Shown in pieces: positions 1-64,000 of a stretch of DNA of 64,000 bases. The notes below the pieces were generated by a model. The model searched no databases and was not told the origin of the DNA. It saw nothing but the letters and a program-made list of their open reading frames with translations. Position numbers and translations under genes: made by a program. Positions within the stretch are counted from its first letter, which is position 1. Each line of letters starts with the position of its first letter. Source of the DNA: an uncultured Helicobacter sp. (lineage in GTDB: Bacteria > Campylobacterota > Campylobacteria > Campylobacterales > Helicobacteraceae); contig NZ_CAJTLL010000006.1 in the NCBI RefSeq assembly GCF_910577135.1, positions 1 to 64,000 of the forward strand. The letters are read 5' to 3'.

Positions 1-1
1 A

Positions 2-163
2 GAGCAAACTACAGGTATTACTCAAATCAATGAAGCTATCTCTCATTTAGAATCTGTAACACAAGAGAATGTAGAAATAGCGAATGCAAGTGCTCAAATC
101 AGTGAGAGAGTAGATAGTGTAGCTAGAGATATACTTGATGATGTGAATAAGAAGAAGTTTTAG
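2..163 (+). CDS. Methyl-accepting chemotaxis protein, C-terminal end (partial)
   Basis: The open frame enters from outside the window and ends at TAG 161-163. The visible 53 residues (QINEAISHLESVTQEN onward) match the last helix of the MCP signalling domain. They are strikingly like the tail of the complete chemoreceptor at 55740-57827: both end in DVNKKKF. The two genes are probably paralogues that share the cytoplasmic signalling end. Ligand specificity lies in the missing N-terminal part and cannot be judged. Confidence 0.85.
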   Translation, partial: EQTTGITQINEAISHLESVTQENVEIANASAQISERVDSVARDILDDVNKKKF

Positions 164-179
164 GGGGGATAAACTTTTA

Positions 180-420
180 TTTATTTAACTCTTTATTGAG
201 TTAACTATTTAACTACCTAACTCTTTACTTGCTTAGCCATTTATCTATATTAATTAGCACTATCTAGTAGCTATTTTATTTATTCTATCTATTTGGCTAT
301 CTCTTTATTTGTTTAGCTATTTGCTTATTGAGTTTATCTCTTTATCTACCTTAATTATCCTATCTATCTACTATCTCCTATTTATCTATTTGTTTGTTTT
401 GTTTATTTGTTTATTTATTC
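180..420. repeat. Low-complexity pyrimidine/TTTA-rich tract
   Basis: Imperfect reiteration of short units such as TTATCTATC, TTTATTTG and AACTATTTAACT. It lies just downstream of the chemoreceptor stop codon. The 62-codon open frame at 309-497 that crosses it encodes only I/L/F/Y runs and has no convincing ribosome-binding site, so I do not call a gene. The function is unknown; it may be a decayed intergenic tract. Confidence 0.6.
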
Positions 421-499
421 TTGTAAAAGGCATAGAGAGTGAAGCATTTGCTTCTCTAGATGAAATCCCACAAGGATATTCAACATTAGAGACTTAGAT

Positions 500-948
500 T
501 CTCTAGTCTCTCCACAATTGAGATATATCCTCACTTCTATAAAAATAAAATCACACCAAAGTGCATACCTTGAAAGCAATGTAGAGGGTGAGGGATATTT
601 AAGCCCCTCCCCTTAAACAAAAAGAATTTTATCAAGTGAGTTTTATTGGGTTTAGAATCTCTATGCCTTTACTATTGAGACTAAAAGTCTCTGCAAAGGT
701 CTTGCATACTTAAGGTAAAGCCTCTCGTGTGTGCCTAAAGGATATACTTGATAACTAAAGCTACGCTTTAGTTATCAAGTGAGTCTCAAAGGTTTAGATT
801 TTCTATTTTATTTTCTCTTTATAAGGGGTGGATGGCTTAAATATGCAAGTATAGGCTAGCGCTAAAGCACAAGTGGGGGGGGGGTTGCTCGAGGATATAT
901 CTCTCTGCTGTTTATCCACATAACCCAACTTCTAAACCCTATAACTCC
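500..948. repeat. Intergenic dispersed-repeat segment with a perfect hairpin and a G10 tract
   Basis: No gene seen. The stretch holds pieces also found near 13.9, 34.3, 54.5 and 58.0 kb: a block reading ATATCCTCACT...ATAAAAATAAAAT, and a block TAGCGCTAA(A/G)GCA followed by AAGTGGG. At 746-780 there is a perfect 16-bp stem, ACTTGATAACTAAAGC and its complement, around a TAC loop. At 875-884 there is a run of ten G; the same block at about 14.04 kb has only three G. Confidence 0.65.
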
Positions 949-1263
949 CTATGAAAGTATTTTTAGCCCAATGCTAGAGACGATAATAAAGCTCAAAAAT
1001 AAAAGTTTTAAAAAACTCTTACCTTCTTTAAAAAATAAAATCCCTACTATTACACCACCTCCTGCGCCTATACCTGTCCATATCGCATAGGCTGTCGCCA
1101 TAGAAATCTCTTGCATTGCCTGTGAGAGTAGTCCAAAACTTGCCATAAAGATAAGAGCCAAAGCCAAGATAAAAATCTTTTTTCCAGTAAGTATGAGTTG
1201 TTTCATCGCAATGATTCCTAAAATCTCCACACAACCCGCTAAGATTAAAAATATCCAACTCAT
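949..1263 (-). CDS. Paired SMR family transporter, subunit 2
   Basis: Small multidrug resistance (SMR, EmrE/SugE/YkkD-type) inner-membrane protein of 104 residues with four predicted membrane helices. The conserved Glu of TM1 (GCVEILG) and the TM3 region ATAYAIWTGIGAGGG are visible; they are typical of the family that exports small cations, quaternary ammonium compounds or guanidinium by proton antiport. It overlaps the upstream SMR gene by 4 nt (ATGA type), so the two form a translationally coupled pair. Paired SMR proteins usually act as heterodimers. The substrate cannot be decided from the sequence. Confidence 0.85.
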   Translation of the reverse strand: MSWIFLILAGCVEILGIIAMKQLILTGKKIFILALALIFMASFGLLSQAMQEISMATAYAIWTGIGAGGGVIVGILFFKEGKSFLKLLFLSFIIVSSIGLKILS

Positions 1264-1664
1264 TTCGCCTCCTGACTGATTTCATCAAGCCCCAAGTCTT
1301 TAGCCAATTCATCTGCAAGGGCGTCATCTTCTTTAGCTTTAAATTTTAAGCCCACAACGCCTATAAGCAATAAAATAATAAGGCTAATCTTTGCCAAAGA
1401 AAATGGCTCATCAAATACAAGCATTTCTGTTAGCACAATTCCGGCTGTGCCAATGCCTACAAATACCGCATAGCACACGCCTACCTCGATTTTTTTCATC
1501 GCCATAACCGCACAGCAAAAAGAGACAATAATCCCAATACCCGTAAGCATATAGAGTGCAAAGCTATCAGCGTATTTTAACCCGCTCACCCAAAAACACT
1601 CAATCATTCCACCAAAAAGCACCAACGCCCAAGCCATATTTGTAGTAATAGTCAATTTTTTCAT
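1260..1664 (-). CDS. Paired SMR family transporter, subunit 1
   Basis: SMR family protein of 134 residues. The SMR core covers about residues 8-110, with TM1 Glu in GGMIECFW and a TM3 VCYAVFVGIGTAG. It has a charged C-terminal tail of about 25 residues (KAKEDDALADELAKDLGLDE) that the partner lacks; such tails are common in one member of SMR pairs. The start at 1664 is supported by AAGGAG 7 nt upstream. It is the first gene of a two-gene operon with the next SMR gene. I saw no guanidine riboswitch upstream. Confidence 0.85.
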   Translation of the reverse strand: MKKLTITTNMAWALVLFGGMIECFWVSGLKYADSFALYMLTGIGIIVSFCCAVMAMKKIEVGVCYAVFVGIGTAGIVLTEMLVFDEPFSLAKISLIILLLIGVVGLKFKAKEDDALADELAKDLGLDEISQEAK

Positions 1665-2266
1665 AGATTCTCCTTTATAATGTTCCTATTAAAGATTAAA
1701 ACGACAAAATGTGAAAAATGAAGAGTAAGAAAGTGCTATACGGGAGTATGTGAATGAAAAGCAACAATAAAACTGGTATTAAAATAGCCACAACACAAAT
1801 CAAAAACTATCATAATAAGCTCCAAAAGATATTATAATCCAAAAGAATAAATATTAGAGCGTTCCTGCTTGTAGGCGTTAAGCATTAGGTGCATCATACG
1901 CTAAGCATTCTTAATAAAAGAATTTCTATATACAAACAAAGTTAAAAATGTAACTTATTTGAAAACTCACTTGAAATTAAGATGTTGTTCATCATCAAGT
2001 CAATATTGAGTGCTAGCAGAGGCTTTTACAAGCCTAGAGGTAATGTATTTGCGAACATTTCGTGTGTATGATAAGCAAGTATTAGTCTTACTTTTCTTTC
2101 ACTTGTAAGAAATATGCGGTGTATCCGCACCATACACAGAATCTAAGCATTTTATTATATGTGGTTTTGATATTATCGATGAATAAAATCCCGCACGTAT
2201 ATTTATCAGTTTATCCTGAATGGAACTCACTTTGCTATAAAGCTTATAAATAAAAAAAGGGCTTAT
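1665..2266. other. Divergent intergenic region between the SMR pair and the pseudaminic acid operon
   Basis: About 600 bp with no credible gene. It is AT-rich and should hold the promoters of both divergent operons. A short stem (AGGCTT, TTAC loop, AAGCCT, near 2019-2034) and fragments such as ATTTGCGAACATTTCG resemble pieces of the dispersed intergenic repeats. Nothing else recognised. Confidence 0.5.
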
Positions 2267-3871
2267 ATGCGTATTGATATTTTTTGTGAGAGCGGGGCGA
2301 AGTTTGGTTTAGGGCATTTCTATCGATGTGTGAAAATACTCGCCCTGTGCTTAAAGGCAAAACAGGTGCAGACTATTACCTTGCATAATCGTGGCGATTT
2401 CACACCCCCGCCGCTTAAAAGTTTGCTAGGGATAGAGGCAGATTCCATATCCATAGAATACAAACATTACGAATGGCTCTCTGCACAGCCTGAAATGCTT
2501 GATTTAGCCATCATCGATAGCTATGAAGCGCAAGAGTGGTTTTACTATCTGTTAAAATCCCATAGTAAAGCCCTGATATGCCTTGATGATACCTTCCAAG
2601 ACATATATCCCCCGCAAAGCTATATCCTTAATCCCACGCCGCATTCAAACGCACATTTTTCGTCTTCACACTATCATCTATGGTGCGGCAAAGACTATAT
2701 GATACCACCTATAATGCCCCCCATTAATCCCCCTCAAGCATCACATACGCATTATAATGTATTTGTCAGCTTTGGCGGGGTAGATAGTGAGAATCTCACG
2801 CAAGAATTGGTAAATCAGCTCTCCACACTCGCCTCATCGCAAAATTTTGCCTCCTATCATTTTCATATTGTGTTAGGCAATGGCTATACGCATAATCTCC
2901 ATATCCCTCACAATAGTGGTGGAGAGAATATTCCAAAGATAAGCATTTATAATCATCTCCTGCCCCTATATTTTCTCTCTAAAGCACAAGAATGCGATTA
3001 TGCCATTAGTGCAGGCGGTGGGAGTATGCTCGAACTCATCGCACTAAAGATTCCAAGCATTATTATAGAATCTGCCCCCAATCAGCATTTACATATCACA
3101 CAATGGGAACAAGAAGGGGCAATTGCCACAGCGCACAATCCCCTAGAAGCACTTACACTTTTACAATTATGGCATACAAATCCCTGCCAAGATTCACACA
3201 CAAATAGCCTATCGGCTATTAAATCCACCCTTGCTAATCTCTCTCTTAATAATCTCTTGCCCCAAGCTCTCTATGAGCTTATAACACAAATTGCTCTTAC
3301 ACAAGATTCCACACAGATTACCGCACAATCTCCCATAGCAAAGCCTAGCCTTAGCCCATCTCCATCCTTAAAAGCTATATCTTTCACCGACTTGACAGAG
3401 ACAGAATCTTGCCTTGTCCTCTCAATGCGTAATCACCCGCAAGTCGCGCAATGGATGTATTCAACGCATATTAGCGCAGATTCACATACAACATTCCTCG
3501 CGCAGCTTCGCAATGATAACTCAAGGCGATATTGGCTTGTGAAGCAAGATGGTGAGTATATCGGCGTAGGCTCACTCACACGCATTAATCTCGTGCATAA
3601 ACACGCCTTTATCGGCATATATGCTAGTCCATTTTGTGAAGTAAAAGGCAAGGGAGCATCTATCTTAGCCTTTTTAGAATCCTTTGCCTTTAATAAGTTA
3701 GAGTTACATACATTGCATCTTGAAGTGTTAGAATGCAATGAAAATGCGATAAGATTCTATCAAAAATGTGGCTATACAAAAGAGGGCAAACTCCATCATT
3801 TTATGACACATAAGCAACGCCCACAAAAGCCATATTATGATGTGATATTGATGTATAAGGAGCGATTATGA
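2267..3871 (+). CDS. PseG-PseH fusion: UDP-sugar hydrolase plus N-acetyltransferase of pseudaminic acid synthesis
   Basis: Two enzymes in one 534-residue chain. Residues 1 to about 340 are PseG, the GT-B-like hydrolase that removes UDP from UDP-2,4-diacetamido-2,4,6-trideoxy-L-altrose. The motif GLGHFYRC has His17, the position of the catalytic His in Campylobacter jejuni PseG, and AGGGSMLELIALKIP is the C-terminal nucleotide-binding loop. Residues about 366-534 are a GNAT domain like PseH, the acetyl-CoA enzyme acting one step earlier in the pathway, with the P-loop-like GKGASIL and the family end RFYQKCGY. A Ser/Pro/Gln-rich linker near 340-365 joins them. In C. jejuni these are separate genes (about 274 and 157 aa). 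The stop overlaps pseI by 4 nt. The product feeds flagellin glycosylation. Confidence 0.9.
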   Translation: MRIDIFCESGAKFGLGHFYRCVKILALCLKAKQVQTITLHNRGDFTPPPLKSLLGIEADSISIEYKHYEWLSAQPEMLDLAIIDSYEAQEWFYYLLKSHSKALICLDDTFQDIYPPQSYILNPTPHSNAHFSSSHYHLWCGKDYMIPPIMPPINPPQASHTHYNVFVSFGGVDSENLTQELVNQLSTLASSQNFASYHFHIVLGNGYTHNLHIPHNSGGENIPKISIYNHLLPLYFLSKAQECDYAISAGGGSMLELIALKIPSIIIESAPNQHLHITQWEQEGAIATAHNPLEALTLLQLWHTNPCQDSHTNSLSAIKSTLANLSLNNLLPQALYELITQIALTQDSTQITAQSPIAKPSLSPSPSLKAISFTDLTETESCLVLSMRNHPQVAQWMYSTHISADSHTTFLAQLRNDNSRRYWLVKQDGEYIGVGSLTRINLVHKHAFIGIYASPFCEVKGKGASILAFLESFAFNKLELHTLHLEVLECNENAIRFYQKCGYTKEGKLHHFMTHKQRPQKPYYDVILMYKERL

Positions 3872-4896
3872 AAGTCAAAAAACCGCTCATCATAGCAGAG
3901 CTAAGCGCAAACCACAATCAAAGTTTGCAACTTGCCAAAGATTCTATTTATGCAATTAAGGAATGTGGCGCAGATGGTGTGAAACTTCAAACCTATACGC
4001 CTGAATGCCTTACACTTAAAAGCAATGCGGAGGCTTTTTGCATTCGTGGAGGGACATTATGGGATAATCGCAGCCTTTATGAACTCTATGAAGAGGCTCA
4101 AACGCCTTGGGAATGGCACGAGGAGCTTTTTTTTCTCGCAAGGGAGCTAGGCTTACTCATTTTTAGCTCTCCTTTTTCAAGCAAAGGTGTGGCATTTTTA
4201 GAATCTTTACAATGCCCTATGTATAAGGTAGCAAGTTTTGAAATAATGCACTATGAGCTTATAGAAGCTATTGCTAAAACCAAAAAGCCCATTATTTTTT
4301 CCACCGGTGTAGCCACACATAAAGAGATTAAAACCGCCCTTAAAATATGTCATAAGCACGATTGCAAGGACATTACACTCTTGCATTGCATAAGCGAATA
4401 CCCCGCTCCACTAGAAAGCGCAAATCTAGCCTCTATGCCTGCTCTAGCCAAAATCTACAAAAAATATCATATCAAATATGGCTTATCTGATCATAGCCTT
4501 GGTGCGCTCTGCCCGATTGTGGCTACAAGCTTGGGGGCAAGTATGATAGAGAAGCATTTTATCCTTGATAAATCGCTTGGGGGCGTGGATAGTGCCTTTA
4601 GTATGGATAAAGAATCTTTTAGCGCTATGGTGCGGCAAGTACGCGATACAGCATTGGCTCTAGGAGAGAAGCAGTCGCACATTCCCGCACACACATTGCA
4701 GAAGCGGCGGCAGTTTGCCCGAAGCATTTGGGTGAGTAAAGATATAGCTAAGGGAGAGGCTTTAAGCAATGATAATATCGCTATTTTGCGTCCTAATGGT
4801 GGCGCACACCCAAAATATTTGCCAAAGATTCTAAACAAAAGGGCAAAACGCGCACTTAAGGCAGCACAACCCTTGCAACTGAGCGATATTAAATAA
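3868..4896 (+). CDS. pseI: Pseudaminic acid synthase
   Basis: NeuB-family enzyme of 342 residues that condenses the altrose derivative with phosphoenolpyruvate to give pseudaminic acid. The TIM-barrel start IIAELSANHNQ, GADGVKLQTY, and the metal-site region GLSDHS are visible. The C-terminal SAF (antifreeze-like) domain covers about residues 285-342 (RSIWVSKDIAKGEAL, ILRPNGG). The length equals C. jejuni PseI. The start overlaps the end of the PseG-PseH gene as ATGA, so the two are translationally coupled, and the substrate made by the fusion passes directly to this enzyme. Confidence 0.93.
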   Translation: MKVKKPLIIAELSANHNQSLQLAKDSIYAIKECGADGVKLQTYTPECLTLKSNAEAFCIRGGTLWDNRSLYELYEEAQTPWEWHEELFFLARELGLLIFSSPFSSKGVAFLESLQCPMYKVASFEIMHYELIEAIAKTKKPIIFSTGVATHKEIKTALKICHKHDCKDITLLHCISEYPAPLESANLASMPALAKIYKKYHIKYGLSDHSLGALCPIVATSLGASMIEKHFILDKSLGGVDSAFSMDKESFSAMVRQVRDTALALGEKQSHIPAHTLQKRRQFARSIWVSKDIAKGEALSNDNIAILRPNGGAHPKYLPKILNKRAKRALKAAQPLQLSDIK

Positions 4897-4899
4897 CTA

Positions 4900-4955
4900 A
4901 AATAACGTTATTTCAAGTATAATGCGATTTTATTTCGCATATTCAAGGAGGCATT
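4900..4955 (+). promoter_or_regulatory. Palindrome, promoter and strong RBS ahead of the aminotransferase gene
   Basis: A 14-nt perfect palindrome, AAATAACGTTATTT (4900-4913), follows the pseI stop codon. TATAAT at 4918-4923 is a good -10 box. AAGGAGG lies 6 nt before the ATG at 4956. The arrangement suggests that the aminotransferase-miaA pair has its own promoter; the palindrome may be an operator or a weak end signal. Confidence 0.5.
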
Positions 4956-6068
4956 ATGCTACTTTTCACACCCGGTCCCACCCCCGTGCCAGAATCCTTA
5001 CGGAATGCTATGAGTGAGCCTACTCTGCATCACCGCACCCCTGAATTTGAAGCGATTTTCGCACAAGCAAAAGCCGGGCTTTTAGCAATGCTTAAAATGC
5101 CTGAAGTGCTTATGCTTGCAAGCAGCGGTAGTGGGGCTATGGAGGCGTGTGTATGCACTTTCACGCAACAAAAAATGCTAAGTGTCAATAGTGGCAAGTT
5201 TGGAGAGCGATTTGGCAAGATTGCAAAGGCACATCGCATTGCCTATCGTGAAATCATGAATGAATGGAACACACCAGCGAGTGTGGAAAGTGTGTTAAAT
5301 GCGCTCAAAGAAGAGGGCAATGTGGATTGCTTCTGCATACAGATGTGTGAATCTGCAGGGGGATTGCGCCATAATGTCGAAGGGATTGCTAGGGCGGTTA
5401 AGGATTATAATCCACGTATTGTCGTGGTGGTTGATGCGATTACTGCGATGGGGGTAGAAGAAATTGACATCACACATATTGACGCACTTATTGGTGGTTC
5501 GCAAAAAGCCTTTATGCTCCCACCGGGCTTAAGCATTATCGGCTTGTCGCAATATGCTACTGATTTGGTTAATGAGCGCGATGTGGGATTTTATTTCAAC
5601 CTCAAAACAGAACTAAAAAATCAAAGGCAAAATACAACCGCTTGGACAGCCCCTACTACCATTATCACGGGCTTGGCGAAATATTTTGAAATGCTTAATG
5701 GAAATTTTAAAGATGTGTATGCAAAGACAAAGGCACGTTCACTTGCCACGCAAAAGGCTTTAGAATCTTTAGGGCTTAAAATCTACCCTAAAGCTCCAGC
5801 TCTTGCGATGAATACGATTTATGATGAGGCAAATGCGGCAGAGATGAGAAAAATACTTAAAAATCGTTTTGGGCTTAATGTCGCAGGCGGACAGGATAAG
5901 CTCAAAACAAGTATTTTCCGCATTAATCAAATGGGGCTTATTCCTTTAGAGCAGAGTGTTTGGGTGGTCAATGCAGTTGAACTTGCATTAGCGGAGCTTA
6001 AATTAAGGGCATTCGATGGAGTGGCAAACAAAGTCTTTTTAGAAACTTATTACGCTTTAATGCGATGA
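4956..6068 (+). CDS. Class V aminotransferase (serine/alanine-glyoxylate type)
   Basis: PLP-dependent fold-type I enzyme of 370 residues. It begins LLFTPGPTPVPESLRNAM, the hallmark of the AGXT/SerC-like class V group. The cofactor region is DAITAMG, and the lysine that forms the Schiff base is in GGSQKAFMLPPG. Related Helicobacter proteins have been labelled soluble hydrogenase small subunit or putative phosphoserine aminotransferase; the reaction (serine-pyruvate, alanine-glyoxylate or phosphoserine) cannot be fixed from sequence alone. Its end overlaps miaA by 4 nt. Confidence 0.85.
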   Translation: MLLFTPGPTPVPESLRNAMSEPTLHHRTPEFEAIFAQAKAGLLAMLKMPEVLMLASSGSGAMEACVCTFTQQKMLSVNSGKFGERFGKIAKAHRIAYREIMNEWNTPASVESVLNALKEEGNVDCFCIQMCESAGGLRHNVEGIARAVKDYNPRIVVVVDAITAMGVEEIDITHIDALIGGSQKAFMLPPGLSIIGLSQYATDLVNERDVGFYFNLKTELKNQRQNTTAWTAPTTIITGLAKYFEMLNGNFKDVYAKTKARSLATQKALESLGLKIYPKAPALAMNTIYDEANAAEMRKILKNRFGLNVAGGQDKLKTSIFRINQMGLIPLEQSVWVVNAVELALAELKLRAFDGVANKVFLETYYALMR

Positions 6069-6964
6069 ATAAACTCATCGCCATACTTGGGAGCAGTGGC
6101 AGCGGGAAGAGTGCCTTAGCCCACCGCGTGGCTTTAGAGTATGATTGCGAGATTTTTAGCCTTGATGCTTTAAGTATTTATAAATACATTGACATTGCTT
6201 CGGCTAAACCTACGCCATTAGAGCAATCGCAAGTGCGCTATCACGCCATTAGCCTCCTAGAGCCCCATCAAAGAAGCAATGCAATGCTTTTTGCGAATCT
6301 GCTTGCACAGGCTATCGCACAGCTTCCACCTAGTAAGCCACTACTAATTGTAGGGGGAAGTAGCTTTTTTCTTAAAAGCATTATAGAGGGTTTAAGCCCT
6401 ATGCCACCTTTAGAATCTTGTAAAGAATGGGTAGATTCTCTAGGTTCTCTCTCCGCGCAATATATGGCATTGCAGGAAATTGATGAAAAATATGCTAAGA
6501 GCCTCTCTCCTACTGATACATACAGAATCCACAAAGCCCTAGCCCTTTTCAAAGCCACAGCCATACCCCCTAGCACATATTTTGCCACACACAAAAAAAT
6601 ACCTTTTGCCCATCATATTGAGATTTTTGTATTAGAGCGCGAACGTGAAGCATTGAGAGAGCGTATCGCTCTACGGTGTGGAAAAATGATAGAAAGCGGC
6701 ATTGTGGAGGAAACGCGCCTTGTTTTAGAATCCTATGGCGCACAAGCCCCTGCACTACAAGCTATTGGCACAAAGGAATGTGTAGCATTTTTACAAGGGG
6801 AGATAGATTCACTTGAAGCCCTAAAGGAGCAAATATATTTCCACACTTGCCAACTTGCCAAACGCCAACGCACTTTCAACCGCACACAATTCTCCCAAGT
6901 CACGCATTTAGAAGAAGAGGTATTAGAGGAGGCATTGGCAAGATATCTCTTACAAATTCCATAG
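6065..6964 (+). CDS. miaA: tRNA dimethylallyltransferase
   Basis: Transfers a dimethylallyl group to A37 of tRNAs that read codons beginning with U, the first step of (ms2)i6A formation. It has 299 residues, near the usual size. The P-loop is GSSGSGKSALA, followed by the DALSIYKYIDIASAKP block that places the catalytic Asp. The tRNA-binding part has the LQAIGTKE motif (QAIGYKE in most species) and the C-terminal QLAKRQRTF, which precedes the family's W/F. The start overlaps the aminotransferase stop (ATGA). Confidence 0.93.
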   Translation: MNKLIAILGSSGSGKSALAHRVALEYDCEIFSLDALSIYKYIDIASAKPTPLEQSQVRYHAISLLEPHQRSNAMLFANLLAQAIAQLPPSKPLLIVGGSSFFLKSIIEGLSPMPPLESCKEWVDSLGSLSAQYMALQEIDEKYAKSLSPTDTYRIHKALALFKATAIPPSTYFATHKKIPFAHHIEIFVLEREREALRERIALRCGKMIESGIVEETRLVLESYGAQAPALQAIGTKECVAFLQGEIDSLEALKEQIYFHTCQLAKRQRTFNRTQFSQVTHLEEEVLEEALARYLLQIP

Positions 6965-7128
6965 TGCGGAGACTTTTGCATAAAATTTCTTATGCTTATC
7001 TTGATTTCTATATTGAGATACTGTTGCTTGATATATTTAATAAAGGCAAACTTAACATTTGCCACTAGCTCTCTTTTTGGGGTTATTTGATTGTCTTTTA
7101 TCATTGCCACGCTTTAAATCCATCGGTT

Positions 7129-7500
7129 TCATTTATCTTCTTGAGGTAGATGGATATTACTTACAATTCTAGCATATATCAAGTTATCCCCTTTAAAAGA
7201 TAGCTCAAAATGCTTCACTGGAATATTGGCAATCATTCTGTTTGTGTCTTTGCTTATGGCGACTTGCCATTTGATAGGCTCGGGTTTCACTGATACATCT
7301 TCTATGATATCGCCTTCATATATTTTGCGCCCCTCTTTATCTTTATAACCTGTCCATAGTTCAATTTCAAGAGTGCGCTCCGCCTTAGGTCGGTTTTTGG
7401 CGATATATTCGCCAAGCACTGAAAAGATATTGAAGTTATCTTTGATGTGTTTTTTTTCTTTACTATCCCAGATTCTAAAGTCTAAGTTGCTTACTCTCAT
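7129..7500 (-). CDS. YopX-family (phage-type) protein
   Basis: A protein of 123 residues with the YopX signature: an N-terminal FRIWDSKEKK segment and the central TGYKDKEGRKIYEGDII block. Family members are common in phages and prophages of many bacteria; their role is not established. Here it stands alone, with no other phage gene beside it, between miaA and the CRISPR array. It may be a prophage remnant or a moron-type gene. The start at 7500 follows a GGAAGT-like site. Confidence 0.7.
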   Translation of the reverse strand: MRVSNLDFRIWDSKEKKHIKDNFNIFSVLGEYIAKNRPKAERTLEIELWTGYKDKEGRKIYEGDIIEDVSVKPEPIKWQVAISKDTNRMIANIPVKHFELSFKGDNLIYARIVSNIHLPQEDK

Positions 7501-7843
7501 ACTACTTCCTTTGTGTTGTCTGTGCTAACTTCTAAGGGCTTTTTGTAATTTTCAAGTGTCTTCATATATTATGATATTATTTATAATAAGTATCGGCTTG
7601 TTTAACGTAGATATTAAATTTTATATTATATAGATTATTATTAAGGAAATACTAGCTTTAGATATATTTTTAAGATATTGTAGGATTTCAACTTGAAACA
7701 ATAGAGAGGCTATTACAACATAACTTTGTTTGCAAATCTATTCTAACCAGCCATACTCATAGAGTAAGGCAAGAACTACCCTCCTCCTCCAACGAATCAA
7801 ACATAATAGCACCGAGTTAATGTATTTTAATTTGCCTATTCTT
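7501..7843. other. AT-rich gap upstream of the CRISPR array
   Basis: No gene seen. Very AT-rich (ATATATTATG, TTATATTATATAG). It covers the region upstream of the YopX gene and the 5' flank of the array. Nothing recognisable as a classical CRISPR leader could be identified by eye. Confidence 0.4.
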
Positions 7844-8466
7844 GCGTTTGTTACCCTTTAGATTCTTTTATGCTAAAATATAGAATTGTTTTTTCATTTG
7901 TCCCAGAGGGTTTTAGCCGCTTCTTAAATTCTTTTATGCTAAAATTGCTCAATATGAACAGCTAAATAATTCCATGTTTTAGCCGCTTCTTAAATTCTTT
8001 TATGCTAAAATTCAACGCGCCACTGAACAGAATTCTGAGCAAGTTTTAGCCGCTTCTTAAATTCTTTTATGCTAAAATAGTATAAGAATATTGAATAGTC
8101 ACCACAGTGTTTTAGCCGCTTCTTAAATTCTTTTATGCTAAAATTGCATACCTAAAGCAGCCAAAGGATTGATGGTTTTAGCCGCTTCTTAAATTCTTTT
8201 ATGCTAAAATCTTCATATGATATTGGTACCTCTTCCTGTAGTTTTAGCCGCTTCTTAAATTCTTTTATGCTAAAATAGACTTTCACTACGCCTTTCATGT
8301 TCCAGTGTTTTAGCCGCTTCTTAAATTCTTTTATGCTAAAATATCGTATAGGATAATCCAAATGCTTTCTAAGTTTTAGCCGCTTCTTAAATTCTTTTAT
8401 GCTAAAATACACTTCGCTAAAACAACGTATGGTGCGGTGATTTAGCAATATAGTAAGCTTAAAATA
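7844..8466 (+). CRISPR. Type II-C CRISPR array, eight perfect 36-nt repeats plus degenerate ends
   Basis: Eight identical 36-nt repeats, beginning GTTTTAGCCGCTTC and ending TTATGCTAAAAT, start at 7910, 7976, 8043, 8109, 8175, 8241, 8307 and 8373. Spacers are 30 nt (one of 31, at 8012-8042). A degenerate repeat at 7844-7879 keeps only the 3' half. Exactly 30 nt after the last perfect repeat lies GATTTAGC...GCTTAAAAT (8439-8465), a likely decayed terminal repeat that would give a ninth spacer (8409-8438). The repeat is the C. jejuni type and reads in the crRNA sense on the + strand. The 3' end of each repeat contains TGCTAAAAT, an extended -10 box like those that start crRNA transcription inside repeats in type II-C systems. 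Confidence 0.97.
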
Positions 8467-8498
8467 TCTCGATATAAAGATTTTAAGCAAATTAAGAG

Positions 8499-8587
8499 TA
8501 TAATCTGCTCTAAAGAATTTAAGAAGCGGCTAGAATAAGGGGTTTAGGGTCCCCGCAGGTTTTCAATACCTAAAAACCCTTATTTTT
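8499..8587 (+). ncRNA. tracrRNA for the type II-C system (promoter at its 5' edge)
   Basis: The stretch AAAGAATTTAAGAAGCGGCTA (8512-8532, written without its last base AAAGAATTTAAGAAGCGGCT) is an exact complement of the repeat interior, so it is the anti-repeat. It is followed by a nexus-like stem GGGG...CCCC (near 8539-8554), a second stem AGGT...ACCT, and AAACCC followed by a T-run near 8583-8587. This matches the architecture of the C. jejuni tracrRNA. TATAAT at 8499-8504 places transcription start at about 8511. The RNA lies between array and cas2, on the same strand as the crRNAs. Confidence 0.92.
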
Positions 8588-8744
8588 ACATAAAAATACC
8601 CACAAATTTTTCTCAATTTCATTATATTTTCTGCAAAATCTAAGATTTTAGAGCAAACAATATCTCCATCTTAACTTTATGCCAAAATGCTCAAAAATCC
8701 TTCATAAGCTAAGATTCCAAAAATACAAACTCTACAAAGACATA

Positions 8745-9068
8745 TCAAAAAAGCGTGAGCTGTTTAGGTTCATTGGCTTTTTGGTTATCATTTGGTTTGC
8801 CAAGTAAAAGCCGCATATTATCAAATTGCTTTTCTGTGAGGATTAAACCCCGAATGTGCCCCTTGGGAGGTACGATAAGACTTATCTTATCTAAATGATG
8901 ATTAGCGCTTATAACACCTTTACAGATTCTCATATATACGCTGTATTGAAGCATTATAAAACCATCTTGTATAAGATATTTGCGAAACTTAGCATAAAGC
9001 TTCCTCTCTTTCTTGGTGTATGTTGGCATATCAAACATCACTAGCACTCTCATAAATATATCTTCCAT
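8745..9068 (-). CDS. cas2: CRISPR-associated endonuclease Cas2
   Basis: Small ferredoxin-fold protein that bridges two Cas1 dimers in the spacer-integration complex. It has 107 residues from the first ATG. The core RVLVMFDMPTYTKKERK is the type II Cas2 start, with the conserved Asp. A second ATG at Met6 (9053) also has a GGAAGA site and gives the more usual N-terminus MRVLVMFDMPT; either start overlaps cas1. It is the last gene of the cas9-cas1-cas2 operon and runs convergently into the tracrRNA. Confidence 0.93.
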   Translation of the reverse strand: MEDIFMRVLVMFDMPTYTKKERKLYAKFRKYLIQDGFIMLQYSVYMRICKGVISANHHLDKISLIVPPKGHIRGLILTEKQFDNMRLLLGKPNDNQKANEPKQLTLF

Positions 9069-9996
9069 TGGATTTGTCCTTGCAAAATATTGGTAGCCTT
9101 AAGGTAAATGTGCTTTTTTGAATAGCAGATGCAAGGCTCTGCACACTCATCACACTCCCACGATTAAGCGGATAGCACTTGCCTTCTACCATCACTGCTG
9201 CACTTAAGACCCCTGCTAACCTTACACGATTTTCAAGACTCAAGGTTGTGTCAAGCTCCCCACCTTGATACATCTCTACTACAAGTGAATCTACAAAAAC
9301 ACGATAAGGCTCTATCAGATCATCAGCAAGATTAAATGCGTTAAATTGATTTTTATGATTAATCCCTAATGCAGGATTTAGCCCGCTCGCACAAAGACTT
9401 CGCACAATCATACCCCTCACAATCGCATAGCCATAATTAAGCGCAGCATTTATAAGCCCTATCTGCGTATCCTCAAAGATTTGCACCTTGCGGCTAAAGT
9501 CTTTCCCAAAAAGTGCCTTAAAGTATAGAGAGGCTGCTTTTGCTTCGTTATGAGTGCTATCTGCGAGTTTCACTCCCTTGGCTAGAGATTCTAATGCTTT
9601 AAACTCTTCTCTTTGTTGCATTTGTAGGAGCAAGGCTTGATTATGAATCTTTGATTTGATGATGTGCTGCCAAAGTATTGCCTTAGCTTGTTTGCTAAGC
9701 TGAATTTGGTGCTGTAAGATAGTGAGGCTTTTAAAATGTCCCAAAAATGGCATAAAGATACCGCTAGGCAAGTGAGAGCTATCACAAGTGTAGCAAATGA
9801 TTTTTGCCTGTGCAAGAGCGTCAAGGAGCGCATTTGTCAAGGTAATTTGATGAGATTCTAAAATAAGGCACAAAATATCATTAAGAGGGATTTTGACCTC
9901 ATCTTTACCCTCCTGTGCGATACAAAGGTGTTTTTGATAGAGGCTAAGCCTTGCAGGAGTGCTTAAGAAAAGTGTCCTAAAGGCAGAATCAAACAT
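9031..9996 (-). CDS. cas1: CRISPR-associated endonuclease Cas1
   Basis: Integrase of the adaptation complex, 321 residues, of the type II Cas1 group. The N-terminal beta domain ends near residue 85. The catalytic helical domain contains GLINAALNYGYAIVRG with the metal-binding acidic site, then GINHKNQFNAFNLADDLIEPYR with the conserved His and Asp. The gene starts 1 nt after the cas9 stop and overlaps cas2, so the operon is tight. All visible catalytic positions look intact. Confidence 0.95.
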   Translation of the reverse strand: MFDSAFRTLFLSTPARLSLYQKHLCIAQEGKDEVKIPLNDILCLILESHQITLTNALLDALAQAKIICYTCDSSHLPSGIFMPFLGHFKSLTILQHQIQLSKQAKAILWQHIIKSKIHNQALLLQMQQREEFKALESLAKGVKLADSTHNEAKAASLYFKALFGKDFSRKVQIFEDTQIGLINAALNYGYAIVRGMIVRSLCASGLNPALGINHKNQFNAFNLADDLIEPYRVFVDSLVVEMYQGGELDTTLSLENRVRLAGVLSAAVMVEGKCYPLNRGSVMSVQSLASAIQKSTFTLRLPIFCKDKSNGRYIYESASDV

Positions 9997-9997
9997 T

Positions 9998-12900
9998 CTA
10001 GCCCCTTTTCTTATATTTTGGACTTAATTTAAGCGCGATATTTTGGCGCGGAGTAAAATCTGCCTTTTGCACTTCACCCAAAGAGGATACTTGATATTTT
10101 TCAAAAATTTTAAGGTTTTGAATCCCTATGCTTTTTCCCACGACTTTTTCCTTTGTCGCATTGGTATAAAGCAGCTTTTCATTGTCGCTTAAGCCCTCAA
10201 GTTTATTATTATGCTTTTCAACTTGAATCTGTGCTAAAGCAGAATCAAAGCTTACAAAGTAGCATAATTCTGCCTTTTCCATATCCTTTTTCTGCACTAA
10301 GATTAAATCATCTTTAAAGAGGCTAAAGCAAAATTCGTAGGAATTATCCATCTCTAGCCAATCTTTAATGACTTCCTCCTTGTCTTTCCCGCTTACTACC
10401 GCTTTATTAGGCAAGATTCCTAATGCAAAGTCCATTGTATAGATAGGCACACCATAGAACTTGCCATTTTGCTTATGTTTGAAAATATCTACACGCACCA
10501 TATTGCCATTTTTAACGATTTTTGTGCCAATGCGGCGGATTTTGCCCAGTGCTATTGCCTTTTCTATACCCTTTTGTCCGCCATATTGTTTCATTAAAGC
10601 CTTATCACCAAAAGAATAAAATGTCTCCTCGTGCAATGCCCTTCTAGCACGTTTTCGCGGAGGCTTAGAAACAAAGATAGAATCCACCTTTGCCAATACC
10701 CTTTCCCTAAAATACGCCATAGGCTCAAAAAATACTTTTTGCTTTTTGTAGTCAGCCTCTGCCATTTCTTTGGCGTAGAATCTCGCTCTATTCAGCTCTC
10801 GCTGCTTTTTAAAATCGCTAAAAGCTTTAATCATTTTTGCATTACTAAAGGCAATAATAATCGCATCAAATGCGTGGTGGAGGTGATTATCCCTATCTTT
10901 TTCCCCCAATCCCCAATAATGCCTTAGCATCGCCGTGAGATTCCCACTTACTACCTCTATATGCACTTTGCTGCCCTTTTCTCCGGAGATGGTTACTTCA
11001 CTTTCACTTAAAGGCAAAAATTCTAAGCAATCCTTCGTCCAATTCGCACAAAGCCTTGCAATATAGCTTGTGTCATTGAGATTCCTAGGGATAAAGCCAC
11101 TCTCTTTTTCTACAAAATGTTCATTGCAGATTCTGCGCTGCTTTGGCTTGGGGAGCTTCAGCGAGTAGCTTTTGATTTGCTCCCATTTCTTTGTATCTCC
11201 CCCAAAGGCTTCAAAAGGCGTCTTGTTGTGCTTATTTTGATTTTCCTTCGTAAAGCAAAGCACCTTATTCAAATAGCTATCATCAAAACTACGCGAATAA
11301 GGGTAAATATGGTCAATTTGCAGTATTTGAGAGTTAAGTAAATGCGCTCTAGTAATTTTCTCCCCACTATACACGCAAAACTCCCCCTGCTCTAGCCATA
11401 GCTTCACTTTAAGAATATTTATCGCACTAAGGGGCAGCCCTAGAATCTCACATTGCTTTTTTGCCTTCTCATTTTTAGCAAATTGTTCCCTTTGCTCCTT
11501 TATAATATTGTTTCGCTCTTTAAAACTCCTGCCTACCTCACGTGTAAATTCAATATGAATCTTATGCATCTGCCCATATTTCTTAAGTAAGCTATTTAGC
11601 ACCTTGCGATACTCACTCATCGCCCTTGCCACAACGGGATTTGCCAAATAAGGTTCATATTCATTGAGCGGTGATAATAGATTATCTTTTTGCGCCCTCT
11701 TTCTCCATTCTTTTAGTCCCGCTTGTCGCACAGCCTCATCGTATTTTAACCCCTCCCGCATAAAAGGCAGAATCTGCTCTAATGCCTTGAGGCTAAGGTT
11801 AATATGCCCTGCAAAGCTTAGTGTGCTTAAAGATTCTTTTTGTGTATCAGCGAGAGCATATCGCTCTAGGGCGCTTTTTAGCTTGATCTTATCCTTAATG
11901 AGCGTGATATATGTAGCTATCTCATCTAAATCCATACGTAAAAGCCCATCAAAGCTCCCACTCAAAGCCTTTTTGAATGCTTTAAAATTCTTAAACTCAA
12001 TAAATGCCGCCTTTTCTGCCACGCTTAACTCTTTAGTATAATCAAGTTTAGAATCTTTAGGAAATCGCATAGATTCAGGCAATTGCAATATCTCACGCAA
12101 TGCCTTATAGTTTATCTCTCCTTTTTCAAGCACGATGTGTAAAATTTGTGTAATCATATCTTTACCATAGACTTCACCACTTTGCTTACTGATAGATTGC
12201 AAGGTGTTAATAATGCGTGTAAGGACGATAAACTCCATCGCACTTAGAGTATTTTTAGCTGCACGATTTTCCTCCTCATAAAACACACATTTACCTACCT
12301 TATCGCTAAAATCCTTTAACTCACGCTGATAAAAGGCAATATCTATAATTTTTTGGCAAAAATTCTCAGCTAGTCTCACACCCAATGTATTTTGTGTATG
12401 CAAAATCAGTTCTAGTTCTGCTTTGAGCTCACTTTGTGCCACACAACGTTGATAATAACCTTCGCCTCTATTACGCACATTTTGAAATTCTTTACTATTT
12501 GTGCTACCTTTTTTCTCACTATCACTTCGTTCTTGCTGATAAAATGTTTTATAGAGATATTCACCCACACTTTTGTAGCCTTTTTCGTCCAAAATACGTT
12601 TGTTTGCTTCAATGGCAGCCTTAATCTTGCCATTTTCACTTTGCTTAGCATTATCCATTTCCCTTGCGTGTTTGTTCCCATAGCCGCGGTGTTTAGCGAT
12701 ATGCAATATCACTCTAGCCAAATCTTTGTGTTCTAGTCTTTGTGTGAGGGCTAAAGTGCGCAATTCATAAGGGCTTTTGGTGTCTTTGGTATTGATATAA
12801 GCCTTTGGTAAATCTCCATCATCGCTTAAATAATCATCCACATTCAAGCCAAATTCCTTGCATATCAGCTGTTTTAAGGCATAAAGTCTGCCTTTTCTAC

Positions 12901-13075
12901 GTGCTAATCTCCGTCTTGTGCTTCGTGCCTCCCGTCTTGGCAATGCTAAAGGTGCTCCTGTTTTTGGATTTTCTGCTTGGGTGAAGATTCTCACTCCGCA
13001 ATCTTGCAACTCATTACCCTCTACATACGCCCAACCAATGCTTGTAATCCCTATATCAAATCCTAAGACCTTCAT
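9998..13075 (-). CDS. cas9: Cas9 endonuclease, compact type II-C
   Basis: RNA-guided double-strand nuclease, 1025 residues, close in length and sequence to C. jejuni Cas9. RuvC-I has Asp7 (VLGFDIGITSIGWA). The bridge helix is Arg-rich (about residues 48-62). RuvC-II has Glu509 (HIEFTREVG). The HNH domain has Asp588-His589 (QIDHIYPYSRSFDDS) and Asn612. RuvC-III has His734 and Asp737 (HHAFDA). All catalytic residues are present, so it should be active. The C-terminal PAM-interacting end (about 800-1025) shares GIQNLKIFEKY with C. jejuni but diverges after it, so the PAM may differ. Only cas1 and cas2 follow (no csn2 or cas4): subtype II-C. Confidence 0.97.
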   Translation of the reverse strand: MKVLGFDIGITSIGWAYVEGNELQDCGVRIFTQAENPKTGAPLALPRREARSTRRRLARRKGRLYALKQLICKEFGLNVDDYLSDDGDLPKAYINTKDTKSPYELRTLALTQRLEHKDLARVILHIAKHRGYGNKHAREMDNAKQSENGKIKAAIEANKRILDEKGYKSVGEYLYKTFYQQERSDSEKKGSTNSKEFQNVRNRGEGYYQRCVAQSELKAELELILHTQNTLGVRLAENFCQKIIDIAFYQRELKDFSDKVGKCVFYEEENRAAKNTLSAMEFIVLTRIINTLQSISKQSGEVYGKDMITQILHIVLEKGEINYKALREILQLPESMRFPKDSKLDYTKELSVAEKAAFIEFKNFKAFKKALSGSFDGLLRMDLDEIATYITLIKDKIKLKSALERYALADTQKESLSTLSFAGHINLSLKALEQILPFMREGLKYDEAVRQAGLKEWRKRAQKDNLLSPLNEYEPYLANPVVARAMSEYRKVLNSLLKKYGQMHKIHIEFTREVGRSFKERNNIIKEQREQFAKNEKAKKQCEILGLPLSAINILKVKLWLEQGEFCVYSGEKITRAHLLNSQILQIDHIYPYSRSFDDSYLNKVLCFTKENQNKHNKTPFEAFGGDTKKWEQIKSYSLKLPKPKQRRICNEHFVEKESGFIPRNLNDTSYIARLCANWTKDCLEFLPLSESEVTISGEKGSKVHIEVVSGNLTAMLRHYWGLGEKDRDNHLHHAFDAIIIAFSNAKMIKAFSDFKKQRELNRARFYAKEMAEADYKKQKVFFEPMAYFRERVLAKVDSIFVSKPPRKRARRALHEETFYSFGDKALMKQYGGQKGIEKAIALGKIRRIGTKIVKNGNMVRVDIFKHKQNGKFYGVPIYTMDFALGILPNKAVVSGKDKEEVIKDWLEMDNSYEFCFSLFKDDLILVQKKDMEKAELCYFVSFDSALAQIQVEKHNNKLEGLSDNEKLLYTNATKEKVVGKSIGIQNLKIFEKYQVSSLGEVQKADFTPRQNIALKLSPKYKKRG

Positions 13076-13107
13076 TAATGTTCCTTTTAGCCAAGATTCT
13101 AATATAC

Positions 13108-13139
13108 AATCTCATTATTGTATATTATTTTATGAGATT
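13108..13139. promoter_or_regulatory. Inverted repeat upstream of cas9
   Basis: AATCTCAT (13108-13115) and ATGAGATT (13132-13139) form an 8-bp inverted repeat with a 16-nt spacer containing TATATTATT. It sits 33 to 64 nt upstream of the cas9 ATG and overlaps a candidate minus-strand -10 (TATACAAT). It could be an operator for the cas operon or the terminator of the upstream permease gene. By-eye call only. Confidence 0.35.
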
Positions 13140-13157
13140 ATGAAACAGAAAAGCAAG

Positions 13158-13619
13158 TTATGTATGAATTTTGAATATATCCTTGTAAAAAAATACAAAA
13201 AGTCCTGCGACGATGATAAGCAAGCCTATAATCTTATGCAATGAAAGGCTTTTGATAGGCAAGCCAAACGCACCTAAATGATCAAGCACCGAGCTTGTGA
13301 GAATCTGTCCCAAGATGATGAGTAAAAACATATTAGCAAGTCCAATTTTCGGGGATAAAAGTATTGTGCCAAATACAGCAAACGCCCCTAAAAATCCACC
13401 TAAATATTTCCACCATTCTTGATGTAAAGTTGCCTTTAGCGTATGGGTATTGAGCATACCATAAGCGTATGCTAAAAGACATAAACACAATGTCCCTATG
13501 CTAAAAGAAATAAGAGCAGCAACTAAAGAAGCATTTGAAAGTGATTTGCTCAAAGCCGCATTAATCGGTGCCTGTATTGCTAGGGCTACTCCTATGCAAA
13601 ATGCAATAATATAAAACAT
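13158..13619 (-). CDS. YdcZ/DUF606-family membrane permease
   Basis: Inner-membrane protein of 153 residues with about five hydrophobic helices, of the YdcZ (DUF606) branch of the drug/metabolite transporter superfamily: ALAIQAPINAALSKSLSNA at the start and GQILTSSVLDHLGAFGLP in the middle. I chose ATG 13619 because AAGGAC lies 7 nt upstream and because the 36 extra N-terminal codons of the longer frame come from a dispersed repeat. The substrate is unknown. It is upstream of cas9 on the same strand but probably unrelated to it. Confidence 0.8.
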   Translation of the reverse strand: MFYIIAFCIGVALAIQAPINAALSKSLSNASLVAALISFSIGTLCLCLLAYAYGMLNTHTLKATLHQEWWKYLGGFLGAFAVFGTILLSPKIGLANMFLLIILGQILTSSVLDHLGAFGLPIKSLSLHKIIGLLIIVAGLFVFFYKDIFKIHT

Positions 13620-13699
13620 TATTATGTCCTTGTATGATTTTCTTTGATTATAACATAAGAGTTGTTTTGCGGATTTTCTAGTCTCTCCTATGCCCTTGC

Positions 13700-14110
13700 T
13701 GTTGCGATGTAATCGCCGTATTCGCACGAAGTGCTAATCCACACTCGCAAAGGGTCTTGCTTTGCAGATATAAAATCTGCTTCGCACCATTCAATCCCGA
13801 AGGGATTTAATCTCGCAAAGGGCGATAGCCCTTGAGGACAAAAGGACGCACTTATGACTAAGACGTTGTCTTATTCATCAAGTTAGTTTTTAAGGTAGAG
13901 AATCTCTAGTCTCCCCACAAGTGAGGTAATTCTCACTTGCATAAAAAAATAAATCGCACAATAATAAAGGAATGGGTAGAGTTTATCTATTTTTATAAGG
14001 AACAAATTGATGCGATGAGTCTAAGTATAGACTAGCGCTAAGGCATAAGTGGGTATCTTGGCTTAAGTACTTACGCCCTACCCTACTTTTAGAGGCTGTG
14101 GGTAATAAAG
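13700..14110. repeat. Dispersed modular intergenic repeat, copy A
   Basis: No gene. The 100-nt block at 13756-13855 (CTTGCTTTGCAGATATAAAA...AGGACGCACTTATG) recurs at 54245-54344 with about three differences, and part of it recurs inverted at 34364-34428. The block is a chain of short palindromes (AAATCCCTTCGGGATTT-like, AAGGGCGATAGCCCTT). It is preceded by CGCACGAAGTGCTAATCCACACT and followed by a CCCCACAAGTGAGGTA-type block shared with 0.5, 54.5 and 58.0 kb. Confidence 0.8.
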
Positions 14111-14125
14111 GCATTTAGTGCTTTT

Positions 14126-14842
14126 CTATTTAGCATAGATACTTAAGGCTCTTTTAAGGTCAATTTTTCCCTCATAAAATGCTTTTCCTATGATAACACC
14201 GCTGATATGTGGATTCTTATTAAGAATCTCTAGTTCATCAACATTTGCAAATCCTCCACTTGCAATAGTATAAATGCCACTATGACAGGCAACGTCTTGG
14301 GTAAAAGATATATTAATCCCGCTTAATGCCCCATCGCGATTAATATCCGTGCAGATAATAGCCTGCACCGGACTACCTGCGAATTGTTGTGCTAAATCCT
14401 TTGAATCCATAGCACTCTCTTCTGCCCAGCCCTGTGCTGCTACTTTGCCATTACGTGCGTCAATACCCACAGCTATGGGATAACCCTGTGCCATTTCTTT
14501 GACAAATTCCCAATGTGTTAGTGCTATGGAGCCAAGTATGAGCCTTGACACCCCCATTTGTGTGTAAAGCCTAATCGTTTCCTCATTGCGAATCCCCCCT
14601 CCAAGCTGCACCTTAAGTGCTGTGTTTTGCACGATATTCTCTATCACTCTTAGATTTTGTGGCTTACCTGCAAATGCCCCATCTAAATCCACGATATGCA
14701 AATATTTCGCACCCATATCAGCAAACTTTTTAGCAAAATCCAATGCTTCACCATAAATCGTAGCACTCTGCATATTGCCCTTAAAAAGCCTCACTGCTTT
14801 TCCATCTTTTAAATCAATCGCAGGATAAATATCAAGTGCCAT
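14126..14842 (-). CDS. hisA: Phosphoribosylformimino-5-aminoimidazole carboxamide ribotide isomerase
   Basis: TIM-barrel isomerase of histidine biosynthesis, 238 residues. The N-terminal DIYPAIDLKDGKAVRL carries the first catalytic Asp, and the second half carries IICTDINRDGALSG with the other. IASGGFANVDEL and GVIIGKAFYEGKI form the phosphate-binding loops. No other his gene lies nearby, so the pathway genes are scattered. It starts 3 nt after the stop of the preceding membrane-protein gene, with GGAGTA upstream. Confidence 0.94.
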   Translation of the reverse strand: MALDIYPAIDLKDGKAVRLFKGNMQSATIYGEALDFAKKFADMGAKYLHIVDLDGAFAGKPQNLRVIENIVQNTALKVQLGGGIRNEETIRLYTQMGVSRLILGSIALTHWEFVKEMAQGYPIAVGIDARNGKVAAQGWAEESAMDSKDLAQQFAGSPVQAIICTDINRDGALSGINISFTQDVACHSGIYTIASGGFANVDELEILNKNPHISGVIIGKAFYEGKIDLKRALSIYAK

Positions 14843-14845
14843 AAC

Positions 14846-15703
14846 CTACTCCTTTATGGGCTTAACAATATCATTATACATCCATTCAGCGCACCACCCT
14901 ACAAATGCTAAGACCAAAAATGTATAACGTGCATTAAAATAATTATCCGACATAGATAGCACAGAGGTGCAAATGAAGCAAATGAGTATGCCGAGAATAA
15001 GCAGGGCAGAATTCATATATTCATAGAATCCAAAGAGTTCTTTATGTTTTAGCATTACCCATATAAGTAGTCCTACGCCTCCTAAAAAAGCGACAATATC
15101 GCAATACACATAAATATTATCTCTAAAATAATAGGGCTGCAGCGATAAGCCAAAAAGCATTACAATGATAACATTAATCGATGGGCGCATACCATAAAGT
15201 ATTTTACCAAGCTGGCTATTGTGACTAGGGCGCATAGTGAAAATTTCAAACAATAACGGGATATATACAAAAAATATATATATACAAGCAATAAGCAAAA
15301 TACGTGGCAAATAATCGCTCACAAGCTCAAAAAAATTACGATGATAGATGCTTCTCTCAATCGCAAACATATCCATAATATCTTCCGTTTTAGGCACATA
15401 TACGCTTTGCAAAATGAAAAGATACATAAACACAACACTTAAAATCAGTATAAATATATGCTGCAAGATATTGCTTGTATGATACCAACTACTTAGAATC
15501 ACAAATGCCCCACTTAGCACAAATCCACATAAAAATAAAAAGATACTCAAATGGTCATAAAGCTGATTATCGCGGATAAAGATTAAAAATAAATGCGAAA
15601 AAGAATGTGAAAATTGTGAAATAAATAATGTAAGATTGGTAAAAACAAAAAGCGAGAAAAAAGCAAGCGAGAAGATTACGCTAATACGTGTGGGTTGATT
15701 CAT
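14846..15703 (-). CDS. Polytopic membrane protein of unknown function
   Basis: 285 residues with seven to eight strongly hydrophobic segments separated by short loops; a loop with VPKTEDIMDMFAIERSIYHR follows the third. I recognise no enzymatic or transport motif. It is packed between amiA (17-nt gap) and hisA (3-nt gap) on the same strand, so it is probably co-transcribed with them. A lipid- or envelope-related role would fit amiA next door, but nothing in the sequence proves it. Confidence 0.7.
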   Translation of the reverse strand: MNQPTRISVIFSLAFFSLFVFTNLTLFISQFSHSFSHLFLIFIRDNQLYDHLSIFLFLCGFVLSGAFVILSSWYHTSNILQHIFILILSVVFMYLFILQSVYVPKTEDIMDMFAIERSIYHRNFFELVSDYLPRILLIACIYIFFVYIPLLFEIFTMRPSHNSQLGKILYGMRPSINVIIVMLFGLSLQPYYFRDNIYVYCDIVAFLGGVGLLIWVMLKHKELFGFYEYMNSALLILGILICFICTSVLSMSDNYFNARYTFLVLAFVGWCAEWMYNDIVKPIKE

Positions 15704-15720
15704 TCTTTATCCTTAAAGTA

Positions 15721-16935
15721 TTAATGATTCCTTAAAAAATATCCATCTATACCATCAGCCATACCTATGGCGACAAGCTTTTGATATTCCTTTTTGGCAA
15801 TCAGTTTTCCCTCAAGCTTATGTGATGCATAGCCAATTTCGATTAAAACAGAAGGCATAAGCGCACCAGCTAATACCCAAAATGGTCCCTCTCTCACGGC
15901 TCCATCGTGCGTATTATGCTGTCTCCTTACCTCATTAAGAATGCCAGATTGAATCTCAATAGCAAGTTTATGTGAAGCGACAATATGATAAGCACTAATG
16001 GTATTCAAAAATGATCGCGTTGCAAAGTGGCTCATCGTCTCTATATCACCTTGGTTTTCTGCTTTGGCTACTTGTTCAGCTCGCTCACTTCGCGCAGGAG
16101 AAAGGAAGTATGTTTCCACTCCGCTTGGTGTTTTAGCTGAATCTTTGGGGATAGAATTTGCGTGTATGGATATAAACAAGTCTGCATTTTTGGCATTGGC
16201 AAACTCTGTGCGCTTACGTAGGTCAATATAGACATCACTATCGCGTGTCATATATACTGTATAGCCACGATTTTTTAGCTCATCTTTGAGAATCTTTGCC
16301 ACACTTAGCACGATAATTTTCTCGCACACATTTTCTACGCTTTTTGTGCCACAATCCTTACCACCATGCCCTGCATCAACAACTATCTTTTTACCATTGC
16401 CAACCTTTGATGGGGCAGGGGTATTCTGCTTGGATTGTGCAGTATCTTGAGCTATTTGCTCTTTTTTGGGCTTTTGAGGAGTTGGTTTTATGGATGAGTT
16501 CTTTTCATTGGGCTTTGCTATTGGCTGCTTTTGCGGAGTGTCTTTGGACTGTTTTAGATTAGTTTGTTGTGCTTCTTTAGTGTCTGTTTTTGGTTTAATA
16601 AACACATAGAGATTCTCTTTTTCCTTTACAATCTCATAAGTTGATTTTGGTTGTGTAGTAATCACTATACGCACGATTTGTGGGGTATTTTGAGCTACTT
16701 GCAAAGTGGAATTATCTTTGAAAATAAAATTACGGCGCGGGATAGTGAGATTGGCTTCAAAGTCTATAAAACTCTTATTATCTTGTAGTTTTTTAACTTG
16801 CCAAGTTAAATCGCTAATGTCTTGAGTAAAAACAATCTTAAGACTCCCATCACCAAAGGGAACCATTCTCACAATGCGATGCTCACCCCATAAACATATC
16901 ATTATAAGGCATAAACTTACCGCAATCCTCCACAT
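15721..16935 (-). CDS. amiA: N-acetylmuramoyl-L-alanine amidase
   Basis: Periplasmic Amidase_3-family zinc enzyme that cleaves the stem peptide from MurNAc, needed for daughter-cell separation. 404 residues. An N-terminal signal peptide (about 1-18) is followed by an AMIN-like beta domain (about 20-115), a Lys/Pro/Gln-rich linker (about 120-180) and the catalytic domain. The zinc site is visible: VVDAGHGGKDCG, then the Glu, then SIHANS with the second His, and the catalytic Glu in VLIEIGYASH. H. pylori has the same order amiA, nitronate monooxygenase, tyrS. Confidence 0.92.
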   Translation of the reverse strand: MWRIAVSLCLIMICLWGEHRIVRMVPFGDGSLKIVFTQDISDLTWQVKKLQDNKSFIDFEANLTIPRRNFIFKDNSTLQVAQNTPQIVRIVITTQPKSTYEIVKEKENLYVFIKPKTDTKEAQQTNLKQSKDTPQKQPIAKPNEKNSSIKPTPQKPKKEQIAQDTAQSKQNTPAPSKVGNGKKIVVDAGHGGKDCGTKSVENVCEKIIVLSVAKILKDELKNRGYTVYMTRDSDVYIDLRKRTEFANAKNADLFISIHANSIPKDSAKTPSGVETYFLSPARSERAEQVAKAENQGDIETMSHFATRSFLNTISAYHIVASHKLAIEIQSGILNEVRRQHNTHDGAVREGPFWVLAGALMPSVLIEIGYASHKLEGKLIAKKEYQKLVAIGMADGIDGYFLRNH

Positions 16936-16943
16936 ACACGCCT

Positions 16944-18029
16944 CTAATCTTGGACCAATTCAGCAATAATTTCCCTCACAGGCTGAATCTTTTGGATTCT
17001 ATATCCATTTGCCCCTGTAAAATACAAGCCATAATTTCTATCTCCCATATATCCACGCCCTAAGGAATCCGCTATACAATAACCCACTTTCTTTGCCTCT
17101 ACACCCCGATGACAAGGCGACACGCAGTTGCTAATGCAGCGAATCTTTGGTGCATCACCCTGTGCCATTGCTTCAAAAATCCCTGTTTTCACAGCGCGAG
17201 CAGGATAGCCCACAGGTGATTTTACAAGCTCAATATCTTCTTTTTTGACAGAAGGCATTAAATCTCTATACGCTATGGCATCGCATTCTTGGGAACCAAG
17301 CCAACGAGTCCCCATCTGCACTCCGCTTGCACCCAAAGCCATCATTCTATTAATATCGTTTCTATCCCAAATGCCTCCAGCGGCTATAACAGGGATACTT
17401 CCCCATTTTTGCGCTTCATCAACCACTTGCGGTAGGACATTTTCAAGCTGATATTCTTCTTTAAAGCAATCCTCATAGCTAAAGCCTTGATGTCCGCCAC
17501 TCAAAGGTCCTTCTACTACTACCGCATCGGGGATTCTTGCATATCTATCCATCCAACGTTTACAAATAATCCTTAATGCCTTTGCTGAAGAGACGATAGG
17601 CACAAGGGCTACATCGGGGAAGTTTTTGGTAAATTCAGGCATATTGGTGGGCAATCCCGCACCTGTTACAATGATATTCGCCCCCGCTTCACACGCATCT
17701 CGCACAACTCGCCCATATTCATTAATCGCATAGAGTATATTTGCTCCTAAGGGCTTATCACCACAGATTTTACGTGCATTTTTAAAAATCTCATTTAAAG
17801 CTTGTTTTGAATAAAAATTAATCGCCTCAAAAGGCTTAGAATTGGTAATTTTTTCGACAAATTGCATTTTTTGATAATATCCTGTGCCAACTGCACTGAT
17901 AATGCCTAATGCACCCTCTTTGGAGACATTTCCAGCAAGTCTATCCCAGCTGATACCTACACCCATACCCCCTTGAAAAATCGGGTATTTAATCGTGTGT
18001 TTTGCTATTTTGAGCGGTTTTAATCCCAT
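16944..18029 (-). CDS. Nitronate monooxygenase (2-nitropropane dioxygenase family)
   Basis: FMN-dependent TIM-barrel oxidoreductase of 361 residues. [18 protein letters not shown] is the family start. GPLSGGHQG and [29 protein letters not shown] are the flavin-binding segments. A Cys-containing loop ([12 protein letters not shown]) is typical of the Helicobacter/Campylobacter branch, and the physiological substrate is not established. Its start lies inside the 3' end of tyrS: the two coding regions overlap by 41 nt. Confidence 0.87.
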
Positions 18030-19245
18030 TATATCCCCTATGAATAATCACTTTTGCAAAACGTCTTTTGCCAATTTGGATAATGTATTCCCCCGCTAAT
18101 AAAGTAAGATTCTCATCATTTACCTTTTGCTGATTGATTTTCAATGCTCCTGCACGTATATCTCTACGAGCTTGCGAGGTAGATTCACAAAGTTTAGCCA
18201 TCACAAGCACTTTGGCTATCCACTCACCACTATTACATTTAAATGTCGCTATATCAGCGGGAATTTCATTTTTACTAAAGACATTGTCAAATTCTATTTT
18301 AGCTTGTTTTGCTAAATCAATGTTATGATAACGTGTAGTTATCTCTAAAGCGAGCTGTTCTTTTACTGCTTTAGGATGTGCTTCTCCTGCACTTACTCGC
18401 TCTTTAGTCTCTGCAATTTGGGGCAGTGAGAGTGAGGAGAGGAGTTCATAATATCGCCACATCATCTCATCACTTATGCTTAGAATCTTCGCATACATTG
18501 TATTTGCAGATTCAGTAACGCCAATATAATTATTCAGTGATTTACTCATTTTCTGCACGCCATCAAGTCCCTCTAATAATGGCATAGTCATTACAGATTG
18601 CTCTTTGTCTAAACCATATGCCCTTTGCAAATGCCGCCCTACCAAGAGATTAAACTTTTGGTCATTGCCTCCTAGCTCAATATCACAATTTAACGCCACA
18701 GAATCATAGCCTTGTAAAAGCGGATACATAAATTCCACCATAGAAATGGGTTGTTGATTGTTGTAGCGCTTGGTAAAATCATCTCGCTCAAGCATACGTG
18801 CAACGGAAAATTTTGAAGTAAGGGTAATCATTCCTGCTGCACCTAGCTCATTAAGCCATTGAGAGTTAAAACAAATCTCTGTATGCGTAGGATTAAGCAC
18901 CTTAAAAACCTGCTCCTTATATGTGAGGGCATTTGCTGCTACTTGCTCCTTGCTAAGAGGCTTTCTTGTCTCGCTCTTTCCAGTAGGATCGCCAATAGTC
19001 GCGGTAAAATCCCCGATAAGAAACTTCACATCGCCTCCATAACGTTGAAATATCGCAAGTTTTTGCAAAAGCACAGTGTGTCCTAAATGCAAATCCGGCG
19101 CAGTAGGGTCAAATCCAGCTTTGACACAAAAGCGCTGCCCTGTGGTATAGAATCGCTCCACCAAACTAGCGATATACTCCTCCCCTATAAATTCCACACA
19201 ACCTCGTGAAATCTCTTGCAGAGCTTCTTGTATTTGTGTTTTCAT
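17989..19245 (-). CDS. tyrS: Tyrosyl-tRNA synthetase
   Basis: Class I aminoacyl-tRNA synthetase, 418 residues. The HIGH-type motif is HLGHT ([11 protein letters not shown]). The KMSKS motif is intact in [15 protein letters not shown]-terminal S4 RNA-binding domain follows (about 345-410, [17 protein letters not shown]). The C-terminal tail (about ten residues beyond [11 protein letters not shown]) reads into the next gene. The gene stands 11 nt downstream of spoT in the conserved spoT-tyrS order. Confidence 0.95.
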
Positions 19246-19256
19246 TGCTTTCCTTT

Positions 19257-21407
19257 CTAGCTTGAATACGCGTCTTTGAGATTACTCAATGCGATAATCT
19301 TGTATCTTTTGTAAAGTAAATCTTTTAATTCCTTTACATCATTTGTCTTGCTCTCAAAACAGATCTCACAATAGGTAGAAAATTGACGATTAAGCACATC
19401 ATAATCCACGCTTACGATATTGCAATCATATTTAGCCAAGATACCACATAGTTGAGCCAAAACACCTCGTTGATTTTCTAGTGCAACAATTACTTTATAC
19501 GTTGTTTTTTGCTCATTTGCCCATTGCACAAAGAGCATTTCACTTCCTTGTTCTATCTCATTTAATGCCCTTTCGCACATTTTATGATGGATATATGCTT
19601 TTTGGGCTGTTTTAATCGCTAAAATATTATCGCCATATTTGGGGTGGCAGCAGTAGTCAAAAATCACTTCATTGATATTGCGATTAGTCTGCACAATGAT
19701 ATTATCAAATACAAGAGGCTTTAGCTTTAGCATATTGATTTTAATTTTTCCTAAAAAATTTGCCTCACGTGCGAAGTTTTCCCTAATGCTATTTTTTACT
19801 TCTTTTAGAAATACCAAATCCGAGGCGGCTCTATGGATATGAGAATCTAATTTATTCTCTTTAAGATAGGTTTTGATAGTCTGCAATGAACTATCAAAAA
19901 TGGTTTGTAAGATATGAAGTGCTACTTTTTTATCAATTTCTTTAAGCTTTGTCTGGCATTGAATCCGTATATGGTTTTTTGCTTTAGAAGTCTTCACCGC
20001 ATCAATCCACGTGCAGCGTGGGCTAAGCTTTTCTCCATCTTGAGATACCACAATACGCACAATATCACCATTTTTAAGGGGCTGGAGTAAGGAGGCTTTT
20101 TGATGATTGATAAAGGCTTCTTTGGCATTATCGCCTATATCACTATGCACCGCATAAGCAAAATCAAGTGCCACTGCACGCACGGGGAGATTATAAATAT
20201 CTCCCGCAGGAGAAAATACCACCATATCTTCTTTATATAAATCATTCTTTGCGAGTTCATAAAACTCCTCAATGGTGTCATTTTGGTATTGCAAATTATT
20301 GAGCCATTCTAAATTTGGCTCAATACCTCCGCTTTTGTATTTCCAATGCGCTGCTACACCATATTGTGCAGATTTATGCATATCAAAAGTGCGAATCTGC
20401 ACTTCATAGATACTTGCTCCCTCAAAAATCGTCGTATGGATTGTTTGATAGCCATTTTCTTTAGGAATAGCGATATAATCCTTAAGACGTGAGATCACAG
20501 GCTTTAGCTGCAAATGTAAAAGCCCTAATACTTTATAACATTCTAAGTTTGTAGGCATGATGATTCTAATAGCGAGCAAATCAAGAATCTCATCGATACT
20601 CACACCCTTACGCTGCATTTTAAGAAAAATAGAGTAATAACGTTTCACGCGACTTTCAATGCTAAAATCCTTTTGTGTAAAGCCATTTTGCAATAAAATT
20701 GTTGTAATTTTTTGAGTAAATTCATTGAGTTTTAGCGTAATAGATTGATTATTTTCTCTAATATATGAATCGATTTTTTGGTAATCTTTAGGGAAGATAT
20801 AAAAAAAACTTCTATCTTCTAGCTCATTTTTAAGCGAAGAGATTCCTAATCTATGAGCGATTGGGGCATATACCATAAGTGTTTCTTCTGCGATACGTTT
20901 TTGCTTATGTGGAGGGAGGGCATCAAGGGTGAGCATATTATGCATTCTATCGCTAATCTTAATCACAAGAGCGCGAATATCTTTTATGGAGGCAAGCAGC
21001 ATTTTACGGAAGCTTAGGGCAGAGGCAGTAAGCTTATCATTAGGATTATGGCTTAGCTCCTCATTGCGAATCTCTACGATTTTGGTTAGTGCATCGACCA
21101 AATGTCCCACGTCCCAATCAAATTCTGCCCTTATGTCTTCAAGCGAGCATAATGTATCCTCTACTACATCGTGTAATAATGCTGCACAAAGCATTGTTTC
21201 ATCACCACCATAGAATGCCACAATACACGCCACGCACAATGGGTGTATCACATAGGGTATTCCACTTATACGAAGCTGTCCTTGATGTGCTTGTATTGCC
21301 ATATCAATGGCTTTTTGCACTTTAGGCGTAATATTTGTAAGTGATTGAAGTCTAGCGATAGCAGATTCTATATCGTTAATTTGAGCTATTTGGGCAAAAA
21401 AATCCAA
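19257..21407 (-). CDS. spoT: Bifunctional (p)ppGpp synthetase/hydrolase
   Basis: Stringent-response enzyme, 716 residues, the only RelA/SpoT of most Helicobacter. The HD hydrolase domain comes first (about 35-190; [21 protein letters not shown] and the [11 protein letters not shown] helix). The synthetase domain (about 240-360) has [17 protein letters not shown] and LAIRIIMP, then [14 protein letters not shown] domain (about 395-455, [26 protein letters not shown]) and a C-terminal ACT domain (about 640-716) complete it. Both active sites look intact. It lies 9 nt after rpoZ in one operon. Confidence 0.95.
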
Positions 21408-21416
21408 AAGTTCTCC

Positions 21417-21641
21417 CTAGTTTCTATCCTCAATAGAACTAAGCTCTATCTTGCCTTCAGCAATTTCGCGCATAGCAATATCAGGTAATTTATGGAGTTT
21501 AATATCCATATCTACCAAAGGTTTTGCACCATTTCCTAGTTCTTTCACACGCTCAAAAATAAGGCTTGCAAGTATGTATCTATCATCTTGCACCCTTTTA
21601 AGAGCTTTTGCAGCAATTTCTTCTGTCCGTAATGTATCCAT
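21417..21641 (-). CDS. rpoZ: RNA polymerase omega subunit
   Basis: 74-residue protein. It begins MDTLRTEEIAAKALKRVQDDRY, with the ILASLIFERVKEL helix that wraps the beta-prime C-terminus in the holoenzyme. It lies between pyrH and spoT, the usual order in Helicobacter and many other bacteria, which links ppGpp synthesis to the polymerase subunit involved in its binding in proteobacteria. Confidence 0.92.
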   Translation of the reverse strand: MDTLRTEEIAAKALKRVQDDRYILASLIFERVKELGNGAKPLVDMDIKLHKLPDIAMREIAEGKIELSSIEDRN

Positions 21642-21718
21642 AGCTATCCTTTACTTTTTTGAGAAATATATTAAATATTGTAGATTCTATCGTGTTTTTT
21701 ATTTGATTTTGCTTTAGA

Positions 21719-22432
<714 letters not shown>

Positions 22433-22589
22433 CTATCCTTTTGTTTTAAGTTTGCTATCTTAACGCAAAAGCTTAAACTATGGATTTTATTTAGTTAGCA
22501 AACACAATTCTGTATTGAAATGCTTTCACAAAAGTAAATAGCAAATTGAGCTAAGTGATTTGCATTGCTTTTGTAGGAGTTAATAGTGA

Positions 22590-23209
22590 TTAATGGACAA
22601 AAAGCCTCACACCCAGCTCCCCACATTCAAAGAATAAAAGCCACGCAAAGCATACAAAGCAAATCCCACAGATTCTATCTATTATCATAAACATACGTGC
22701 ATTGATATATGCTCGAGCCACACTCCCGCAGATGATAACGCACACAAAAGCACTAAAAGCGAGCACCATAGAGCGATTAGACCTATTTTTATGTCTTCAT
22801 TGATAAATGGCGTAACTAAAAATATGAAAAATAAAATCGCCTTTGGGTTGGAGAGATTAAGGATTAAGCCCTGCCAAAAGCCATCTTTGCGGATAGAATC
22901 TGCAGATTCTAAAGCATAAGTTTGAGGGGTGGAGCTAAGTATTATAAAGCCTAGATAGAGCAAATAGCTTCCACCAATAAAGCTTAGGCAAAACTGCATT
23001 ATGGAGGTATTGAGCCAATGGACTAATCCTAGGTAAATAATGCCTAGATACACAATCCAGCCACTTGCGATACCCAATAACACTTTGAATCCTTGCAAGA
23101 TACCAAAACGAAGCGTTACTTTCAAAGTAAGCAAAATATCAGGACCGGGCGTAATAGCAGCAAAAAATCCCATCAAGCAAAGGAGAATGACTTTTTCTAT
23201 ATATTCCAT
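22590..23209 (-). pseudogene. LysE/RhtB-family exporter, frameshifted
   Basis: Amino-acid exporter family. The first frame from ATG 23209 gives the N-terminal two-thirds (GFFAAITPGPDILLTLKVTL, then NPKAILFFIFLVTPF), then drifts and stops at 22685. From about 22787 down the homologous C-terminal helix continues in another frame, VLAFSAFVCVIICGSVARAY followed by RICGICFVCFAWLLFF, to TAA at 22590-22592. A one-base change in or near the T5 run at 22786-22790 explains it. Either the gene is inactivated or the base call is wrong. Confidence 0.7.
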
Positions 23210-23321
23210 AAAACAAATCCATTTCTTAAGGTCTGTGATTATACAATTCTTGCTTTAAAATAAGTCTTTTTTCAAACAATATAGGCTAAAATAAAGCCTT
23301 TAGAAAACTATGGGAGCGACG

Positions 23322-25799
23322 ATGGAAAGCCTACTAGAAGATAAAAGTATAGACATAAAAATTGATGATTCTATTAAAGAGAGTTATCTTGATTATTCAA
23401 TGAGTGTGATTGTAGGGAGGGCGTTACCTGATGCAAAAGATGGCTTAAAGCCTGTGCATAGGAGGATTCTGTATGCGATGAATGAGCTTAGTCTCTCGCC
23501 TCGCCGCCCTTATAAAAAAAGTGCAAGAATTGTGGGTGATGTAATTGGTAAATACCACCCGCACGGCGATATAGCAGTATATGACGCGCTTGTGCGTATG
23601 GCGCAAGATTTCTCTATGCGGCTTGAGCTTGTCGATGGACAGGGGAACTTTGGCTCTATTGATGGCGATAGTGCAGCGGCTATGCGTTATACAGAGGCTC
23701 GAATGACAGCTGCAAGCGAGGAAATGCTCCGTGATATTGATAAGGACACGGTGGAGTTTGTGCCAAATTATGATAATACGCTCAATGAACCCGATGTGCT
23801 GCCTACAAGATTCCCAAATCTGCTTGTAAATGGCTCAAGTGGTATTGCAGTGGGTATGGCGACCTCTATCCCACCACATCGCATTGATGAGATAATCGAT
23901 GCACTTATTTTTGTGATTGATAATAATACGCAAGATGTCGAAGATGTGCTTGATATAGTGCAGGGACCAGATTTCCCAACAGGTGGCATTATATATGGCA
24001 AATCCGGTATCTTAGAGGCGTATCGTACGGGCAGGGGGCGCATACGAGTGCGGGCAAAAGTGCATATTGAAAAAACAAAGACAAAAGATGTGATTGTGAT
24101 TGATGAAGTGCCCTATCAAGTGAATAAAGCAAAGCTTGTAGAGCAAATTTCTGAATTAGCAAAAGAAAAGATCATTGATGGCATTGCAGAAGTGCGCGAT
24201 GAGAGTGATAGAGAAGGCATTAGGGTAGTTATTGAACTCAAACGCGATGCGATGAGTGAGATTGTGCTCAATAATCTTTTTAAATCCACAACGATGGAAA
24301 GCACCTTTGGCATTATCCTCCTTGCGATCAATAATAAAGAGCCAAAGATTTTTAATCTCCTTGAGCTTTTGCAGATTTTTATTGCCCATCGCAAGACGAT
24401 TATTATCCGCCGCAGCATCTTTGAGCTAGAAAAGGCAAAAGCAAGGGCGCATATTTTGGAGGGGCTTATCATCGCCCTTGATAATATCGATGAAGTGATT
24501 AAGACTATTCGCGCTTCAAAAGATACTGAAGATGCTAAAGTGGCGCTAGTGAGTAAATTTAATTTAAGTGAATTGCAGGCAAAAGCCATACTTGAAATGC
24601 GTCTTCAACGCCTTACAGGCTTAGAGCGAGATAAGATTAATGAGGAATACGCACAGCTCCAAGCACAAATTGCCTATTTAGAATCTATCCTCAAAAGTGA
24701 AGAAAAGTTAAAGAGTATCGTTAAAGAGGAGCTTTTAGAAGTAAAGGAAAAATTTAGCTCCAAAAGACGTACACAAATTGAGGAAGATTATGATGCGATT
24801 GAAATAGAGGATTTAATCCCTAATGAAAAGGTTGTGGTTACAATGAGCCATCGCGGCTATGTCAAACGTGTGCTACTTAAAACCTATGAGAAGCAAAATC
24901 GCGGAGGTAAAGGCAAAATCAGTGGTAATACACACGATGATGATTTTATAGAATCTTTCTTTGTGGCAAATACACACGATACGATTATGTTTGTTACCAA
25001 CAAAGGACAGCTCTATTGGCTTAAAGTTTATAAGATTCCCGAAGCTGGGCGCACAGCCATCGGCAAGGCGGTGGTAAATCTTATCAATCTTCAAGCCGAT
25101 GAGAAAATTATGGCAACTATCACTACTACTGACTTTAACGCCGATAAATCGCTTGTATTTTTTACCAAAAATGGGATTGTCAAACGCACAAACCTTAAGG
25201 AATATGGCAATATCCGCAGTGTAGGTGTGAGGGCGATTAATCTTGATGAGAATGATGAGCTAGTAACCGCACATATTATAGATTCAAATGTCAAAGAGCT
25301 ATTTATTGCCACATATAAAGGTATGTGTATCCGCTTTAGTGTCAATGAGCTGCGTGAGATAGGACGTGTAAGCCGTGGGGTGAGCGGTATTAAATTTAAA
25401 GCAAGCGAGGATTATGTCATCGCGGCTACGACTATTACAAGCGATACAGATAAATTGCTTACCGTGAGTGAGCGAGGTATCGGTAAGCAGACGCTTGCAG
25501 GGGAATATCGCTTACAATCTCGTGCAGGTAAGGGTGTCATCGTCCAAAAACTCACGCCAAAGACAGGGAATCTCGTGAGTGTCGTAAATATCAATGACGA
25601 AAATGCAGATTTGATGGTGCTTACAAGCTCGGGTAAGATGATACGTGTAGATACCGAAGCCATTAGAGAAGCCGGACGCAATACAAGTGGCGTGAAAATT
25701 GTCAATGTGGGCAATGATAAAGTAGCTTATGCAAATGTTTGCCCCAAGGAGCAGCAAGAAGATGAAGCAAATAATGAAGAGGGGCAAATCCTTTCATAA
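23322..25799 (+). CDS. gyrA: DNA gyrase subunit A (Ile84 allele)
   Basis: Breakage-reunion subunit of gyrase, 825 residues from ATG 23322. I chose this start because GGGAG stands 5 nt upstream; an ATG 12 nt earlier lacks a site. The active-site Tyr is in the TEARMT region, YTEAR. The quinolone-resistance-determining region reads [17 protein letters not shown]: residue 84 (codon ATA, 23571-23573) is Ile, where susceptible Helicobacter and Campylobacter relatives have Thr or Asn, and Asp88 is unchanged. The C-terminal beta-pinwheel holds repeated blades and the GyrA box [22 protein letters not shown]. Confidence 0.96.
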
Positions 25800-26277
25800 A
25801 TGGGGTATGCGTAATTGGCTCATAATTATATTGCTCTGTGTAGGCTTATATGGAGCAAATATACTTGATGAAATACCCCATAATGAGAACTTTGAAGATG
25901 TGGAGGTGGAGATTCTTATTAGCTACAAAATGACAAGTAGGAATAATCTAGCAGAACGTGAGAGCTACTCTGTATCGCACGTGATGAATTATCAAGGGGA
26001 TAAAAATCATAAAGTAGCGGGGGAATGCGAGATTGACGCGAGTAAATATCCTATAATGGATGATATGCCCTATTTTATCACCACCATTCTTAAGCGAGAA
26101 AAAGAACAAATGCTAGAGTGCTTATTCGCACACGAGGTATATGTGCGTGAATCTACTGCGGGGAGAAATAATAGTCTAAATTCACGAGTGCGGCTAGAGA
26201 TAGCCCCTACACGGGTGCGTGCAAAACTTGTGGATAAGAGCATTATTGTCTATATCCTCTCAAAGGAGAATGTATGA
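25762..26277 (+). CDS. Exported protein of unknown function between gyrA and flgR
   Basis: A hypothetical protein at the gyrA-flgR junction, a position also occupied by a hypothetical gene in H. pylori. A basic N-terminus and hydrophobic core ([16 protein letters not shown]) predict a signal peptide; the rest (about 120 residues) is soluble and acidic, and probably beta-rich. The start is uncertain: ATG 25762 (AAGGAG about 12 nt upstream), 25774 or 25807; the first two overlap the gyrA end. The stop overlaps flgR by 4 nt. A flagellar link is suggested by position only. Confidence 0.7.
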
Positions 26278-27596
26278 AAATAGCCATTGTTGAAGATGAT
26301 ATTAACTACCGAAAGTCCTTAGAAACAGCGTTTGAGGACTATAAAGAATATGAGGTTGTAAGCTTTAAGAATCCAAAAGAAGCGCTCAAAAAGCTTGATG
26401 ATAGCTTTGAACTTGTTATTACCGACATTAATATGCCTCAAATGGACGGCTTGAGCTTTTTGCAGGAGCTTGATGGGCGATATGAGGCAATAGTCATTAC
26501 CGGTAATGCGTCTGTGCAAAATGCGATTAAATCCATTCGTTTGGGTGTAAAAGACTTTTTGATTAAAGGTTTTGAGATAGAAACGCTCATTGAAGCCTTG
26601 CAAAGAAGCTCAAAAATTCGCCAAATCGCACATAAAACAAATAAGCCTAGTGCTTCTAAAACCAATCACAAAGATTTTATCGCCTCTTCTCCAAGGCTTG
26701 AAGAGGTCAAATCTCTTGCGCTAAAGGTAGCTACAACTGATGCAAGCGTGCTGCTTTTAGGACAAAGTGGAGTAGGCAAAGATGTATTTGCAAACTTTAT
26801 CCATCGGCATTCTCATCGCGCACAAGCCCCATTTATCGCTATCAATATGGCAGCAATCCCTGAACACCTCTTAGAATCTGAGCTTTTTGGCTACGAAAAG
26901 GGAGCTTTCACGGACGCTACAAGTGCTAAGCCGGGTATTTTAGAGGACGCTAATGGAGGGAGTGTATTTTTAGATGAGATTGGTGAAATGCCCTTAACCC
27001 TTCAGGCAAAGCTTTTACGTGTCCTGCAAGAGAAAAGCCTTACGCGGCTTGGTAGCTCAAAGCCTATCAAAATTGATGTGCGCTTTATCTCTGCTACGAA
27101 TGCCGATATACACGCAAAAATTGCTAAAAATGAGTTTAGGGAGGATTTATTCTTTCGATTGCAAACCATACCTTTATCTATCCCTCCACTCAAAGAGCGC
27201 AAGGAGGAGATTTTGCCTATTAGCGAGTGGAAGCTAGAATCTGTATGCGAGCAATACAATCTCCCCAAAAAGCGGTTTTCCAGTGAGGCTAAAGAGGCGC
27301 TTTTAGCCTATGAATGGTATGGCAATGTGCGTGAGTTGCTTTCTGTTGTGGAGAGGGCGGGGATTTTAAGCGATGGGGAGGAGATAACTCCAAAAGATTT
27401 ATTTTTAGAAAGTCGCGCAAAGGCACTTGGTGGCGTGAGTAACACAGCGGAAAAAAGCAGTATCGCCGAGCTTGAAAAGAAGCTCATTAAACAAACACTT
27501 TTAGAATCTCAAAATGACTTGCAAAGGACGAGTGATATATTGGGTATGAATCTAGAGCTTTTAAAGCATAAAATCGCCCGATATGGAATCTCATAG
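26274..27596 (+). CDS. flgR: Sigma-54-dependent flagellar response regulator
   Basis: NtrC-type activator of the sigma-54 class of flagellar genes, partner of the kinase FlgS, 440 residues. The receiver domain has Asp8-Asp9 and the phosphoacceptor Asp51 (LVITDINMPQMDG). The AAA+ domain (about 140-375) has a P-loop variant GQSGVGKD, the loop GAFTDA in place of the usual GAFTGA, and Walker B VFLDEIGEMP. A C-terminal segment of about 40 residues (LEKKLIKQTLLES, HKIARYGIS) resembles a reduced Fis-type helix-turn-helix; H. pylori FlgR (381 aa) lacks this domain. Confidence 0.93.
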   Translation: MKIAIVEDDINYRKSLETAFEDYKEYEVVSFKNPKEALKKLDDSFELVITDINMPQMDGLSFLQELDGRYEAIVITGNASVQNAIKSIRLGVKDFLIKGFEIETLIEALQRSSKIRQIAHKTNKPSASKTNHKDFIASSPRLEEVKSLALKVATTDASVLLLGQSGVGKDVFANFIHRHSHRAQAPFIAINMAAIPEHLLESELFGYEKGAFTDATSAKPGILEDANGGSVFLDEIGEMPLTLQAKLLRVLQEKSLTRLGSSKPIKIDVRFISATNADIHAKIAKNEFREDLFFRLQTIPLSIPPLKERKEEILPISEWKLESVCEQYNLPKKRFSSEAKEALLAYEWYGNVRELLSVVERAGILSDGEEITPKDLFLESRAKALGGVSNTAEKSSIAELEKKLIKQTLLESQNDLQRTSDILGMNLELLKHKIARYGIS

Positions 27597-27860
27597 GGAC
27601 TCTTTCCTAACTATTTGCAATTCAATCTACTTTTGCACTTAACAAAATATAAACAGCCAAAATAATAAAGCGATATTGAGCCTATTTCTTATAGTAAGGA
27701 GAGCGCTTTGTTTTTATTAATATGAATGAAAAGCAAAGTGAAAACCTATGTTTTTAAATGCCAAGAGTTGCATTTCACAAAGTGTAATAGAATTCTGTGT
27801 CATCTTTATTTTTTATTTTGTTATACAATCACTCAAACATATTTATTTTTAGGAGTTGAA

Positions 27861-28412
27861 ATGAAAACATCATATCTTGTTCTACCATATCTTACTCTGC
27901 TTGGAGCTGCGGCTATAATGAGTGGCTGCTTCTCAAGTTCGCCCAATATGGCTGAATCTAACATTCAAATCGCTCAAGTGTGTAATACACCTCAATATGA
28001 TATCATCTTAGGTGAAATAGAATCAAGCAAAGGCAATGTATTACCCACAGAGGAATTTAAAAGCATTTTGGAAAAATCTCTAATCGATAGCGGTTGTTTT
28101 AACATACAATCAAAATCAAGCGATAGAACATATAGGCTTGATGTCAAATATAACCTAGGTATCCAACAGACAAAAGAAGATACAAGCATTGTAAGCTCTA
28201 AAGACAATGTAACACTTAAAAGCGATGTGCAGTTTAATCTCTATAAAAAGACAAATACCATTCAGCAAAAGGCAACAAGCACATTAAAACTAAGTGAGAA
28301 GAAATATCTTGGCTTGGGCGAAGATGTCCAAATCACGCAAGAACAAAAGGAAAATGTCCTCAAACGTTCCTTTAGGACGATTTTTGCTAATCTCTCAAAT
28401 ATGCCAAACTAA
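27861..28412 (+). CDS. Putative lipoprotein
   Basis: 183 residues from ATG 27861, chosen because TTAGGAG lies 7 nt upstream and the frame then opens with a lipoprotein signal: hydrophobic LVLPYLTLLGAAAIMSGC with lipobox Cys. An in-frame ATG at 27726 gives an implausible Cys/Phe-rich leader. The mature part has no motif I can name (CNTPQYDIILGEIESSKG, TYRLDVKYNLG, KRSFRTIFANL); its layout resembles small outer-membrane-anchored proteins. It ends 9 nt before ugd. Confidence 0.7.
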   Translation: MKTSYLVLPYLTLLGAAAIMSGCFSSSPNMAESNIQIAQVCNTPQYDIILGEIESSKGNVLPTEEFKSILEKSLIDSGCFNIQSKSSDRTYRLDVKYNLGIQQTKEDTSIVSSKDNVTLKSDVQFNLYKKTNTIQQKATSTLKLSEKKYLGLGEDVQITQEQKENVLKRSFRTIFANLSNMPN

Positions 28413-28421
28413 GGAGTAAGA

Positions 28422-29795
28422 GTGCTAGTTGCTATCGTTGGTAGCGGATATGTGGGGCTTGTGGCAGGGACGTGCTTTGCGCAAATGGGGAATAAAGTCA
28501 TTTGCTTAGATGTAGATTCTCAAAAGATTGAGCGCTTACTTAGAGGGGAGATTCCCATCTATGAGCCGGGCTTAGAATCAATGATAAAAGAAAATGTCGC
28601 ACTAGAGACATTGCATTTTACCACGGATAAAAAGTTTGCCCTGCAAAATGCGGAGGTGATTTTCATCGCAGTAGGCACACCTATGGGCGAAGATGGCAGC
28701 GCGGATTTATCCTATGTGGAGAGCGTAGCTGCAGATATAGGCACATATATAGAATCTAGCTATGTCGTAGTCGTGGATAAAAGCACCGTGCCTGTGGGCA
28801 GTGCGAGGAAAGTCCGTAAGATTATAGAATCTGCTCTGCAAAATCGTGGCATTACCCCTCTTAGTGGAGATTCCCAAAGCTCAAGTGCCACATCTACACA
28901 AGCTTTTGATGTGGTAAGCAACCCTGAATTTTTAAAAGAGGGTGTGGCGATTAAAGACTTTATGAGTCCCGATAGAGTGGTGATAGGCACAGATTCTGCC
29001 CGTGCGCTAGAAGTGATGAAAGCCCTATATGCGCCATTTTTACTCAAAAGCGATAGGTTAATCGCGATGGGAATAGAATCTGCAGAGATGACAAAATACG
29101 CCGCAAACGCAATGCTAGCGACAAAGATTAGCTTCATCAATGAAATGAGCCAGATTTGCGAACGTGTGGGGGCAAATATCAATGATGTGCGCTTGGGGAT
29201 TGGCTCGGATTCTCGCATTGGATATAGCTTTATTTACCCGGGATGCGGCTATGGCGGGAGCTGCTTCCCTAAAGATGTAAAAGCATTAGAGAAAAGTGCA
29301 GCAGATTATGGCTATGAAGCACAGATTCTAAAAGCGGTGCAAAATGTCAATGAATCCCAAAAAATGCTTTTGGTAGAAAAGATTGTGCGGCATTTTGGGG
29401 AAAAGCTAGATGGCAAAAGCTTTGCTGTATGGGGGCTTAGCTTTAAGCCTGAAACTGATGATATGCGCGAGGCAAGCTCTCTTGTCCTAGTGCGTGAGCT
29501 GCTAAAGAGAGGGGCAAAAGTCAAAGCATATGACCCAAAGGCACAAGCTCAAGCTCAATTTTATTTTAAAGATAAGCTTAATTCTATCACTTTAGAATCA
29601 AGCAAATATGACGCCTTGAAGGGCTGCGAGGCATTAGTGCTTTTGACAGAATGGAGAGAGTTTAGAAGTCCGGATTTTGAAGAGATAAAAAAGCTTTTAA
29701 ACAATCCTATCATTTTTGATGGGCGCAATATCTATCAGCATTGCCAACTTGCAAATAAGGGCTTTAGCTATTATCAAATAGGAGTAAGCAATTAG
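28422..29795 (+). CDS. ugd: UDP-glucose 6-dehydrogenase
   Basis: NAD-dependent enzyme oxidising UDP-glucose to UDP-glucuronate for surface polysaccharide, 457 residues. The Rossmann start VAIVGSGYVGLVAGTCFAQ, the GTPMGEDGSADLSYVE block, and the catalytic Cys in CGYGGSCFPKDVKAL are all present, with the C-terminal WGLSFKPETDDMREA. The start is GTG 28422 with AAGGAG 6 nt upstream. UDP-glucose and GDP-mannose dehydrogenases are close; the length and motif set favour the former. Confidence 0.9.
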   Translation: MLVAIVGSGYVGLVAGTCFAQMGNKVICLDVDSQKIERLLRGEIPIYEPGLESMIKENVALETLHFTTDKKFALQNAEVIFIAVGTPMGEDGSADLSYVESVAADIGTYIESSYVVVVDKSTVPVGSARKVRKIIESALQNRGITPLSGDSQSSSATSTQAFDVVSNPEFLKEGVAIKDFMSPDRVVIGTDSARALEVMKALYAPFLLKSDRLIAMGIESAEMTKYAANAMLATKISFINEMSQICERVGANINDVRLGIGSDSRIGYSFIYPGCGYGGSCFPKDVKALEKSAADYGYEAQILKAVQNVNESQKMLLVEKIVRHFGEKLDGKSFAVWGLSFKPETDDMREASSLVLVRELLKRGAKVKAYDPKAQAQAQFYFKDKLNSITLESSKYDALKGCEALVLLTEWREFRSPDFEEIKKLLNNPIIFDGRNIYQHCQLANKGFSYYQIGVSN

Positions 29796-29808
29796 CTTAA
29801 ACCTCTGC

Positions 29809-30444
29809 TCAAATAGCCTCTGCCACTTTTTCAAGCATTGCTAAAAGCTTTTGTGCGCTGTCAAACTCGTCCTTTTGCAATGTGCTAGGGTTAGCCCCCC
29901 ATTTTGCGTGTAGGTATGGAATCCCCGCATTCTTAGCCGCGCCTCTATCTTTCGCACCATTACCCACAAATGCACTTTTTTCAAATGGCGCATTTTGCAG
30001 AATCTTATGTATCATCATTGGGCTTGGCTTCGATTCTATACCTATTTGTGCACCTAAGATACTATCAAAAAATGCAAAAATCTTATGCTGCTCTAAAATC
30101 CCTCCCAATGTATGCTGCGGCGCATTTGAAGCAATGGCTAAAGAATAGCCCCTTTTCTTGCATTCTCTTAAAAGCCACTCCACACCCTCAAAAAGCCTTG
30201 CTCCATCATTATAGGCTTTATCAAAATATGATTCAAAGCCTACCTTATAGCTAGGGAAAGCAAAATCATCTATCTCATAAAATACTTTCGCGCACGACAC
30301 ATTGGGCGTATGTGCAGTTTGTTTGATAAACTCATATTCTAAAGGTGCTAGATTCCTATCCTTTCTAATAGCATTTACCGCTGCACATATACAATCCTCG
30401 CTATCAATGAGTGTGCCGTCCATATCAAAAATCACATTGAGCAT
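29809..30444 (-). CDS. HAD-family phosphatase (phosphoglycolate phosphatase-like)
   Basis: Haloacid-dehalogenase hydrolase of 211 residues. Motif I FDMDGTLIDSE carries the nucleophile Asp. A helical cap domain follows. Motif II is LAIASNAP, motif III Lys is in SKPSPMMIHK, and motif IV is AFVGNGAKDRGAAKNAG, where the usual GDS/GDT is GNG, so the first acidic residue of motif IV is replaced by Asn. The substrate (phosphoglycolate, pyrophosphate or a sugar phosphate) is not predictable. It is convergent with ugd. Confidence 0.8.
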   Translation of the reverse strand: MLNVIFDMDGTLIDSEDCICAAVNAIRKDRNLAPLEYEFIKQTAHTPNVSCAKVFYEIDDFAFPSYKVGFESYFDKAYNDGARLFEGVEWLLRECKKRGYSLAIASNAPQHTLGGILEQHKIFAFFDSILGAQIGIESKPSPMMIHKILQNAPFEKSAFVGNGAKDRGAAKNAGIPYLHAKWGANPSTLQKDEFDSAQKLLAMLEKVAEAI

Positions 30445-30512
30445 ATTATTCCTTTTAAAACTTTAAAGATTGTAGCAAAAGAAAGCTTATTGTCATACTC
30501 TCTTCTTCAATC

Positions 30513-31574
30513 TCAAAGCTTATGATTGCTTTCAATAGGCTCTTTGGAAGTTTGCTTGCGATAGATTCTTAAAAGTGAGATAAAAAACGCAGTGATGGCA
30601 GGACCGATGATAATCCCCCAGAATCCTAAGCTTGTAAGCCCTGCTAAAATAGCAAAGAATATAAGCAATTCATTGATTTTGACTGAGGTTTTGAGAATCT
30701 TTTTATTAATGATACCAATCAAAATAGGCTTAATCACATTATCAATCACCACCGCACACACGATAAGGGCATATAGGGCGATGATAATAGCATTTTGCGT
30801 ATGTCCTAAATAAAATTCATATCCTGCAAGCGGTAGCCACACCAAAGCCCCGCCCACAATAGGCACAATCGAGGCAAGTCCATAGAGCATACCGCAAAAC
30901 ACGCCATCATAGCCAAAAAATACAATCATCGCGCCAAAGGCAAAGCCCTGCAAAACGATATTAAGAATAGAAGTATAGAACACAACCTTAATGGTATTTG
31001 TTACCTCACTTAGCACTGATGCAATTTGCGTATTTTCAAAAGGTATAAGCTCGATAATATAAGCATAGGCTTCCTTGCCATAAAGAAAATAAAAAAATAA
31101 AAATACGATAATAAATCCCGTATCTATCATAAATCCCAAGCTTGATTTGCCAAGGGCAGAGCTAAAATTCAGCACATAGCTTAGAATCGATGAGGCAGAA
31201 ATGCTGCTTAGGACATCGCTTAACTTTGCTTTCACATCAGGGAAAGAATCAAAAAGTGCAAGAATCTGCGCCTTGCTCCCATCGATGAAGGCACTAAAAG
31301 CGGCGGGATTAAGCGCGAGTTCAGTAGCGGAGGCAATGAGACTTTTAAGCAAGAAAAACAAAGGCACTACAAGAAAGAGCACCAATATACACACACTAAT
31401 AAAGGAGCAAATCACAGGATATTTGATAAATCTTGCAAGATAATTATATAAGCCAAATGTGGCGATAGAGATTAAAAGCGCAATGAGAATATCCATTAGA
31501 TACGCTTCATATATGTAATACATAGCATACGCGCTTACGCCAAACACAAGCCAAAAAAATGTAATCGCCTTCAC
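30513..31574 (-). CDS. AI-2E family (PerM/YdiK-type) membrane transporter
   Basis: 353 residues with about eight membrane segments. The conserved C-terminal part of the family is clear: YGLASIVPIVGGALVWLP, then VIDNVIKPILIGIINKK and FWGIIIGPAITAFF. Family members export autoinducer-2 or act in Na+/H+ exchange; the role here is unassigned. It is the upstream neighbour of the HAD phosphatase on the same strand (68-nt gap). Confidence 0.85.
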   Translation of the reverse strand: MKAITFFWLVFGVSAYAMYYIYEAYLMDILIALLISIATFGLYNYLARFIKYPVICSFISVCILVLFLVVPLFFLLKSLIASATELALNPAAFSAFIDGSKAQILALFDSFPDVKAKLSDVLSSISASSILSYVLNFSSALGKSSLGFMIDTGFIIVFLFFYFLYGKEAYAYIIELIPFENTQIASVLSEVTNTIKVVFYTSILNIVLQGFAFGAMIVFFGYDGVFCGMLYGLASIVPIVGGALVWLPLAGYEFYLGHTQNAIIIALYALIVCAVVIDNVIKPILIGIINKKILKTSVKINELLIFFAILAGLTSLGFWGIIIGPAITAFFISLLRIYRKQTSKEPIESNHKL

Positions 31575-31755
31575 TTAAAGCCCTTTGTGGTGTAAATTCA
31601 AAAATGATTCTACTTAGAGAATCTTAATAGGTATCTCTTATGCGCATAAAACCAATAGACTTTATGGCTATTATGGGGAGAAGCAAGTTAATTTTTATCT
31701 TTATGAGATGTTGTAGCTATGGAGTGAGAGGGAATTCAACAGAAACTATGGAGGC

Positions 31756-31765
31756 GGGGGGGGGG
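31756..31765. repeat. G10 homopolymer in an intergenic gap
   Basis: Ten consecutive G in the 283-bp gap between the AI-2E permease and ferredoxin genes, followed by TATGCC and a T6 tract. Runs this long are prone to slipped-strand length change in Helicobacter and Campylobacter. No ORF that would be switched by it is obvious; it may alter a promoter or be inert. Confidence 0.6.
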
Positions 31766-31857
31766 TATGCCTTTTTTATAAAAGGCTACATAGTGCAAGT
31801 GTAAGCCTTACCCTTCACTTGCAAGATCAAGATTATGTAGCACTTTAGTTAATGAGA

Positions 31858-32136
31858 CTAGGCTACAACAGGGTGTGAGCCATCTCTCATATCTGCACCG
31901 ATATTTGAGCGATTTTGATTGCCTAAATCACTCCACACGATACAACCATCAGTAGGACAAGCATTAGCACAAGCAGGTACTTCATTATGTCCTACACACT
32001 CCACACACTTGTCTGCATACACATAATAAATGCTTTCACCTGTGGGATTATCATCATCATCGACAATCGCACTTACAGGGCATTCATCAATGCACGAACC
32101 ACAAGCAATGCAAATATCTGTAATCTTTACAGCCAT
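31858..32136 (-). CDS. 2[4Fe-4S] ferredoxin
   Basis: 92-residue electron carrier. The first cluster motif is CIACGSCIDECP. The second is CVECVGHNEVPACANACP, with the stretched spacing seen in YfhL-type ferredoxins and in the ferredoxin of Campylobacterota. A 20-residue C-terminal tail follows. It likely serves pyruvate/2-oxoglutarate:acceptor oxidoreductases. Good GGGAGA site before the ATG at 32136. Confidence 0.9.
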   Translation of the reverse strand: MAVKITDICIACGSCIDECPVSAIVDDDDNPTGESIYYVYADKCVECVGHNEVPACANACPTDGCIVWSDLGNQNRSNIGADMRDGSHPVVA

Positions 32137-32458
32137 AATTTCTCCCTTAATTTGTTGTTTTAATATGGGTAAAACCCAGCACGAAGTATAATGATTTTAA
32201 TCTTAAAAAATACATAAAAATAAGAATCTATATTTTGCCTAAGCCTTAATGCCCCCATATTAAAGCTATATAGGGAGAAGGGCATTGTAGGGTTTATTTA
32301 TTTTTTATTGACAGCTATCAAAAAGGTAAAGAAAACTACAAACAATACAATATAGATTTAAGATTATTATCAAATAAAAACTATTATTTTGGTTAATCAA
32401 AAATCGCCTAAAGTTTTATATACTTGCGCGGTTTAACATCAAACAAAAAAGGACAGAT
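32137..32458. promoter_or_regulatory. Divergent promoter region between ferredoxin and DoxX genes
   Basis: 322 bp without a gene. On the + strand TTGACA (near 32310) and, closer to the start codon, TATACT (near 32420) are candidate promoter parts for doxX. The AT-rich GATTATTATCAAATAAAAAC and following TATTATTTTGG loosely recall a Fur-type site. These are by-eye suggestions only. Confidence 0.3.
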
Positions 32459-32851
32459 ATGCCTTATAATCAAGATTTAGGAAAGCTCATATTGCGCTTA
32501 TGCGTAGGTGGGCTTATGCTCTTTCACGGGATTCACAAGATTCTTAATGGTGTAGGAGGGGTAGAGGGCTTAATAACAAATCAAGGATTGCCCGGCTTCC
32601 TTGCCTATGGTGTGTATATCACTGAAGTGCTTGCGCCTATTATGATACTCATAGGCTATCAAGTGCGTATAGCGGCTATCATAGAGGCTTTGGGTATGGT
32701 TGTGGCGATTTATTCAGTGCAGGGATTTGATATTTTCGCACTTAATGATCAAGGGGCGTGGGTGATAGAATCTCAACTGCTCTTTATGCTCCCCTGCATT
32801 GCCCTTGCGCTCATTGGTGGGGGCAAATATGGCGTGAGCTTTAGAAGCTAA
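32459..32851 (+). CDS. DoxX-family membrane protein
   Basis: 130 residues with four hydrophobic segments. The DoxX signature is visible: LGKLILRLCVGGLMLFHG followed by HKI, then the GLPGFLAYGVYITEVLAPI stretch. Members are inner-membrane quinone-linked or thiol-redox proteins; the precise role here is unknown. Start ATG 32459 with AAAGGAC upstream. It stands alone. Confidence 0.85.
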   Translation: MPYNQDLGKLILRLCVGGLMLFHGIHKILNGVGGVEGLITNQGLPGFLAYGVYITEVLAPIMILIGYQVRIAAIIEALGMVVAIYSVQGFDIFALNDQGAWVIESQLLFMLPCIALALIGGGKYGVSFRS

Positions 32852-32945
32852 GCTTTACTTATCATAATCTCCACTTTATTGATAAGGTGGGGCTAAACAC
32901 TCACTTACACAATGTTTTCAAACATCTTAATAAAAGGATAAAAGT

Positions 32946-34046
32946 ATGCCGACACAAGAAGAGATCAGCAAGGTTTTAAGCAAAGTCATTTACCCAAATT
33001 TTTCAAAGGATATTGTGAGCTTTGGCTTTGTCAAAGACATTAAAATTGAAGCAGATTCAATCTTTATCCGTGTGGATATACCCTCAAGTGTGCCCGAAGT
33101 CAAGGAAAAATTAGAGCAAGACATAAGCGAGAATCTTAAGAGTATCGCAGAAAATAAAGCCCTAGAAATAGAGATTAATCCCCCTAAAGCCCCACCGGCT
33201 AAAGAACCACAAGCAAAAAATATCGCCCCTCATATCAAACATTTTGTGATGGTAAGCTCGGGCAAGGGTGGCGTGGGGAAATCCACTACTTCTGTGAATC
33301 TCGCCATTGCTCTAGCACAGCAGGGTAAAAGGGTAGGACTGCTTGATGCAGATATTTATGGTCCTAATATCCCTAGAATGCTTGGACTCAATGCAAATAA
33401 AGCCCAAGTCGATGAAGCACAAAAAAAGCTTATCCCACTCAAAGCCTTTGATGTAGAGATGATGAGTATGGGCGTGCTCTATGATGAGGGGCAGAGCCTT
33501 ATATGGCGTGGTCCTATGATTATGCGAGCGATTGAACAAATGCTAACAGATGTGCTATGGAGCAATCTTGATGTGCTTGTGATTGATATGCCTCCGGGCA
33601 CGGGAGACGCACAGCTTACCTTAGCGCAAAGTGTGCCAGTGAGTGCAGGGGTTATCGTTACCACACCACAAAAGGTAAGCCTTGATGATAGTGCGCGAAG
33701 TTTAGATATGTTTGATAAGCTTAAAATCCCAATCGCAGGGATTATCGAAAATATGAGTGGGTTTATTTGCCCAAATTGCGGCGAGGAATATGATATTTTT
33801 GGCAAAGGCACCAGTGAAGCACTCGCTCAAAACTATGGGACAATAATGTTAGCCCAAGTGCCACTTGAACCAAAAGTGCGTGAGGGTGGCGATAATGGAA
33901 AACCTATAACATTTTTTGAGCCAGATTCTAAGGGAGCGCAAAGCTATATGCAAGCCGCTGCACGATTAGCGACATTTTTAGACAAGGTGCAAAATCAAAA
34001 TCTTGCCGATAATAAGGACATTCAGCCTACACAAATGAAACATTAA
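32946..34046 (+). CDS. mrp: Mrp/ApbC-type iron-sulfur cluster carrier ATPase
   Basis: P-loop ATPase that delivers Fe-S clusters to apo-proteins, 366 residues. An N-terminal MIP18/DUF59 domain (about 1-80) precedes the ATPase. The deviant Walker A is [34 protein letters not shown] and [15 protein letters not shown] follow. The metal-binding CPNC in [15 protein letters not shown] is intact, so it should carry a bridging cluster as a dimer. AAAGGAT before ATG 32946. Confidence 0.93.
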
Positions 34047-34573
34047 TCTATAGGGCTTCAAGAGGCAGGAAGCCACCAAAAGCCGTATAAAACTTACTTG
34101 ATAAATCCTATTTTATTTATAGGAGATGGGCTTAAATGTGTAAATGTGGAGCAAGAGGGTAATCCGGCGAACACTTTGTGCGTATGACAAACGCAATAGT
34201 GGTTACAACTCTACCCTTTAGAGCGTGAGTGTGGATTTTATATCGCGTGAAGCAAGATTATGTAGTAGTTTTAGCTACTACAATGTAGCCATAATAGACT
34301 AGAGAATCTTTACCTTAAAAACTCACTTGATAACCAAATGAAATGCGGTTATCAAGTGAGATTCTTTTGTCCTCAAGGGCTATCGCCCTTTGCGAGATTA
34401 AATCCCTTCGGGATTGAATGGTGCGAAGTGGAGATTTGACTGCACAGGAAGCAAGACTATGTAGTAGCTAGAATAGGCTAGAAAATCTTTAGTCTATTTT
34501 CTTTATTTCTATTAAGGGGTGAGCAGTATGTCCATAAATAGCTTAAAGAATTAGTTTGCGGATTGTAATAATG
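34047..34573. repeat. Gene-free region with dispersed repeat copy C (inverted) and a perfect hairpin
   Basis: No gene. At 34322-34360 a 14-bp perfect stem CTCACTTGATAACC with its complement encloses an 11-nt loop. Next comes 34364-34428, the inverse complement of the block at 13791-13855 and 54280-54344 (CTTTTGTCCTCAAGGGCTAT...GGTGCGAAG). The motif GTAGTAG(C/T)TAG with GAAGCAAGA(C/T)TATG occurs twice (about 34250 and 34450). Confidence 0.7.
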
Positions 34574-34655
34574 CAAGGGCTTGATAAGAGGTAGGATAAG
34601 ATACACTCACTCTCAAGCCAAAAGTGAGTGCGGCATCTTAGTAACACTTGGCTAT
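34574..34655. repeat. Left arm of the long inverted repeat bounding the 34.6-39.2 kb block
   Basis: Reverse complement of 39121-39205 with a few differences and one small indel: both contain AAGTG(C/T)TACTAAGAT, the stem CACTTTTGGCTTGAGAGTG, and CCTACCTCTTATCAAG. The stem in the middle changes in a compensating way between the arms (GC pair in the right arm, AT pair in the left arm), so it is probably structured in RNA. Confidence 0.8.
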
Positions 34656-34697
34656 CAATAAACTTAACAGTAAGATTATTACTAAGATCTTATCCAT
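34638..34697 (-). CDS. Small hydrophobic peptide, third toxin-like paralogue (probably silent)
   Basis: A 19-codon frame, MDKILVIILLLSLLIAKCY, from ATG 34697 to TAA 34638. It aligns with the peptide at 39065-39136: both begin M(S/D)KI and end (A/V)KCY, followed by the same downstream stem. Its 5' region has been replaced: upstream sequence is the antisense of a surface-protein fragment, leaving only AGGGA as a weak ribosome site, and no hairpin or promoter like that of the intact copy. Likely a relic, orientated opposite to the intact copy. Confidence 0.6.
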   Translation of the reverse strand: MDKILVIILLLSLLIAKCY

Positions 34698-34698
34698 T

Positions 34699-34803
34699 TT
34701 CCCTAACAAACTTTACCAATAGTGGCACTATAACAGGTTCTAGTGGTGTATTTACCTTTAATACTGCTACAATCACTACGCTTACGAATACGAACGCGAA
34801 CGA
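34699..34803 (+). pseudogene. Fragment of the beta-helix surface-protein family
   Basis: One frame reads SLTNFTNSGTITGSSG, then VFTFNTATITTLTNTNANE, a typical stretch of the repetitive passenger domain seen in the genes just downstream. There is no start codon or signal peptide, and after about 34803 the coding sense stops where a palindromic element begins. 34705-34748 is the + copy of the 44-nt sequence that recurs inverted at 35751-35794 and 37048-37091. Confidence 0.75.
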
Positions 34804-34814
34804 AATGCTTATCC

Positions 34815-34985
34815 TGTCATTACAAGAGAGCAAAGCGACCGAAGTAATCCACCAAGCCAAGATACAACTTCTTTTATCTTCTTTAGAATCTTTGCAGAAT
34901 GTAAAGCAAATTATAGCTGGAATACAAAGTTTGCCTTTGAAGAGTGGATTGCTTCGGCTAAAGCCTCACAATCAGGGCAATAGAA
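34815..34985. mobile_element. MITE-like palindromic element
   Basis: The ends are imperfect inverted repeats: CCTGTCATTACAAGAGAGC with CCGAAGTAATCCAC at the left, and GTGGATTGCTTCGG with CAATCAGGGCA at the right. This is the widespread TGTCATTGCGAG...AAGCAATCC class of dispersed palindromic element. It interrupts the surface-protein fragment before it and ends just upstream of the next gene's start. It has no coding capacity of its own. Confidence 0.55.
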
Positions 34986-35001
34986 GTAAGGGGAAGAGGT
35001 G

Positions 35002-35796
35002 ATGGAAAGGGGAAATAAGCTCGCTCTTGTATCCTTAGCCCTAGCTCCCTTACTTCTTAGTGTAGAAGCACAGGGGGCAATTAGTGGGGCAACTTGCTCT
35101 GGGAATACCTCCACAAACATCACTAATCAACAAGTGCGAGTTATTGGTAATGAAGCTGCTAGAACCATTAATATCAATACTACTCCGGGTGGGACTGATG
35201 TTCATTCAGTGTTCGGAGCAAGTATAGGGCTAAATGGAGCGATTCTAGGCAGAATTAATGTCGGTCAAAATGTTACTAAAACCAATAGAAATATATTATG
35301 GCTGAATGATTCAACCCTAACAACCTTTACAAATAATGGAACTATAACTGGCTCTAGTGGTGTATGGATGCAGAACTCTACCATTACTACCCTTACGAAT
35401 AATGCTAATGCTACCATAAATTCAAATGCTACAAGTGGGAGATTTGGGGCTATTGATCTTAATAGCAATGCAAGGATTGATAATCTTATTAATAGCGGGA
35501 ATATTAGTAATACGGCTCATAATACTACTGCGGCTATATTCTTTGAAGGAAGAACAACAAATGCGCAAATAGGAAATTTGACTAATAATGCTGGAGGGAC
35601 TATTCAAGGTATTAGTGTGGTTGCTGGTAATGGGAATAGGATAAATACAATAAATAATAGTGGAATGATTAATCGAGGTATTACCAATGGCGCAAATATA
35701 GGCACTCTTACTAATCAAAATGGTGTATATACTTCTAATACTGTTAGAATCACCACTAGAGCCTGTTATAGTGCCACTATTGGTAAAGTTTGTTAA
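35002..35796 (+). CDS. Truncated surface (autotransporter passenger-like) protein, copy 1
   Basis: 264 residues from ATG 35002, with AGGGGAAGAGG just upstream. A signal peptide (LALVSLALAPLLLSVEAQGA) leads to an Asn/Thr/Ser/Gly-rich beta-helix with repeats of the form LTTFTNNGTITG, LTNNANATI, LINSGNI, LTNNAGGTI. No beta-barrel anchor follows. The last 17 or so codons (TTRACYSATIGKVC) are the antisense reading of another family fragment, so the frame is fused tail-to-tail with an inverted piece. From 35319 on it is duplicated 1297 bp downstream. It may be secreted, or it may be a silent cassette. Confidence 0.65.
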   Translation: MERGNKLALVSLALAPLLLSVEAQGAISGATCSGNTSTNITNQQVRVIGNEAARTININTTPGGTDVHSVFGASIGLNGAILGRINVGQNVTKTNRNILWLNDSTLTTFTNNGTITGSSGVWMQNSTITTLTNNANATINSNATSGRFGAIDLNSNARIDNLINSGNISNTAHNTTAAIFFEGRTTNAQIGNLTNNAGGTIQGISVVAGNGNRINTINNSGMINRGITNGANIGTLTNQNGVYTSNTVRITTRACYSATIGKVC

Positions 35797-35826
35797 AGTT
35801 GAAGCCCCTTGGATAACATCAAACAA
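35751..35826 (-). pseudogene. Inverted surface-protein fragment at the 3' end of copy 1
   Basis: On the minus strand the frame reads FDVIQGASTLTNFTNSGTI, then TGSSGDS, clearly the sense strand of the same passenger family. 35751-35794 is the reverse complement of 34705-34748 with one mismatch in 44 nt. Upstream on the minus strand a run of eight G (C8 on +) and a stop lie before the coding sense. It is a truncated piece, not a gene. Confidence 0.75.
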
Positions 35827-36217
35827 AATAGCAGAGCAGCATCCGGCAATAATAGCTATACCTTAATTGCCCCCCCCAATATACAACATACACAGAGCTT
35901 CTAAGCTTTGCTTCTCAACCCAAAAGCGTAAAAAATAGAGAGCTTGAAGCATTGTTTTAAGATTACTTTGAGCAACGCTTTGCTTAAACAATTAAGCAAT
36001 ACATAAGCTCTTATTGCGTATCCTACTCTATTTATTTTCATCAATAAGAAAAAGTGCATTAATTTTTTTGGCTGCAAATGCAGTCCATATTCCACATACA
36101 AGGGGTTGAAATGACTATCACAAAATGCTTTTCTCCTAGCATCACTTACACCAGCGGGATAAGCATATTTGTAATACTATCCCTGATGCAAATAAGACAT
36201 AAGCCGCAGAACTCACT
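35797..36217. other. 5' flank of copy 2, with a C8 tract
   Basis: 421 bp, repeated exactly at 37094-37514. It holds the rest of the inverted fragment, eight C at about 35870-35877, and a region ending in TTTTTTGGCTGCAAATGCAG then GGGGTTGAAATGACTATC. The 66-codon minus frame at 35901-36101 has no support. The C8 tract is where slippage could join or separate frames. Confidence 0.5.
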
Positions 36218-37093
36218 ATGCTTAATCAAAAGCTTTTTACTTTACTTACCCTAGCTCCACTCCTTCTTAGTGTGGATGTTAATGCCACGGTTAATGGAGC
36301 CACTCTCAATGGGAATACCTATACCAATATTGCCGGACGACAAGTATATGTTACAGGCAATGAGTCTAATAATGATATTAATGTATCTAATCCTCCTCTA
36401 GGAACCTCTCAAATCCACGCCGTTACAGGAGCAAGTATAGGGCTAAGTGGTGCACAGCTAAGAAGTTTAAGCATTACCAATGCTATTAATCAAACCAATA
36501 GAAATGTCGTATGGCTTGACAATTCAAGCTTAACAACCTTCACCAATGCTGGCACACTCACTTCCACTACTCAAGGGCAAGCTGTTAATCTAAGGGGAAA
36601 TACTTCTTCTTCGATAACAACCTTCACAAATAATGGAACTATAACTGGCTCTAGTGGTGTATGGATGCAGAACTCTACCATTACTACCCTTACGAATAAT
36701 GCTAATGCTACCATAAATTCAAATGCTACAAGTGGGAGATTTGGGGCTATTGATCTTAATAGCAATGCAAGGATTGATAATCTTATTAATAGCGGGAATA
36801 TTAGTAATACGGCTCATAATACTACTGCGGCTATATTCTTTGAAGGAAGAACAACAAATGCGCAAATAGGAAATTTGACTAATAATGCTGGAGGGACTAT
36901 TCAAGGTATTAGTGTGGTTGCTGGTAATGGGAATAGGATAAATACAATAAATAATAGTGGAATGATTAATCGAGGTATTACCAATGGCGCAAATATAGGC
37001 ACTCTTACTAATCAAAATGGTGTATATACTTCTAATACTGTTAGAATCACCACTAGAGCCTGTTATAGTGCCACTATTGGTAAAGTTTGTTAA
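36218..37093 (+). CDS. Truncated surface (autotransporter passenger-like) protein, copy 2
   Basis: 291 residues. Signal peptide LFTLLTLAPLLLSVDVNATV, then the beta-helix with GTLTSTTQGQAVNLRGN and the same LTNN/NSGTI repeats; the last half is identical to copy 1, including the antisense-derived end (ACYSATIGKVC). There is no clear Shine-Dalgarno before ATG 36218 and no membrane anchor. A hybrid: N-terminal half unlike copy 1, C-terminal half identical. Confidence 0.62.
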   Translation: MLNQKLFTLLTLAPLLLSVDVNATVNGATLNGNTYTNIAGRQVYVTGNESNNDINVSNPPLGTSQIHAVTGASIGLSGAQLRSLSITNAINQTNRNVVWLDNSSLTTFTNAGTLTSTTQGQAVNLRGNTSSSITTFTNNGTITGSSGVWMQNSTITTLTNNANATINSNATSGRFGAIDLNSNARIDNLINSGNISNTAHNTTAAIFFEGRTTNAQIGNLTNNAGGTIQGISVVAGNGNRINTINNSGMINRGITNGANIGTLTNQNGVYTSNTVRITTRACYSATIGKVC

Positions 37094-37858
37094 AGTTGAA
37101 GCCCCTTGGATAACATCAAACAAAATAGCAGAGCAGCATCCGGCAATAATAGCTATACCTTAATTGCCCCCCCCAATATACAACATACACAGAGCTTCTA
37201 AGCTTTGCTTCTCAACCCAAAAGCGTAAAAAATAGAGAGCTTGAAGCATTGTTTTAAGATTACTTTGAGCAACGCTTTGCTTAAACAATTAAGCAATACA
37301 TAAGCTCTTATTGCGTATCCTACTCTATTTATTTTCATCAATAAGAAAAAGTGCATTAATTTTTTTGGCTGCAAATGCAGTCCATATTCCACATACAAGG
37401 GGTTGAAATGACTATCACAAAATGCTTTTCTCCTAGCATCACTTACACCAGCGGGATAAGCATATTTGTAATACTATCCCTGATGCAAATAAGACATAAG
37501 CCGCAGAACTCACTATGCTTAATCAAAAGCTTTTTACTTTACTTACCCTAGCTCCACTCCTTCTTAGTGTGGATGTTAATGCCACGGTTAATGGAGCCAC
37601 TCTCAATGGGAATACCTATACCAATATTGCCGGACGACAAGTATATGTTACAGGCAATGAGTCTAATAATGATATTAATGTATCTAATCCTCCTCTAGGA
37701 ACCTCTCAAATCCACGCCGTTACAGGAGCAAGTATAGGGCTAAGTGGTGCACAGCTAAGAAGTTTAAGCATTACCAATGCTATTAATCAAACCAATAGAA
37801 ATGTCGTATGGCTTGACAATTCAAGCTTAACAACCTTCACCAATGCTGGCACACTCAC
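36616..37858. repeat. Tandem duplication unit 2 (nearly complete)
   Basis: Second copy of the 1297-bp unit, 1243 bp long. It ends inside copy 3, right after GGCACACTCAC, where sequence diverges into TCAAGAACAGAGGGGC. The identity means a very recent event, or an assembly effect. Confidence 0.9.
37048..37123 (-). pseudogene. Inverted surface-protein fragment at the 3' end of copy 2
   Basis: Exact repeat of the fragment at 35751-35826 as part of the tandem unit. It carries the third copy of the 44-nt sequence (37048-37091, minus sense), giving one + and two - copies within 2.4 kb. Confidence 0.75.
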
Positions 37859-37907
37859 ATCAAGAACAGAGGGGCAAACTATTAATCCAAACAGATTATG
37901 CAAATAG
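37515..37907 (+). CDS. Truncated surface protein, copy 3 (N-terminal part only)
   Basis: 130 residues, identical to copy 2 for the first 114, then a different end (SRTEGQTINPNRLCK) and a stop. It holds the signal peptide and the first beta-helix turns only. It is probably a broken gene whose 3' part was lost where the recombinase segment begins. Confidence 0.55.
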   Translation: MLNQKLFTLLTLAPLLLSVDVNATVNGATLNGNTYTNIAGRQVYVTGNESNNDINVSNPPLGTSQIHAVTGASIGLSGAQLRSLSITNAINQTNRNVVWLDNSSLTTFTNAGTLTSRTEGQTINPNRLCK

Positions 37908-38000
37908 ATTTATGTAGAGAGTTAATCTCAATAGTTAATGCAAATAAACAATCTAAATAGTTTAAAACCCTTCTTTATTTGACATATTTGCTTCTGCTAC

Positions 38001-38687
38001 TTACTTTTTCATTCTCGCAATAAGTGAGGTGCTTTTATCTTTCTCTATACGCAAAGCTTCTACAATTTTTTTATTCCTACGGCAATACATATAAAATCCG
38101 TGGTAAGTTCCCTCTTTACCTATAAGCTTCCAAATACTCCCTAAATCTAAATCTTTTTGAATATACTCGATGACTTCTTGCTCATATTTATCCCATTTAC
38201 TTATGCTTGTTCTCCCTTTGGGTCGCCCTAAGATTTTACCTTGAGCTTTTGCTGCGGCTAAGCCTTCCTTGGTGCGCATAGATAAAAACTCTTTTTCAGT
38301 TTCTGCAATGTGAGCGTATATTGTAAGTATAAGTTGCTCTGTATTGCTTTGAGATGTGCTTAGCTCTTTTTGTTTGACAAAGATAAATTGAATTCCTATT
38401 TGTGATAGCTCTAAGAGGAGATTCATCACCTCTAGCATACCTCTGCCTAGCTTACTAAGGTCAGTGGTAATAAGCACATCACCTTTATTTAATCTTGATT
38501 TGAGGGCTGCTATTTTACGTTGTTCTTGGCTTTTTTTACTTGAAAGGGTGGCTTCAAGAAGCTCATCAATAATAAGCTGATGGGTTTGAGCGTATTCTAA
38601 GATAAGCTGTTTTTGTTTATCATTCTCTTGCTTTTCAACACCCACTCTAAGATATGCAATTATCATTATTCTTTTATCCATACTCAA
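38001..38687 (-). CDS. Serine-recombinase-like protein lacking the catalytic serine
   Basis: 228 residues of resolvase/invertase type (Mpi/Pin-like). The N-terminal catalytic fold reads IAYLRVGVEKQENDKQKQL, where the family has YxRVS: the nucleophilic Ser is Gly (codon GGT, 38640-38642). The second motif is DLSKLGRGMLEV (family SRLGR), so one of the active-site Arg positions is Lys. The E-helix EKEFLSMRTKEGLAAAKAQG and the GRPKG entry to a C-terminal helix-turn-helix are normal. It may be inactive, or act as a DNA-binding accessory protein. It lies among the surface-protein fragments, on the minus strand. Confidence 0.8.
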   Translation of the reverse strand: MSMDKRIMIIAYLRVGVEKQENDKQKQLILEYAQTHQLIIDELLEATLSSKKSQEQRKIAALKSRLNKGDVLITTDLSKLGRGMLEVMNLLLELSQIGIQFIFVKQKELSTSQSNTEQLILTIYAHIAETEKEFLSMRTKEGLAAAKAQGKILGRPKGRTSISKWDKYEQEVIEYIQKDLDLGSIWKLIGKEGTYHGFYMYCRRNKKIVEALRIEKDKSTSLIARMKK

Positions 38688-38889
38688 TATAAAAATGTAA
38701 TTTTATATTTTTTTTATTAAATAATCTTTAAATATAATTAATGAACTTTTTATACAGAATAGATTCAAATAAAATATTTTAGTTTATCTAAAAATCGATA
38801 TATCTTATTAATCTAAAGATTCCTTTTAAATATAAAAGTTTCCTGTAAAACGAAGTTTCTTTAGAAAAGAGATTGAATGATTAAGCCAT
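38688..38889. other. AT-rich upstream region of the recombinase-like gene
   Basis: Very AT-rich (T8, AAATATAATTAATG). No gene. It presumably holds the minus-strand promoter of the recombinase-like gene. Confidence 0.4.
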
Positions 38890-38967
38890 TCAAACCCCTC
38901 GAACATTAATAGCTTGCCCTCCAGTAGTGGAAGTGAGTGTGCCAGCATTTGTGAGGGTTGTTAAGGA
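38890..38967 (-). pseudogene. Inverted 26-codon surface-protein fragment
   Basis: The minus frame reads SLTTLTNAGTLTSTTGGQ, then AINVRGV and a stop. It matches copies 2 and 3 around GTLTSTTQGQAVN. It has no start and directly abuts the promoter of the small peptide gene at 39065. Together with the + copies at 36.5 and 37.8 kb it forms another inverted pair, this time across the recombinase-like gene. Confidence 0.7.
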
Positions 38968-38980
38968 ATAATGTAGATTT

Positions 38981-39063
38981 TATAATGTAGTATAATTGTA
39001 GTGGGGCTGTCCTAAGGGGTGGCTGCCCCTTAGATGATAGCCTCCTTTAAAAAAAGGAGGCTA
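38981..39063 (+). promoter_or_regulatory. Promoter and structured 5' leader with a buried Shine-Dalgarno
   Basis: Two TATAAT boxes at 38981-38986 and 38991-38996 put transcription start near 39003. The leader then forms CTAAGGGG (39012-39019) with CCCCTTAG (39026-39033), and directly after it TAGCCTCCTTT (39038-39048) with AAAGGAGGCTA (39053-39063) around a 4-A loop. The second, perfect 11-bp stem contains the whole Shine-Dalgarno AAAGGAGG of the peptide ORF. Such anti-SD hairpins hold type I toxin mRNAs silent. Confidence 0.75.
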
Positions 39064-39103
39064 AATGAGTAAGATTTATTCGCAAATCTTAGCAGCCATT
39101 ATA
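39003..39103 (-). ncRNA. Candidate antisense RNA over the toxin-like gene
   Basis: On the minus strand TAGTATAAT (-10 at 39103-39098) lies inside the peptide ORF. A transcript starting near 39091 would run through the start codon, the Shine-Dalgarno hairpin and the leader, as antitoxin RNAs such as IsoA do over AapA genes. The same minus-strand box TAGTATAAT is kept in the paralogue (about 39268-39278). The 3' end of the RNA is a guess: it is placed at the leader end. Confidence 0.45.
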
Positions 39104-39136
39104 CTACTATGTATAATAGTAGTCAAGTGCTACTAA
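39065..39136 (+). CDS. Putative type I toxin-like membrane peptide (23 aa)
   Basis: MSKIYSQILAAIILLCIIVV then KCY and stop. A short basic/polar head is followed by a 16-residue hydrophobic helix and a Lys-Cys-Tyr end, the layout of small inner-membrane toxins such as Helicobacter AapA, Ldr or Hok-type peptides, though not their sequence. AAAGGAGG lies 4 nt before ATG. Downstream, CGCTCACT...AGTGAGCG (39148-39173) makes a 3' stem. Two paralogues lie at 34638-34697 and 39235-39450. The strong leader structure and antisense promoter argue that the ORF is real; toxicity is inference. Confidence 0.65.
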   Translation: MSKIYSQILAAIILLCIIVVKCY

Positions 39137-39205
39137 GATAGTCCAAGCGCTCACTTTTGGCTTGAGAGTGAGCGTATCTTGTCCTACCTCTTATCAAGTC
39201 CTTGT
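39121..39205. repeat. Right arm of the long inverted repeat
   Basis: Inverse complement of 34574-34655. It begins in the last codons of the peptide ORF (GTCAAGTGCTACTAAGAT), includes the 3' stem, and ends TACCTCTTATCAAGTCCTTG. The pair encloses the surface-protein fragments and the recombinase-like gene. Confidence 0.8.
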
Positions 39206-39234
39206 TTTAGCCTCTTCATAAAAAGGAGATTGCC

Positions 39235-39450
39235 CTGAAAGCAAGATTTACACGAATCTTGGTAGCTATTATACTATTATATGTAATAGCTTTTACTATT
39301 GTGCTGTGTGCGCCGCTCTTGTATAAATGGAAACACATTCCATTTATACGTCTAAAGGATAGAGTTAAATTAAGGCTAAAGCTTTGTTTGACCCCTTGCG
39401 TGATTTCATCATACGCACAAAGTGCTTATCCACACTTGCTTGTAGCGTAG
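39235..39450 (+). pseudogene. Second toxin-like paralogue with lost start codon
   Basis: CTGAAAGCAAGATTTACACG... aligns with the intact copy's ATGAGTAAGATTTATTCGC, but the initiation codon is CTG (39235) after AAAAAGGAG. The peptide would read ILVAIILLYVIAFTIVLCAP before running on to TAG at 39450. A later TTG (39259) has no ribosome site. The leader stem has decayed to CTCTT/AAGGAG. A 12-bp perfect stem, GTATAAATGGAA (39321-39332), follows the hydrophobic part. Probably silenced. Confidence 0.5.
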
Positions 39451-39510
39451 CATACGAGCGAAGCTCTTATCCTTTGGCAAATCCCACAAAGACAAACTCA
39501 TTTTTGAATG
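39405..39510. repeat. Dispersed modular intergenic repeat, copy E
   Basis: TCATACGCACAAAGTGCTTATCCACACTTG (seen as TCATACGCACAAAGTGCTTA and following bases) matches 54421-54452, and GCGTAGCATACGAGCGAAGC with CTCTTATCCTTTGGCAAATC matches 54348-54390. The two modules stand in the opposite order from the 54-kb copy. No gene; the 70-codon frame at 39384-39596 is repeat-derived. Confidence 0.75.
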
Positions 39511-39598
39511 CAACTCACTTTAGCTTGATGGCGGGCATAGCTTTGTTTTGCCTCTTAAGCCTGCAGATTTTGTGTGGCTTTTTAAGCTATAAATAATC

Positions 39599-40942
39599 TT
39601 AAATTGTATCAGGCAATGTTTTTTGTCTCAAAAAGCTAAAGGGTGGCAGAGGTAAAGGGAGCTTAAAGGCATTTGTATTGCCACTATGGATAGAATCTAG
39701 CTCTTTGCCATTTTGCAAACAGATTCTATCAAATCTCATCATTTTTACGCCATTTTCTTTATAGATTTCGCCTATCTCGCTCTTGCCACAAGCCACATCA
39801 GCGTCAAATGGCATAACAATCTCCTTTGACTCTCCTACTCTAATAGTGTGGCGGCACATCGCCCATTCCCCACTCTCATCGACTTCGGCATTGACTTGAT
39901 AGCTGCCCTCACTTATAGCGGTTAGATGATTTTGCGTATTGAGCTTTTCATAAGGGCGATGGACAAGATAACCATCGGTGAATCCGCGATTTTTAAGCGT
40001 GTTAAGCTCATTGATATAAAATGCACTATTGTCCCTTTTCGCATAATAGTCATCAATCGCCGCACGATATGCTCTAGCGGTAATCCCCGCATAATAGTTT
40101 GACTTCGTGCGCCCCTCGATTTTCAGAGCATCAACCGCGCCAGATTCTAGAATCTCGCGGATATGTCCGCTTAGGTTTAAATCCTTAGAGTTAAAAATAT
40201 GCGTCCCTAAGCCCTCTGTCTCTTCAAGTCTCATCATTACGCCATTATCAGGGTTTTTCACATAAAATTCCCTGCCATCAAATTTGACTAATTCATCATT
40301 TTCTATATTGCGGACAAAATATTCATAGTCAAATCGGCAGTCATTAGCACAACTCCCACGATTAGGCACACGCCCACTTTGCAAAGCAGAAATCAAGCAT
40401 CGCCCAGAAAAGGCAAAGCACATGCTGCCATGCACGAAAATTTCAATCTCTAAATCAGGCAAATGCTTTTTAATCTCTAGTGCGTCTTTAAGGCTCATCT
40501 CTCTTGCGGCGATTATGCGCTTAATGCCCATTTTATAAAACACCTCCGCGTCAAGGACATTGAGCACATTTGCTTGTGTGGAGAGGTGGATAGGGATTTG
40601 CGGGGCAATCTTTTGGGCTAAAGCTACGACGCCAATAGCCGCTACGATAAACGCGTCAGGCTTGAGGGCTGCCATCTTTTCTATATGGGATTGCAGGAGT
40701 TTGAGCTGGGAATTAAAAGGAAAGCCATTAATGGTAACAAAAACTTTTTTGCCTAGATTATGGGCATATTTCACACCCTCTGCAAAATCCTCAAAAGTAA
40801 ATTCCTTCCCCGCACGTGTCCTTAAAGAGAAGTGGCTCACGCCTCCATATACAGCATCAGCCCCATAGGCAAGGGCGATTTTAAGCTTTTTGAGATTCCC
40901 CGCAGGGGAGAGAAGCTGAATGTTTTTAGATGCTGCGTTCAT
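39599..40942 (-). CDS. trhP: U32 family protein, tRNA uridine hydroxylation (TrhP/YegQ-type)
   Basis: U32 peptidase-family enzyme of 447 residues; characterised relatives act in prephenate-dependent 5-hydroxyuridine formation in tRNA position 34. ELLSPAGNLKKLKIA-like start (QLLSPAGNLKKLKIALAYG), ADAVYGG and the IHLSTQANVLN motif are present. The iron-sulfur Cys cluster region is visible in HGSMCFAFSGRCLIS and RGSCANDCRFDY. A C-terminal beta domain follows. H. pylori has the same neighbour, cheZ. The older label collagenase PrtC belongs to this family. Confidence 0.87.
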   Translation of the reverse strand: MNAASKNIQLLSPAGNLKKLKIALAYGADAVYGGVSHFSLRTRAGKEFTFEDFAEGVKYAHNLGKKVFVTINGFPFNSQLKLLQSHIEKMAALKPDAFIVAAIGVVALAQKIAPQIPIHLSTQANVLNVLDAEVFYKMGIKRIIAAREMSLKDALEIKKHLPDLEIEIFVHGSMCFAFSGRCLISALQSGRVPNRGSCANDCRFDYEYFVRNIENDELVKFDGREFYVKNPDNGVMMRLEETEGLGTHIFNSKDLNLSGHIREILESGAVDALKIEGRTKSNYYAGITARAYRAAIDDYYAKRDNSAFYINELNTLKNRGFTDGYLVHRPYEKLNTQNHLTAISEGSYQVNAEVDESGEWAMCRHTIRVGESKEIVMPFDADVACGKSEIGEIYKENGVKMMRFDRICLQNGKELDSIHSGNTNAFKLPLPLPPFSFLRQKTLPDTI

Positions 40943-40962
40943 CTTAAATTTATTTGGGGTGG

Positions 40963-41643
40963 TTATTTCGCGCCAAATGAAGCGATTAGAGCTTCAATAT
41001 CATTTTCATTAGCTACATCTTCTTTGTTATCCCCGGTGATAAACACAGCTGAACTTACACGTTTGTTATCATCGATTTTCCCCTCAAATAGGGAATTCAT
41101 ATATTGAGCCAATGCACGCATAACATTAATCACGCGCTCAATCTTTTGACGATGAATGTCTTGATATTGCATTAAATCCATTGCCTGCATAGAAGCGTCG
41201 CTCACATTGTTAGCTGATTCTATAATCTCTTTATTGCTTTTCTGTGCATTTTTTGTCGCTTCTAGGGCATTTTGAAAGCTTTGAATATGAGGGAATGTCG
41301 CACAAAGCTTACCAAAAAGCTCTTCTTGGCTTGCTAAATACTTCTTAATGTTTTTTGTTTGTTGGATAATTTCTTCAGCTCCATTACTCATAATCTCAAG
41401 CTGGTCAAAAATCTGTGTGCCTTTGACTTCCGTGTCTTTGGTTACTTCGTCGAGCTGATGGACGACTTTATGCTCTTGGGTTGGGGGAGGTGGAGGCCAC
41501 TTCTTACCTGCTTCTATGCGAAAATCATTAGGATCGACTAACTCTTTTTTGAATTCGGAATCATCACTAGAGTTTGAAGTCTCATCAACCTCAGTAATAT
41601 CAGGCTCCCCATTCATAAGAGAATCTAGCTCTTCTTGCGTCAT
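40963..41643 (-). CDS. cheZ: Chemotaxis phosphatase CheZ, Campylobacterota type
   Basis: 226 residues. The N-terminal third is acidic and disordered with a PPPPP run. The helical part carries LMQYQDIHRQKIERVINVM, equivalent to the CheZ catalytic helix (Asp and Gln that position the water attacking CheY-P). The C-terminal end DIEALIASFGAK is the CheY-tethering peptide. It dephosphorylates CheY-P at the chemoreceptor array or flagellar pole. Linked to trhP (20-nt gap), as in H. pylori. Confidence 0.87.
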   Translation of the reverse strand: MTQEELDSLMNGEPDITEVDETSNSSDDSEFKKELVDPNDFRIEAGKKWPPPPPTQEHKVVHQLDEVTKDTEVKGTQIFDQLEIMSNGAEEIIQQTKNIKKYLASQEELFGKLCATFPHIQSFQNALEATKNAQKSNKEIIESANNVSDASMQAMDLMQYQDIHRQKIERVINVMRALAQYMNSLFEGKIDDNKRVSSAVFITGDNKEDVANENDIEALIASFGAK

Positions 41644-41716
41644 TATATTTCCTCTTTTTAATAAAATGAATATCCATTATACTATATTATTCATTTAAGT
41701 AGTTTATGAATTTGAT

Positions 41717-42619
41717 TTACTCTTTCGCATCACTGCTTGCACCGCATTTATAAAGCATAGGACTAAAGGCTTTATCAGCGATGATGACTTGCTCTCCAAC
41801 CTTAAAACTCGCCGCTTCAATAGGGTCATAAACAATTTTTAGAATCTCCCCTCCGCATAGTATGCTAACAATACACATATTTTCATAACGCTCAATATCG
41901 ATAATCTCACCGCTTAGCTTCAGTTTTGCGCTTAATCGTTTTTGGATAAAGACACTTTCATTATTCCCATCGCGGATAATGCGTCCATTTTGTATCACAA
42001 GGGTGCGCGAGGCAAGAGTAAAGATCTCGCTTAAATTATGACTTACAAGCATAGTGGTTAAATGCAAATGCTTGTGGATATGCCCAAGCTCATTTTGCAA
42101 AGTCTTGCTCATCGCATTATCAAGCGCAGAAAAAGGCTCATCAAGGAGTAGGATAGCAGGACGTGAAGCAAGGGCGCGAGCGAGTGCTACACGTTGGGAT
42201 TGTCCGCCGGAGAGTTGATGAATCCTTGTTTTTTTAAGAGGCTGCAAATCCATAAGCGTGATAAGCTCATTAGCATAGCCCTTGTCTTTCTTATCCTGTA
42301 TCCCAAAGCAAATATTATCATACACATTAAGATGAGGGAAAAGTGCGTAATTTTGAAACACAAATCCTATGCGCCGCTTCTGTGGAGGGAGATTGATATT
42401 TTTTGATGTATCGAGCCATATTTCTTTGCCAACGCGAATATAGCCATCTTGCGCTCCATCAAGTCCGCTTAAAACGCGCAAAATACTTGTTTTACCCGCT
42501 CCACTTTTACCAAAAAGCGCGATAAACTCGCCAAAGTTGATATGTTTATCAATTTCTAATGTAAATGCCCCATTGCTTCCTAAGAGCGGCTTAGAAAAGC
42601 GTATATGAATATCATTCAT
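41717..42619 (-). CDS. modC: Molybdate ABC transporter, ATP-binding protein
   Basis: 300 residues. Walker A GKSGAGKTS, Q-loop FVFQNYALFPHL, signature LSGGQSQRVALARALA, Walker B ILLLDEPFSALD and the H-loop MLVSHN are all present. A short C-terminal TOBE/Mop-like region (about 230-300) is reduced relative to E. coli ModC (352 aa). It overlaps modB by 4 nt. Cytoplasmic energy unit for molybdate uptake, needed for molybdenum-cofactor enzymes. Confidence 0.92.
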   Translation of the reverse strand: MNDIHIRFSKPLLGSNGAFTLEIDKHINFGEFIALFGKSGAGKTSILRVLSGLDGAQDGYIRVGKEIWLDTSKNINLPPQKRRIGFVFQNYALFPHLNVYDNICFGIQDKKDKGYANELITLMDLQPLKKTRIHQLSGGQSQRVALARALASRPAILLLDEPFSALDNAMSKTLQNELGHIHKHLHLTTMLVSHNLSEIFTLASRTLVIQNGRIIRDGNNESVFIQKRLSAKLKLSGEIIDIERYENMCIVSILCGGEILKIVYDPIEAASFKVGEQVIIADKAFSPMLYKCGASSDAKE

Positions 42620-43290
42620 ATCATATCTCTTTGCTGAAAATGCTTGTTGAGATAAAAGATTGCTAAAAGGAGCACGAAACAGATTATAAAGAGTGTAAAG
42701 GCATATTGATGTGCGAGGCTGTAATTGAGTGATTCCACTTCATCATAAATAGCTATACTTGCCACGCGCGTTTTACCCGGGATATTGCCCCCAATCATCA
42801 TTACTACGCCAAATTCCCCTATAGTGTGGGCAAAGCTCGTTACACATCCTAGCAATATAGCAGGTTTGATATTAGGCAAAAGCACAAAAAAGAGCGTATA
42901 AATGCGACTTTTGCCCAATGTGAAACTTGCCTCTTTAAGTGATGATGGGAGGCTTAGAAATGCGCTTTTGATAGGATTACACATAAAGGGTAGGGAAAAA
43001 ATAATACTTGCTAACACAAGCCCTTCAAAGCTAAAGACAAGTTTAATATTAAAATGCTCTAGCAAAAACGCTCCCAAAGCGTTTTTAGGGCTAAATGTAA
43101 TCAAAAGATAAAATCCCAACACAGATGGAGGCAGCACAAGGGGCATCCACACAAGCACTTCACACACAGGGCGCAGGGGATTTGGCGAAAATGCAAGATA
43201 ATTGCCTATGATAATGCCAATAGGCAAAAGAATGATGGTAGTAAGTGTCGCCACAAGAAAAGTAGTTTGCATTGTTTCTAAAAAATCCAC
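42616..43290 (-). CDS. modB: Molybdate ABC transporter, permease
   Basis: 224 residues with five to six membrane helices. The EAA-type loop that docks to ModC is LREASFTLGKSRIYTLFFVLLP (residues SLKEASFTLGKSRIYTLFFV) and the GEFGVVMMIGGNIPGKTRV segment is the ModB hallmark. Stop overlaps modC, and its start shares a base with the stop of the preceding Mop-domain gene. Confidence 0.92.
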   Translation of the reverse strand: MDFLETMQTTFLVATLTTIILLPIGIIIGNYLAFSPNPLRPVCEVLVWMPLVLPPSVLGFYLLITFSPKNALGAFLLEHFNIKLVFSFEGLVLASIIFSLPFMCNPIKSAFLSLPSSLKEASFTLGKSRIYTLFFVLLPNIKPAILLGCVTSFAHTIGEFGVVMMIGGNIPGKTRVASIAIYDEVESLNYSLAHQYAFTLFIICFVLLLAIFYLNKHFQQRDMI

Positions 43291-43703
43291 TACAAAGTCC
43301 TTTCAAGCACGATATGAGCAGGTGATACATACCACGTATATGTTTCTTGCGAAAAGCTAAGTGGCAAGAGTGAGGGGATAAGCGCATTTATACTCAATGC
43401 TTGAGAAAGTGTAGATTCTGTATGAGTAATGGGCGTAATTGCCACACGTGCAAACATACAATCCTGCCCCAAAGGCTGAATCTTACCCTTAAAAGCGTTA
43501 GGAATCCCGAGTGGCATATTATCTTGCCCTTGCAAAATGATGACTTCATTTTCCTTAAAAGTAGCCATTACTTCGCTTTCTAGGGTAAATTCATTAGATT
43601 CAATAACAAGGCTATATAATGTGCCAAACGCGCATTGCATTTGTATCAGCTCACAACCGCTATGTGCGCTAATGTGAGTAATGCGAGATGGAATCTTATT
43701 CAT
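43290..43703 (-). CDS. Mop/TOBE-domain protein in the molybdate operon
   Basis: 137 residues with an N-terminal Mop-like beta domain (RITHISAHSGCELIQMQC, LVIESNEFTLES, VIILQGQDNMPLG). Mop/TOBE domains bind molybdate and occur in ModE, ModC or as free molybdate stores. C. jejuni has a similar small gene between modA and modB. It may buffer molybdate or act as a detached regulatory domain: ModE here lacks its own. Confidence 0.75.
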   Translation of the reverse strand: MNKIPSRITHISAHSGCELIQMQCAFGTLYSLVIESNEFTLESEVMATFKENEVIILQGQDNMPLGIPNAFKGKIQPLGQDCMFARVAITPITHTESTLSQALSINALIPSLLPLSFSQETYTWYVSPAHIVLERTL

Positions 43704-43721
43704 TCCTTGTATCCCTAATGA

Positions 43722-44486
43722 CTAATCAGCCTTATCGTATCCATACTCCTGAAAGATTCTAAGTGCTACTGGTGAAGTCAAAATATATTCTGCAAATTCT
43801 TTAGCAAGCACAGAATCTTTGCCGTGATTGGGGATTATAAGTGCTTGATTGATAGGCTTATAGGTAGATTCATCGACTACCACATAGGTTAAATTGGGCG
43901 TTTTATTATCTTTAATGACCATCGAAAGCGCACTAAAGCCAATTTGAGCAGAACCTTGCAACACATAAGTAGTTGCTTGTCCTATGGATTCACCTGTGCG
44001 AAGCTTAGATTTAAGCTTTTTGTCTAGTTTTTGGGATTTTAAAAACTCTTGTGCTGCCTTTCCATAAGGAGCTACTTTAGGATTAGGAATAGCAATATCT
44101 GTTAGCTTATCATCTTTTAAAATATCAATATTGCTTGCATTAAAATTAGCATTTGCGCTAATAAGTGCTAACTTGCCTTTGGCATAGTTTTTAGGCGCTT
44201 CAGGGGCTAATTTATCTTTATAAACTTGCTCGGGATAGCTGACATCTGCTGCGATAAAAAGATGAGCAGGAGAACCCTCTTTAATCTGTGCATACGCCTT
44301 GCCAGAAGCGATATAACTCACTTGAATCTTATCTTTTTTATGTGTTTTAAGAAATTCTTTCTTAATATCCTCAAGCACATATTTGAGACTAGCAGCCGCA
44401 AGGACATTAATCTCTTCAGCTACCGCTCCCACACAAATAAATGCACTCAAAACACATACGCTAAGCACTCTTTTAAATTTCTTCAT
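43722..44486 (-). CDS. modA: Molybdate-binding periplasmic protein
   Basis: 254 residues with a signal peptide (VLSVCVLSAFICVGAVAEE). The mature start EINVLAAASLKYVLEDI and the VSYIASGKAYAQIKEGSPAHLFIAAD region (shown as SGKAYAQIKEGSPAHLFIAA) match the ModA oxyanion site. GESIGQATTYVLQGSAQIGF and the C-terminal EFAEYILTSPVALRIFQEYG are typical. First structural gene of the transporter. Confidence 0.93.
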   Translation of the reverse strand: MKKFKRVLSVCVLSAFICVGAVAEEINVLAAASLKYVLEDIKKEFLKTHKKDKIQVSYIASGKAYAQIKEGSPAHLFIAADVSYPEQVYKDKLAPEAPKNYAKGKLALISANANFNASNIDILKDDKLTDIAIPNPKVAPYGKAAQEFLKSQKLDKKLKSKLRTGESIGQATTYVLQGSAQIGFSALSMVIKDNKTPNLTYVVVDESTYKPINQALIIPNHGKDSVLAKEFAEYILTSPVALRIFQEYGYDKAD

Positions 44487-44520
44487 ACATAACTCCTTGT
44501 GTTAAAGTGAAAGTTAAGTC

Positions 44521-44536
44521 ATATAATATTTTATAT
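44521..44536. promoter_or_regulatory. Candidate ModE operator upstream of modA
   Basis: ATATAA-TATT-TTATAT, a perfect 6-bp inverted repeat in the 69-bp gap between modE and modA. ModE sites in other bacteria are AT-rich palindromes ahead of modA, so this is a plausible target, but the sequence could also just be promoter DNA. Confidence 0.35.
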
Positions 44537-44555
44537 AACCAAAATATTAAGCTTC

Positions 44556-44945
44556 TTAATGCGTTTTGAAATCCTTAAGTGCTGCTTCCAAATGCGAAAG
44601 TCGCTCTAAAAGCTCATCAAAATCCTTTGCATTATCCAAATAATCAAAGAATATATTTTTCACACGCTCCGTTTCATTAAATGCCTCAAGGGCTTTAAAT
44701 CCTAGCGGTGTGAGTTGTGTGCCTCCGCCGCCCTTGCCTCCATTGCTAGATTCCACAAGGGGCGTGGGGGAGAGCTTATTCATAATATCCACACTATCCC
44801 ACGCGGCTTTATAGCTCATACGCATTTCCTTTGCGGCTTTAGAGATAGAGCCACTCTTAGCAATGCGCGTGAGGAGTTCGGCACGTCCTACGCCAATATA
44901 ACTTTTATCATCTTTTTCAAACCAAAAACGTGCAAAAATATTCAT
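44556..44945 (-). CDS. modE: ModE-type molybdate-responsive regulator (DNA-binding domain only)
   Basis: 129 residues. The LysR-like winged helix typical of ModE is clear: AELLTRIAKSGSISKAAKEM, RMSYKAAWDSVDIMN and the Gly-rich wing GGKGGGGTQLTPLG. There is no C-terminal Mop/TOBE pair, so molybdate sensing must be by another route, possibly the small Mop protein two genes on. Likely represses modA-mop-modBC. It lies 15 nt after lutC on the same strand. Confidence 0.85.
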   Translation of the reverse strand: MNIFARFWFEKDDKSYIGVGRAELLTRIAKSGSISKAAKEMRMSYKAAWDSVDIMNKLSPTPLVESSNGGKGGGGTQLTPLGFKALEAFNETERVKNIFFDYLDNAKDFDELLERLSHLEAALKDFKTH

Positions 44946-44960
44946 TATTTACCCTAGATT

Positions 44961-45620
44961 CTAATACACAATCACATACGTTCTTAGTGAGCCGTGCACC
45001 CCAAAAACTGTTTGCAGCTCAATATCCGCTGTGCGCGAAGGACCAGCGATAAAAATCATATTCGTAGGGAGAGCGCCATTCTCACTTTGAGCTTTAAGCG
45101 CACACACGCCTTGATAAAAATCCTCAACAATATCAGCCTTTTTAAGCAGCACAATACAAGTTCGTGTAACAAGCGAGGAGAGGCGCGGAGCGTATTTATG
45201 CGAGGCAATACCAATAATCCCCAAATTTGCCACCCCACAACAAGCGTGAATAATCGATGTATCGATACTAAATAGCTCATCTCGGCTTTCATCAATGCCC
45301 TTTTCATAGGGGATAAATACCATAGAAGCCCCTGCATTAGCTTCACGCAATGCTTGTATATCAAGTGCATTGGCGATATTAGGATTATAGAGAATCTTTT
45401 TTGTCTCTACTTCAGCAAGTGCCTTGTGAATATCGCTTATAAGTGTGGTAGGGCTAGATTCTATCACAATGGCTTTATTTGCCCTTTGCAAAGTGATGTA
45501 CTCTTGCACCTTGTCATTTTCTGCGCTTTTAAGCGGATTTGTATAATGTGAAGATTCTACATGGAGGGGATTGCTATGGAGTGAATCTCTTACGCGTTCT
45601 AGGATAGATTGCTTACTCAT
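44961..45620 (-). CDS. lutC: Lactate utilisation protein LutC (LUD domain)
   Basis: 219 residues with the LUD fold shared with LutB. LISDIHKALAEVETKKIL opens the domain; ACCGVANLGIIGIASHKYAP and MIFIAGPSRTADIELQTVFG-VHG (given here in two parts) are the conserved C-terminal blocks. It forms the L-lactate dehydrogenase complex with LutA and LutB. Its start overlaps lutB by 8 nt. Confidence 0.9.
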   Translation of the reverse strand: MSKQSILERVRDSLHSNPLHVESSHYTNPLKSAENDKVQEYITLQRANKAIVIESSPTTLISDIHKALAEVETKKILYNPNIANALDIQALREANAGASMVFIPYEKGIDESRDELFSIDTSIIHACCGVANLGIIGIASHKYAPRLSSLVTRTCIVLLKKADIVEDFYQGVCALKAQSENGALPTNMIFIAGPSRTADIELQTVFGVHGSLRTYVIVY

Positions 45621-47046
45621 AGATTACTCCTTTCATATTGGATACTTTTTTGTGGAGATTGCCGCTTAATGTGGGGAACTCTCTATATGCTACCCAATTT
45701 TTAAGCCCGGGTATCAAAGGTGCAAAGGGTTTTGCTAAAGGCGCAAATGTATTTGCCAAGCTCAATGTTCTACGCCACGTATTGCCATTGGTAGCTACTT
45801 TTGCAAATTGATTCATTGCATACTCTTCTTGTTTGTTACGTAATGAACCATCGTTGTTTTTGAGATTCTTGCGTCCCTGTCCTACTTTCTCGCTACGTAA
45901 ATCGCGTATAAGCTCCGCCAGTGGAATCTTCACCGGGCATACTTCACTACATCGTCCGCATAAGGAGCAGAGATTCACCATATGTCCGTAATCTCTCATA
46001 CCAAAGAGCTGCGGGGAGATAACCTCGCCAATAGGTCCGGGATATGTGCTTAGGTAGGCGTGTCCACCTATTTTATCATACACCGGGCAATGATTGAGGC
46101 AAGTGCCGCAGCGGATACAAGAAAGTGCGCGGTAAAAATGTGAATCTTTTAGCATAGTTGAGCGATTATTATCAAGCAGGATAATATGGACTTCTTTTGG
46201 TCCATCTAGCTCACCTGCTTTGCGCGGAGATGTGATGATGTTGTTATAGCAAGTGATAGGCGCACCTGTGGCGGAAGGCACAAGCAAGGCATCAAGTATA
46301 GAAGCATCTTCAAAGCTTTCTACAATCTTTTCAATCCCACAAATAGCTACGTGAATATCACTTGCAGTAGTGCTCATACGCCCATTACCCTCATTTTCAA
46401 TCAGCCATATCGCCCCTTCATTAGCAATAGCGAAATTTACCCCGCTAAGCCCCATTTTGAAGGTTTGAAACTCCTTGCGTAAATGCACACGGGCGATTTC
46501 ATTTAGCTTTTCTGGCTCGGATTCTAGCTTTGCCCCGAGCTTTTGGGCGAAAATCTCTCCAATTTGATAGCGATTTTTATGAATAGCAGGGGCGACGATA
46601 TGCACCGGGGGCTCATCAATAAGCTGAATGATAAGCTCCCCTAAATCTGTCTCCACAGGGTCTAAGCCCTTTTGCTTCAAAAAGGCGTTTAAATGCGTCT
46701 CCTCACTCGCCATTGACTTGCCTTTGAGAATCTTTGTGATGTGGTTTTCTTTCATAAGATTATAGATAATCTCGTTTGCCTCCTTGCTATCACTCGCCCA
46801 ATGAACGATAAAGCCATTTTTGAGCGCATTTTGCTCAAAGCGTTCAAGCAAGGTATCAAGTTGGGATAGCGTCTTTTGCTTCACTGCCCTGCCTTGCTCA
46901 CGTAGAGCCTCCCAATCCACATAGCGCGAAGCGATAAGATTTTTACGATTGCCCTTAAGTGTATCCATCACACTTTTAAGATTTTTCCTTAATTGCTGGT
47001 CATTGAGCTTGTTATGGACGATTGTATTATGTTCTTGATGGCTCAT
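45613..47046 (-). CDS. lutB: Lactate utilisation iron-sulfur protein LutB
   Basis: 477 residues: an N-terminal LUD domain (about 70-300, GVNFAIANEGAIWLIENEGN) followed by two 4Fe-4S motifs, CIRCGTCLNHCPVYDK and CSLCGRCSEVCPVKIPL, and a C-terminal DUF3390-like helical tail. Electron-transfer part of the flavin-free L-lactate oxidising system found in C. jejuni and H. pylori. It starts 1 nt after the lutA stop. Confidence 0.92.
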   Translation of the reverse strand: MSHQEHNTIVHNKLNDQQLRKNLKSVMDTLKGNRKNLIASRYVDWEALREQGRAVKQKTLSQLDTLLERFEQNALKNGFIVHWASDSKEANEIIYNLMKENHITKILKGKSMASEETHLNAFLKQKGLDPVETDLGELIIQLIDEPPVHIVAPAIHKNRYQIGEIFAQKLGAKLESEPEKLNEIARVHLRKEFQTFKMGLSGVNFAIANEGAIWLIENEGNGRMSTTASDIHVAICGIEKIVESFEDASILDALLVPSATGAPITCYNNIITSPRKAGELDGPKEVHIILLDNNRSTMLKDSHFYRALSCIRCGTCLNHCPVYDKIGGHAYLSTYPGPIGEVISPQLFGMRDYGHMVNLCSLCGRCSEVCPVKIPLAELIRDLRSEKVGQGRKNLKNNDGSLRNKQEEYAMNQFAKVATNGNTWRRTLSLANTFAPLAKPFAPLIPGLKNWVAYREFPTLSGNLHKKVSNMKGVIYE

Positions 47047-47047
47047 C

Positions 47048-47779
47048 TTATGCTCCTAATCCAATTCTTTGGGCTAAAAAGTCATAGAGGTGTATAGGCT
47101 TTACATTGACTTTTTGCTTTTTCATCGCGCCGCTGATATTAAGCAGACAGCCTGCATCCGCAGAGATAACATACTCGACATTGCGTGAGAGAATATCTTC
47201 AATCTTTTGACTTACCATCGCATGAGACACTTCGGGCTCTTTAATGCTAAAAGTCCCACCAAAGCCGCAGCACTCTGCCTCTCGTTCTAATTCTACAAGC
47301 TCCACATTTTGTAAAGAGGAGATGAGCGCTTTTGCACTATCTACTACCTTACTCGTGCGTAAAGCGTGGCAATTACTATGCCAAGTAACTTTTGTTGGAT
47401 TGCCTTTGTCCTCATAGCGCACTTTGAGAACCTTATGCAAATACTCGCCTAAGTCAAACACTCGCTCACTAAATTGCTTAACCCTTTCATATTCCTCTTT
47501 CCCTTCAAACAGCTCTAAATAATCGACTTTCATCATACCTGCGCAAGAACCTGAAGGCACTATAATGGGCTCTTCTCCTTTGAAAAGCTCTACATTATAA
47601 AGTGCCACCTTGCGACTTTGCTCATAATAGCCAGAATTGTAGCTTGGCTGGGCGCAGCAAGTTTGATCCTTTTTAAAGACCACCTCGCAACCCGCATTTT
47701 GCAAGAGTTTAATTGCATTTACACAGGTATCTGCACACGCGACACCACCAAGACAAGTTGAGAAAAAAAATACTCGCAT
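47048..47779 (-). CDS. lutA: Lactate utilisation protein LutA (CCG-domain oxidoreductase)
   Basis: 243 residues from ATG 47779, chosen because AAGGAAGG lies 7 nt upstream and the family begins VFFFSTCLGG; a longer frame begins at 47821. Two CCG-type cysteine motifs are visible: QTCCAQPSYNSGY and AECCGFGGTFS. These bind an unusual Fe-S cluster, as in GlpC/HdrB. First gene of lutABC; transcribed divergently from the lactate permease. Confidence 0.9.
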   Translation of the reverse strand: MRVFFFSTCLGGVACADTCVNAIKLLQNAGCEVVFKKDQTCCAQPSYNSGYYEQSRKVALYNVELFKGEEPIIVPSGSCAGMMKVDYLELFEGKEEYERVKQFSERVFDLGEYLHKVLKVRYEDKGNPTKVTWHSNCHALRTSKVVDSAKALISSLQNVELVELEREAECCGFGGTFSIKEPEVSHAMVSQKIEDILSRNVEYVISADAGCLLNISGAMKKQKVNVKPIHLYDFLAQRIGLGA

Positions 47780-47909
47780 CACTAATCCTTCCTTGAGTAT
47801 AGCTTGATTCAAAGCGCTCATATCATATAGATAGAAAGCTTTAAATAATGTAAAAGGTTAAATATCGCTGTAACTTTCTTTTTTAAAAATGTTTCGTATA
47901 TACCCATTG

Positions 47910-47949
47910 TGGGGATATAATGGCTTTTATGGGGATATAATGGCTTTTA
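47910..47949 (+). promoter_or_regulatory. Tandemly duplicated 20-bp promoter unit ahead of lctP
   Basis: TGGGGATATAATGGCTTTTA occurs twice in exact tandem (47910-47929 and 47930-47949). Each carries a TATAAT (47916-47921, 47936-47941) pointing towards the lactate permease 150 bp downstream. Two equal -10 boxes 20 bp apart would give two start sites; copy-number change could tune expression. Confidence 0.55.
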
Positions 47950-48094
47950 AATGTTATGATTTTACACATTAGCATAAAATATCGCTTATATCTAGCCATA
48001 TATTAAGCTTACTTTTCTTTAATCTTTAATAATTTAAGTTAAGCATCAATTTTTTGTTTGCTGCAAATTTTTAAAGTCAAGGAGAGATACGTTT

Positions 48095-49744
48095 ATGGAA
48101 GTATGGCAACAAATCTACGATCCATTATCAAACTTAGGTTTAAGCGCGCTTATCGCTTTTTTACCCATAGCCTGTTTTTTGGCTTGTTTGTTGGTTTTTA
48201 AGCTTAAGGGCTATCAGGCAGGGTTTTTAACCCTTGTGCTTGCTTCGATTCTGGCAGTTTGTGTGTATGATATGCCCTTTTCACTCGTGGGGGCGAGTTT
48301 CGTGCAAGGTTTCGCACAGGGGCTTTGGCCTATTGCGTGGATTATCATCGCGGCAATTTTCCTCTATAAATTGTCTGTAAAATCAGGCTCGTTTGAAGTG
48401 ATTAAGCAAAGTGTGATGAGTATCACGCCAGATCATAGAATCCAAGTGATTTTGATTGGCTTTTGCTTTGGCTCATTCTTAGAGGGGGCTATTGGGTTTG
48501 GTGGACCTGTGGCTATTACCGCTGCGTTGCTTGTGGGGCTAGGGCTTCGTCCTTTATATGCAGCTGGATTATGCTTGATTGCTAATACAGCGCCTGTGGC
48601 TTTTGGGGCCGTGGGGATTCCTATCATAGCAATGTCTAACCTCGTGGGTATAGAGCAGCACGCTGTCGCTGCTATGGTGGGTAGAATGCTTGTGCCTTTG
48701 AGCCTTACGATTCCCTTCTTTATCGTTTTTTTAATGGATGGATTTAAGGGCGTGAGGGAGACATTTCCAGCTATTTTGGTTGCAGCCGTAAGCTTTACAG
48801 GCACACAATTTTTAAGTTCAAATTATTTAGGGGCGGAATTGCCTGATATTGCTTCGGCTATCGTATCACTTGCTTGCACTACTTTGTTTTTGCGTATTTG
48901 GCAGCCTAAAAATATCTTTAGACTTGATGATGAGAAAAATTTCTCCACACAAAGCACATTGAGCTTAGGACAAATCTTTAGGGCGTGGCTACCATTTATC
49001 TTGCTGGTAGCTTGTATTATTGTTTGGACGCAGCCTTGGTTTAAGGCGCTTTTTGCAAAAGGTGCGATTTTTGATTACACACAAGTAACTATTGTGTTTA
49101 ATAACATCACGCAGAGCATTCAAACAGAGAAGGGCGGGGTTATTCCTTTAAGCCTTCCTATCAATTTTATTGCTTTACAAGCGGGGACAGCTATACTCTT
49201 AGCAGCATTCTTAACTATTTTATTTTTAAGAATCAAAGCGAGTGATGCGGCGGATTGCTTTTGGGATACACTTAAAGAAATGGCAATTCCTTGTATCACT
49301 ATTGGACTTGTTGTCGCCTTTGCGTTTGTGTCAAAAAATAGTGGTATGAGTAACACTCTAGGTATTGCCTTTGCAAGCACAGGCGATGCTTTTGCTTTCT
49401 TTAGCCCGGTTATTGGGTGGCTTGGTGTCTTTATCACCGGAAGCGATACAAGCTCAAACCTCCTCTTTGGGACATTACAGCAGGCTACAGCACATAATCT
49501 TGGTCTTAAAGAAACATTATTCCTCGCGGCAAACTCCGTAGGTGGTGTGGTTGGTAAAATGATTAGTCCGCAAAGTATTGCTATTGCGTGTGCGGCGGTG
49601 GGATTAGTCGGTAAAGAATCTGATTTGTTTAGATTCACTTTGAAATATTCTATCGCCTTTATCATTCTTATTGGTATTTGGACGGCAATTATTGCTATGT
49701 TCTTACCTACTATCATACCTGATGTGGTTACGCTTTCTAAATAA
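48095..49744 (+). CDS. lctP: L-lactate permease
   Basis: 549 residues, about twelve membrane helices, of the LctP/GlcA lactate:H+ symporter family. Signature segments: FLEGAIGFGGPVAITAALL, APVAFGAVGIPI, GVFITGSDTSSNLLFG and the C-terminal ANSVGGVVGKMISPQSIAIA. GGAGAGA precedes ATG 48095. Placed beside lutABC it forms a lactate uptake and oxidation unit. Confidence 0.94.
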   Translation: MEVWQQIYDPLSNLGLSALIAFLPIACFLACLLVFKLKGYQAGFLTLVLASILAVCVYDMPFSLVGASFVQGFAQGLWPIAWIIIAAIFLYKLSVKSGSFEVIKQSVMSITPDHRIQVILIGFCFGSFLEGAIGFGGPVAITAALLVGLGLRPLYAAGLCLIANTAPVAFGAVGIPIIAMSNLVGIEQHAVAAMVGRMLVPLSLTIPFFIVFLMDGFKGVRETFPAILVAAVSFTGTQFLSSNYLGAELPDIASAIVSLACTTLFLRIWQPKNIFRLDDEKNFSTQSTLSLGQIFRAWLPFILLVACIIVWTQPWFKALFAKGAIFDYTQVTIVFNNITQSIQTEKGGVIPLSLPINFIALQAGTAILLAAFLTILFLRIKASDAADCFWDTLKEMAIPCITIGLVVAFAFVSKNSGMSNTLGIAFASTGDAFAFFSPVIGWLGVFITGSDTSSNLLFGTLQQATAHNLGLKETLFLAANSVGGVVGKMISPQSIAIACAAVGLVGKESDLFRFTLKYSIAFIILIGIWTAIIAMFLPTIIPDVVTLSK

Positions 49745-49959
49745 TTGAGAAGCCATCTTAAGTATCTAGCCTTATGGGCTAGATACTTCTATATTGGTAA
49801 AATAATAATCTTAAATTGCATTCCAATTTACATCTACTTTACAACTCCCTACTGCTATATTCGCACATATACGGAGAAGAACAACGCCCAATGAAATCAC
49901 CTAAGATATGTTAAGAGTGCAGCTCATACAATATGACCTAGACCAGAAGTAACGCTTGC

Positions 49960-50313
49960 TGTGCAAGAGGCTCATTATTGATTACGGAAAAAGCCCGATA
50001 TGCCCACAATTAAAGATGCTAAAGGAAGAAATATTGTAAATCCACATATTGATGGTGAAGAATATAAGGGCAATATTCCCTCGTATCTTTCAAAGAATAC
50101 TAAGAAGTCCATTCAGCTGATGATGTGGTATTGATGGCAGAAGGAGTGGGTAGCCAATATTTCTCTGGGGCTATGGATAATACTGAAGTCTCTTTTGGCA
50201 TTATGCACGCTTTGGGTATTGGCGCAAAAATTAGTAGAGATAATTTTATTTGGTTTCTTAGGGAAAGATTCTTGTTTGCAGCCTTATACAAGCTGAAGCG
50301 TAGGCAAGCTTAA
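49960..50313 (+). pseudogene. Alkaline phosphatase relic
   Basis: Two overlapping frames carry the C-terminal part of an alkaline-phosphatase-type protein. The first, about 49987-50128, reads KPDMPTIKDAKGRNIVNPHI and GEEYKGNIPSYLSKNTKK. After a shift near 50105-50110 the second reads HSADDVVLMAEGVGSQYFSG then AMDNTEVSFGIMHALGI. HSADDV carries the zinc-ligand His of the family. The N-terminal two-thirds are missing, and no start is seen. Confidence 0.65.
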
Positions 50314-50476
50314 GCGTAGGGCGTAGGATTATAGAGTAATTGAAGTTTGTAAATGCCTATGCTTAGATAATATCTAGTGAAGCCTATGCTTTACTTATCG
50401 TTCAAACAAAAACTATTTACAGATATGAAAATTTTTTTTGTTATGATTAATGTATATCCTCAATAAAAGGAATAAT

Positions 50477-51136
50477 ATGCGTATTTTACAACCTATTTTT
50501 TTATATGTAATGTGTGTTTATGTGCTTATGGCAGCTGATACTAATACTCCGCCACACACAATGCAGCACCACGAGCAAATACTGCAAAGCACCTCTTCGC
50601 CCTCACTAACAGAGCAAATGATGAATCTTATGCATGAGTCGATGATGGAAGTGCCTTTTGTAGAGGAAGATAACCTTGATTTCAATTATCTCTCTAATAT
50701 GATTCCCCATCATCAAGGAACTATCGAGGCTGCAGAACTTTTTTTAAAACATTCTAAAAATCAAAAACTACGAGCTATCGCTCAAAATATTATCAAGACC
50801 CAGCAGGCAGAAATCGCCACCTATGAGCTACTTATCACTCAGCTTAAAGAGCAAAAAAAGTTATATAGCCCAAAAGAAGTAACCCTTTATAACGCTCAAG
50901 CTAAAGCCGATATGGAATCTATGCTTCAAGCGATGAATGAAGTTGCGCTAAACCAAAGCCTAGACCGCGTTTTTCTTGCTGGTATGATTCCCCATCATCA
51001 AGGAGCTATCACCGCTTCAAAGCAGATTCTCCAATATACGCAAAATGCAGAAATAAAGGCTATCGCACAGCAAATTATTAGCACACAAGAGGCAGAAATT
51101 GAGACCTTCCAAACCCTCCTTCAAACAATCCGCTAG
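50477..51136 (+). CDS. Exported tandem DUF305 protein
   Basis: 219 residues from ATG 50477 (AAAGGAATAAT upstream); a longer frame begins at 50450. Signal peptide LQPIFLYVMCVYVLMAAD. Two DUF305 helical repeats each carry MIPHHQG(T/A)I: MIPHHQGTIEAAELFLKHS and MIPHHQGAITASKQILQY, so it is an internal duplication. DUF305 proteins are ferritin-like helical bundles often linked to copper or other metals; the HH pairs fit metal binding. Function not established. Confidence 0.85.
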   Translation: MRILQPIFLYVMCVYVLMAADTNTPPHTMQHHEQILQSTSSPSLTEQMMNLMHESMMEVPFVEEDNLDFNYLSNMIPHHQGTIEAAELFLKHSKNQKLRAIAQNIIKTQQAEIATYELLITQLKEQKKLYSPKEVTLYNAQAKADMESMLQAMNEVALNQSLDRVFLAGMIPHHQGAITASKQILQYTQNAEIKAIAQQIISTQEAEIETFQTLLQTIR

Positions 51137-51140
51137 AAAT

Positions 51141-52025
51141 ATGAGGCGCACTCAAGTGTCGCCTCACAACAAAATAGAATCTCCTGCTATCCCTATTGGC
51201 ATAACCCAAACGCTCCGCCTTGCAAGATTCTCCCCAAATGGCGTATATCTCACGCCTATTGTGTCTAAAGATTCTACAAATTGCACTTCTCAAATGCCCC
51301 AAATCCTACTGCCCAACAAATTTATTACCCCGCAACATCGCTTAAATGATGATATATCCGTATTTGTCTATACAGATTCTAATGACCGCCCCATTGCCAC
51401 TACGCAAATCCCAAAGGCACAATGTGGAGACATAGCCACCTTGCAAGTTGTGGGGCATTCTCCCTTTGGTTGCTTTTTAGACTTAGGCTTAGATAAGGAT
51501 ATTTTTATGCCCTGTAAGAATCCTACACGTTTTGCCCTAAATATATCAGTATGTGTCTTTATTACATTAGATAAGCAATCTCGTCTTATCGCAAAGTGTG
51601 ATATTAAACCCCATCTTAAAAAGGCAATGCTAAAGCCCCATAGCAAGGTAAATGCCTTTCTTTTTGAATCTTCCCCGCTTGGCTTTGGTTGTGTCGTGGA
51701 GGGGCAGTATTATGGGCTACTTTATCATAATCAAATTCCGCAAGGAGAGTGTATTAAGCTGGGTGCTTCTATCCACGCCTATACACAAGGCTATCGTGCT
51801 GATGGGAAGCTTGACCTCACGCTTTTTACCCCTCACAACACAGCGCAAAAACAAATGCTACTAGATTCTATGCCTTTATCTTTGCATTTTGATGCTTCGC
51901 CAGAGCAGATTTTTGAGCGATTTAAGATAAGTAAAAAGCTCTTCAAACGTCTCATTAATGAGCTTACACGAGAGGGTAAAATCGCATTTATGCAAAATGA
52001 GGGTGTATTTAAACAAACAAACTAG
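51141..52025 (+). CDS. CvfB-like S1-domain RNA-binding protein
   Basis: S1/winged-helix protein of about 294 residues. GITQTLRLARFSPNGVYL is the typical CvfB/YitL first S1-like domain. A second is CGDIATLQVVGHSPFGCFLD with LGLDKDIFMP, and a third follows (PLGFGCVVEGQYYGLLY). The C-terminal winged helix is PEQIFERFKISKKLFKRLIN with LTREGKI. Relatives bind RNA and affect virulence-gene expression in staphylococci. The start is uncertain: TTG 51099 (AAGAGG upstream, overlapping the DUF305 gene) is possible. Confidence 0.78.
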   Translation: MRRTQVSPHNKIESPAIPIGITQTLRLARFSPNGVYLTPIVSKDSTNCTSQMPQILLPNKFITPQHRLNDDISVFVYTDSNDRPIATTQIPKAQCGDIATLQVVGHSPFGCFLDLGLDKDIFMPCKNPTRFALNISVCVFITLDKQSRLIAKCDIKPHLKKAMLKPHSKVNAFLFESSPLGFGCVVEGQYYGLLYHNQIPQGECIKLGASIHAYTQGYRADGKLDLTLFTPHNTAQKQMLLDSMPLSLHFDASPEQIFERFKISKKLFKRLINELTREGKIAFMQNEGVFKQTN

Positions 52026-52035
52026 AGGAGGTAAT

Positions 52036-52791
52036 ATGACAGCACTTATCACAGGGGCTTCATCGGGCATTGGTGAGGCTATCGCTAGAATCTTTGTGGC
52101 ACATTCTCATCGCGTGATTATCCTTGCGCGTAGGAAAGCAGCACTTACAAAGCTACAAAGCGCATTGGGGGATTTATGCCAAAGTATCGCTTGTGATGTA
52201 ACAGATACAAAAAGCATAGAATCTGCCCTCAAAGCCTTGCCCCCTAGCTTTCAAAATATTGATGTGCTAGTGAATAACGCCGGAAAGGCTTTAGGCTTAA
52301 GCAGTGCGGACAAAGCCGATATACGCGATTGGGAGGAGATGGTAGAGGTTAATGTCCTAGCTCTTATTAAACTCACGCATTTGCTTTTGCCACAAATGGT
52401 AGCACAGGGCTATGGGCATATTATCAATATCGGCTCGATTGCCGGGAGCTATTCTTATCCGGGTGGGAATGTTTATGGTGCGACAAAAGCCTTTGTTAGG
52501 CGATTTAGCCTTAATCTCCGCGCAGATTTGTATGATAAAAATATCCGCGTAACCAACATTGAGCCGGGCTTGTGCGGAGGGAGTGAGTTTTCACTCGTGC
52601 GATTTAAGGGTGATGAGGCAATGGCAAAGAATGTATATGCGGATACTACGCCTCTAATGCCTGAAGATGTGGCTCAAAGTGTGCTATGGGTAGCGAGTTT
52701 GCCACAGCATATAAATATCAATACTCTTGAGATTATGCCCACTATTCAAGCCCCGGCAGCTCTTAATGTCCATAAACACACAAAATTATAA
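52036..52791 (+). CDS. SDR-family NADP-dependent oxidoreductase (YdfG-like)
   Basis: 251 residues from ATG 52036, chosen because GAGGAGG stands 5 nt upstream. Classical short-chain dehydrogenase: TALITGASSGIGEAIARIF (TGxxxGxG), ARR giving NADP preference, DVLVNNAGKALG, catalytic Ser in IINIGSIAGSY, and YGATKAF with the active-site Tyr and Lys. The ending NIEPGLCGGSEFSLVRFKGD resembles E. coli YdfG (3-hydroxy acid dehydrogenase). Substrate not proven. Confidence 0.88.
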   Translation: MTALITGASSGIGEAIARIFVAHSHRVIILARRKAALTKLQSALGDLCQSIACDVTDTKSIESALKALPPSFQNIDVLVNNAGKALGLSSADKADIRDWEEMVEVNVLALIKLTHLLLPQMVAQGYGHIINIGSIAGSYSYPGGNVYGATKAFVRRFSLNLRADLYDKNIRVTNIEPGLCGGSEFSLVRFKGDEAMAKNVYADTTPLMPEDVAQSVLWVASLPQHININTLEIMPTIQAPAALNVHKHTKL

Positions 52792-52843
52792 AAAAGTGGT
52801 AAAATCTACTTTTATTTAATGTTTTAGTACCAAAGGAGAATGT

Positions 52844-54187
52844 ATGCAATGGAACGCACAGGGTTGGCGTAACAAACCTATCAAACAGCACCCCGTCTAT
52901 GAAGACAAGGCACTTTTAGAATCTGTGGAGGCACAGCTAAAATCCTATCCGCCATTAGTCTTTGCGGGGGAAGCACGAGTCTTGCAAGAGCGATTAGCCC
53001 AAGTGTGTAGGGGCGAGGCATTTTTGTTGCAAGGTGGGGATTGCGCGGAGAGCTTTTCACAATTTAATGCTATTAATATTCGCGATTTGTTTAAAGTTAT
53101 CATTCAAATGGGGGCGATTCTCACATTTGGCGCTTCCTGCCCGATTGTCAAAGTGGGGCGAATCGCCGGGCAATTTGCTAAACCCCGCTCAAGTGATATG
53201 GAAACTTGCGATGGGTTAAGTTTGCCAAGTTATCGCGGAGATATGATTAATGATATGGCGTTTAATGCTAAGGCGCGAGAGCATAATCCTAATCGGCTTT
53301 TACAAGCCTATCATCAAAGTGCGGCTACGCTTAATCTTCTACGTGCGTTTGCACAAGGTGGCTTTGCAGATTTAAATCAAGTGCATAAATGGAATCTAAG
53401 CTTTGTAAAAAATAATGCTTTTGGGCGTAAATATGAGGAATTAGCCTCACGCATTACACAAGCACTTGATTTTATGAAAGCCTGTGGGATTAATCCAGAG
53501 CACCCATCTTTGCGTGAGACAGAGTTTTATACCTCTCACGAGGCATTAGTGCTGCATTATGAGGAGCAGCTTTGTAGGCAGGATTCTCTAAGTGGGGATT
53601 GGTATGATTGCTCCGCGCATATGCTGTGGATTGGAGAGCGCACAAGGGGGCTTGATGAGGCGCATATAGAATTTCTGCGCGGGGTTAAGAATCCTGTGGG
53701 TGTGAAAATTGGACCTAATGCGACCAAGGCGGATATTATGGGGATTTGCGATAAGCTCAATCCTCACAATATCAGCGGTAGATTGAATCTCATCGTGCGT
53801 ATGGGGGCAGATACGATTAAAAAGAATTTCCCCCCACTTCTAGAATCGATTCATAAAGAGGGGCGGGAGATTGTATGGAGCTGCGACCCAATGCACGGCA
53901 ATACGATTAAGGCAAATAGTGGCTACAAAACGCGTGTGTTTGATAGTGTGCTTGATGAAGTCAAAAGTTTCTTTGAGATTCATAAAGCCTGTGGTAGCTA
54001 TGCGGGAGGAGTGCATTTAGAGATGACAGGAGCTGATGTAACAGAATGTGTTGGCGGCTCACAGGCAATTACAGAAGAGGGCTTAGCGTGTAACTATAGC
54101 ACGCAATGCGACCCTCGCCTTAATGCCACTCAAGCCATTGAAATGGCTTTTCTTATCGCGGATATGATTAAAATCGCTAAGGCTTAA
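52844..54187 (+). CDS. 3-deoxy-7-phosphoheptulonate synthase, class II
   Basis: First enzyme of the shikimate pathway, 447 residues, of the plant-like class II DAHP synthases, as in H. pylori and Mycobacterium. Family motifs: [14 protein letters not shown] with the metal-binding Cys, [36 protein letters not shown] and [22 protein letters not shown] before ATG 52844. Allosteric control by aromatic amino acids cannot be read from the sequence. Confidence 0.94.
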
Positions 54188-54920
54188 AGCCCTAGTTGCA
54201 TTGCCTTTTAAGACTTCTTTAAAATCTCTAACCTATCCTATGCCCTTGCTTTGCAGATATAAAATCTGCTTCGCACCATTCAATCCCGAAGGGATTTAAT
54301 CTCGCAAAGGGCAATAGCCCTTGAGGACAAAAGGATACACTTATGCAGCGTAGCATACGAGCAAAGCTCTTATCCTTTGGCAAATCCCGCAAGGGCAAAA
54401 CTAAAGCTACGCTTTATTTATCATACGCACGAAGTGCTTATCCACACTTGCAAAGTAAGATTCTAAGGTTGGATTCTCTAGTCTATGTTTCTCCCCACAA
54501 GTGAGGTATATCCTCACTGACATAAAAATAAAATAGGCACGATAGTGCATACCTTGAAAGCGGTGTAGGGGGTGAGCGATATATTTGCGAACGCCACTTG
54601 TGGCAGGGGGGATATATAAGGGGGAGCGAGAGGGTAATCCAACGAGCTGACTTCTTTCAGCCCCTCCCCCTTATAGAAAAAGAAAAAAGAGGATAGACTA
54701 GTGATTTTAAACCTTAGAAAATGAGTTGATGAAGTCCCACAAGGGTAAAACAAGGCGAAACCGCAGTTTTAACTCTATTCTTTAGGTGAAAATAGAGGGC
54801 TTAGCTCTCTATTTTAAGACTTTTGTTACCGCGATATAATCGCTGCACTTGCTTTGCTTAAGGATTAAGCCATCACAAAATGTGGGACTTACAGAAAAAG
54901 CAATATGCTTTATTTTATTG
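54188..54920. repeat. Gene-free region made of dispersed repeats (copy B)
   Basis: No gene. 54245-54344 is the 100-nt block also at 13756-13855. It is followed by the GCGTAGCATACGAGCAAAGC module (54348-), the CTAAAGCTACGCTTTATTTA module, and TCATACGCACGAAGTGCTTA (54421-). Then comes CCCCACAAGTGAGGTATATC, ATAAAAATAAAATAGGCACG and CATACCTTGAAAGC(G/A)(G/A)TGTAG(G/A)GGGTGAG, shared with 520-590. The frame at 54514-54753 on the minus strand is repeat-derived. Confidence 0.8.
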
Positions 54921-55676
54921 CTATTGATCCGCGGATTTAATAACTCTTTCATTTAAAGGCTGCACTTCCCTTGCATTATGATGTAAAATATTTTGTAGAG
55001 ATTCTAACTGCTTTTGGGATAGCATAAGAGGATTTTTCATCACCACCCATTGCACATTTTCAGTGCAAGGCGGGGTAGTCAAGCTCCCTATAAATTCATA
55101 ATATGATGTATTCTTTGGAAGTAGGGTGCTGATGTCAAAAGCTTTGAATTCCATAGATTTATCCACGGCGTGTGGTGCACTTTTTATAATTTCCTCTAAT
55201 GCCGCATTATCAGTCCCTTCCTCAAAAAGCACACTTACAACAAGCAGCTTCCCATCTGCATTTTTATGCACTAAATGCACTTCAAGCGGATAGGCTATGC
55301 CATCAATCCTATTTTCACTGGGGGTATGAAAGTGAAACTGCACAAGCTGATATAAAGAGCCATTAAATGTAAGCGTAGAATCTGTGCCATCGATATTTAC
55401 TTGGATAGAATGTCCGTTATTGATAAGGTTTTTTGTATTCCTAGCATAGGCAAAAGCTAGGTTATATTGCGTTTTTTGTGTTTGGGTATCGATAATATCA
55501 ATAGGTGTTTGCATCTTTCCTACTTGGCATTTGGCAAAGTTTTTATCTAGCTCTCCCCCATACTTTGGACCTCTATCTTTACTATAATCCCATTGGATAT
55601 TAGCCTCATCAGCCATTAGCCCACTTAGTAAAAATACACTTATACACATATATAGCTTTGGTTTAAACATATTCAC
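54921..55676 (-). CDS. Alpha-type carbonic anhydrase, periplasmic
   Basis: 251 residues with a signal peptide (LYMCISVFLLSGLMADE). Zinc ligands are in FHFHTPSEN (two His) and EVHLVHKN (third His). The proton-relay and substrate region FIGSLTTPPCTENVQWVVMK is typical, and the Cys pair AKC and PPC would form the usual disulfide. It hydrates CO2 in the periplasm, aiding pH homeostasis of a host-associated Helicobacter. Confidence 0.93.
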   Translation of the reverse strand: MNMFKPKLYMCISVFLLSGLMADEANIQWDYSKDRGPKYGGELDKNFAKCQVGKMQTPIDIIDTQTQKTQYNLAFAYARNTKNLINNGHSIQVNIDGTDSTLTFNGSLYQLVQFHFHTPSENRIDGIAYPLEVHLVHKNADGKLLVVSVLFEEGTDNAALEEIIKSAPHAVDKSMEFKAFDISTLLPKNTSYYEFIGSLTTPPCTENVQWVVMKNPLMLSQKQLESLQNILHHNAREVQPLNERVIKSADQ

Positions 55677-55739
55677 TCCTTAAAAATGTTTGAAATCAAG
55701 GAGCGATTGTAATGTCTAAATATTAATGCGCATTTAATC

Positions 55740-57827
55740 CTAAAATTTCTTTTTATTGACATCTTCTAAAATCTGCTGCGCGATAGAATCCACGGCTTTG
55801 GAAATATCTTGTGTATGATGAGCAATATCAGCATTTTGCTGGGTAACACCCTCTAGCTGCACTACTGCTTCATTGATTTGTGCTACCTCTCCTGCTTGTT
55901 TATTAATAGATTCTGCCATATCATTGATAGATTGCACAAGTAAATTTGTATTTGCCTCTATCTCGCCTAAACTTCTTTGTGTGCGCTCAGCTAGCTTTCT
56001 TATCTCATCAGCTACCACTGCAAAGCCTCGTCCGTATTCTCCTGCACGTGCTGATTCTATACTTGCATTAAGCGCTAAGAGATTGACTTGATCGGCTATG
56101 TCTCGAATGATAGCAATAATATTTTTAATATCATCACCTTGTGCGACTACTTCAGTAGTGCGCTCACGCATATTTTGCATAGAAGAGCTAATCTCTTCTA
56201 GGGCGGAGGCTGTCTGCTCTAATGAGGTAGCTTGCGTGGTTGAGCCATGAGTAAGATGAGAAACAGCTTTATCAAGATCCTTTGCTCTTTGGGCTAATGT
56301 TTGTGCAAAATCACTTGAGATACGCAACATTTGGGAAATCTCTTGTCCTAAAATATTTGCTGTAACTTCCACATTGCCTGTTGCATTGGGAATAGAGCTT
56401 GTAAAATCAAGGTTTTTGTATTGTTCAAAAGTATTATGAATGAGGTTTATATCGCTTCCTATGCGCTTTTGCAGCACATCAAGCAGTCTATTAAGAATAT
56501 CTTGGAGTTTGATAAGCTGCGGATTATTTGCCTTAGCTTGTAAGCGAATGCTCAAATCCCCTTGCTCAACTTTATGCACAGATTCTATCGCTTGAGCAAT
56601 GGCGATATTATCTACCTTGGTATGTTCTTTAATATTGGCAACGGCTTCATTGATACGTGCTGCCATTCTGCCTAGTTCATCACCTTTGTATAAGGCAATA
56701 GTTTCTACATCATTGCTCTCGTGTTTCAAGAATGCGAAAAATCGTTTTAAGCCTTCATAAATAGTATGAATATCTCTTTGCACATAGAGTTTGACATAGC
56801 CTACTACGATGAGATTCACAAGCACCATAACTATAAGCAAGATAACAATTGTACTCTTCTCTGTGGATCTTAGATCTGCATAAAGCTCATCATAGGAGAT
56901 GAAATTAAACATTGTCCAATATATGCCCTCCCAAATTTCAAAGTTATATAAGGCGCATAATCCCTTGTTGCCGGTTATTGAAGTCATCTCTACGATATCA
57001 CTTCCTGCTTTTTGAGACTTTTGCAGTTCAATAGCTTTTCTTGCGCCATCAGTATTTCTCACATTTAGAAGAGACTCTCCTATTTTGTCTTTATCATAAT
57101 ACATCGTGAGTAAGCCGCCTTCTCCAATCAGCAATTGCACAAAATGCTCAGCCAAATTGCTGTCTTTGGGGAAAATCTTTTCGCTTAGTTCATTCATATT
57201 GATAAGTGCGCCCACAACCCCTATGCGTTGATTTTTGTGATATATAGGGAAGGCAATACTAATGGCTTTTAACTCTTGGTTGTGATATAAAATAGAAGTA
57301 GGGGCAGAGATAATAGCTTTTTTTGTATGCTCTTGTACAGGTAGTGTAGGAGCAAAGGCTTCAATGATATTTTTGCCATCTTTGGTTCGTATTTCATCAT
57401 TAGAAGCCTCATAAATCCCTGAATTAACGCTATTTAGCTCATTGTCAATAAATACTATACCTTCTTTTACTTTTTGACTATATGCGGTATGTTCTACTTT
57501 GATGTAAGTAGCAATGATACTTGGATCATAATCAGCTATATAGCTTAACAAATTGCGTAAAGTTACATTTAGCACAGCGGTATTATGTTCTAAATTTGCG
57601 CTAATGGACTTTGCCACTGCTTCTAGCCCGCCTCCAGCGATACGAAAATACTCTTTGACAGATTGCGAATCATTGGACGCAACAGTGAGTAGGAATTTTT
57701 GAGCTTCTTTTTCCATACTCTTTTCAATATTATGTGAAACAAGGAAAATCGCCCATATATTTCCTATGAGCAAAACCAGTGTCAAAAGTAAGCTGATCTT
57801 ATTGCCAATACTTACATTTTTTAGCAT
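55740..57827 (-). CDS. Methyl-accepting chemotaxis protein with dCache sensor
   Basis: 695 residues. TM1 is at about 10-30, a periplasmic sensor of about 290 residues (dCache/Cache_1 type; [20 protein letters not shown] is the membrane-distal strand set), TM2 at about 326-347, a HAMP-like region, and the signalling domain. The hairpin tip [20 protein letters not shown] then [20 protein letters not shown] is conserved, with Val in place of the common Thr in DQTN. The end DVNKKKF equals that of the partial MCP at the window's left edge. Ligand unknown. Confidence 0.93.
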
Positions 57828-58223
57828 ATATTCTCCTTTGTAACGATCCTAATCCTTTTTAATGATATTTTTTATTATATTAAAATCAAATCAAAATATC
57901 AGAAACAAACTATGGGTTGCTAAAACAAAAAAACAGCAAACAAGATTCCAAATTTGCTTACTCACAAGTGGGTTACATAAGAATAAAATTGCACGATAGA
58001 TTCGCAAATATACCGCTCATTAAGAACAATAGTATGCGCTTTATGGATTTATGAAGTTTTTTATTGAGAGGAGGAAACTTAGATATGGTGATTACTTTTT
58101 GTTTATTCTTACATCATTTTCAAGAGATTTTGTAAAAGTTTGTGTGTATGTATTTTATAAACAAGGACTATATCACTGCTTTTTAAGCAAAGTATGAGGC
58201 TTTTATTTGTCAAAATCTAGATA
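57828..58223. other. Intergenic region with a repeat fragment
   Basis: 396 bp without a gene. 57958-58015 (CTCACAAGTGGGTTACATAA, ATAAAATTGCACGATAG) is a diverged copy of the CACAAGTGAGGTATATCC...AAATAGGCACGATAG module at 54.5 kb. The remainder is AT-rich and probably holds the promoter of the chemoreceptor gene. Confidence 0.5.
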
Positions 58224-58907
58224 TTAGATACTTATTTTATATCGCCAAAGGGTGAGAATCTCACTTAAACGTTTAGGCTTAAATCCCAATTGTTCGCAAC
58301 TGACATTAAAGCAAAAAGAATTATTCGTATCGCGTGAGTGGATATGCCCGTGGATATTAAGAGAGCAATCAGCTAGGATAAAAAGCCTATCAAGCACATC
58401 ACGGCTCTTGGCAAAGCGGTCATTTACCTTGCGATTAAACACTGGAAAATGTGAAAACATAATCCGCTCTTTCCCAATATCCTGCACGATAGCATTAAGA
58501 TAAATATCCTCTTTGATGAATATTTTGCCAAATTCATCATAAAGCTTTTGGAGAATCTCCCCTCGCTGCGGGATATGCAGATTTAATCCCTGCTGCACAT
58601 TCCATTTTTTTAATTCTTTAAGCTTTTCAAAACGTTTGACATCATTATTCCCTACCACAAGGATTTTTCTACCTTTGAGTTCTTTAAGATAAGAGAAACC
58701 GCCGGGATAATACAAATCCCCTAAATGCAAGATTCTATCCTTTTTCCCCACGGCTGCATTCCATAAGTCCTTGTGAAAGGTATAAAAATCATCATATCCA
58801 CACACCTTAGCACTTTTAAGTCGTGAGGGTTCTTTTTCTAGCACGGCTTTATGCCCAAAATGACTATCAGAAATCAAAAATATATTTTCGTCAATGGGGC
58901 ATTTCAT
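58224..58907 (-). CDS. Calcineurin-like phosphoesterase
   Basis: 227 residues. Metal-site motifs of the family: ISDSHFGHKA (Asp and His), HLGDLYYPGG, VVGNND, FSHFPVFN and NIHGHIHSRD. The GHxH and GNND motifs are all intact. The closest type is the phage/bacterial metallophosphoesterase group with unknown natural substrates. It lies 9 nt after the peptidase gene on the same strand. Confidence 0.85.
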   Translation of the reverse strand: MKCPIDENIFLISDSHFGHKAVLEKEPSRLKSAKVCGYDDFYTFHKDLWNAAVGKKDRILHLGDLYYPGGFSYLKELKGRKILVVGNNDVKRFEKLKELKKWNVQQGLNLHIPQRGEILQKLYDEFGKIFIKEDIYLNAIVQDIGKERIMFSHFPVFNRKVNDRFAKSRDVLDRLFILADCSLNIHGHIHSRDTNNSFCFNVSCEQLGFKPKRLSEILTLWRYKISI

Positions 58908-58916
58908 AAAAACCTT

Positions 58917-60971
58917 TCATAATGGCTTAAGAAGTCGCTTTGCTACATAGCCATTAATCTCGCGACTCCCAAAAATATAGCGAATTTTCGCCCATTCATC
59001 ATTCTCTCCTTCAAATGAGAGTATTTGCATTTCCCGCCCCAAAGGAGCTTTAGCAATCACAGGTGCATTACGTGAGGGATTAGTGCGGATAAGAGCTATA
59101 TTCACTATGATTTTAGCATTGTTTGGGCTGCCAGATTCTGCTTTTTTTAAGGAGCTTTTGTCTATTGTTAAATCGAGTGGCTTCTTGTCTATTGGGCTTG
59201 GTGACTTAGGCAATGGCACCGCATCTGTTATTTTTGTCTCTATTTTGTCTGTAAGGGCGCTAGAGATGATATAGCCCTCTTTGATATGTGCATTATTGGT
59301 AATCTTGCTCCATTTACCTTGAGATTCTAAAACTTGCAATGTTGTGCCTTGCGGGAGTTTAGCAATAATAGGACTTTGGGTAGTGGGCTTAGTGCGGACA
59401 TTTACACCACGAGGTGAGGCAACCCATATTTTTTGAAGCTCTGTGGGCTGCGGAGAGAGCTTTGGCTCATCTGTATTTTTTGGTCGTGGCTTTTTATTAT
59501 CTTTTATGTGTTTTTGTGTGGGTTTGGTAGGTGGCAAGGAGGCTGCTTGCGCTGTGTCTATGTTTTTAGATTCTCTAAGAGGTGCGGGTGTATAGGCTAT
59601 GGCTTGATAGGTCGAGGATTGAGGTTTGGGAGGATTCTTAAAGGAGATAATTACTATACCACTCAATATATCTTTTTTGTGATATATTTCTGCGCGATAG
59701 CTAAGGGCTTGTGTATCAATGCTGTATCGCGGAATAAAGTCTTTTTTGTAGATTCTAATGCCTACTTCATCGGGCATAGGGGAGTTGTCATTAGGCTTGA
59801 CATAGCCTATTACATTTATGCGGTAATCCTCAAGCGGCTCAAACTCGATAGAATCTTTGGCATAGACAATTGAACCTATCGGCACAGATTGCCATTGCTC
59901 ATCGATTTTTATGCGGATATGCTGAAGTGATGCATCAAATGTGTGATATTGCGGAATCAATGTGCTTATAGTGCGTGAGCCATATTTAAGCTCAATATTG
60001 CCCTGTGTATTGCGCACTAAGCCTAGTAGGTGGCTATCACTTTGTGTTTTAATGTGCTTGGGTGCGGTGTTTTTGGGCAATGGAAAATGTGTAAGAAATG
60101 GACGTAGAGAATCTAAAGGTAGAGTTATATGCTCTTCAATTTTTATCTGCAAGAGTGCGGGGGAAAGAAGCTCTTTAACTGAAGCGACATTAAGCTCAAA
60201 ATCCCTCTCAAAGCCTATACCAAGCTGTCCTAGCAAAGATTCAATAGCTAGGAGATGATAATACACACGTGTGGGAATATCTAGCTCTTTGCTGGCTTCA
60301 TTTGTTAGTGCTGGTTTGCCAAGTGAAAGAGAGAAAAATGTTAAAGCTTTGAGTTGTTCTGTATTATTTTTAGCTTTCGTGTGAGTATTATGCACGTGGT
60401 AGCGATGGAGGGGGTTAAGTATATGGAGATTAATATCTGCTACCATTTGAGCGACAAAGGATTCTAAATCGCCATATTTTGCCCCATTAAGCTCGGGCTG
60501 GTCAATCACAGAGCAATTTCCCCAACGCGCAGGATTCAAAAGATTACTTATATATTGAGGGCGCCAGTATCCGCTCCCATCGTGCAAATGTAAGGATATA
60601 TCAATATCTTTTTCTGCTAAAAGCTGTTTAATCTTTTGGATACTTTGATAATCTGGGTCATTAGTTGCAAGTGCGGCAAACTTGCGATTCATATCGCCAT
60701 ATACGCCACGCATATTGGCAAACATACCGTGAGGATTCACCACAGGCACGACCCAAACGCTGCCTTTGGTAATCTTATAATGGCGCATAAAAATATCAGT
60801 GGAATAATACGCGCCGGGCTCATCCCCGTGAATCCCGCCCATTAAAAGCAAGGTTGGTGCGCGTTTATCGTTTTCATTGAGTTTATAAAGTGCAAAATCA
60901 CGCACGAGATTTTCAGCATTGAGTGTGCAAAATGTAACAATAAGTGATATAAATATAAGAAAAAACCGCAT
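58917..60971 (-). CDS. Csd4/Pgp1-like M14 carboxypeptidase with C-terminal SH3 domains
   Basis: 684 residues, against about 440-465 for H. pylori Csd4 and C. jejuni Pgp1. Signal peptide (FFLIFISLIVTFCTLNAEN), then the zinc carboxypeptidase domain: LLMGGIHGDEPGAYYS with His48 and Glu51 as ligands, and DISLHLHDGSG with the third His. H. pylori Csd4 has Gln at the first ligand; here it is the canonical His. A beta region (about 320-450), a Pro/Lys-rich linker, and two bacterial SH3 domains (about 520-585, GVNVRTKPTTQSPIIAKLPQ; about 620-684, ALIRTNPSRNAPVIAKAPLG) follow. It trims peptidoglycan tripeptides to dipeptides in relatives and sets helical shape. Confidence 0.85.
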   Translation of the reverse strand: MRFFLIFISLIVTFCTLNAENLVRDFALYKLNENDKRAPTLLLMGGIHGDEPGAYYSTDIFMRHYKITKGSVWVVPVVNPHGMFANMRGVYGDMNRKFAALATNDPDYQSIQKIKQLLAEKDIDISLHLHDGSGYWRPQYISNLLNPARWGNCSVIDQPELNGAKYGDLESFVAQMVADINLHILNPLHRYHVHNTHTKAKNNTEQLKALTFFSLSLGKPALTNEASKELDIPTRVYYHLLAIESLLGQLGIGFERDFELNVASVKELLSPALLQIKIEEHITLPLDSLRPFLTHFPLPKNTAPKHIKTQSDSHLLGLVRNTQGNIELKYGSRTISTLIPQYHTFDASLQHIRIKIDEQWQSVPIGSIVYAKDSIEFEPLEDYRINVIGYVKPNDNSPMPDEVGIRIYKKDFIPRYSIDTQALSYRAEIYHKKDILSGIVIISFKNPPKPQSSTYQAIAYTPAPLRESKNIDTAQAASLPPTKPTQKHIKDNKKPRPKNTDEPKLSPQPTELQKIWVASPRGVNVRTKPTTQSPIIAKLPQGTTLQVLESQGKWSKITNNAHIKEGYIISSALTDKIETKITDAVPLPKSPSPIDKKPLDLTIDKSSLKKAESGSPNNAKIIVNIALIRTNPSRNAPVIAKAPLGREMQILSFEGENDEWAKIRYIFGSREINGYVAKRLLKPL

Positions 60972-61867
60972 TACAAGCCTTTGCTTTTCTCTATCCGTGC
61001 ATTTCTTTCTCCCTCCATTTCTTTATACAGCACCGCACACGCTTTAGCGAGTTCACGAATTTGCAAGATATAATCCTGCCTTTGGGCGACAGAAATAGCC
61101 TTACGCGCATCAAGGATATTAAAACAATGGCTTGTAAGCATTGTATAATCATACGCAACAAGAGGGATTCTCGCTTGGAGACAGTTTTTCACTTCTTTAG
61201 CATATTGTTCAAAAAGCGCAAAAAGCATTTTGGTATCTGCTACATCAAAATGATAGGTAGAAAATTCATATTCACCTTGTAAATGTACGTCCGCATACGA
61301 CATAGGGTGTGTGTTTGTGGGGTCATTCCACGCAATTTCAAAGATATTTTCTACTCCTTGTATATACATTGCTAATCTTTCCACGCCATAGGTAATTTCC
61401 ACCGCGACGGGTTGGCAAGGAATCCCGCCTACTTGCTGAAAATATGTAAATTGCGTTACCTCCATACCATCAAGCCACACTTCCCAGCCAAGTCCCCAAG
61501 CACCAAGTGTGGGGGATTCCCAATTATCCTCTACAAAACGCACATCGTGAGCGCGTAAGTCTAAGCCCAATGCCTCAAGGCTACGCAAATATATCTCTTG
61601 TATATTATCTGGGCTTGGCTTGATAAGCACTTGAAATTGATAATAACTTCCTAGGCGATTAGGATTCTCTCCATAGCGCCCATCTGTTGGGCGACGTGAT
61701 GGGGCGACATAAGCTACACTCCAAGACTTAGAATCTAAGCTTCTAAGCAGAGTAGCCGGGTGGAATGTCCCAGCTCCTGCGGGAATATCATAGGGCTGCA
61801 CGATAAGGCAGCCTTGATTTTTCCAAAATTCTTGTAGGGTTAGTAAAATATTCGAAAAACTTAGCAT
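60971..61867 (-). CDS. glyQ: Glycyl-tRNA synthetase alpha subunit
   Basis: 298 residues, the catalytic subunit of the alpha2beta2 bacterial Gly[22 protein letters not shown], then [32 protein letters not shown] and [20 protein letters not shown] are family signatures. It shares one base with the start of the peptidase gene. The beta subunit gene glyS is not in this window. Confidence 0.95.
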
Positions 61868-61868
61868 A

Positions 61869-62801
61869 TCACTCCTTTTGCACTTTTGTATTGTGGATAA
61901 ACATCATTGCTCCCTTTTGCACCCCACAATATGCTGCCACCACATCGCATTTGACCTTAAAAAGCAAAAATAATCGTTCATCTTTGTGCATATTTAAACA
62001 TTCAAAATTCCCCATACCCTTAGCAAGTATCACATCAGCCCTATCATAGATAGCTTGGGCTTGAGGTAAGGCGTCCGTATATACAAATCCCGGGCTTCTC
62101 ACGCCAGAATCAAGTAAAGTGCAATACTCCTGCATATCCTTAGCCAAAGGGTGAGACATATCCTCTAATGTAAGATCATTGATGATAGGCTTACCACGTA
62201 GGGCATAATAAATCTCTATATGCGGATATATCTCCTTTAATGTGGCGATAAGCACCTTATCAAAGATATTTTCTCCAGCATTATCAGCAATATAAAGTAA
62301 TGTTTTAGCAGAGAGTTTGTCAATAAATGCAGGGAGGCAAAAGGTAGCAAAATGTATGGATTCAAAGCCAAAATTGGCATTATCAAAATCAAAGCTATGC
62401 TGTGAGCCATAATCAATGACATTACCTAAAATTGCCATTTTGACTGCCCATTCTAGCCGTTTATATACAGAATCCTCTTTTATTTGTTTAGAATCTGGGC
62501 TATTAGTAGCGAATAAAAGTGGTGGTGGAGGGTATTTGTGAAGTAAATTTTGCACAATATGGTGAGCTTTTGTCATACTCTCTTGCTTGATATGATAAAA
62601 GGGATCGCTAAGCCCTGTAGCACGTGCAAGAGTTTTATATACATCAATGGCGATTTGAGGTGGGAGCAATCCTTTATTTTTGGCAGATTCTAAAATATGC
62701 TGTATATTTTGTGTGATGTGCTTATCGGGGATATGTAGCAGTTGGCAGAGATGTTTAACTTGCCTTTGAAGACAGGTAAAACACGCATTTTGAGCTATCA
62801 T
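61869..62801 (-). CDS. DUF89 / ARMT1-like protein
   Basis: 310 residues. The N-terminal CFTCLQRQ Cys pair and the core motifs [16 protein letters not shown] and [15 protein letters not shown] define the DUF89 family, metal-dependent phosphatases proposed to clear damaged sugar phosphates. The conserved Asp-Asn and Asn-Glu pairs are present. It is packed between the DUF3972 gene (4-nt overlap) and glyQ. Confidence 0.82.
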
Positions 62802-63283
62802 TTTGGTTCTGTCATATTAGCGACTTTACCCCACATAAGGCGATATTTGCGCTTCATAAATTCAATTTCCTCACGTGAGCGTTCTAGTTCTGCACGCAAG
62901 GTTTCCATCGTCTTCTTATCATCATCATAGACTTCCTGCATAGAGATAAGGGCGTCTTTAAGAAAGGTATTTTCGTTTTTAAACGCACTGATGGTTTCAT
63001 CTTTTGCCGCAATGACTTTATCGTGTAAGCCTAGAATGGTAGAGATGGTTTTTTCCACAAATACAGGGTCTAGCTCTTTACCATTCATATCTGCGGATAC
63101 AAGATTAGATTCTACTTTTTTGACTAATGCACCCACACCTGAAGTTGCGTCTATAAAGGTTTTTTCTTCCTCTGTTTTGCTTTTGAGACTGCCTTCATTA
63201 ATGAGCTCAGTGATTTTTTCTTCACTTAAACCTGAAAGTTTTACAAATTCTTCGAGCTCAAGCCAAGTATTTGAAGCTTCCAT
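62798..63283 (-). CDS. DUF3972-type protein
   Basis: 161 residues, highly charged. The N-terminal TWLELEEFVKLSGLSEEKIT looks like a MerR-like helix-turn-helix, and about 100-150 forms a coiled coil (ETLRAELERSREEIEFMKRK). Orthologues are confined to Campylobacterota as far as I know; the function is unknown. The stop of purE overlaps its start by one base and its stop overlaps the DUF89 gene by 4 nt. Confidence 0.75.
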   Translation of the reverse strand: MEASNTWLELEEFVKLSGLSEEKITELINEGSLKSKTEEEKTFIDATSGVGALVKKVESNLVSADMNGKELDPVFVEKTISTILGLHDKVIAAKDETISAFKNENTFLKDALISMQEVYDDDKKTMETLRAELERSREEIEFMKRKYRLMWGKVANMTEPK

Positions 63284-63780
63284 TAGCCCCTCCTCACCTC
63301 TATCTCTGCAGAATCTAGCTCTACTTTTTTAGCCTTCATCACGCGATCTTCTATGAGCTTTCCTGCGAGTTCATCATTTTTAAGGCTTAAAATTTGCATT
63401 GCTAAATACGCTGCATTAATCGCCCCAGCCTTGCCAATGCTCACTGTGGCTACGGGCATAGAGCTAGGCATTTGCACGGTAGAAAGGAGGGCATCTAACC
63501 CATCAAGTGCACCACCACTTAAAGGCACACCGATAACGGGTTTGCACGTTTGAGAGGCAATCGCCCCGGCAAGATGTGCTGCCATACCCGCTGCGCCGAT
63601 GAATACTTGCGCACCACGAGATTGTGCGTCTTTGATATAGGATTTTGTGCGCTCTGGTGAGCGATGAGCCGAGCTAATAATCACCTCATAGGCGACATCA
63701 AACTTTTTCAATACCTCTATGCACTCACTCATCACGTTCCAATCGCTTTTGCTCCCCATAATCACGCTTATAAAATCCAT
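63283..63780 (-). CDS. purE: N5-carboxyaminoimidazole ribonucleotide mutase
   Basis: 165 residues. ISVIMGSKSDWNVM (phosphate-binding), ISSAHRSPERT with the catalytic His, IGAAGMAAHLAGAIASQT and PVIGVPLSGGALDGLDALLS are family motifs. Purine synthesis step converting N5-CAIR to CAIR (class I). First gene of the purE-DUF3972-DUF89-glyQ run. Confidence 0.93.
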   Translation of the reverse strand: MDFISVIMGSKSDWNVMSECIEVLKKFDVAYEVIISSAHRSPERTKSYIKDAQSRGAQVFIGAAGMAAHLAGAIASQTCKPVIGVPLSGGALDGLDALLSTVQMPSSMPVATVSIGKAGAINAAYLAMQILSLKNDELAGKLIEDRVMKAKKVELDSAEIEVRRG

Positions 63781-63830
63781 TTTCTACTCCTTGGTTTTTA
63801 GGCTTGAAATTCTATCATATTTGTTTTAAA

Positions 63831-64000
63831 CTAACTTTGCTCAATCCATTGCATAATGCAAGAGCGAATGACTGAAATCGCTACTACATCTTTTTGTGTG
63901 ATAGGTTTATTAAAAAGTGTGCTAATGGCTTGAGGAAGCACGGCTGATGTATGCTCACAAATATCTTTAATCGCATTTTTTTCATCACTATAAACATCTT
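63831..64000 (-). CDS. C-terminal end of an unidentified protein (partial)
   Basis: An open minus-strand frame enters from the right edge and stops at 63831-63833. The 55 visible residues include EKNAIKDICEHTSAVLPQAI and ITQKDVVAISVIRSCIMQWI. I do not recognise the family. It is separated from purE by 50 bp. Confidence 0.55.
   Translation of the reverse strand, partial: DVYSDEKNAIKDICEHTSAVLPQAISTLFNKPITQKDVVAISVIRSCIMQWIEQS

What the first reader, a model, noticed from the sequence alone, without database searches (positions are those of the whole stretch)
38981..39136. A compact gene for a 23-residue membrane peptide with a self-locked leader: candidate new type I toxin
Directly visible: twin TATAAT boxes, an 8-bp stem (39012-39033), then a perfect 11-bp stem (39038-39063) that contains the whole Shine-Dalgarno, then ATG and a hydrophobic 23-codon ORF, a 3' stem, and a minus-strand TAGTATAAT inside the ORF. 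Established knowledge: Helicobacter AapA/IsoA and other type I systems use small membrane toxins, an anti-SD that keeps the primary mRNA untranslated, and an antisense RNA. The peptide sequence (MSKI...VVKCY) is not that of any AapA I know, so this may be a distinct family.
Basis: partly seen in the sequence, partly recalled or inferred. Interest (0 to 1): 0.85.

Follow-up and report, generated by a model that had tools for sequence, protein, structure and literature searches.

The report
Self-silenced toxin gene with antisense antidote
A 23-residue membrane peptide gene in a gut Helicobacter belongs to a little-noticed gene family found many times in Helicobacter chromosomes and Campylobacter plasmids, and its RNA looks like a bacterial self-poisoning gene kept silent by its own folded message and by an RNA made from the opposite strand.

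Summary
The element (about 38991-39201) is one copy of a family of which I aligned 34 copies. A profile finds it in 28 of 121 Helicobacteraceae genomes; DNA relatives, mostly partial matches, lie on 286 plasmid records (285 Campylobacter, 253 conjugative). Second codon positions never vary over codons 12-20. The Shine-Dalgarno hairpin covaries in its outer pairs, codon 2 is exactly reverse-complemented in the 3' UTR in 31 of 34 copies, and leader and 3' tail fit each other copy by copy. An opposite-strand promoter (TTGACT-17-TATAAT) is kept inside the ORF beyond what the peptide requires. Codons 5-7 form a hypervariable hairpin loop, different in every copy within each of seven genomes: a likely paralogue-specific antisense contact. 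The layout matches H. pylori aapA/IsoA, but the peptide does not align with AapA1, and none of the 121 genomes matched both. The perfect 11-bp lock is unusual (28 of 34 copies put A opposite G there) and codon 2 does not match the 3' UTR here, so this copy may be over-locked. Novelty is uncertain: Arnion 2017, the key survey, was not readable here.

The parts
38991..38996 (+). -10 box (TATAAT) of the toxin mRNA promoter; start of RNA inferred at about 39001-39004
   Evidence: fits the family consensus TGTGATATAAT. The box at 38981-38986 is the one scored with a -35
39003..39009 (+). 5' end of the leader (GGGGCTG); its pairing with the 3' end is a prediction only
   Evidence: appears in the predicted leader x tail2 duplex of this copy; the separate leader x tail3 test was not significant (1415 of 5000)
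39012..39033 (+). leader stem-loop 1 (8 bp); its 5' arm can pair instead with 3' tail 2
39038..39063 (+). Shine-Dalgarno-sequestering hairpin, perfect 11 bp here (-17.0 kcal/mol); 28 of 34 copies have CCTAC, putting A opposite G
39054..39060 (+). Shine-Dalgarno AAGGAGG
   Evidence: sequence
39065..39136 (+). ORF MSKIYSQILAAIILLCIIVVKCY, putative membrane toxin
39070..39091 (+). hairpin inside the ORF (UAAGAUUU/AAAUCUUA) with hypervariable loop 39078-39083; inferred antisense contact loop
39098..39126 (-). antisense promoter: -35 TTGACT 39126-39121, -10 TATAAT 39103-39098
39003..39091 (-). predicted antisense (antitoxin) RNA covering the start of the ORF, SD and leader; both ends inferred
   Evidence: three hairpins predicted for this copy; not shown to be transcribed
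39147..39175 (+). 3' UTR hairpin
39176..39184 (+). 3' tail 1 (ATCTTGTCC), fits the last base of the start codon, codon 2 and codons 3-4; mismatched at codon 2 in this copy
39185..39193 (+). 3' tail 2 (TACCTCTTA), fits the 5' arm of leader stem 1
39194..39201 (+). 3' tail 3 (TCAAGTCC), fits the loop region of the 3' hairpin (own better than others, 0 of 5000); pairing with the 5' end of the leader not supported as a separate test
39207..39340 (+). decayed tandem second copy (family start codon lost, by eye), also in the matching locus of G001

Best explanation
A chromosomal type I toxin-antitoxin module built like H. pylori aapA/IsoA but with a different toxin family. The plus strand makes a roughly 200-nt mRNA for a single-span hydrophobic peptide. 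While it is being made, a local hairpin hides the Shine-Dalgarno; once complete, the 3' tail folds back on the leader and the start codon region, so the full-length RNA is not translated. Removal of the 3' end (inferred from aapA and hok) would open it. A minus-strand RNA started inside the ORF would then meet the mRNA through the loop at codons 5-7 and the SD hairpin, block translation and mark the duplex for RNase III. Shown: sequence, predicted folding, covariation, codon constraint, distribution. Inferred: transcription of both RNAs, 3' processing, kissing contact, membrane toxicity. The window copy itself may be over-locked.
For: Multi-copy family. Codons 12-20: mean pairwise difference by codon position 0.26/0.00/0.21 in 27 ORFs. 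Codon 2 exactly complemented in the 3' UTR in 31 of 34, six codon types; 0 of 20000 permutations on 33 rows. Own-versus-other duplexes: start x tail1 -13.1 vs -9.5, leader x tail2 -14.2 vs -10.6, anti-SD x SD -13.7 vs -11.5, each 0 of 5000. Pair counts for SD hairpin plus start-tail1: 45 double-change cells vs 13.9 shuffled; covariation 0.215 vs 0.127, 0 of 500. Antisense promoter 10.56 of 12 letters vs 8.92 (sd 0.16) in 400 back-translated sets; -35 TTGACT in 27 of 27, exact TATAAT in 19 of 27; GTC at V20 in 27 of 27 with genome use 0.14. Loop codons 5-7: 0.50 differences per site within genomes vs 0.17 elsewhere; 28 of 28 loops distinct within 7 genomes. Relatives on conjugative plasmids, 4 of 4 inspected with the same antisense promoter at 11 of 12.
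Against: No transcript, translation or toxicity data. Copies are related, so permutation counts are not true probabilities. Leader x tail3 was not significant (1415 of 5000) and 3' hairpin x tail2 was (0 of 5000), partly because the tail windows overlap. Minimum-energy folds keep leader stem 1 closed, and the window's own full-length fold does not contain the start-tail1 helix, though those of L040 and L042 do; in the longest prefixes the AUG stays unpaired with probability 0.30 (window), 0.63 (L031) and 0.24 (L042). The SD hairpin covaries only in its outer pairs. No intrinsic terminator was found on either strand by the consensus scan. Codons 2, 11, 17 and 23 also vary strongly, so the loop is not the only variable place.
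Confidence: 0.85

Rival explanations
1. The family is a type I toxin-antitoxin module, but the window's copy is silenced or decaying: its perfect SD hairpin keeps the mRNA shut even after 3' processing, as stabilising suppressor mutations do in aapA3.
For: SD hairpin -17.0 here against -9.6 in the matching copy L031 and -10.5 mean for the 30 copies scored as mismatched. Codon 2 and tail 1 disagree here though they agree in 31 of 34 copies. A decayed tandem copy lies just downstream and a leaderless remnant at 34709 minus. Other copies are broken. Masachis 2019 passages: stabilised anti-SD hairpins abolish aapA3 toxicity.
Against: ORF, antisense promoter and leader are intact. L032 in G001 has an equally strong hairpin (-17.0) with a matched tail. 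In prefix folding the mismatched copy L042 is locked almost as tightly (SD unpaired 0.00-0.07) as the window (0.00-0.03), so the mismatch alone need not open the SD. I lowered this rival from 0.40 to 0.35 after re-reading that result.
Confidence: 0.35
2. A riboregulated small membrane protein that is not a toxin, for example a stress or membrane-protein modulator, with antisense control.
For: No toxicity data; tight translation control is also used for non-toxic small proteins (general knowledge).
Against: Multiple paralogues with distinct loops, several broken copies, relatives on conjugative plasmids and the aapA-like layout fit an addiction-type toxin better.
Confidence: 0.1
3. A non-coding repeat (MITE- or REP-like) whose strong palindromes and short ORF are incidental.
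For: Many dispersed copies per genome and strong inverted repeats.
Against: Second codon positions never vary over codons 12-20 while first and third do; length changes in intact ORFs are multiples of three (L053:6540, L058, L060, L062); conserved start, stop and SD.
Confidence: 0.03

Closest known systems
aapA/IsoA type I toxin-antitoxin family of Helicobacter pylori
   Same: Multi-copy chromosomal modules; 5' stem-loop whose 5' arm is complementary to the 3' end (read by eye in L117); SD-hiding hairpin; antisense -10 inside the ORF at nearly the same place (ORF nt 36-41 in AapA1, 34-39 here; ATTATAC in 13 of 13 distinct AapA copies from two genomes); variable N-terminal codons.
   Different: No peptide alignment with AapA1; 23 not 30 residues, no C-terminal Lys-Arg; antisense -10 in another reading frame and with a consensus -35; 3' tail fits the start codon region and codon 2; disjoint distribution: 28 (E <= 0.01) and 30 (E <= 0.1) of 121 genomes, none in common.
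Ibs/Sib type I modules of E. coli
   Same: Very short hydrophobic toxin (19-residue IbsC described in PMC8309996, passages).
   Different: Sequence comparison not made here; IbsC is described as lacking C-terminal positive residues, whereas K21 is invariant in alignment A1.
hok/Sok of plasmid R1
   Same: Plasmid-borne relatives; inhibition of the full-length mRNA by long-distance 5'-3' pairing (PMC6733600, passages).
   Different: No overlapping mok-like ORF was looked for; Hok is longer (recalled).
CjrA/CjpT of the Campylobacter pVir plasmid
   Same: A type I antitoxin RNA (cjrA) reported on a Campylobacter plasmid (PMC7826846, passages); the toxin name is recalled.
   Different: Toxin sequence not seen; relation to this family untested.

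Membership tests
Type I toxin-antitoxin module | small hydrophobic peptide under 60 residues with a putative transmembrane helix | tested here: met
   23 codons, 13 uncharged hydrophobic residues in a row (I8-V20, by eye); second codon positions fixed over codons 12-20; no transmembrane predictor was run
Type I toxin-antitoxin module | antisense RNA antitoxin | tested here: inconclusive
   promoter conserved beyond peptide constraint; no transcript data
Type I toxin-antitoxin module | peptide is toxic and is neutralised by the RNA | not testable with these tools
   needs expression experiments
Type I toxin-antitoxin module | non-translatable primary transcript with occluded SD | tested here: inconclusive
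   SD occlusion predicted (window SD unpaired 0.03 or less at every length) and supported by covariation of outer pairs; translation not measured
aapA/IsoA family | peptide homologous to AapA | tested here: not met
   no alignment with AapA1 at E <= 100; AapA1 matches none of 11 genomes of the window's genus
aapA/IsoA family | 5'-3' long-distance interaction | tested here: met
   leader x tail2 own pairs -14.2 vs -10.6 others, 0 of 5000; by covariation, not by minimum-energy fold
aapA/IsoA family | local anti-SD hairpin(s) | tested here: met
aapA/IsoA family | antisense promoter within the toxin ORF | tested here: met
   sequence level only:
aapA/IsoA family | C-terminal Lys-Arg needed for toxicity | tested here: not met
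   C-terminus is VKCY or a variant
aapA/IsoA family | 3' processing activates the mRNA | not testable with these tools
   needs RNA mapping
Ibs/Sib | Ibs peptide homology | not tested
   no Pfam or NCBIfam family hit convincingly; Ibs itself was not compared
Any Rfam RNA family | match above gathering score | tested here: not met
   0 matches in the window; 6 matches below gathering score in 38900-39350
CjrA/CjpT | homology to CjpT | not tested

The most novel reading that the evidence does not exclude
Helicobacter and Campylobacter share one RNA chassis for self-silenced toxins into which at least two unrelated peptides (AapA, and this VK[CA]Y family) have been fitted. In it the N-terminal codons are not selected for the peptide: they are a paralogue-specific RNA barcode, a hypervariable kissing loop that keeps up to about ten near-identical modules in a cell from being silenced by each other's antidotes, while codon 2 is held in register with its reverse complement in the 3' UTR. 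The same modules sit on Campylobacter conjugative plasmids, probably as unannotated maintenance genes.
Probability: 0.4. Interest if true: 0.75.

Novelty: new variant of a known kind. Interest (0 to 1): 0.6.

Why it matters
If true, a family of self-acting toxin genes is overlooked in annotation: in the four plasmid regions I opened no gene was listed at the ORF on its strand, though that gene table is incomplete. It would be present in H. cinaedi and relatives and, in at least partial form, on many Campylobacter conjugative plasmids, including a 45-kb plasmid of strain 81-176 (partial match). It could bear on plasmid stability and dormancy in these bacteria. It also makes an open question testable: how many near-identical antisense-controlled modules in one cell stay insulated. 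The prediction is that natural paralogues differing mainly in the codon 5-7 loop are silenced only by their own antisense RNA.

Tried and rejected
Known-family searches gave nothing usable: Rfam, PDB (one hit, E 3.9), Pfam (FAM163 in 10 of 16 members, best E 0.0019; window peptide 17.7 bits against a cut-off of 28.3; I take it as composition), NCBIfam (best E 1.1). One related viral contig was found; not followed. Plasmid tblastn with the 23-mer found nothing, although DNA search did: short peptides need DNA-level or profile search. A terminator for the antisense RNA was not found; (7 of 34 copies folded) shows hairpins but no clear U-run in several. A strict regular expression for AapA paralogues found only three distinct copies; tblastn found 13 in the same 14 regions.

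Rows dropped: of 42 element coordinates extracted, 34 were aligned. Left out: L053:1577 (3' truncated), L061 and L063 (interrupted ORFs), L043:1582 and L067-L070 (divergent group). The permutation used 33 of 34 (L062 out of register). Codon statistics used 27 of 34 ORFs with 23 codons; loop statistics 30 of 34. Plasmid records opened: 4 of the 38 found.

Literature: Arnion 2017 could not be read. I recall, from its abstract only, that it reports similar systems in many Helicobacter and Campylobacter genomes; this family may be among them, or in T1TAdb. Searches whose listings did not show it in print: (open-licence library only). Papers seen as passages: PMC6733600, PMC8309996, PMC10537873, PMC7826846, PMC3656092, PMC8322730; the rest as search listings. 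PMC3656092 reports small RNAs on pTet and pVir by RNA-seq and northern blot; its supplements could not be opened, so whether they coincide with this element is unknown.

Full report
What is there. The reported features are all present at the given coordinates, and the ORF at 39065-39136 reads MSKIYSQILAAIILLCIIVVKCY. Folding of 38999-39180 is 7.7 standard deviations more stable than dinucleotide shuffles. The opposite-strand promoter inside the ORF (TTGACT, 17 nt, TATAAT) matches 11 of 12 consensus letters. The window's own assembly is not held; the nearest genome, G001, carries the same locus at 94% DNA identity over 342 of 351 bases.

A family, not a singleton. DNA search of 59 related genomes gave matches at E below 1e-5, up to eight per genome in the same genus (the 58 of 59 genomes matching at E <= 1 are mostly chance). 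The 23-mer matched 8 of 11 genomes of the genus at E <= 1. A profile of 17 peptides matched 28 of 121 genomes of the family at E <= 0.01, in 6 of 13 genera, up to ten places per genome. A wider profile matched 21 of 398 genomes of the order at E <= 1e-4, in two families only.

Plasmids. The element also matches Campylobacter plasmids: 38 records with the window as query, 286 with a C. coli plasmid copy as query, of which 285 are Campylobacter and 253 are typed conjugative, and 287 with another copy, among them NC_008790.1, a 45-kb plasmid of C. jejuni 81-176. Most of these matches are partial: only 44 of 286 and 24 of 287 cover at least 80% of the query, so I do not claim an intact module on each. 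Of the four records I opened, three list no gene at the match and one (L126) lists a type IV secretion gene on the opposite strand there. The peptides read MLTKIIVIIILLCIIIVKCY and MKFTRFILVAIILLSLIVVKAF, and two TTG-started relatives translated by hand from the DNA. All four keep the antisense promoter at 11 of 12 letters, and in the C. coli copy the 3' tail pairs with the SD region over 19 uninterrupted base pairs, predicted duplex energy -31 kcal/mol.

Coding evidence. In 27 intact 23-codon ORFs (of 34 aligned), mean pairwise differences over codons 12-20 are 0.26, 0.00 and 0.21 at first, second and third codon positions. The fixed second position is T except in codon 16 (mostly Cys), which keeps the residues hydrophobic. 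ORF length changes in otherwise intact copies are multiples of three. At least six of the 42 extracted copies are broken: frameshifts in L057 and L059 and an early stop in L035, insertions after codon 15 in L061 and L063, and a lost 3' end in L053:1577.

RNA evidence. (a) SD hairpin: each copy's anti-SD fits its own SD better than others' (30 of 34). Of ten pairs, four outer ones show changes on both sides; the pairs that cover GGAGG itself hardly vary, so they say little. (b) Start codon region: codon 2 is exactly reverse-complemented in the 3' tail in 31 of 34 copies, for six different codons (GAT, AGT, GTT, GAC, TGT, AGC). The exceptions are the window itself, L043:1730, and L062, which pairs in another register. 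Nine-base pairing with the own tail averages 8.91 of 9 against 8.27 with other copies' tails, and 0 of 20000 permutations reached it (33 copies). (c) 5'-3' interaction: the leader fits its own tail 2 (-14.2 own, -10.6 others, 0 of 5000 permutations, 29 of 34 copies). The 3' hairpin fits its own tail 3 (-9.5, -8.0, 0 of 5000). Leader x tail 1 gave 2399 of 5000 and leader x tail 3 gave 1415 of 5000, so pairing of the extreme 5' end with tail 3 is not supported on its own; 3' hairpin x tail 2 was significant (0 of 5000), probably because the tail windows overlap. For helices (a) and (b) together, 94.2% of cells pair (shuffled 89.4), 45 cells change on both sides (13.9) and the covariation score is 0.215 (0.127), each 0 of 500 shuffles. 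Since the copies are related, all these counts overstate significance.

Limits of the folding predictions. The minimum-energy folds of L040 and L042 contain the start-tail 1 helix; the window's full-length fold does not, and instead pairs the SD with an anti-SD relic in the decayed copy downstream. These folds keep leader stem 1 closed, so leader-tail 2 pairing rests on covariation, not on energy. In the longest prefixes the AUG is unpaired with probability 0.30 (window), 0.63 (L031) and 0.24 (L042).

Antisense evidence. The promoter score averages 10.56 of 12 over 27 ORFs (-35 TTGACT in 27, exact TATAAT in 19). Back-translating the same peptides with the window's codon usage gives 8.92 (sd 0.16, maximum 9.44 of 400 sets). 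GTC at codon 20 is used in 27 of 27 copies though it is 14% of valine codons; CTA at codon 14 in 24 of 27 (13%). The antisense RNA predicted for the window folds into three hairpins, the first carrying the complement of the ORF loop; of the seven copies folded most show the same. Transcription itself is not shown, and no consensus terminator was found.

The loop. Codons 5-7 lie in the loop of a hairpin UAAGAUU/AAUCUUA, which is the predicted fold in 32 of 34 copies (L046 folds in another register, L062 lacks it). Between copies of one genome the loop codons differ at 0.50 per site against 0.17 elsewhere in the ORF, and at second codon positions 0.53 against 0.10; the loops are all different within each of seven genomes (28 of 28). 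Codons 2, 11, 17 and 23 also vary strongly, so this is the longest but not the only variable stretch. In G004 copies L039 and L040 the leaders and 3' UTRs are near-identical and the ORFs differ only in the loop. In the matching pair window/L031, codon 2 and the loop are among the few differing stretches. I infer a paralogue-specific contact loop for the antisense RNA; nothing here tests the contact itself. AapA copies show a comparable pattern: 13 of 13 distinct copies from two genomes keep ATTATAC inside the ORF while codons 2-6 vary, and tandem copies L164 and L165 differ mainly there.

Relation to aapA/IsoA. The published mechanism (PMC6733600, passages; PMC8322730, passages) has an inactive full-length mRNA held by a 5'-3' interaction, transient anti-SD hairpins, 3' truncation as activation and an antisense RNA. 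The anatomy found here matches these at sequence level. In an AapA1 locus the 5' CCCCCATAAG is complementary to a 3' CTTATGGGGG (L117, by eye). But the peptide does not align, and the two families do not share a genome: 28 of 121 at E <= 0.01 against 30 of 121 for AapA1 at E <= 0.1 (weakest hits doubtful, divergent AapA could be missed), overlap 0. I therefore say it works like aapA/IsoA and do not file it as a member.

The window copy. Its perfect 11-bp SD hairpin (-17.0 kcal/mol) is matched only by L032; L031 has the usual A opposite G (-9.6), and 28 of 34 copies have the CCTAC form. In prefix folding the window SD is unpaired with probability 0.03 or less at every length tested and L031 reaches 0.48 at some lengths; but L042, which has the mismatch, also stays at 0.07 or less, so the mismatch alone does not decide it. 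Its codon 2 (AGT) does not fit its tail (GTC), which still fits the GAC codon of L031. A plausible history is replacement of codon 2 to the loop from another copy, plus a change that closes the lock; stabilised anti-SD hairpins silence aapA3. So this copy may be inert although the family is active.

Verdict. Real, conserved, and best explained as an aapA/IsoA-like type I toxin-antitoxin module with a distinct toxin family. Whether it is already listed in Arnion 2017 or T1TAdb could not be checked; I recall from the abstract of the former that similar systems were found in many Helicobacter and Campylobacter genomes.

Noticed in passing
window 34500-34900, minus strand, ORF at 34709: A second family member reduced to MDKILVIILLLSLLIAKCY: leader and recognition loop are missing and other sequence lies where the leader should be; an intact relative is L032 in G001.
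   Followed up: partly
window 34999-37907: Three ORFs with repeated, near-identical stretches (two share the start MLNQKLFTLLTLAPLLLSVDVNATVNG; the two scanned have no Pfam match); they look like cassettes of a repeat-rich surface protein, next to a resolvase-family gene (38001-38687 minus, Pfam Resolvase 4.8e-27), so rearrangement at this locus is possible.
   Followed up: no
L061 (G032) and L063 (G003), after codon 15 of the ORF: Two family copies are interrupted at the same point by similar inserts of very roughly 120 bases, with the rest of the element continuing after them (by eye): a short repeated element that breaks toxin genes.
   Followed up: no
L123 (IMGVR_UViG_2811995190_000004): A family member (MSKIYNRILVAIILLCLIIVKCN) with leader and matched 3' tail on a 46-kb contig of the viral collection.
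   Followed up: no
L126 1501-1637: In Campylobacter peloridis plasmid pPEL1 the element overlaps the beginning of a listed type IV secretion gene on the opposite strand; other plasmid matches fall on trbJ, trbG, TrbM or Rha/BRO genes.
   Followed up: no
L031 compared with window 38981-38996: The matching copy in G001 has lost the second TATAAT box that the rest of the family keeps, and retains the first (by eye); promoter use may differ between the two.
   Followed up: no
window 9031-13075: Genes with the look of a type II CRISPR system (a 1025-residue Cas9-like ORF and a Cas1-like ORF on the minus strand), judged by eye only.
   Followed up: no
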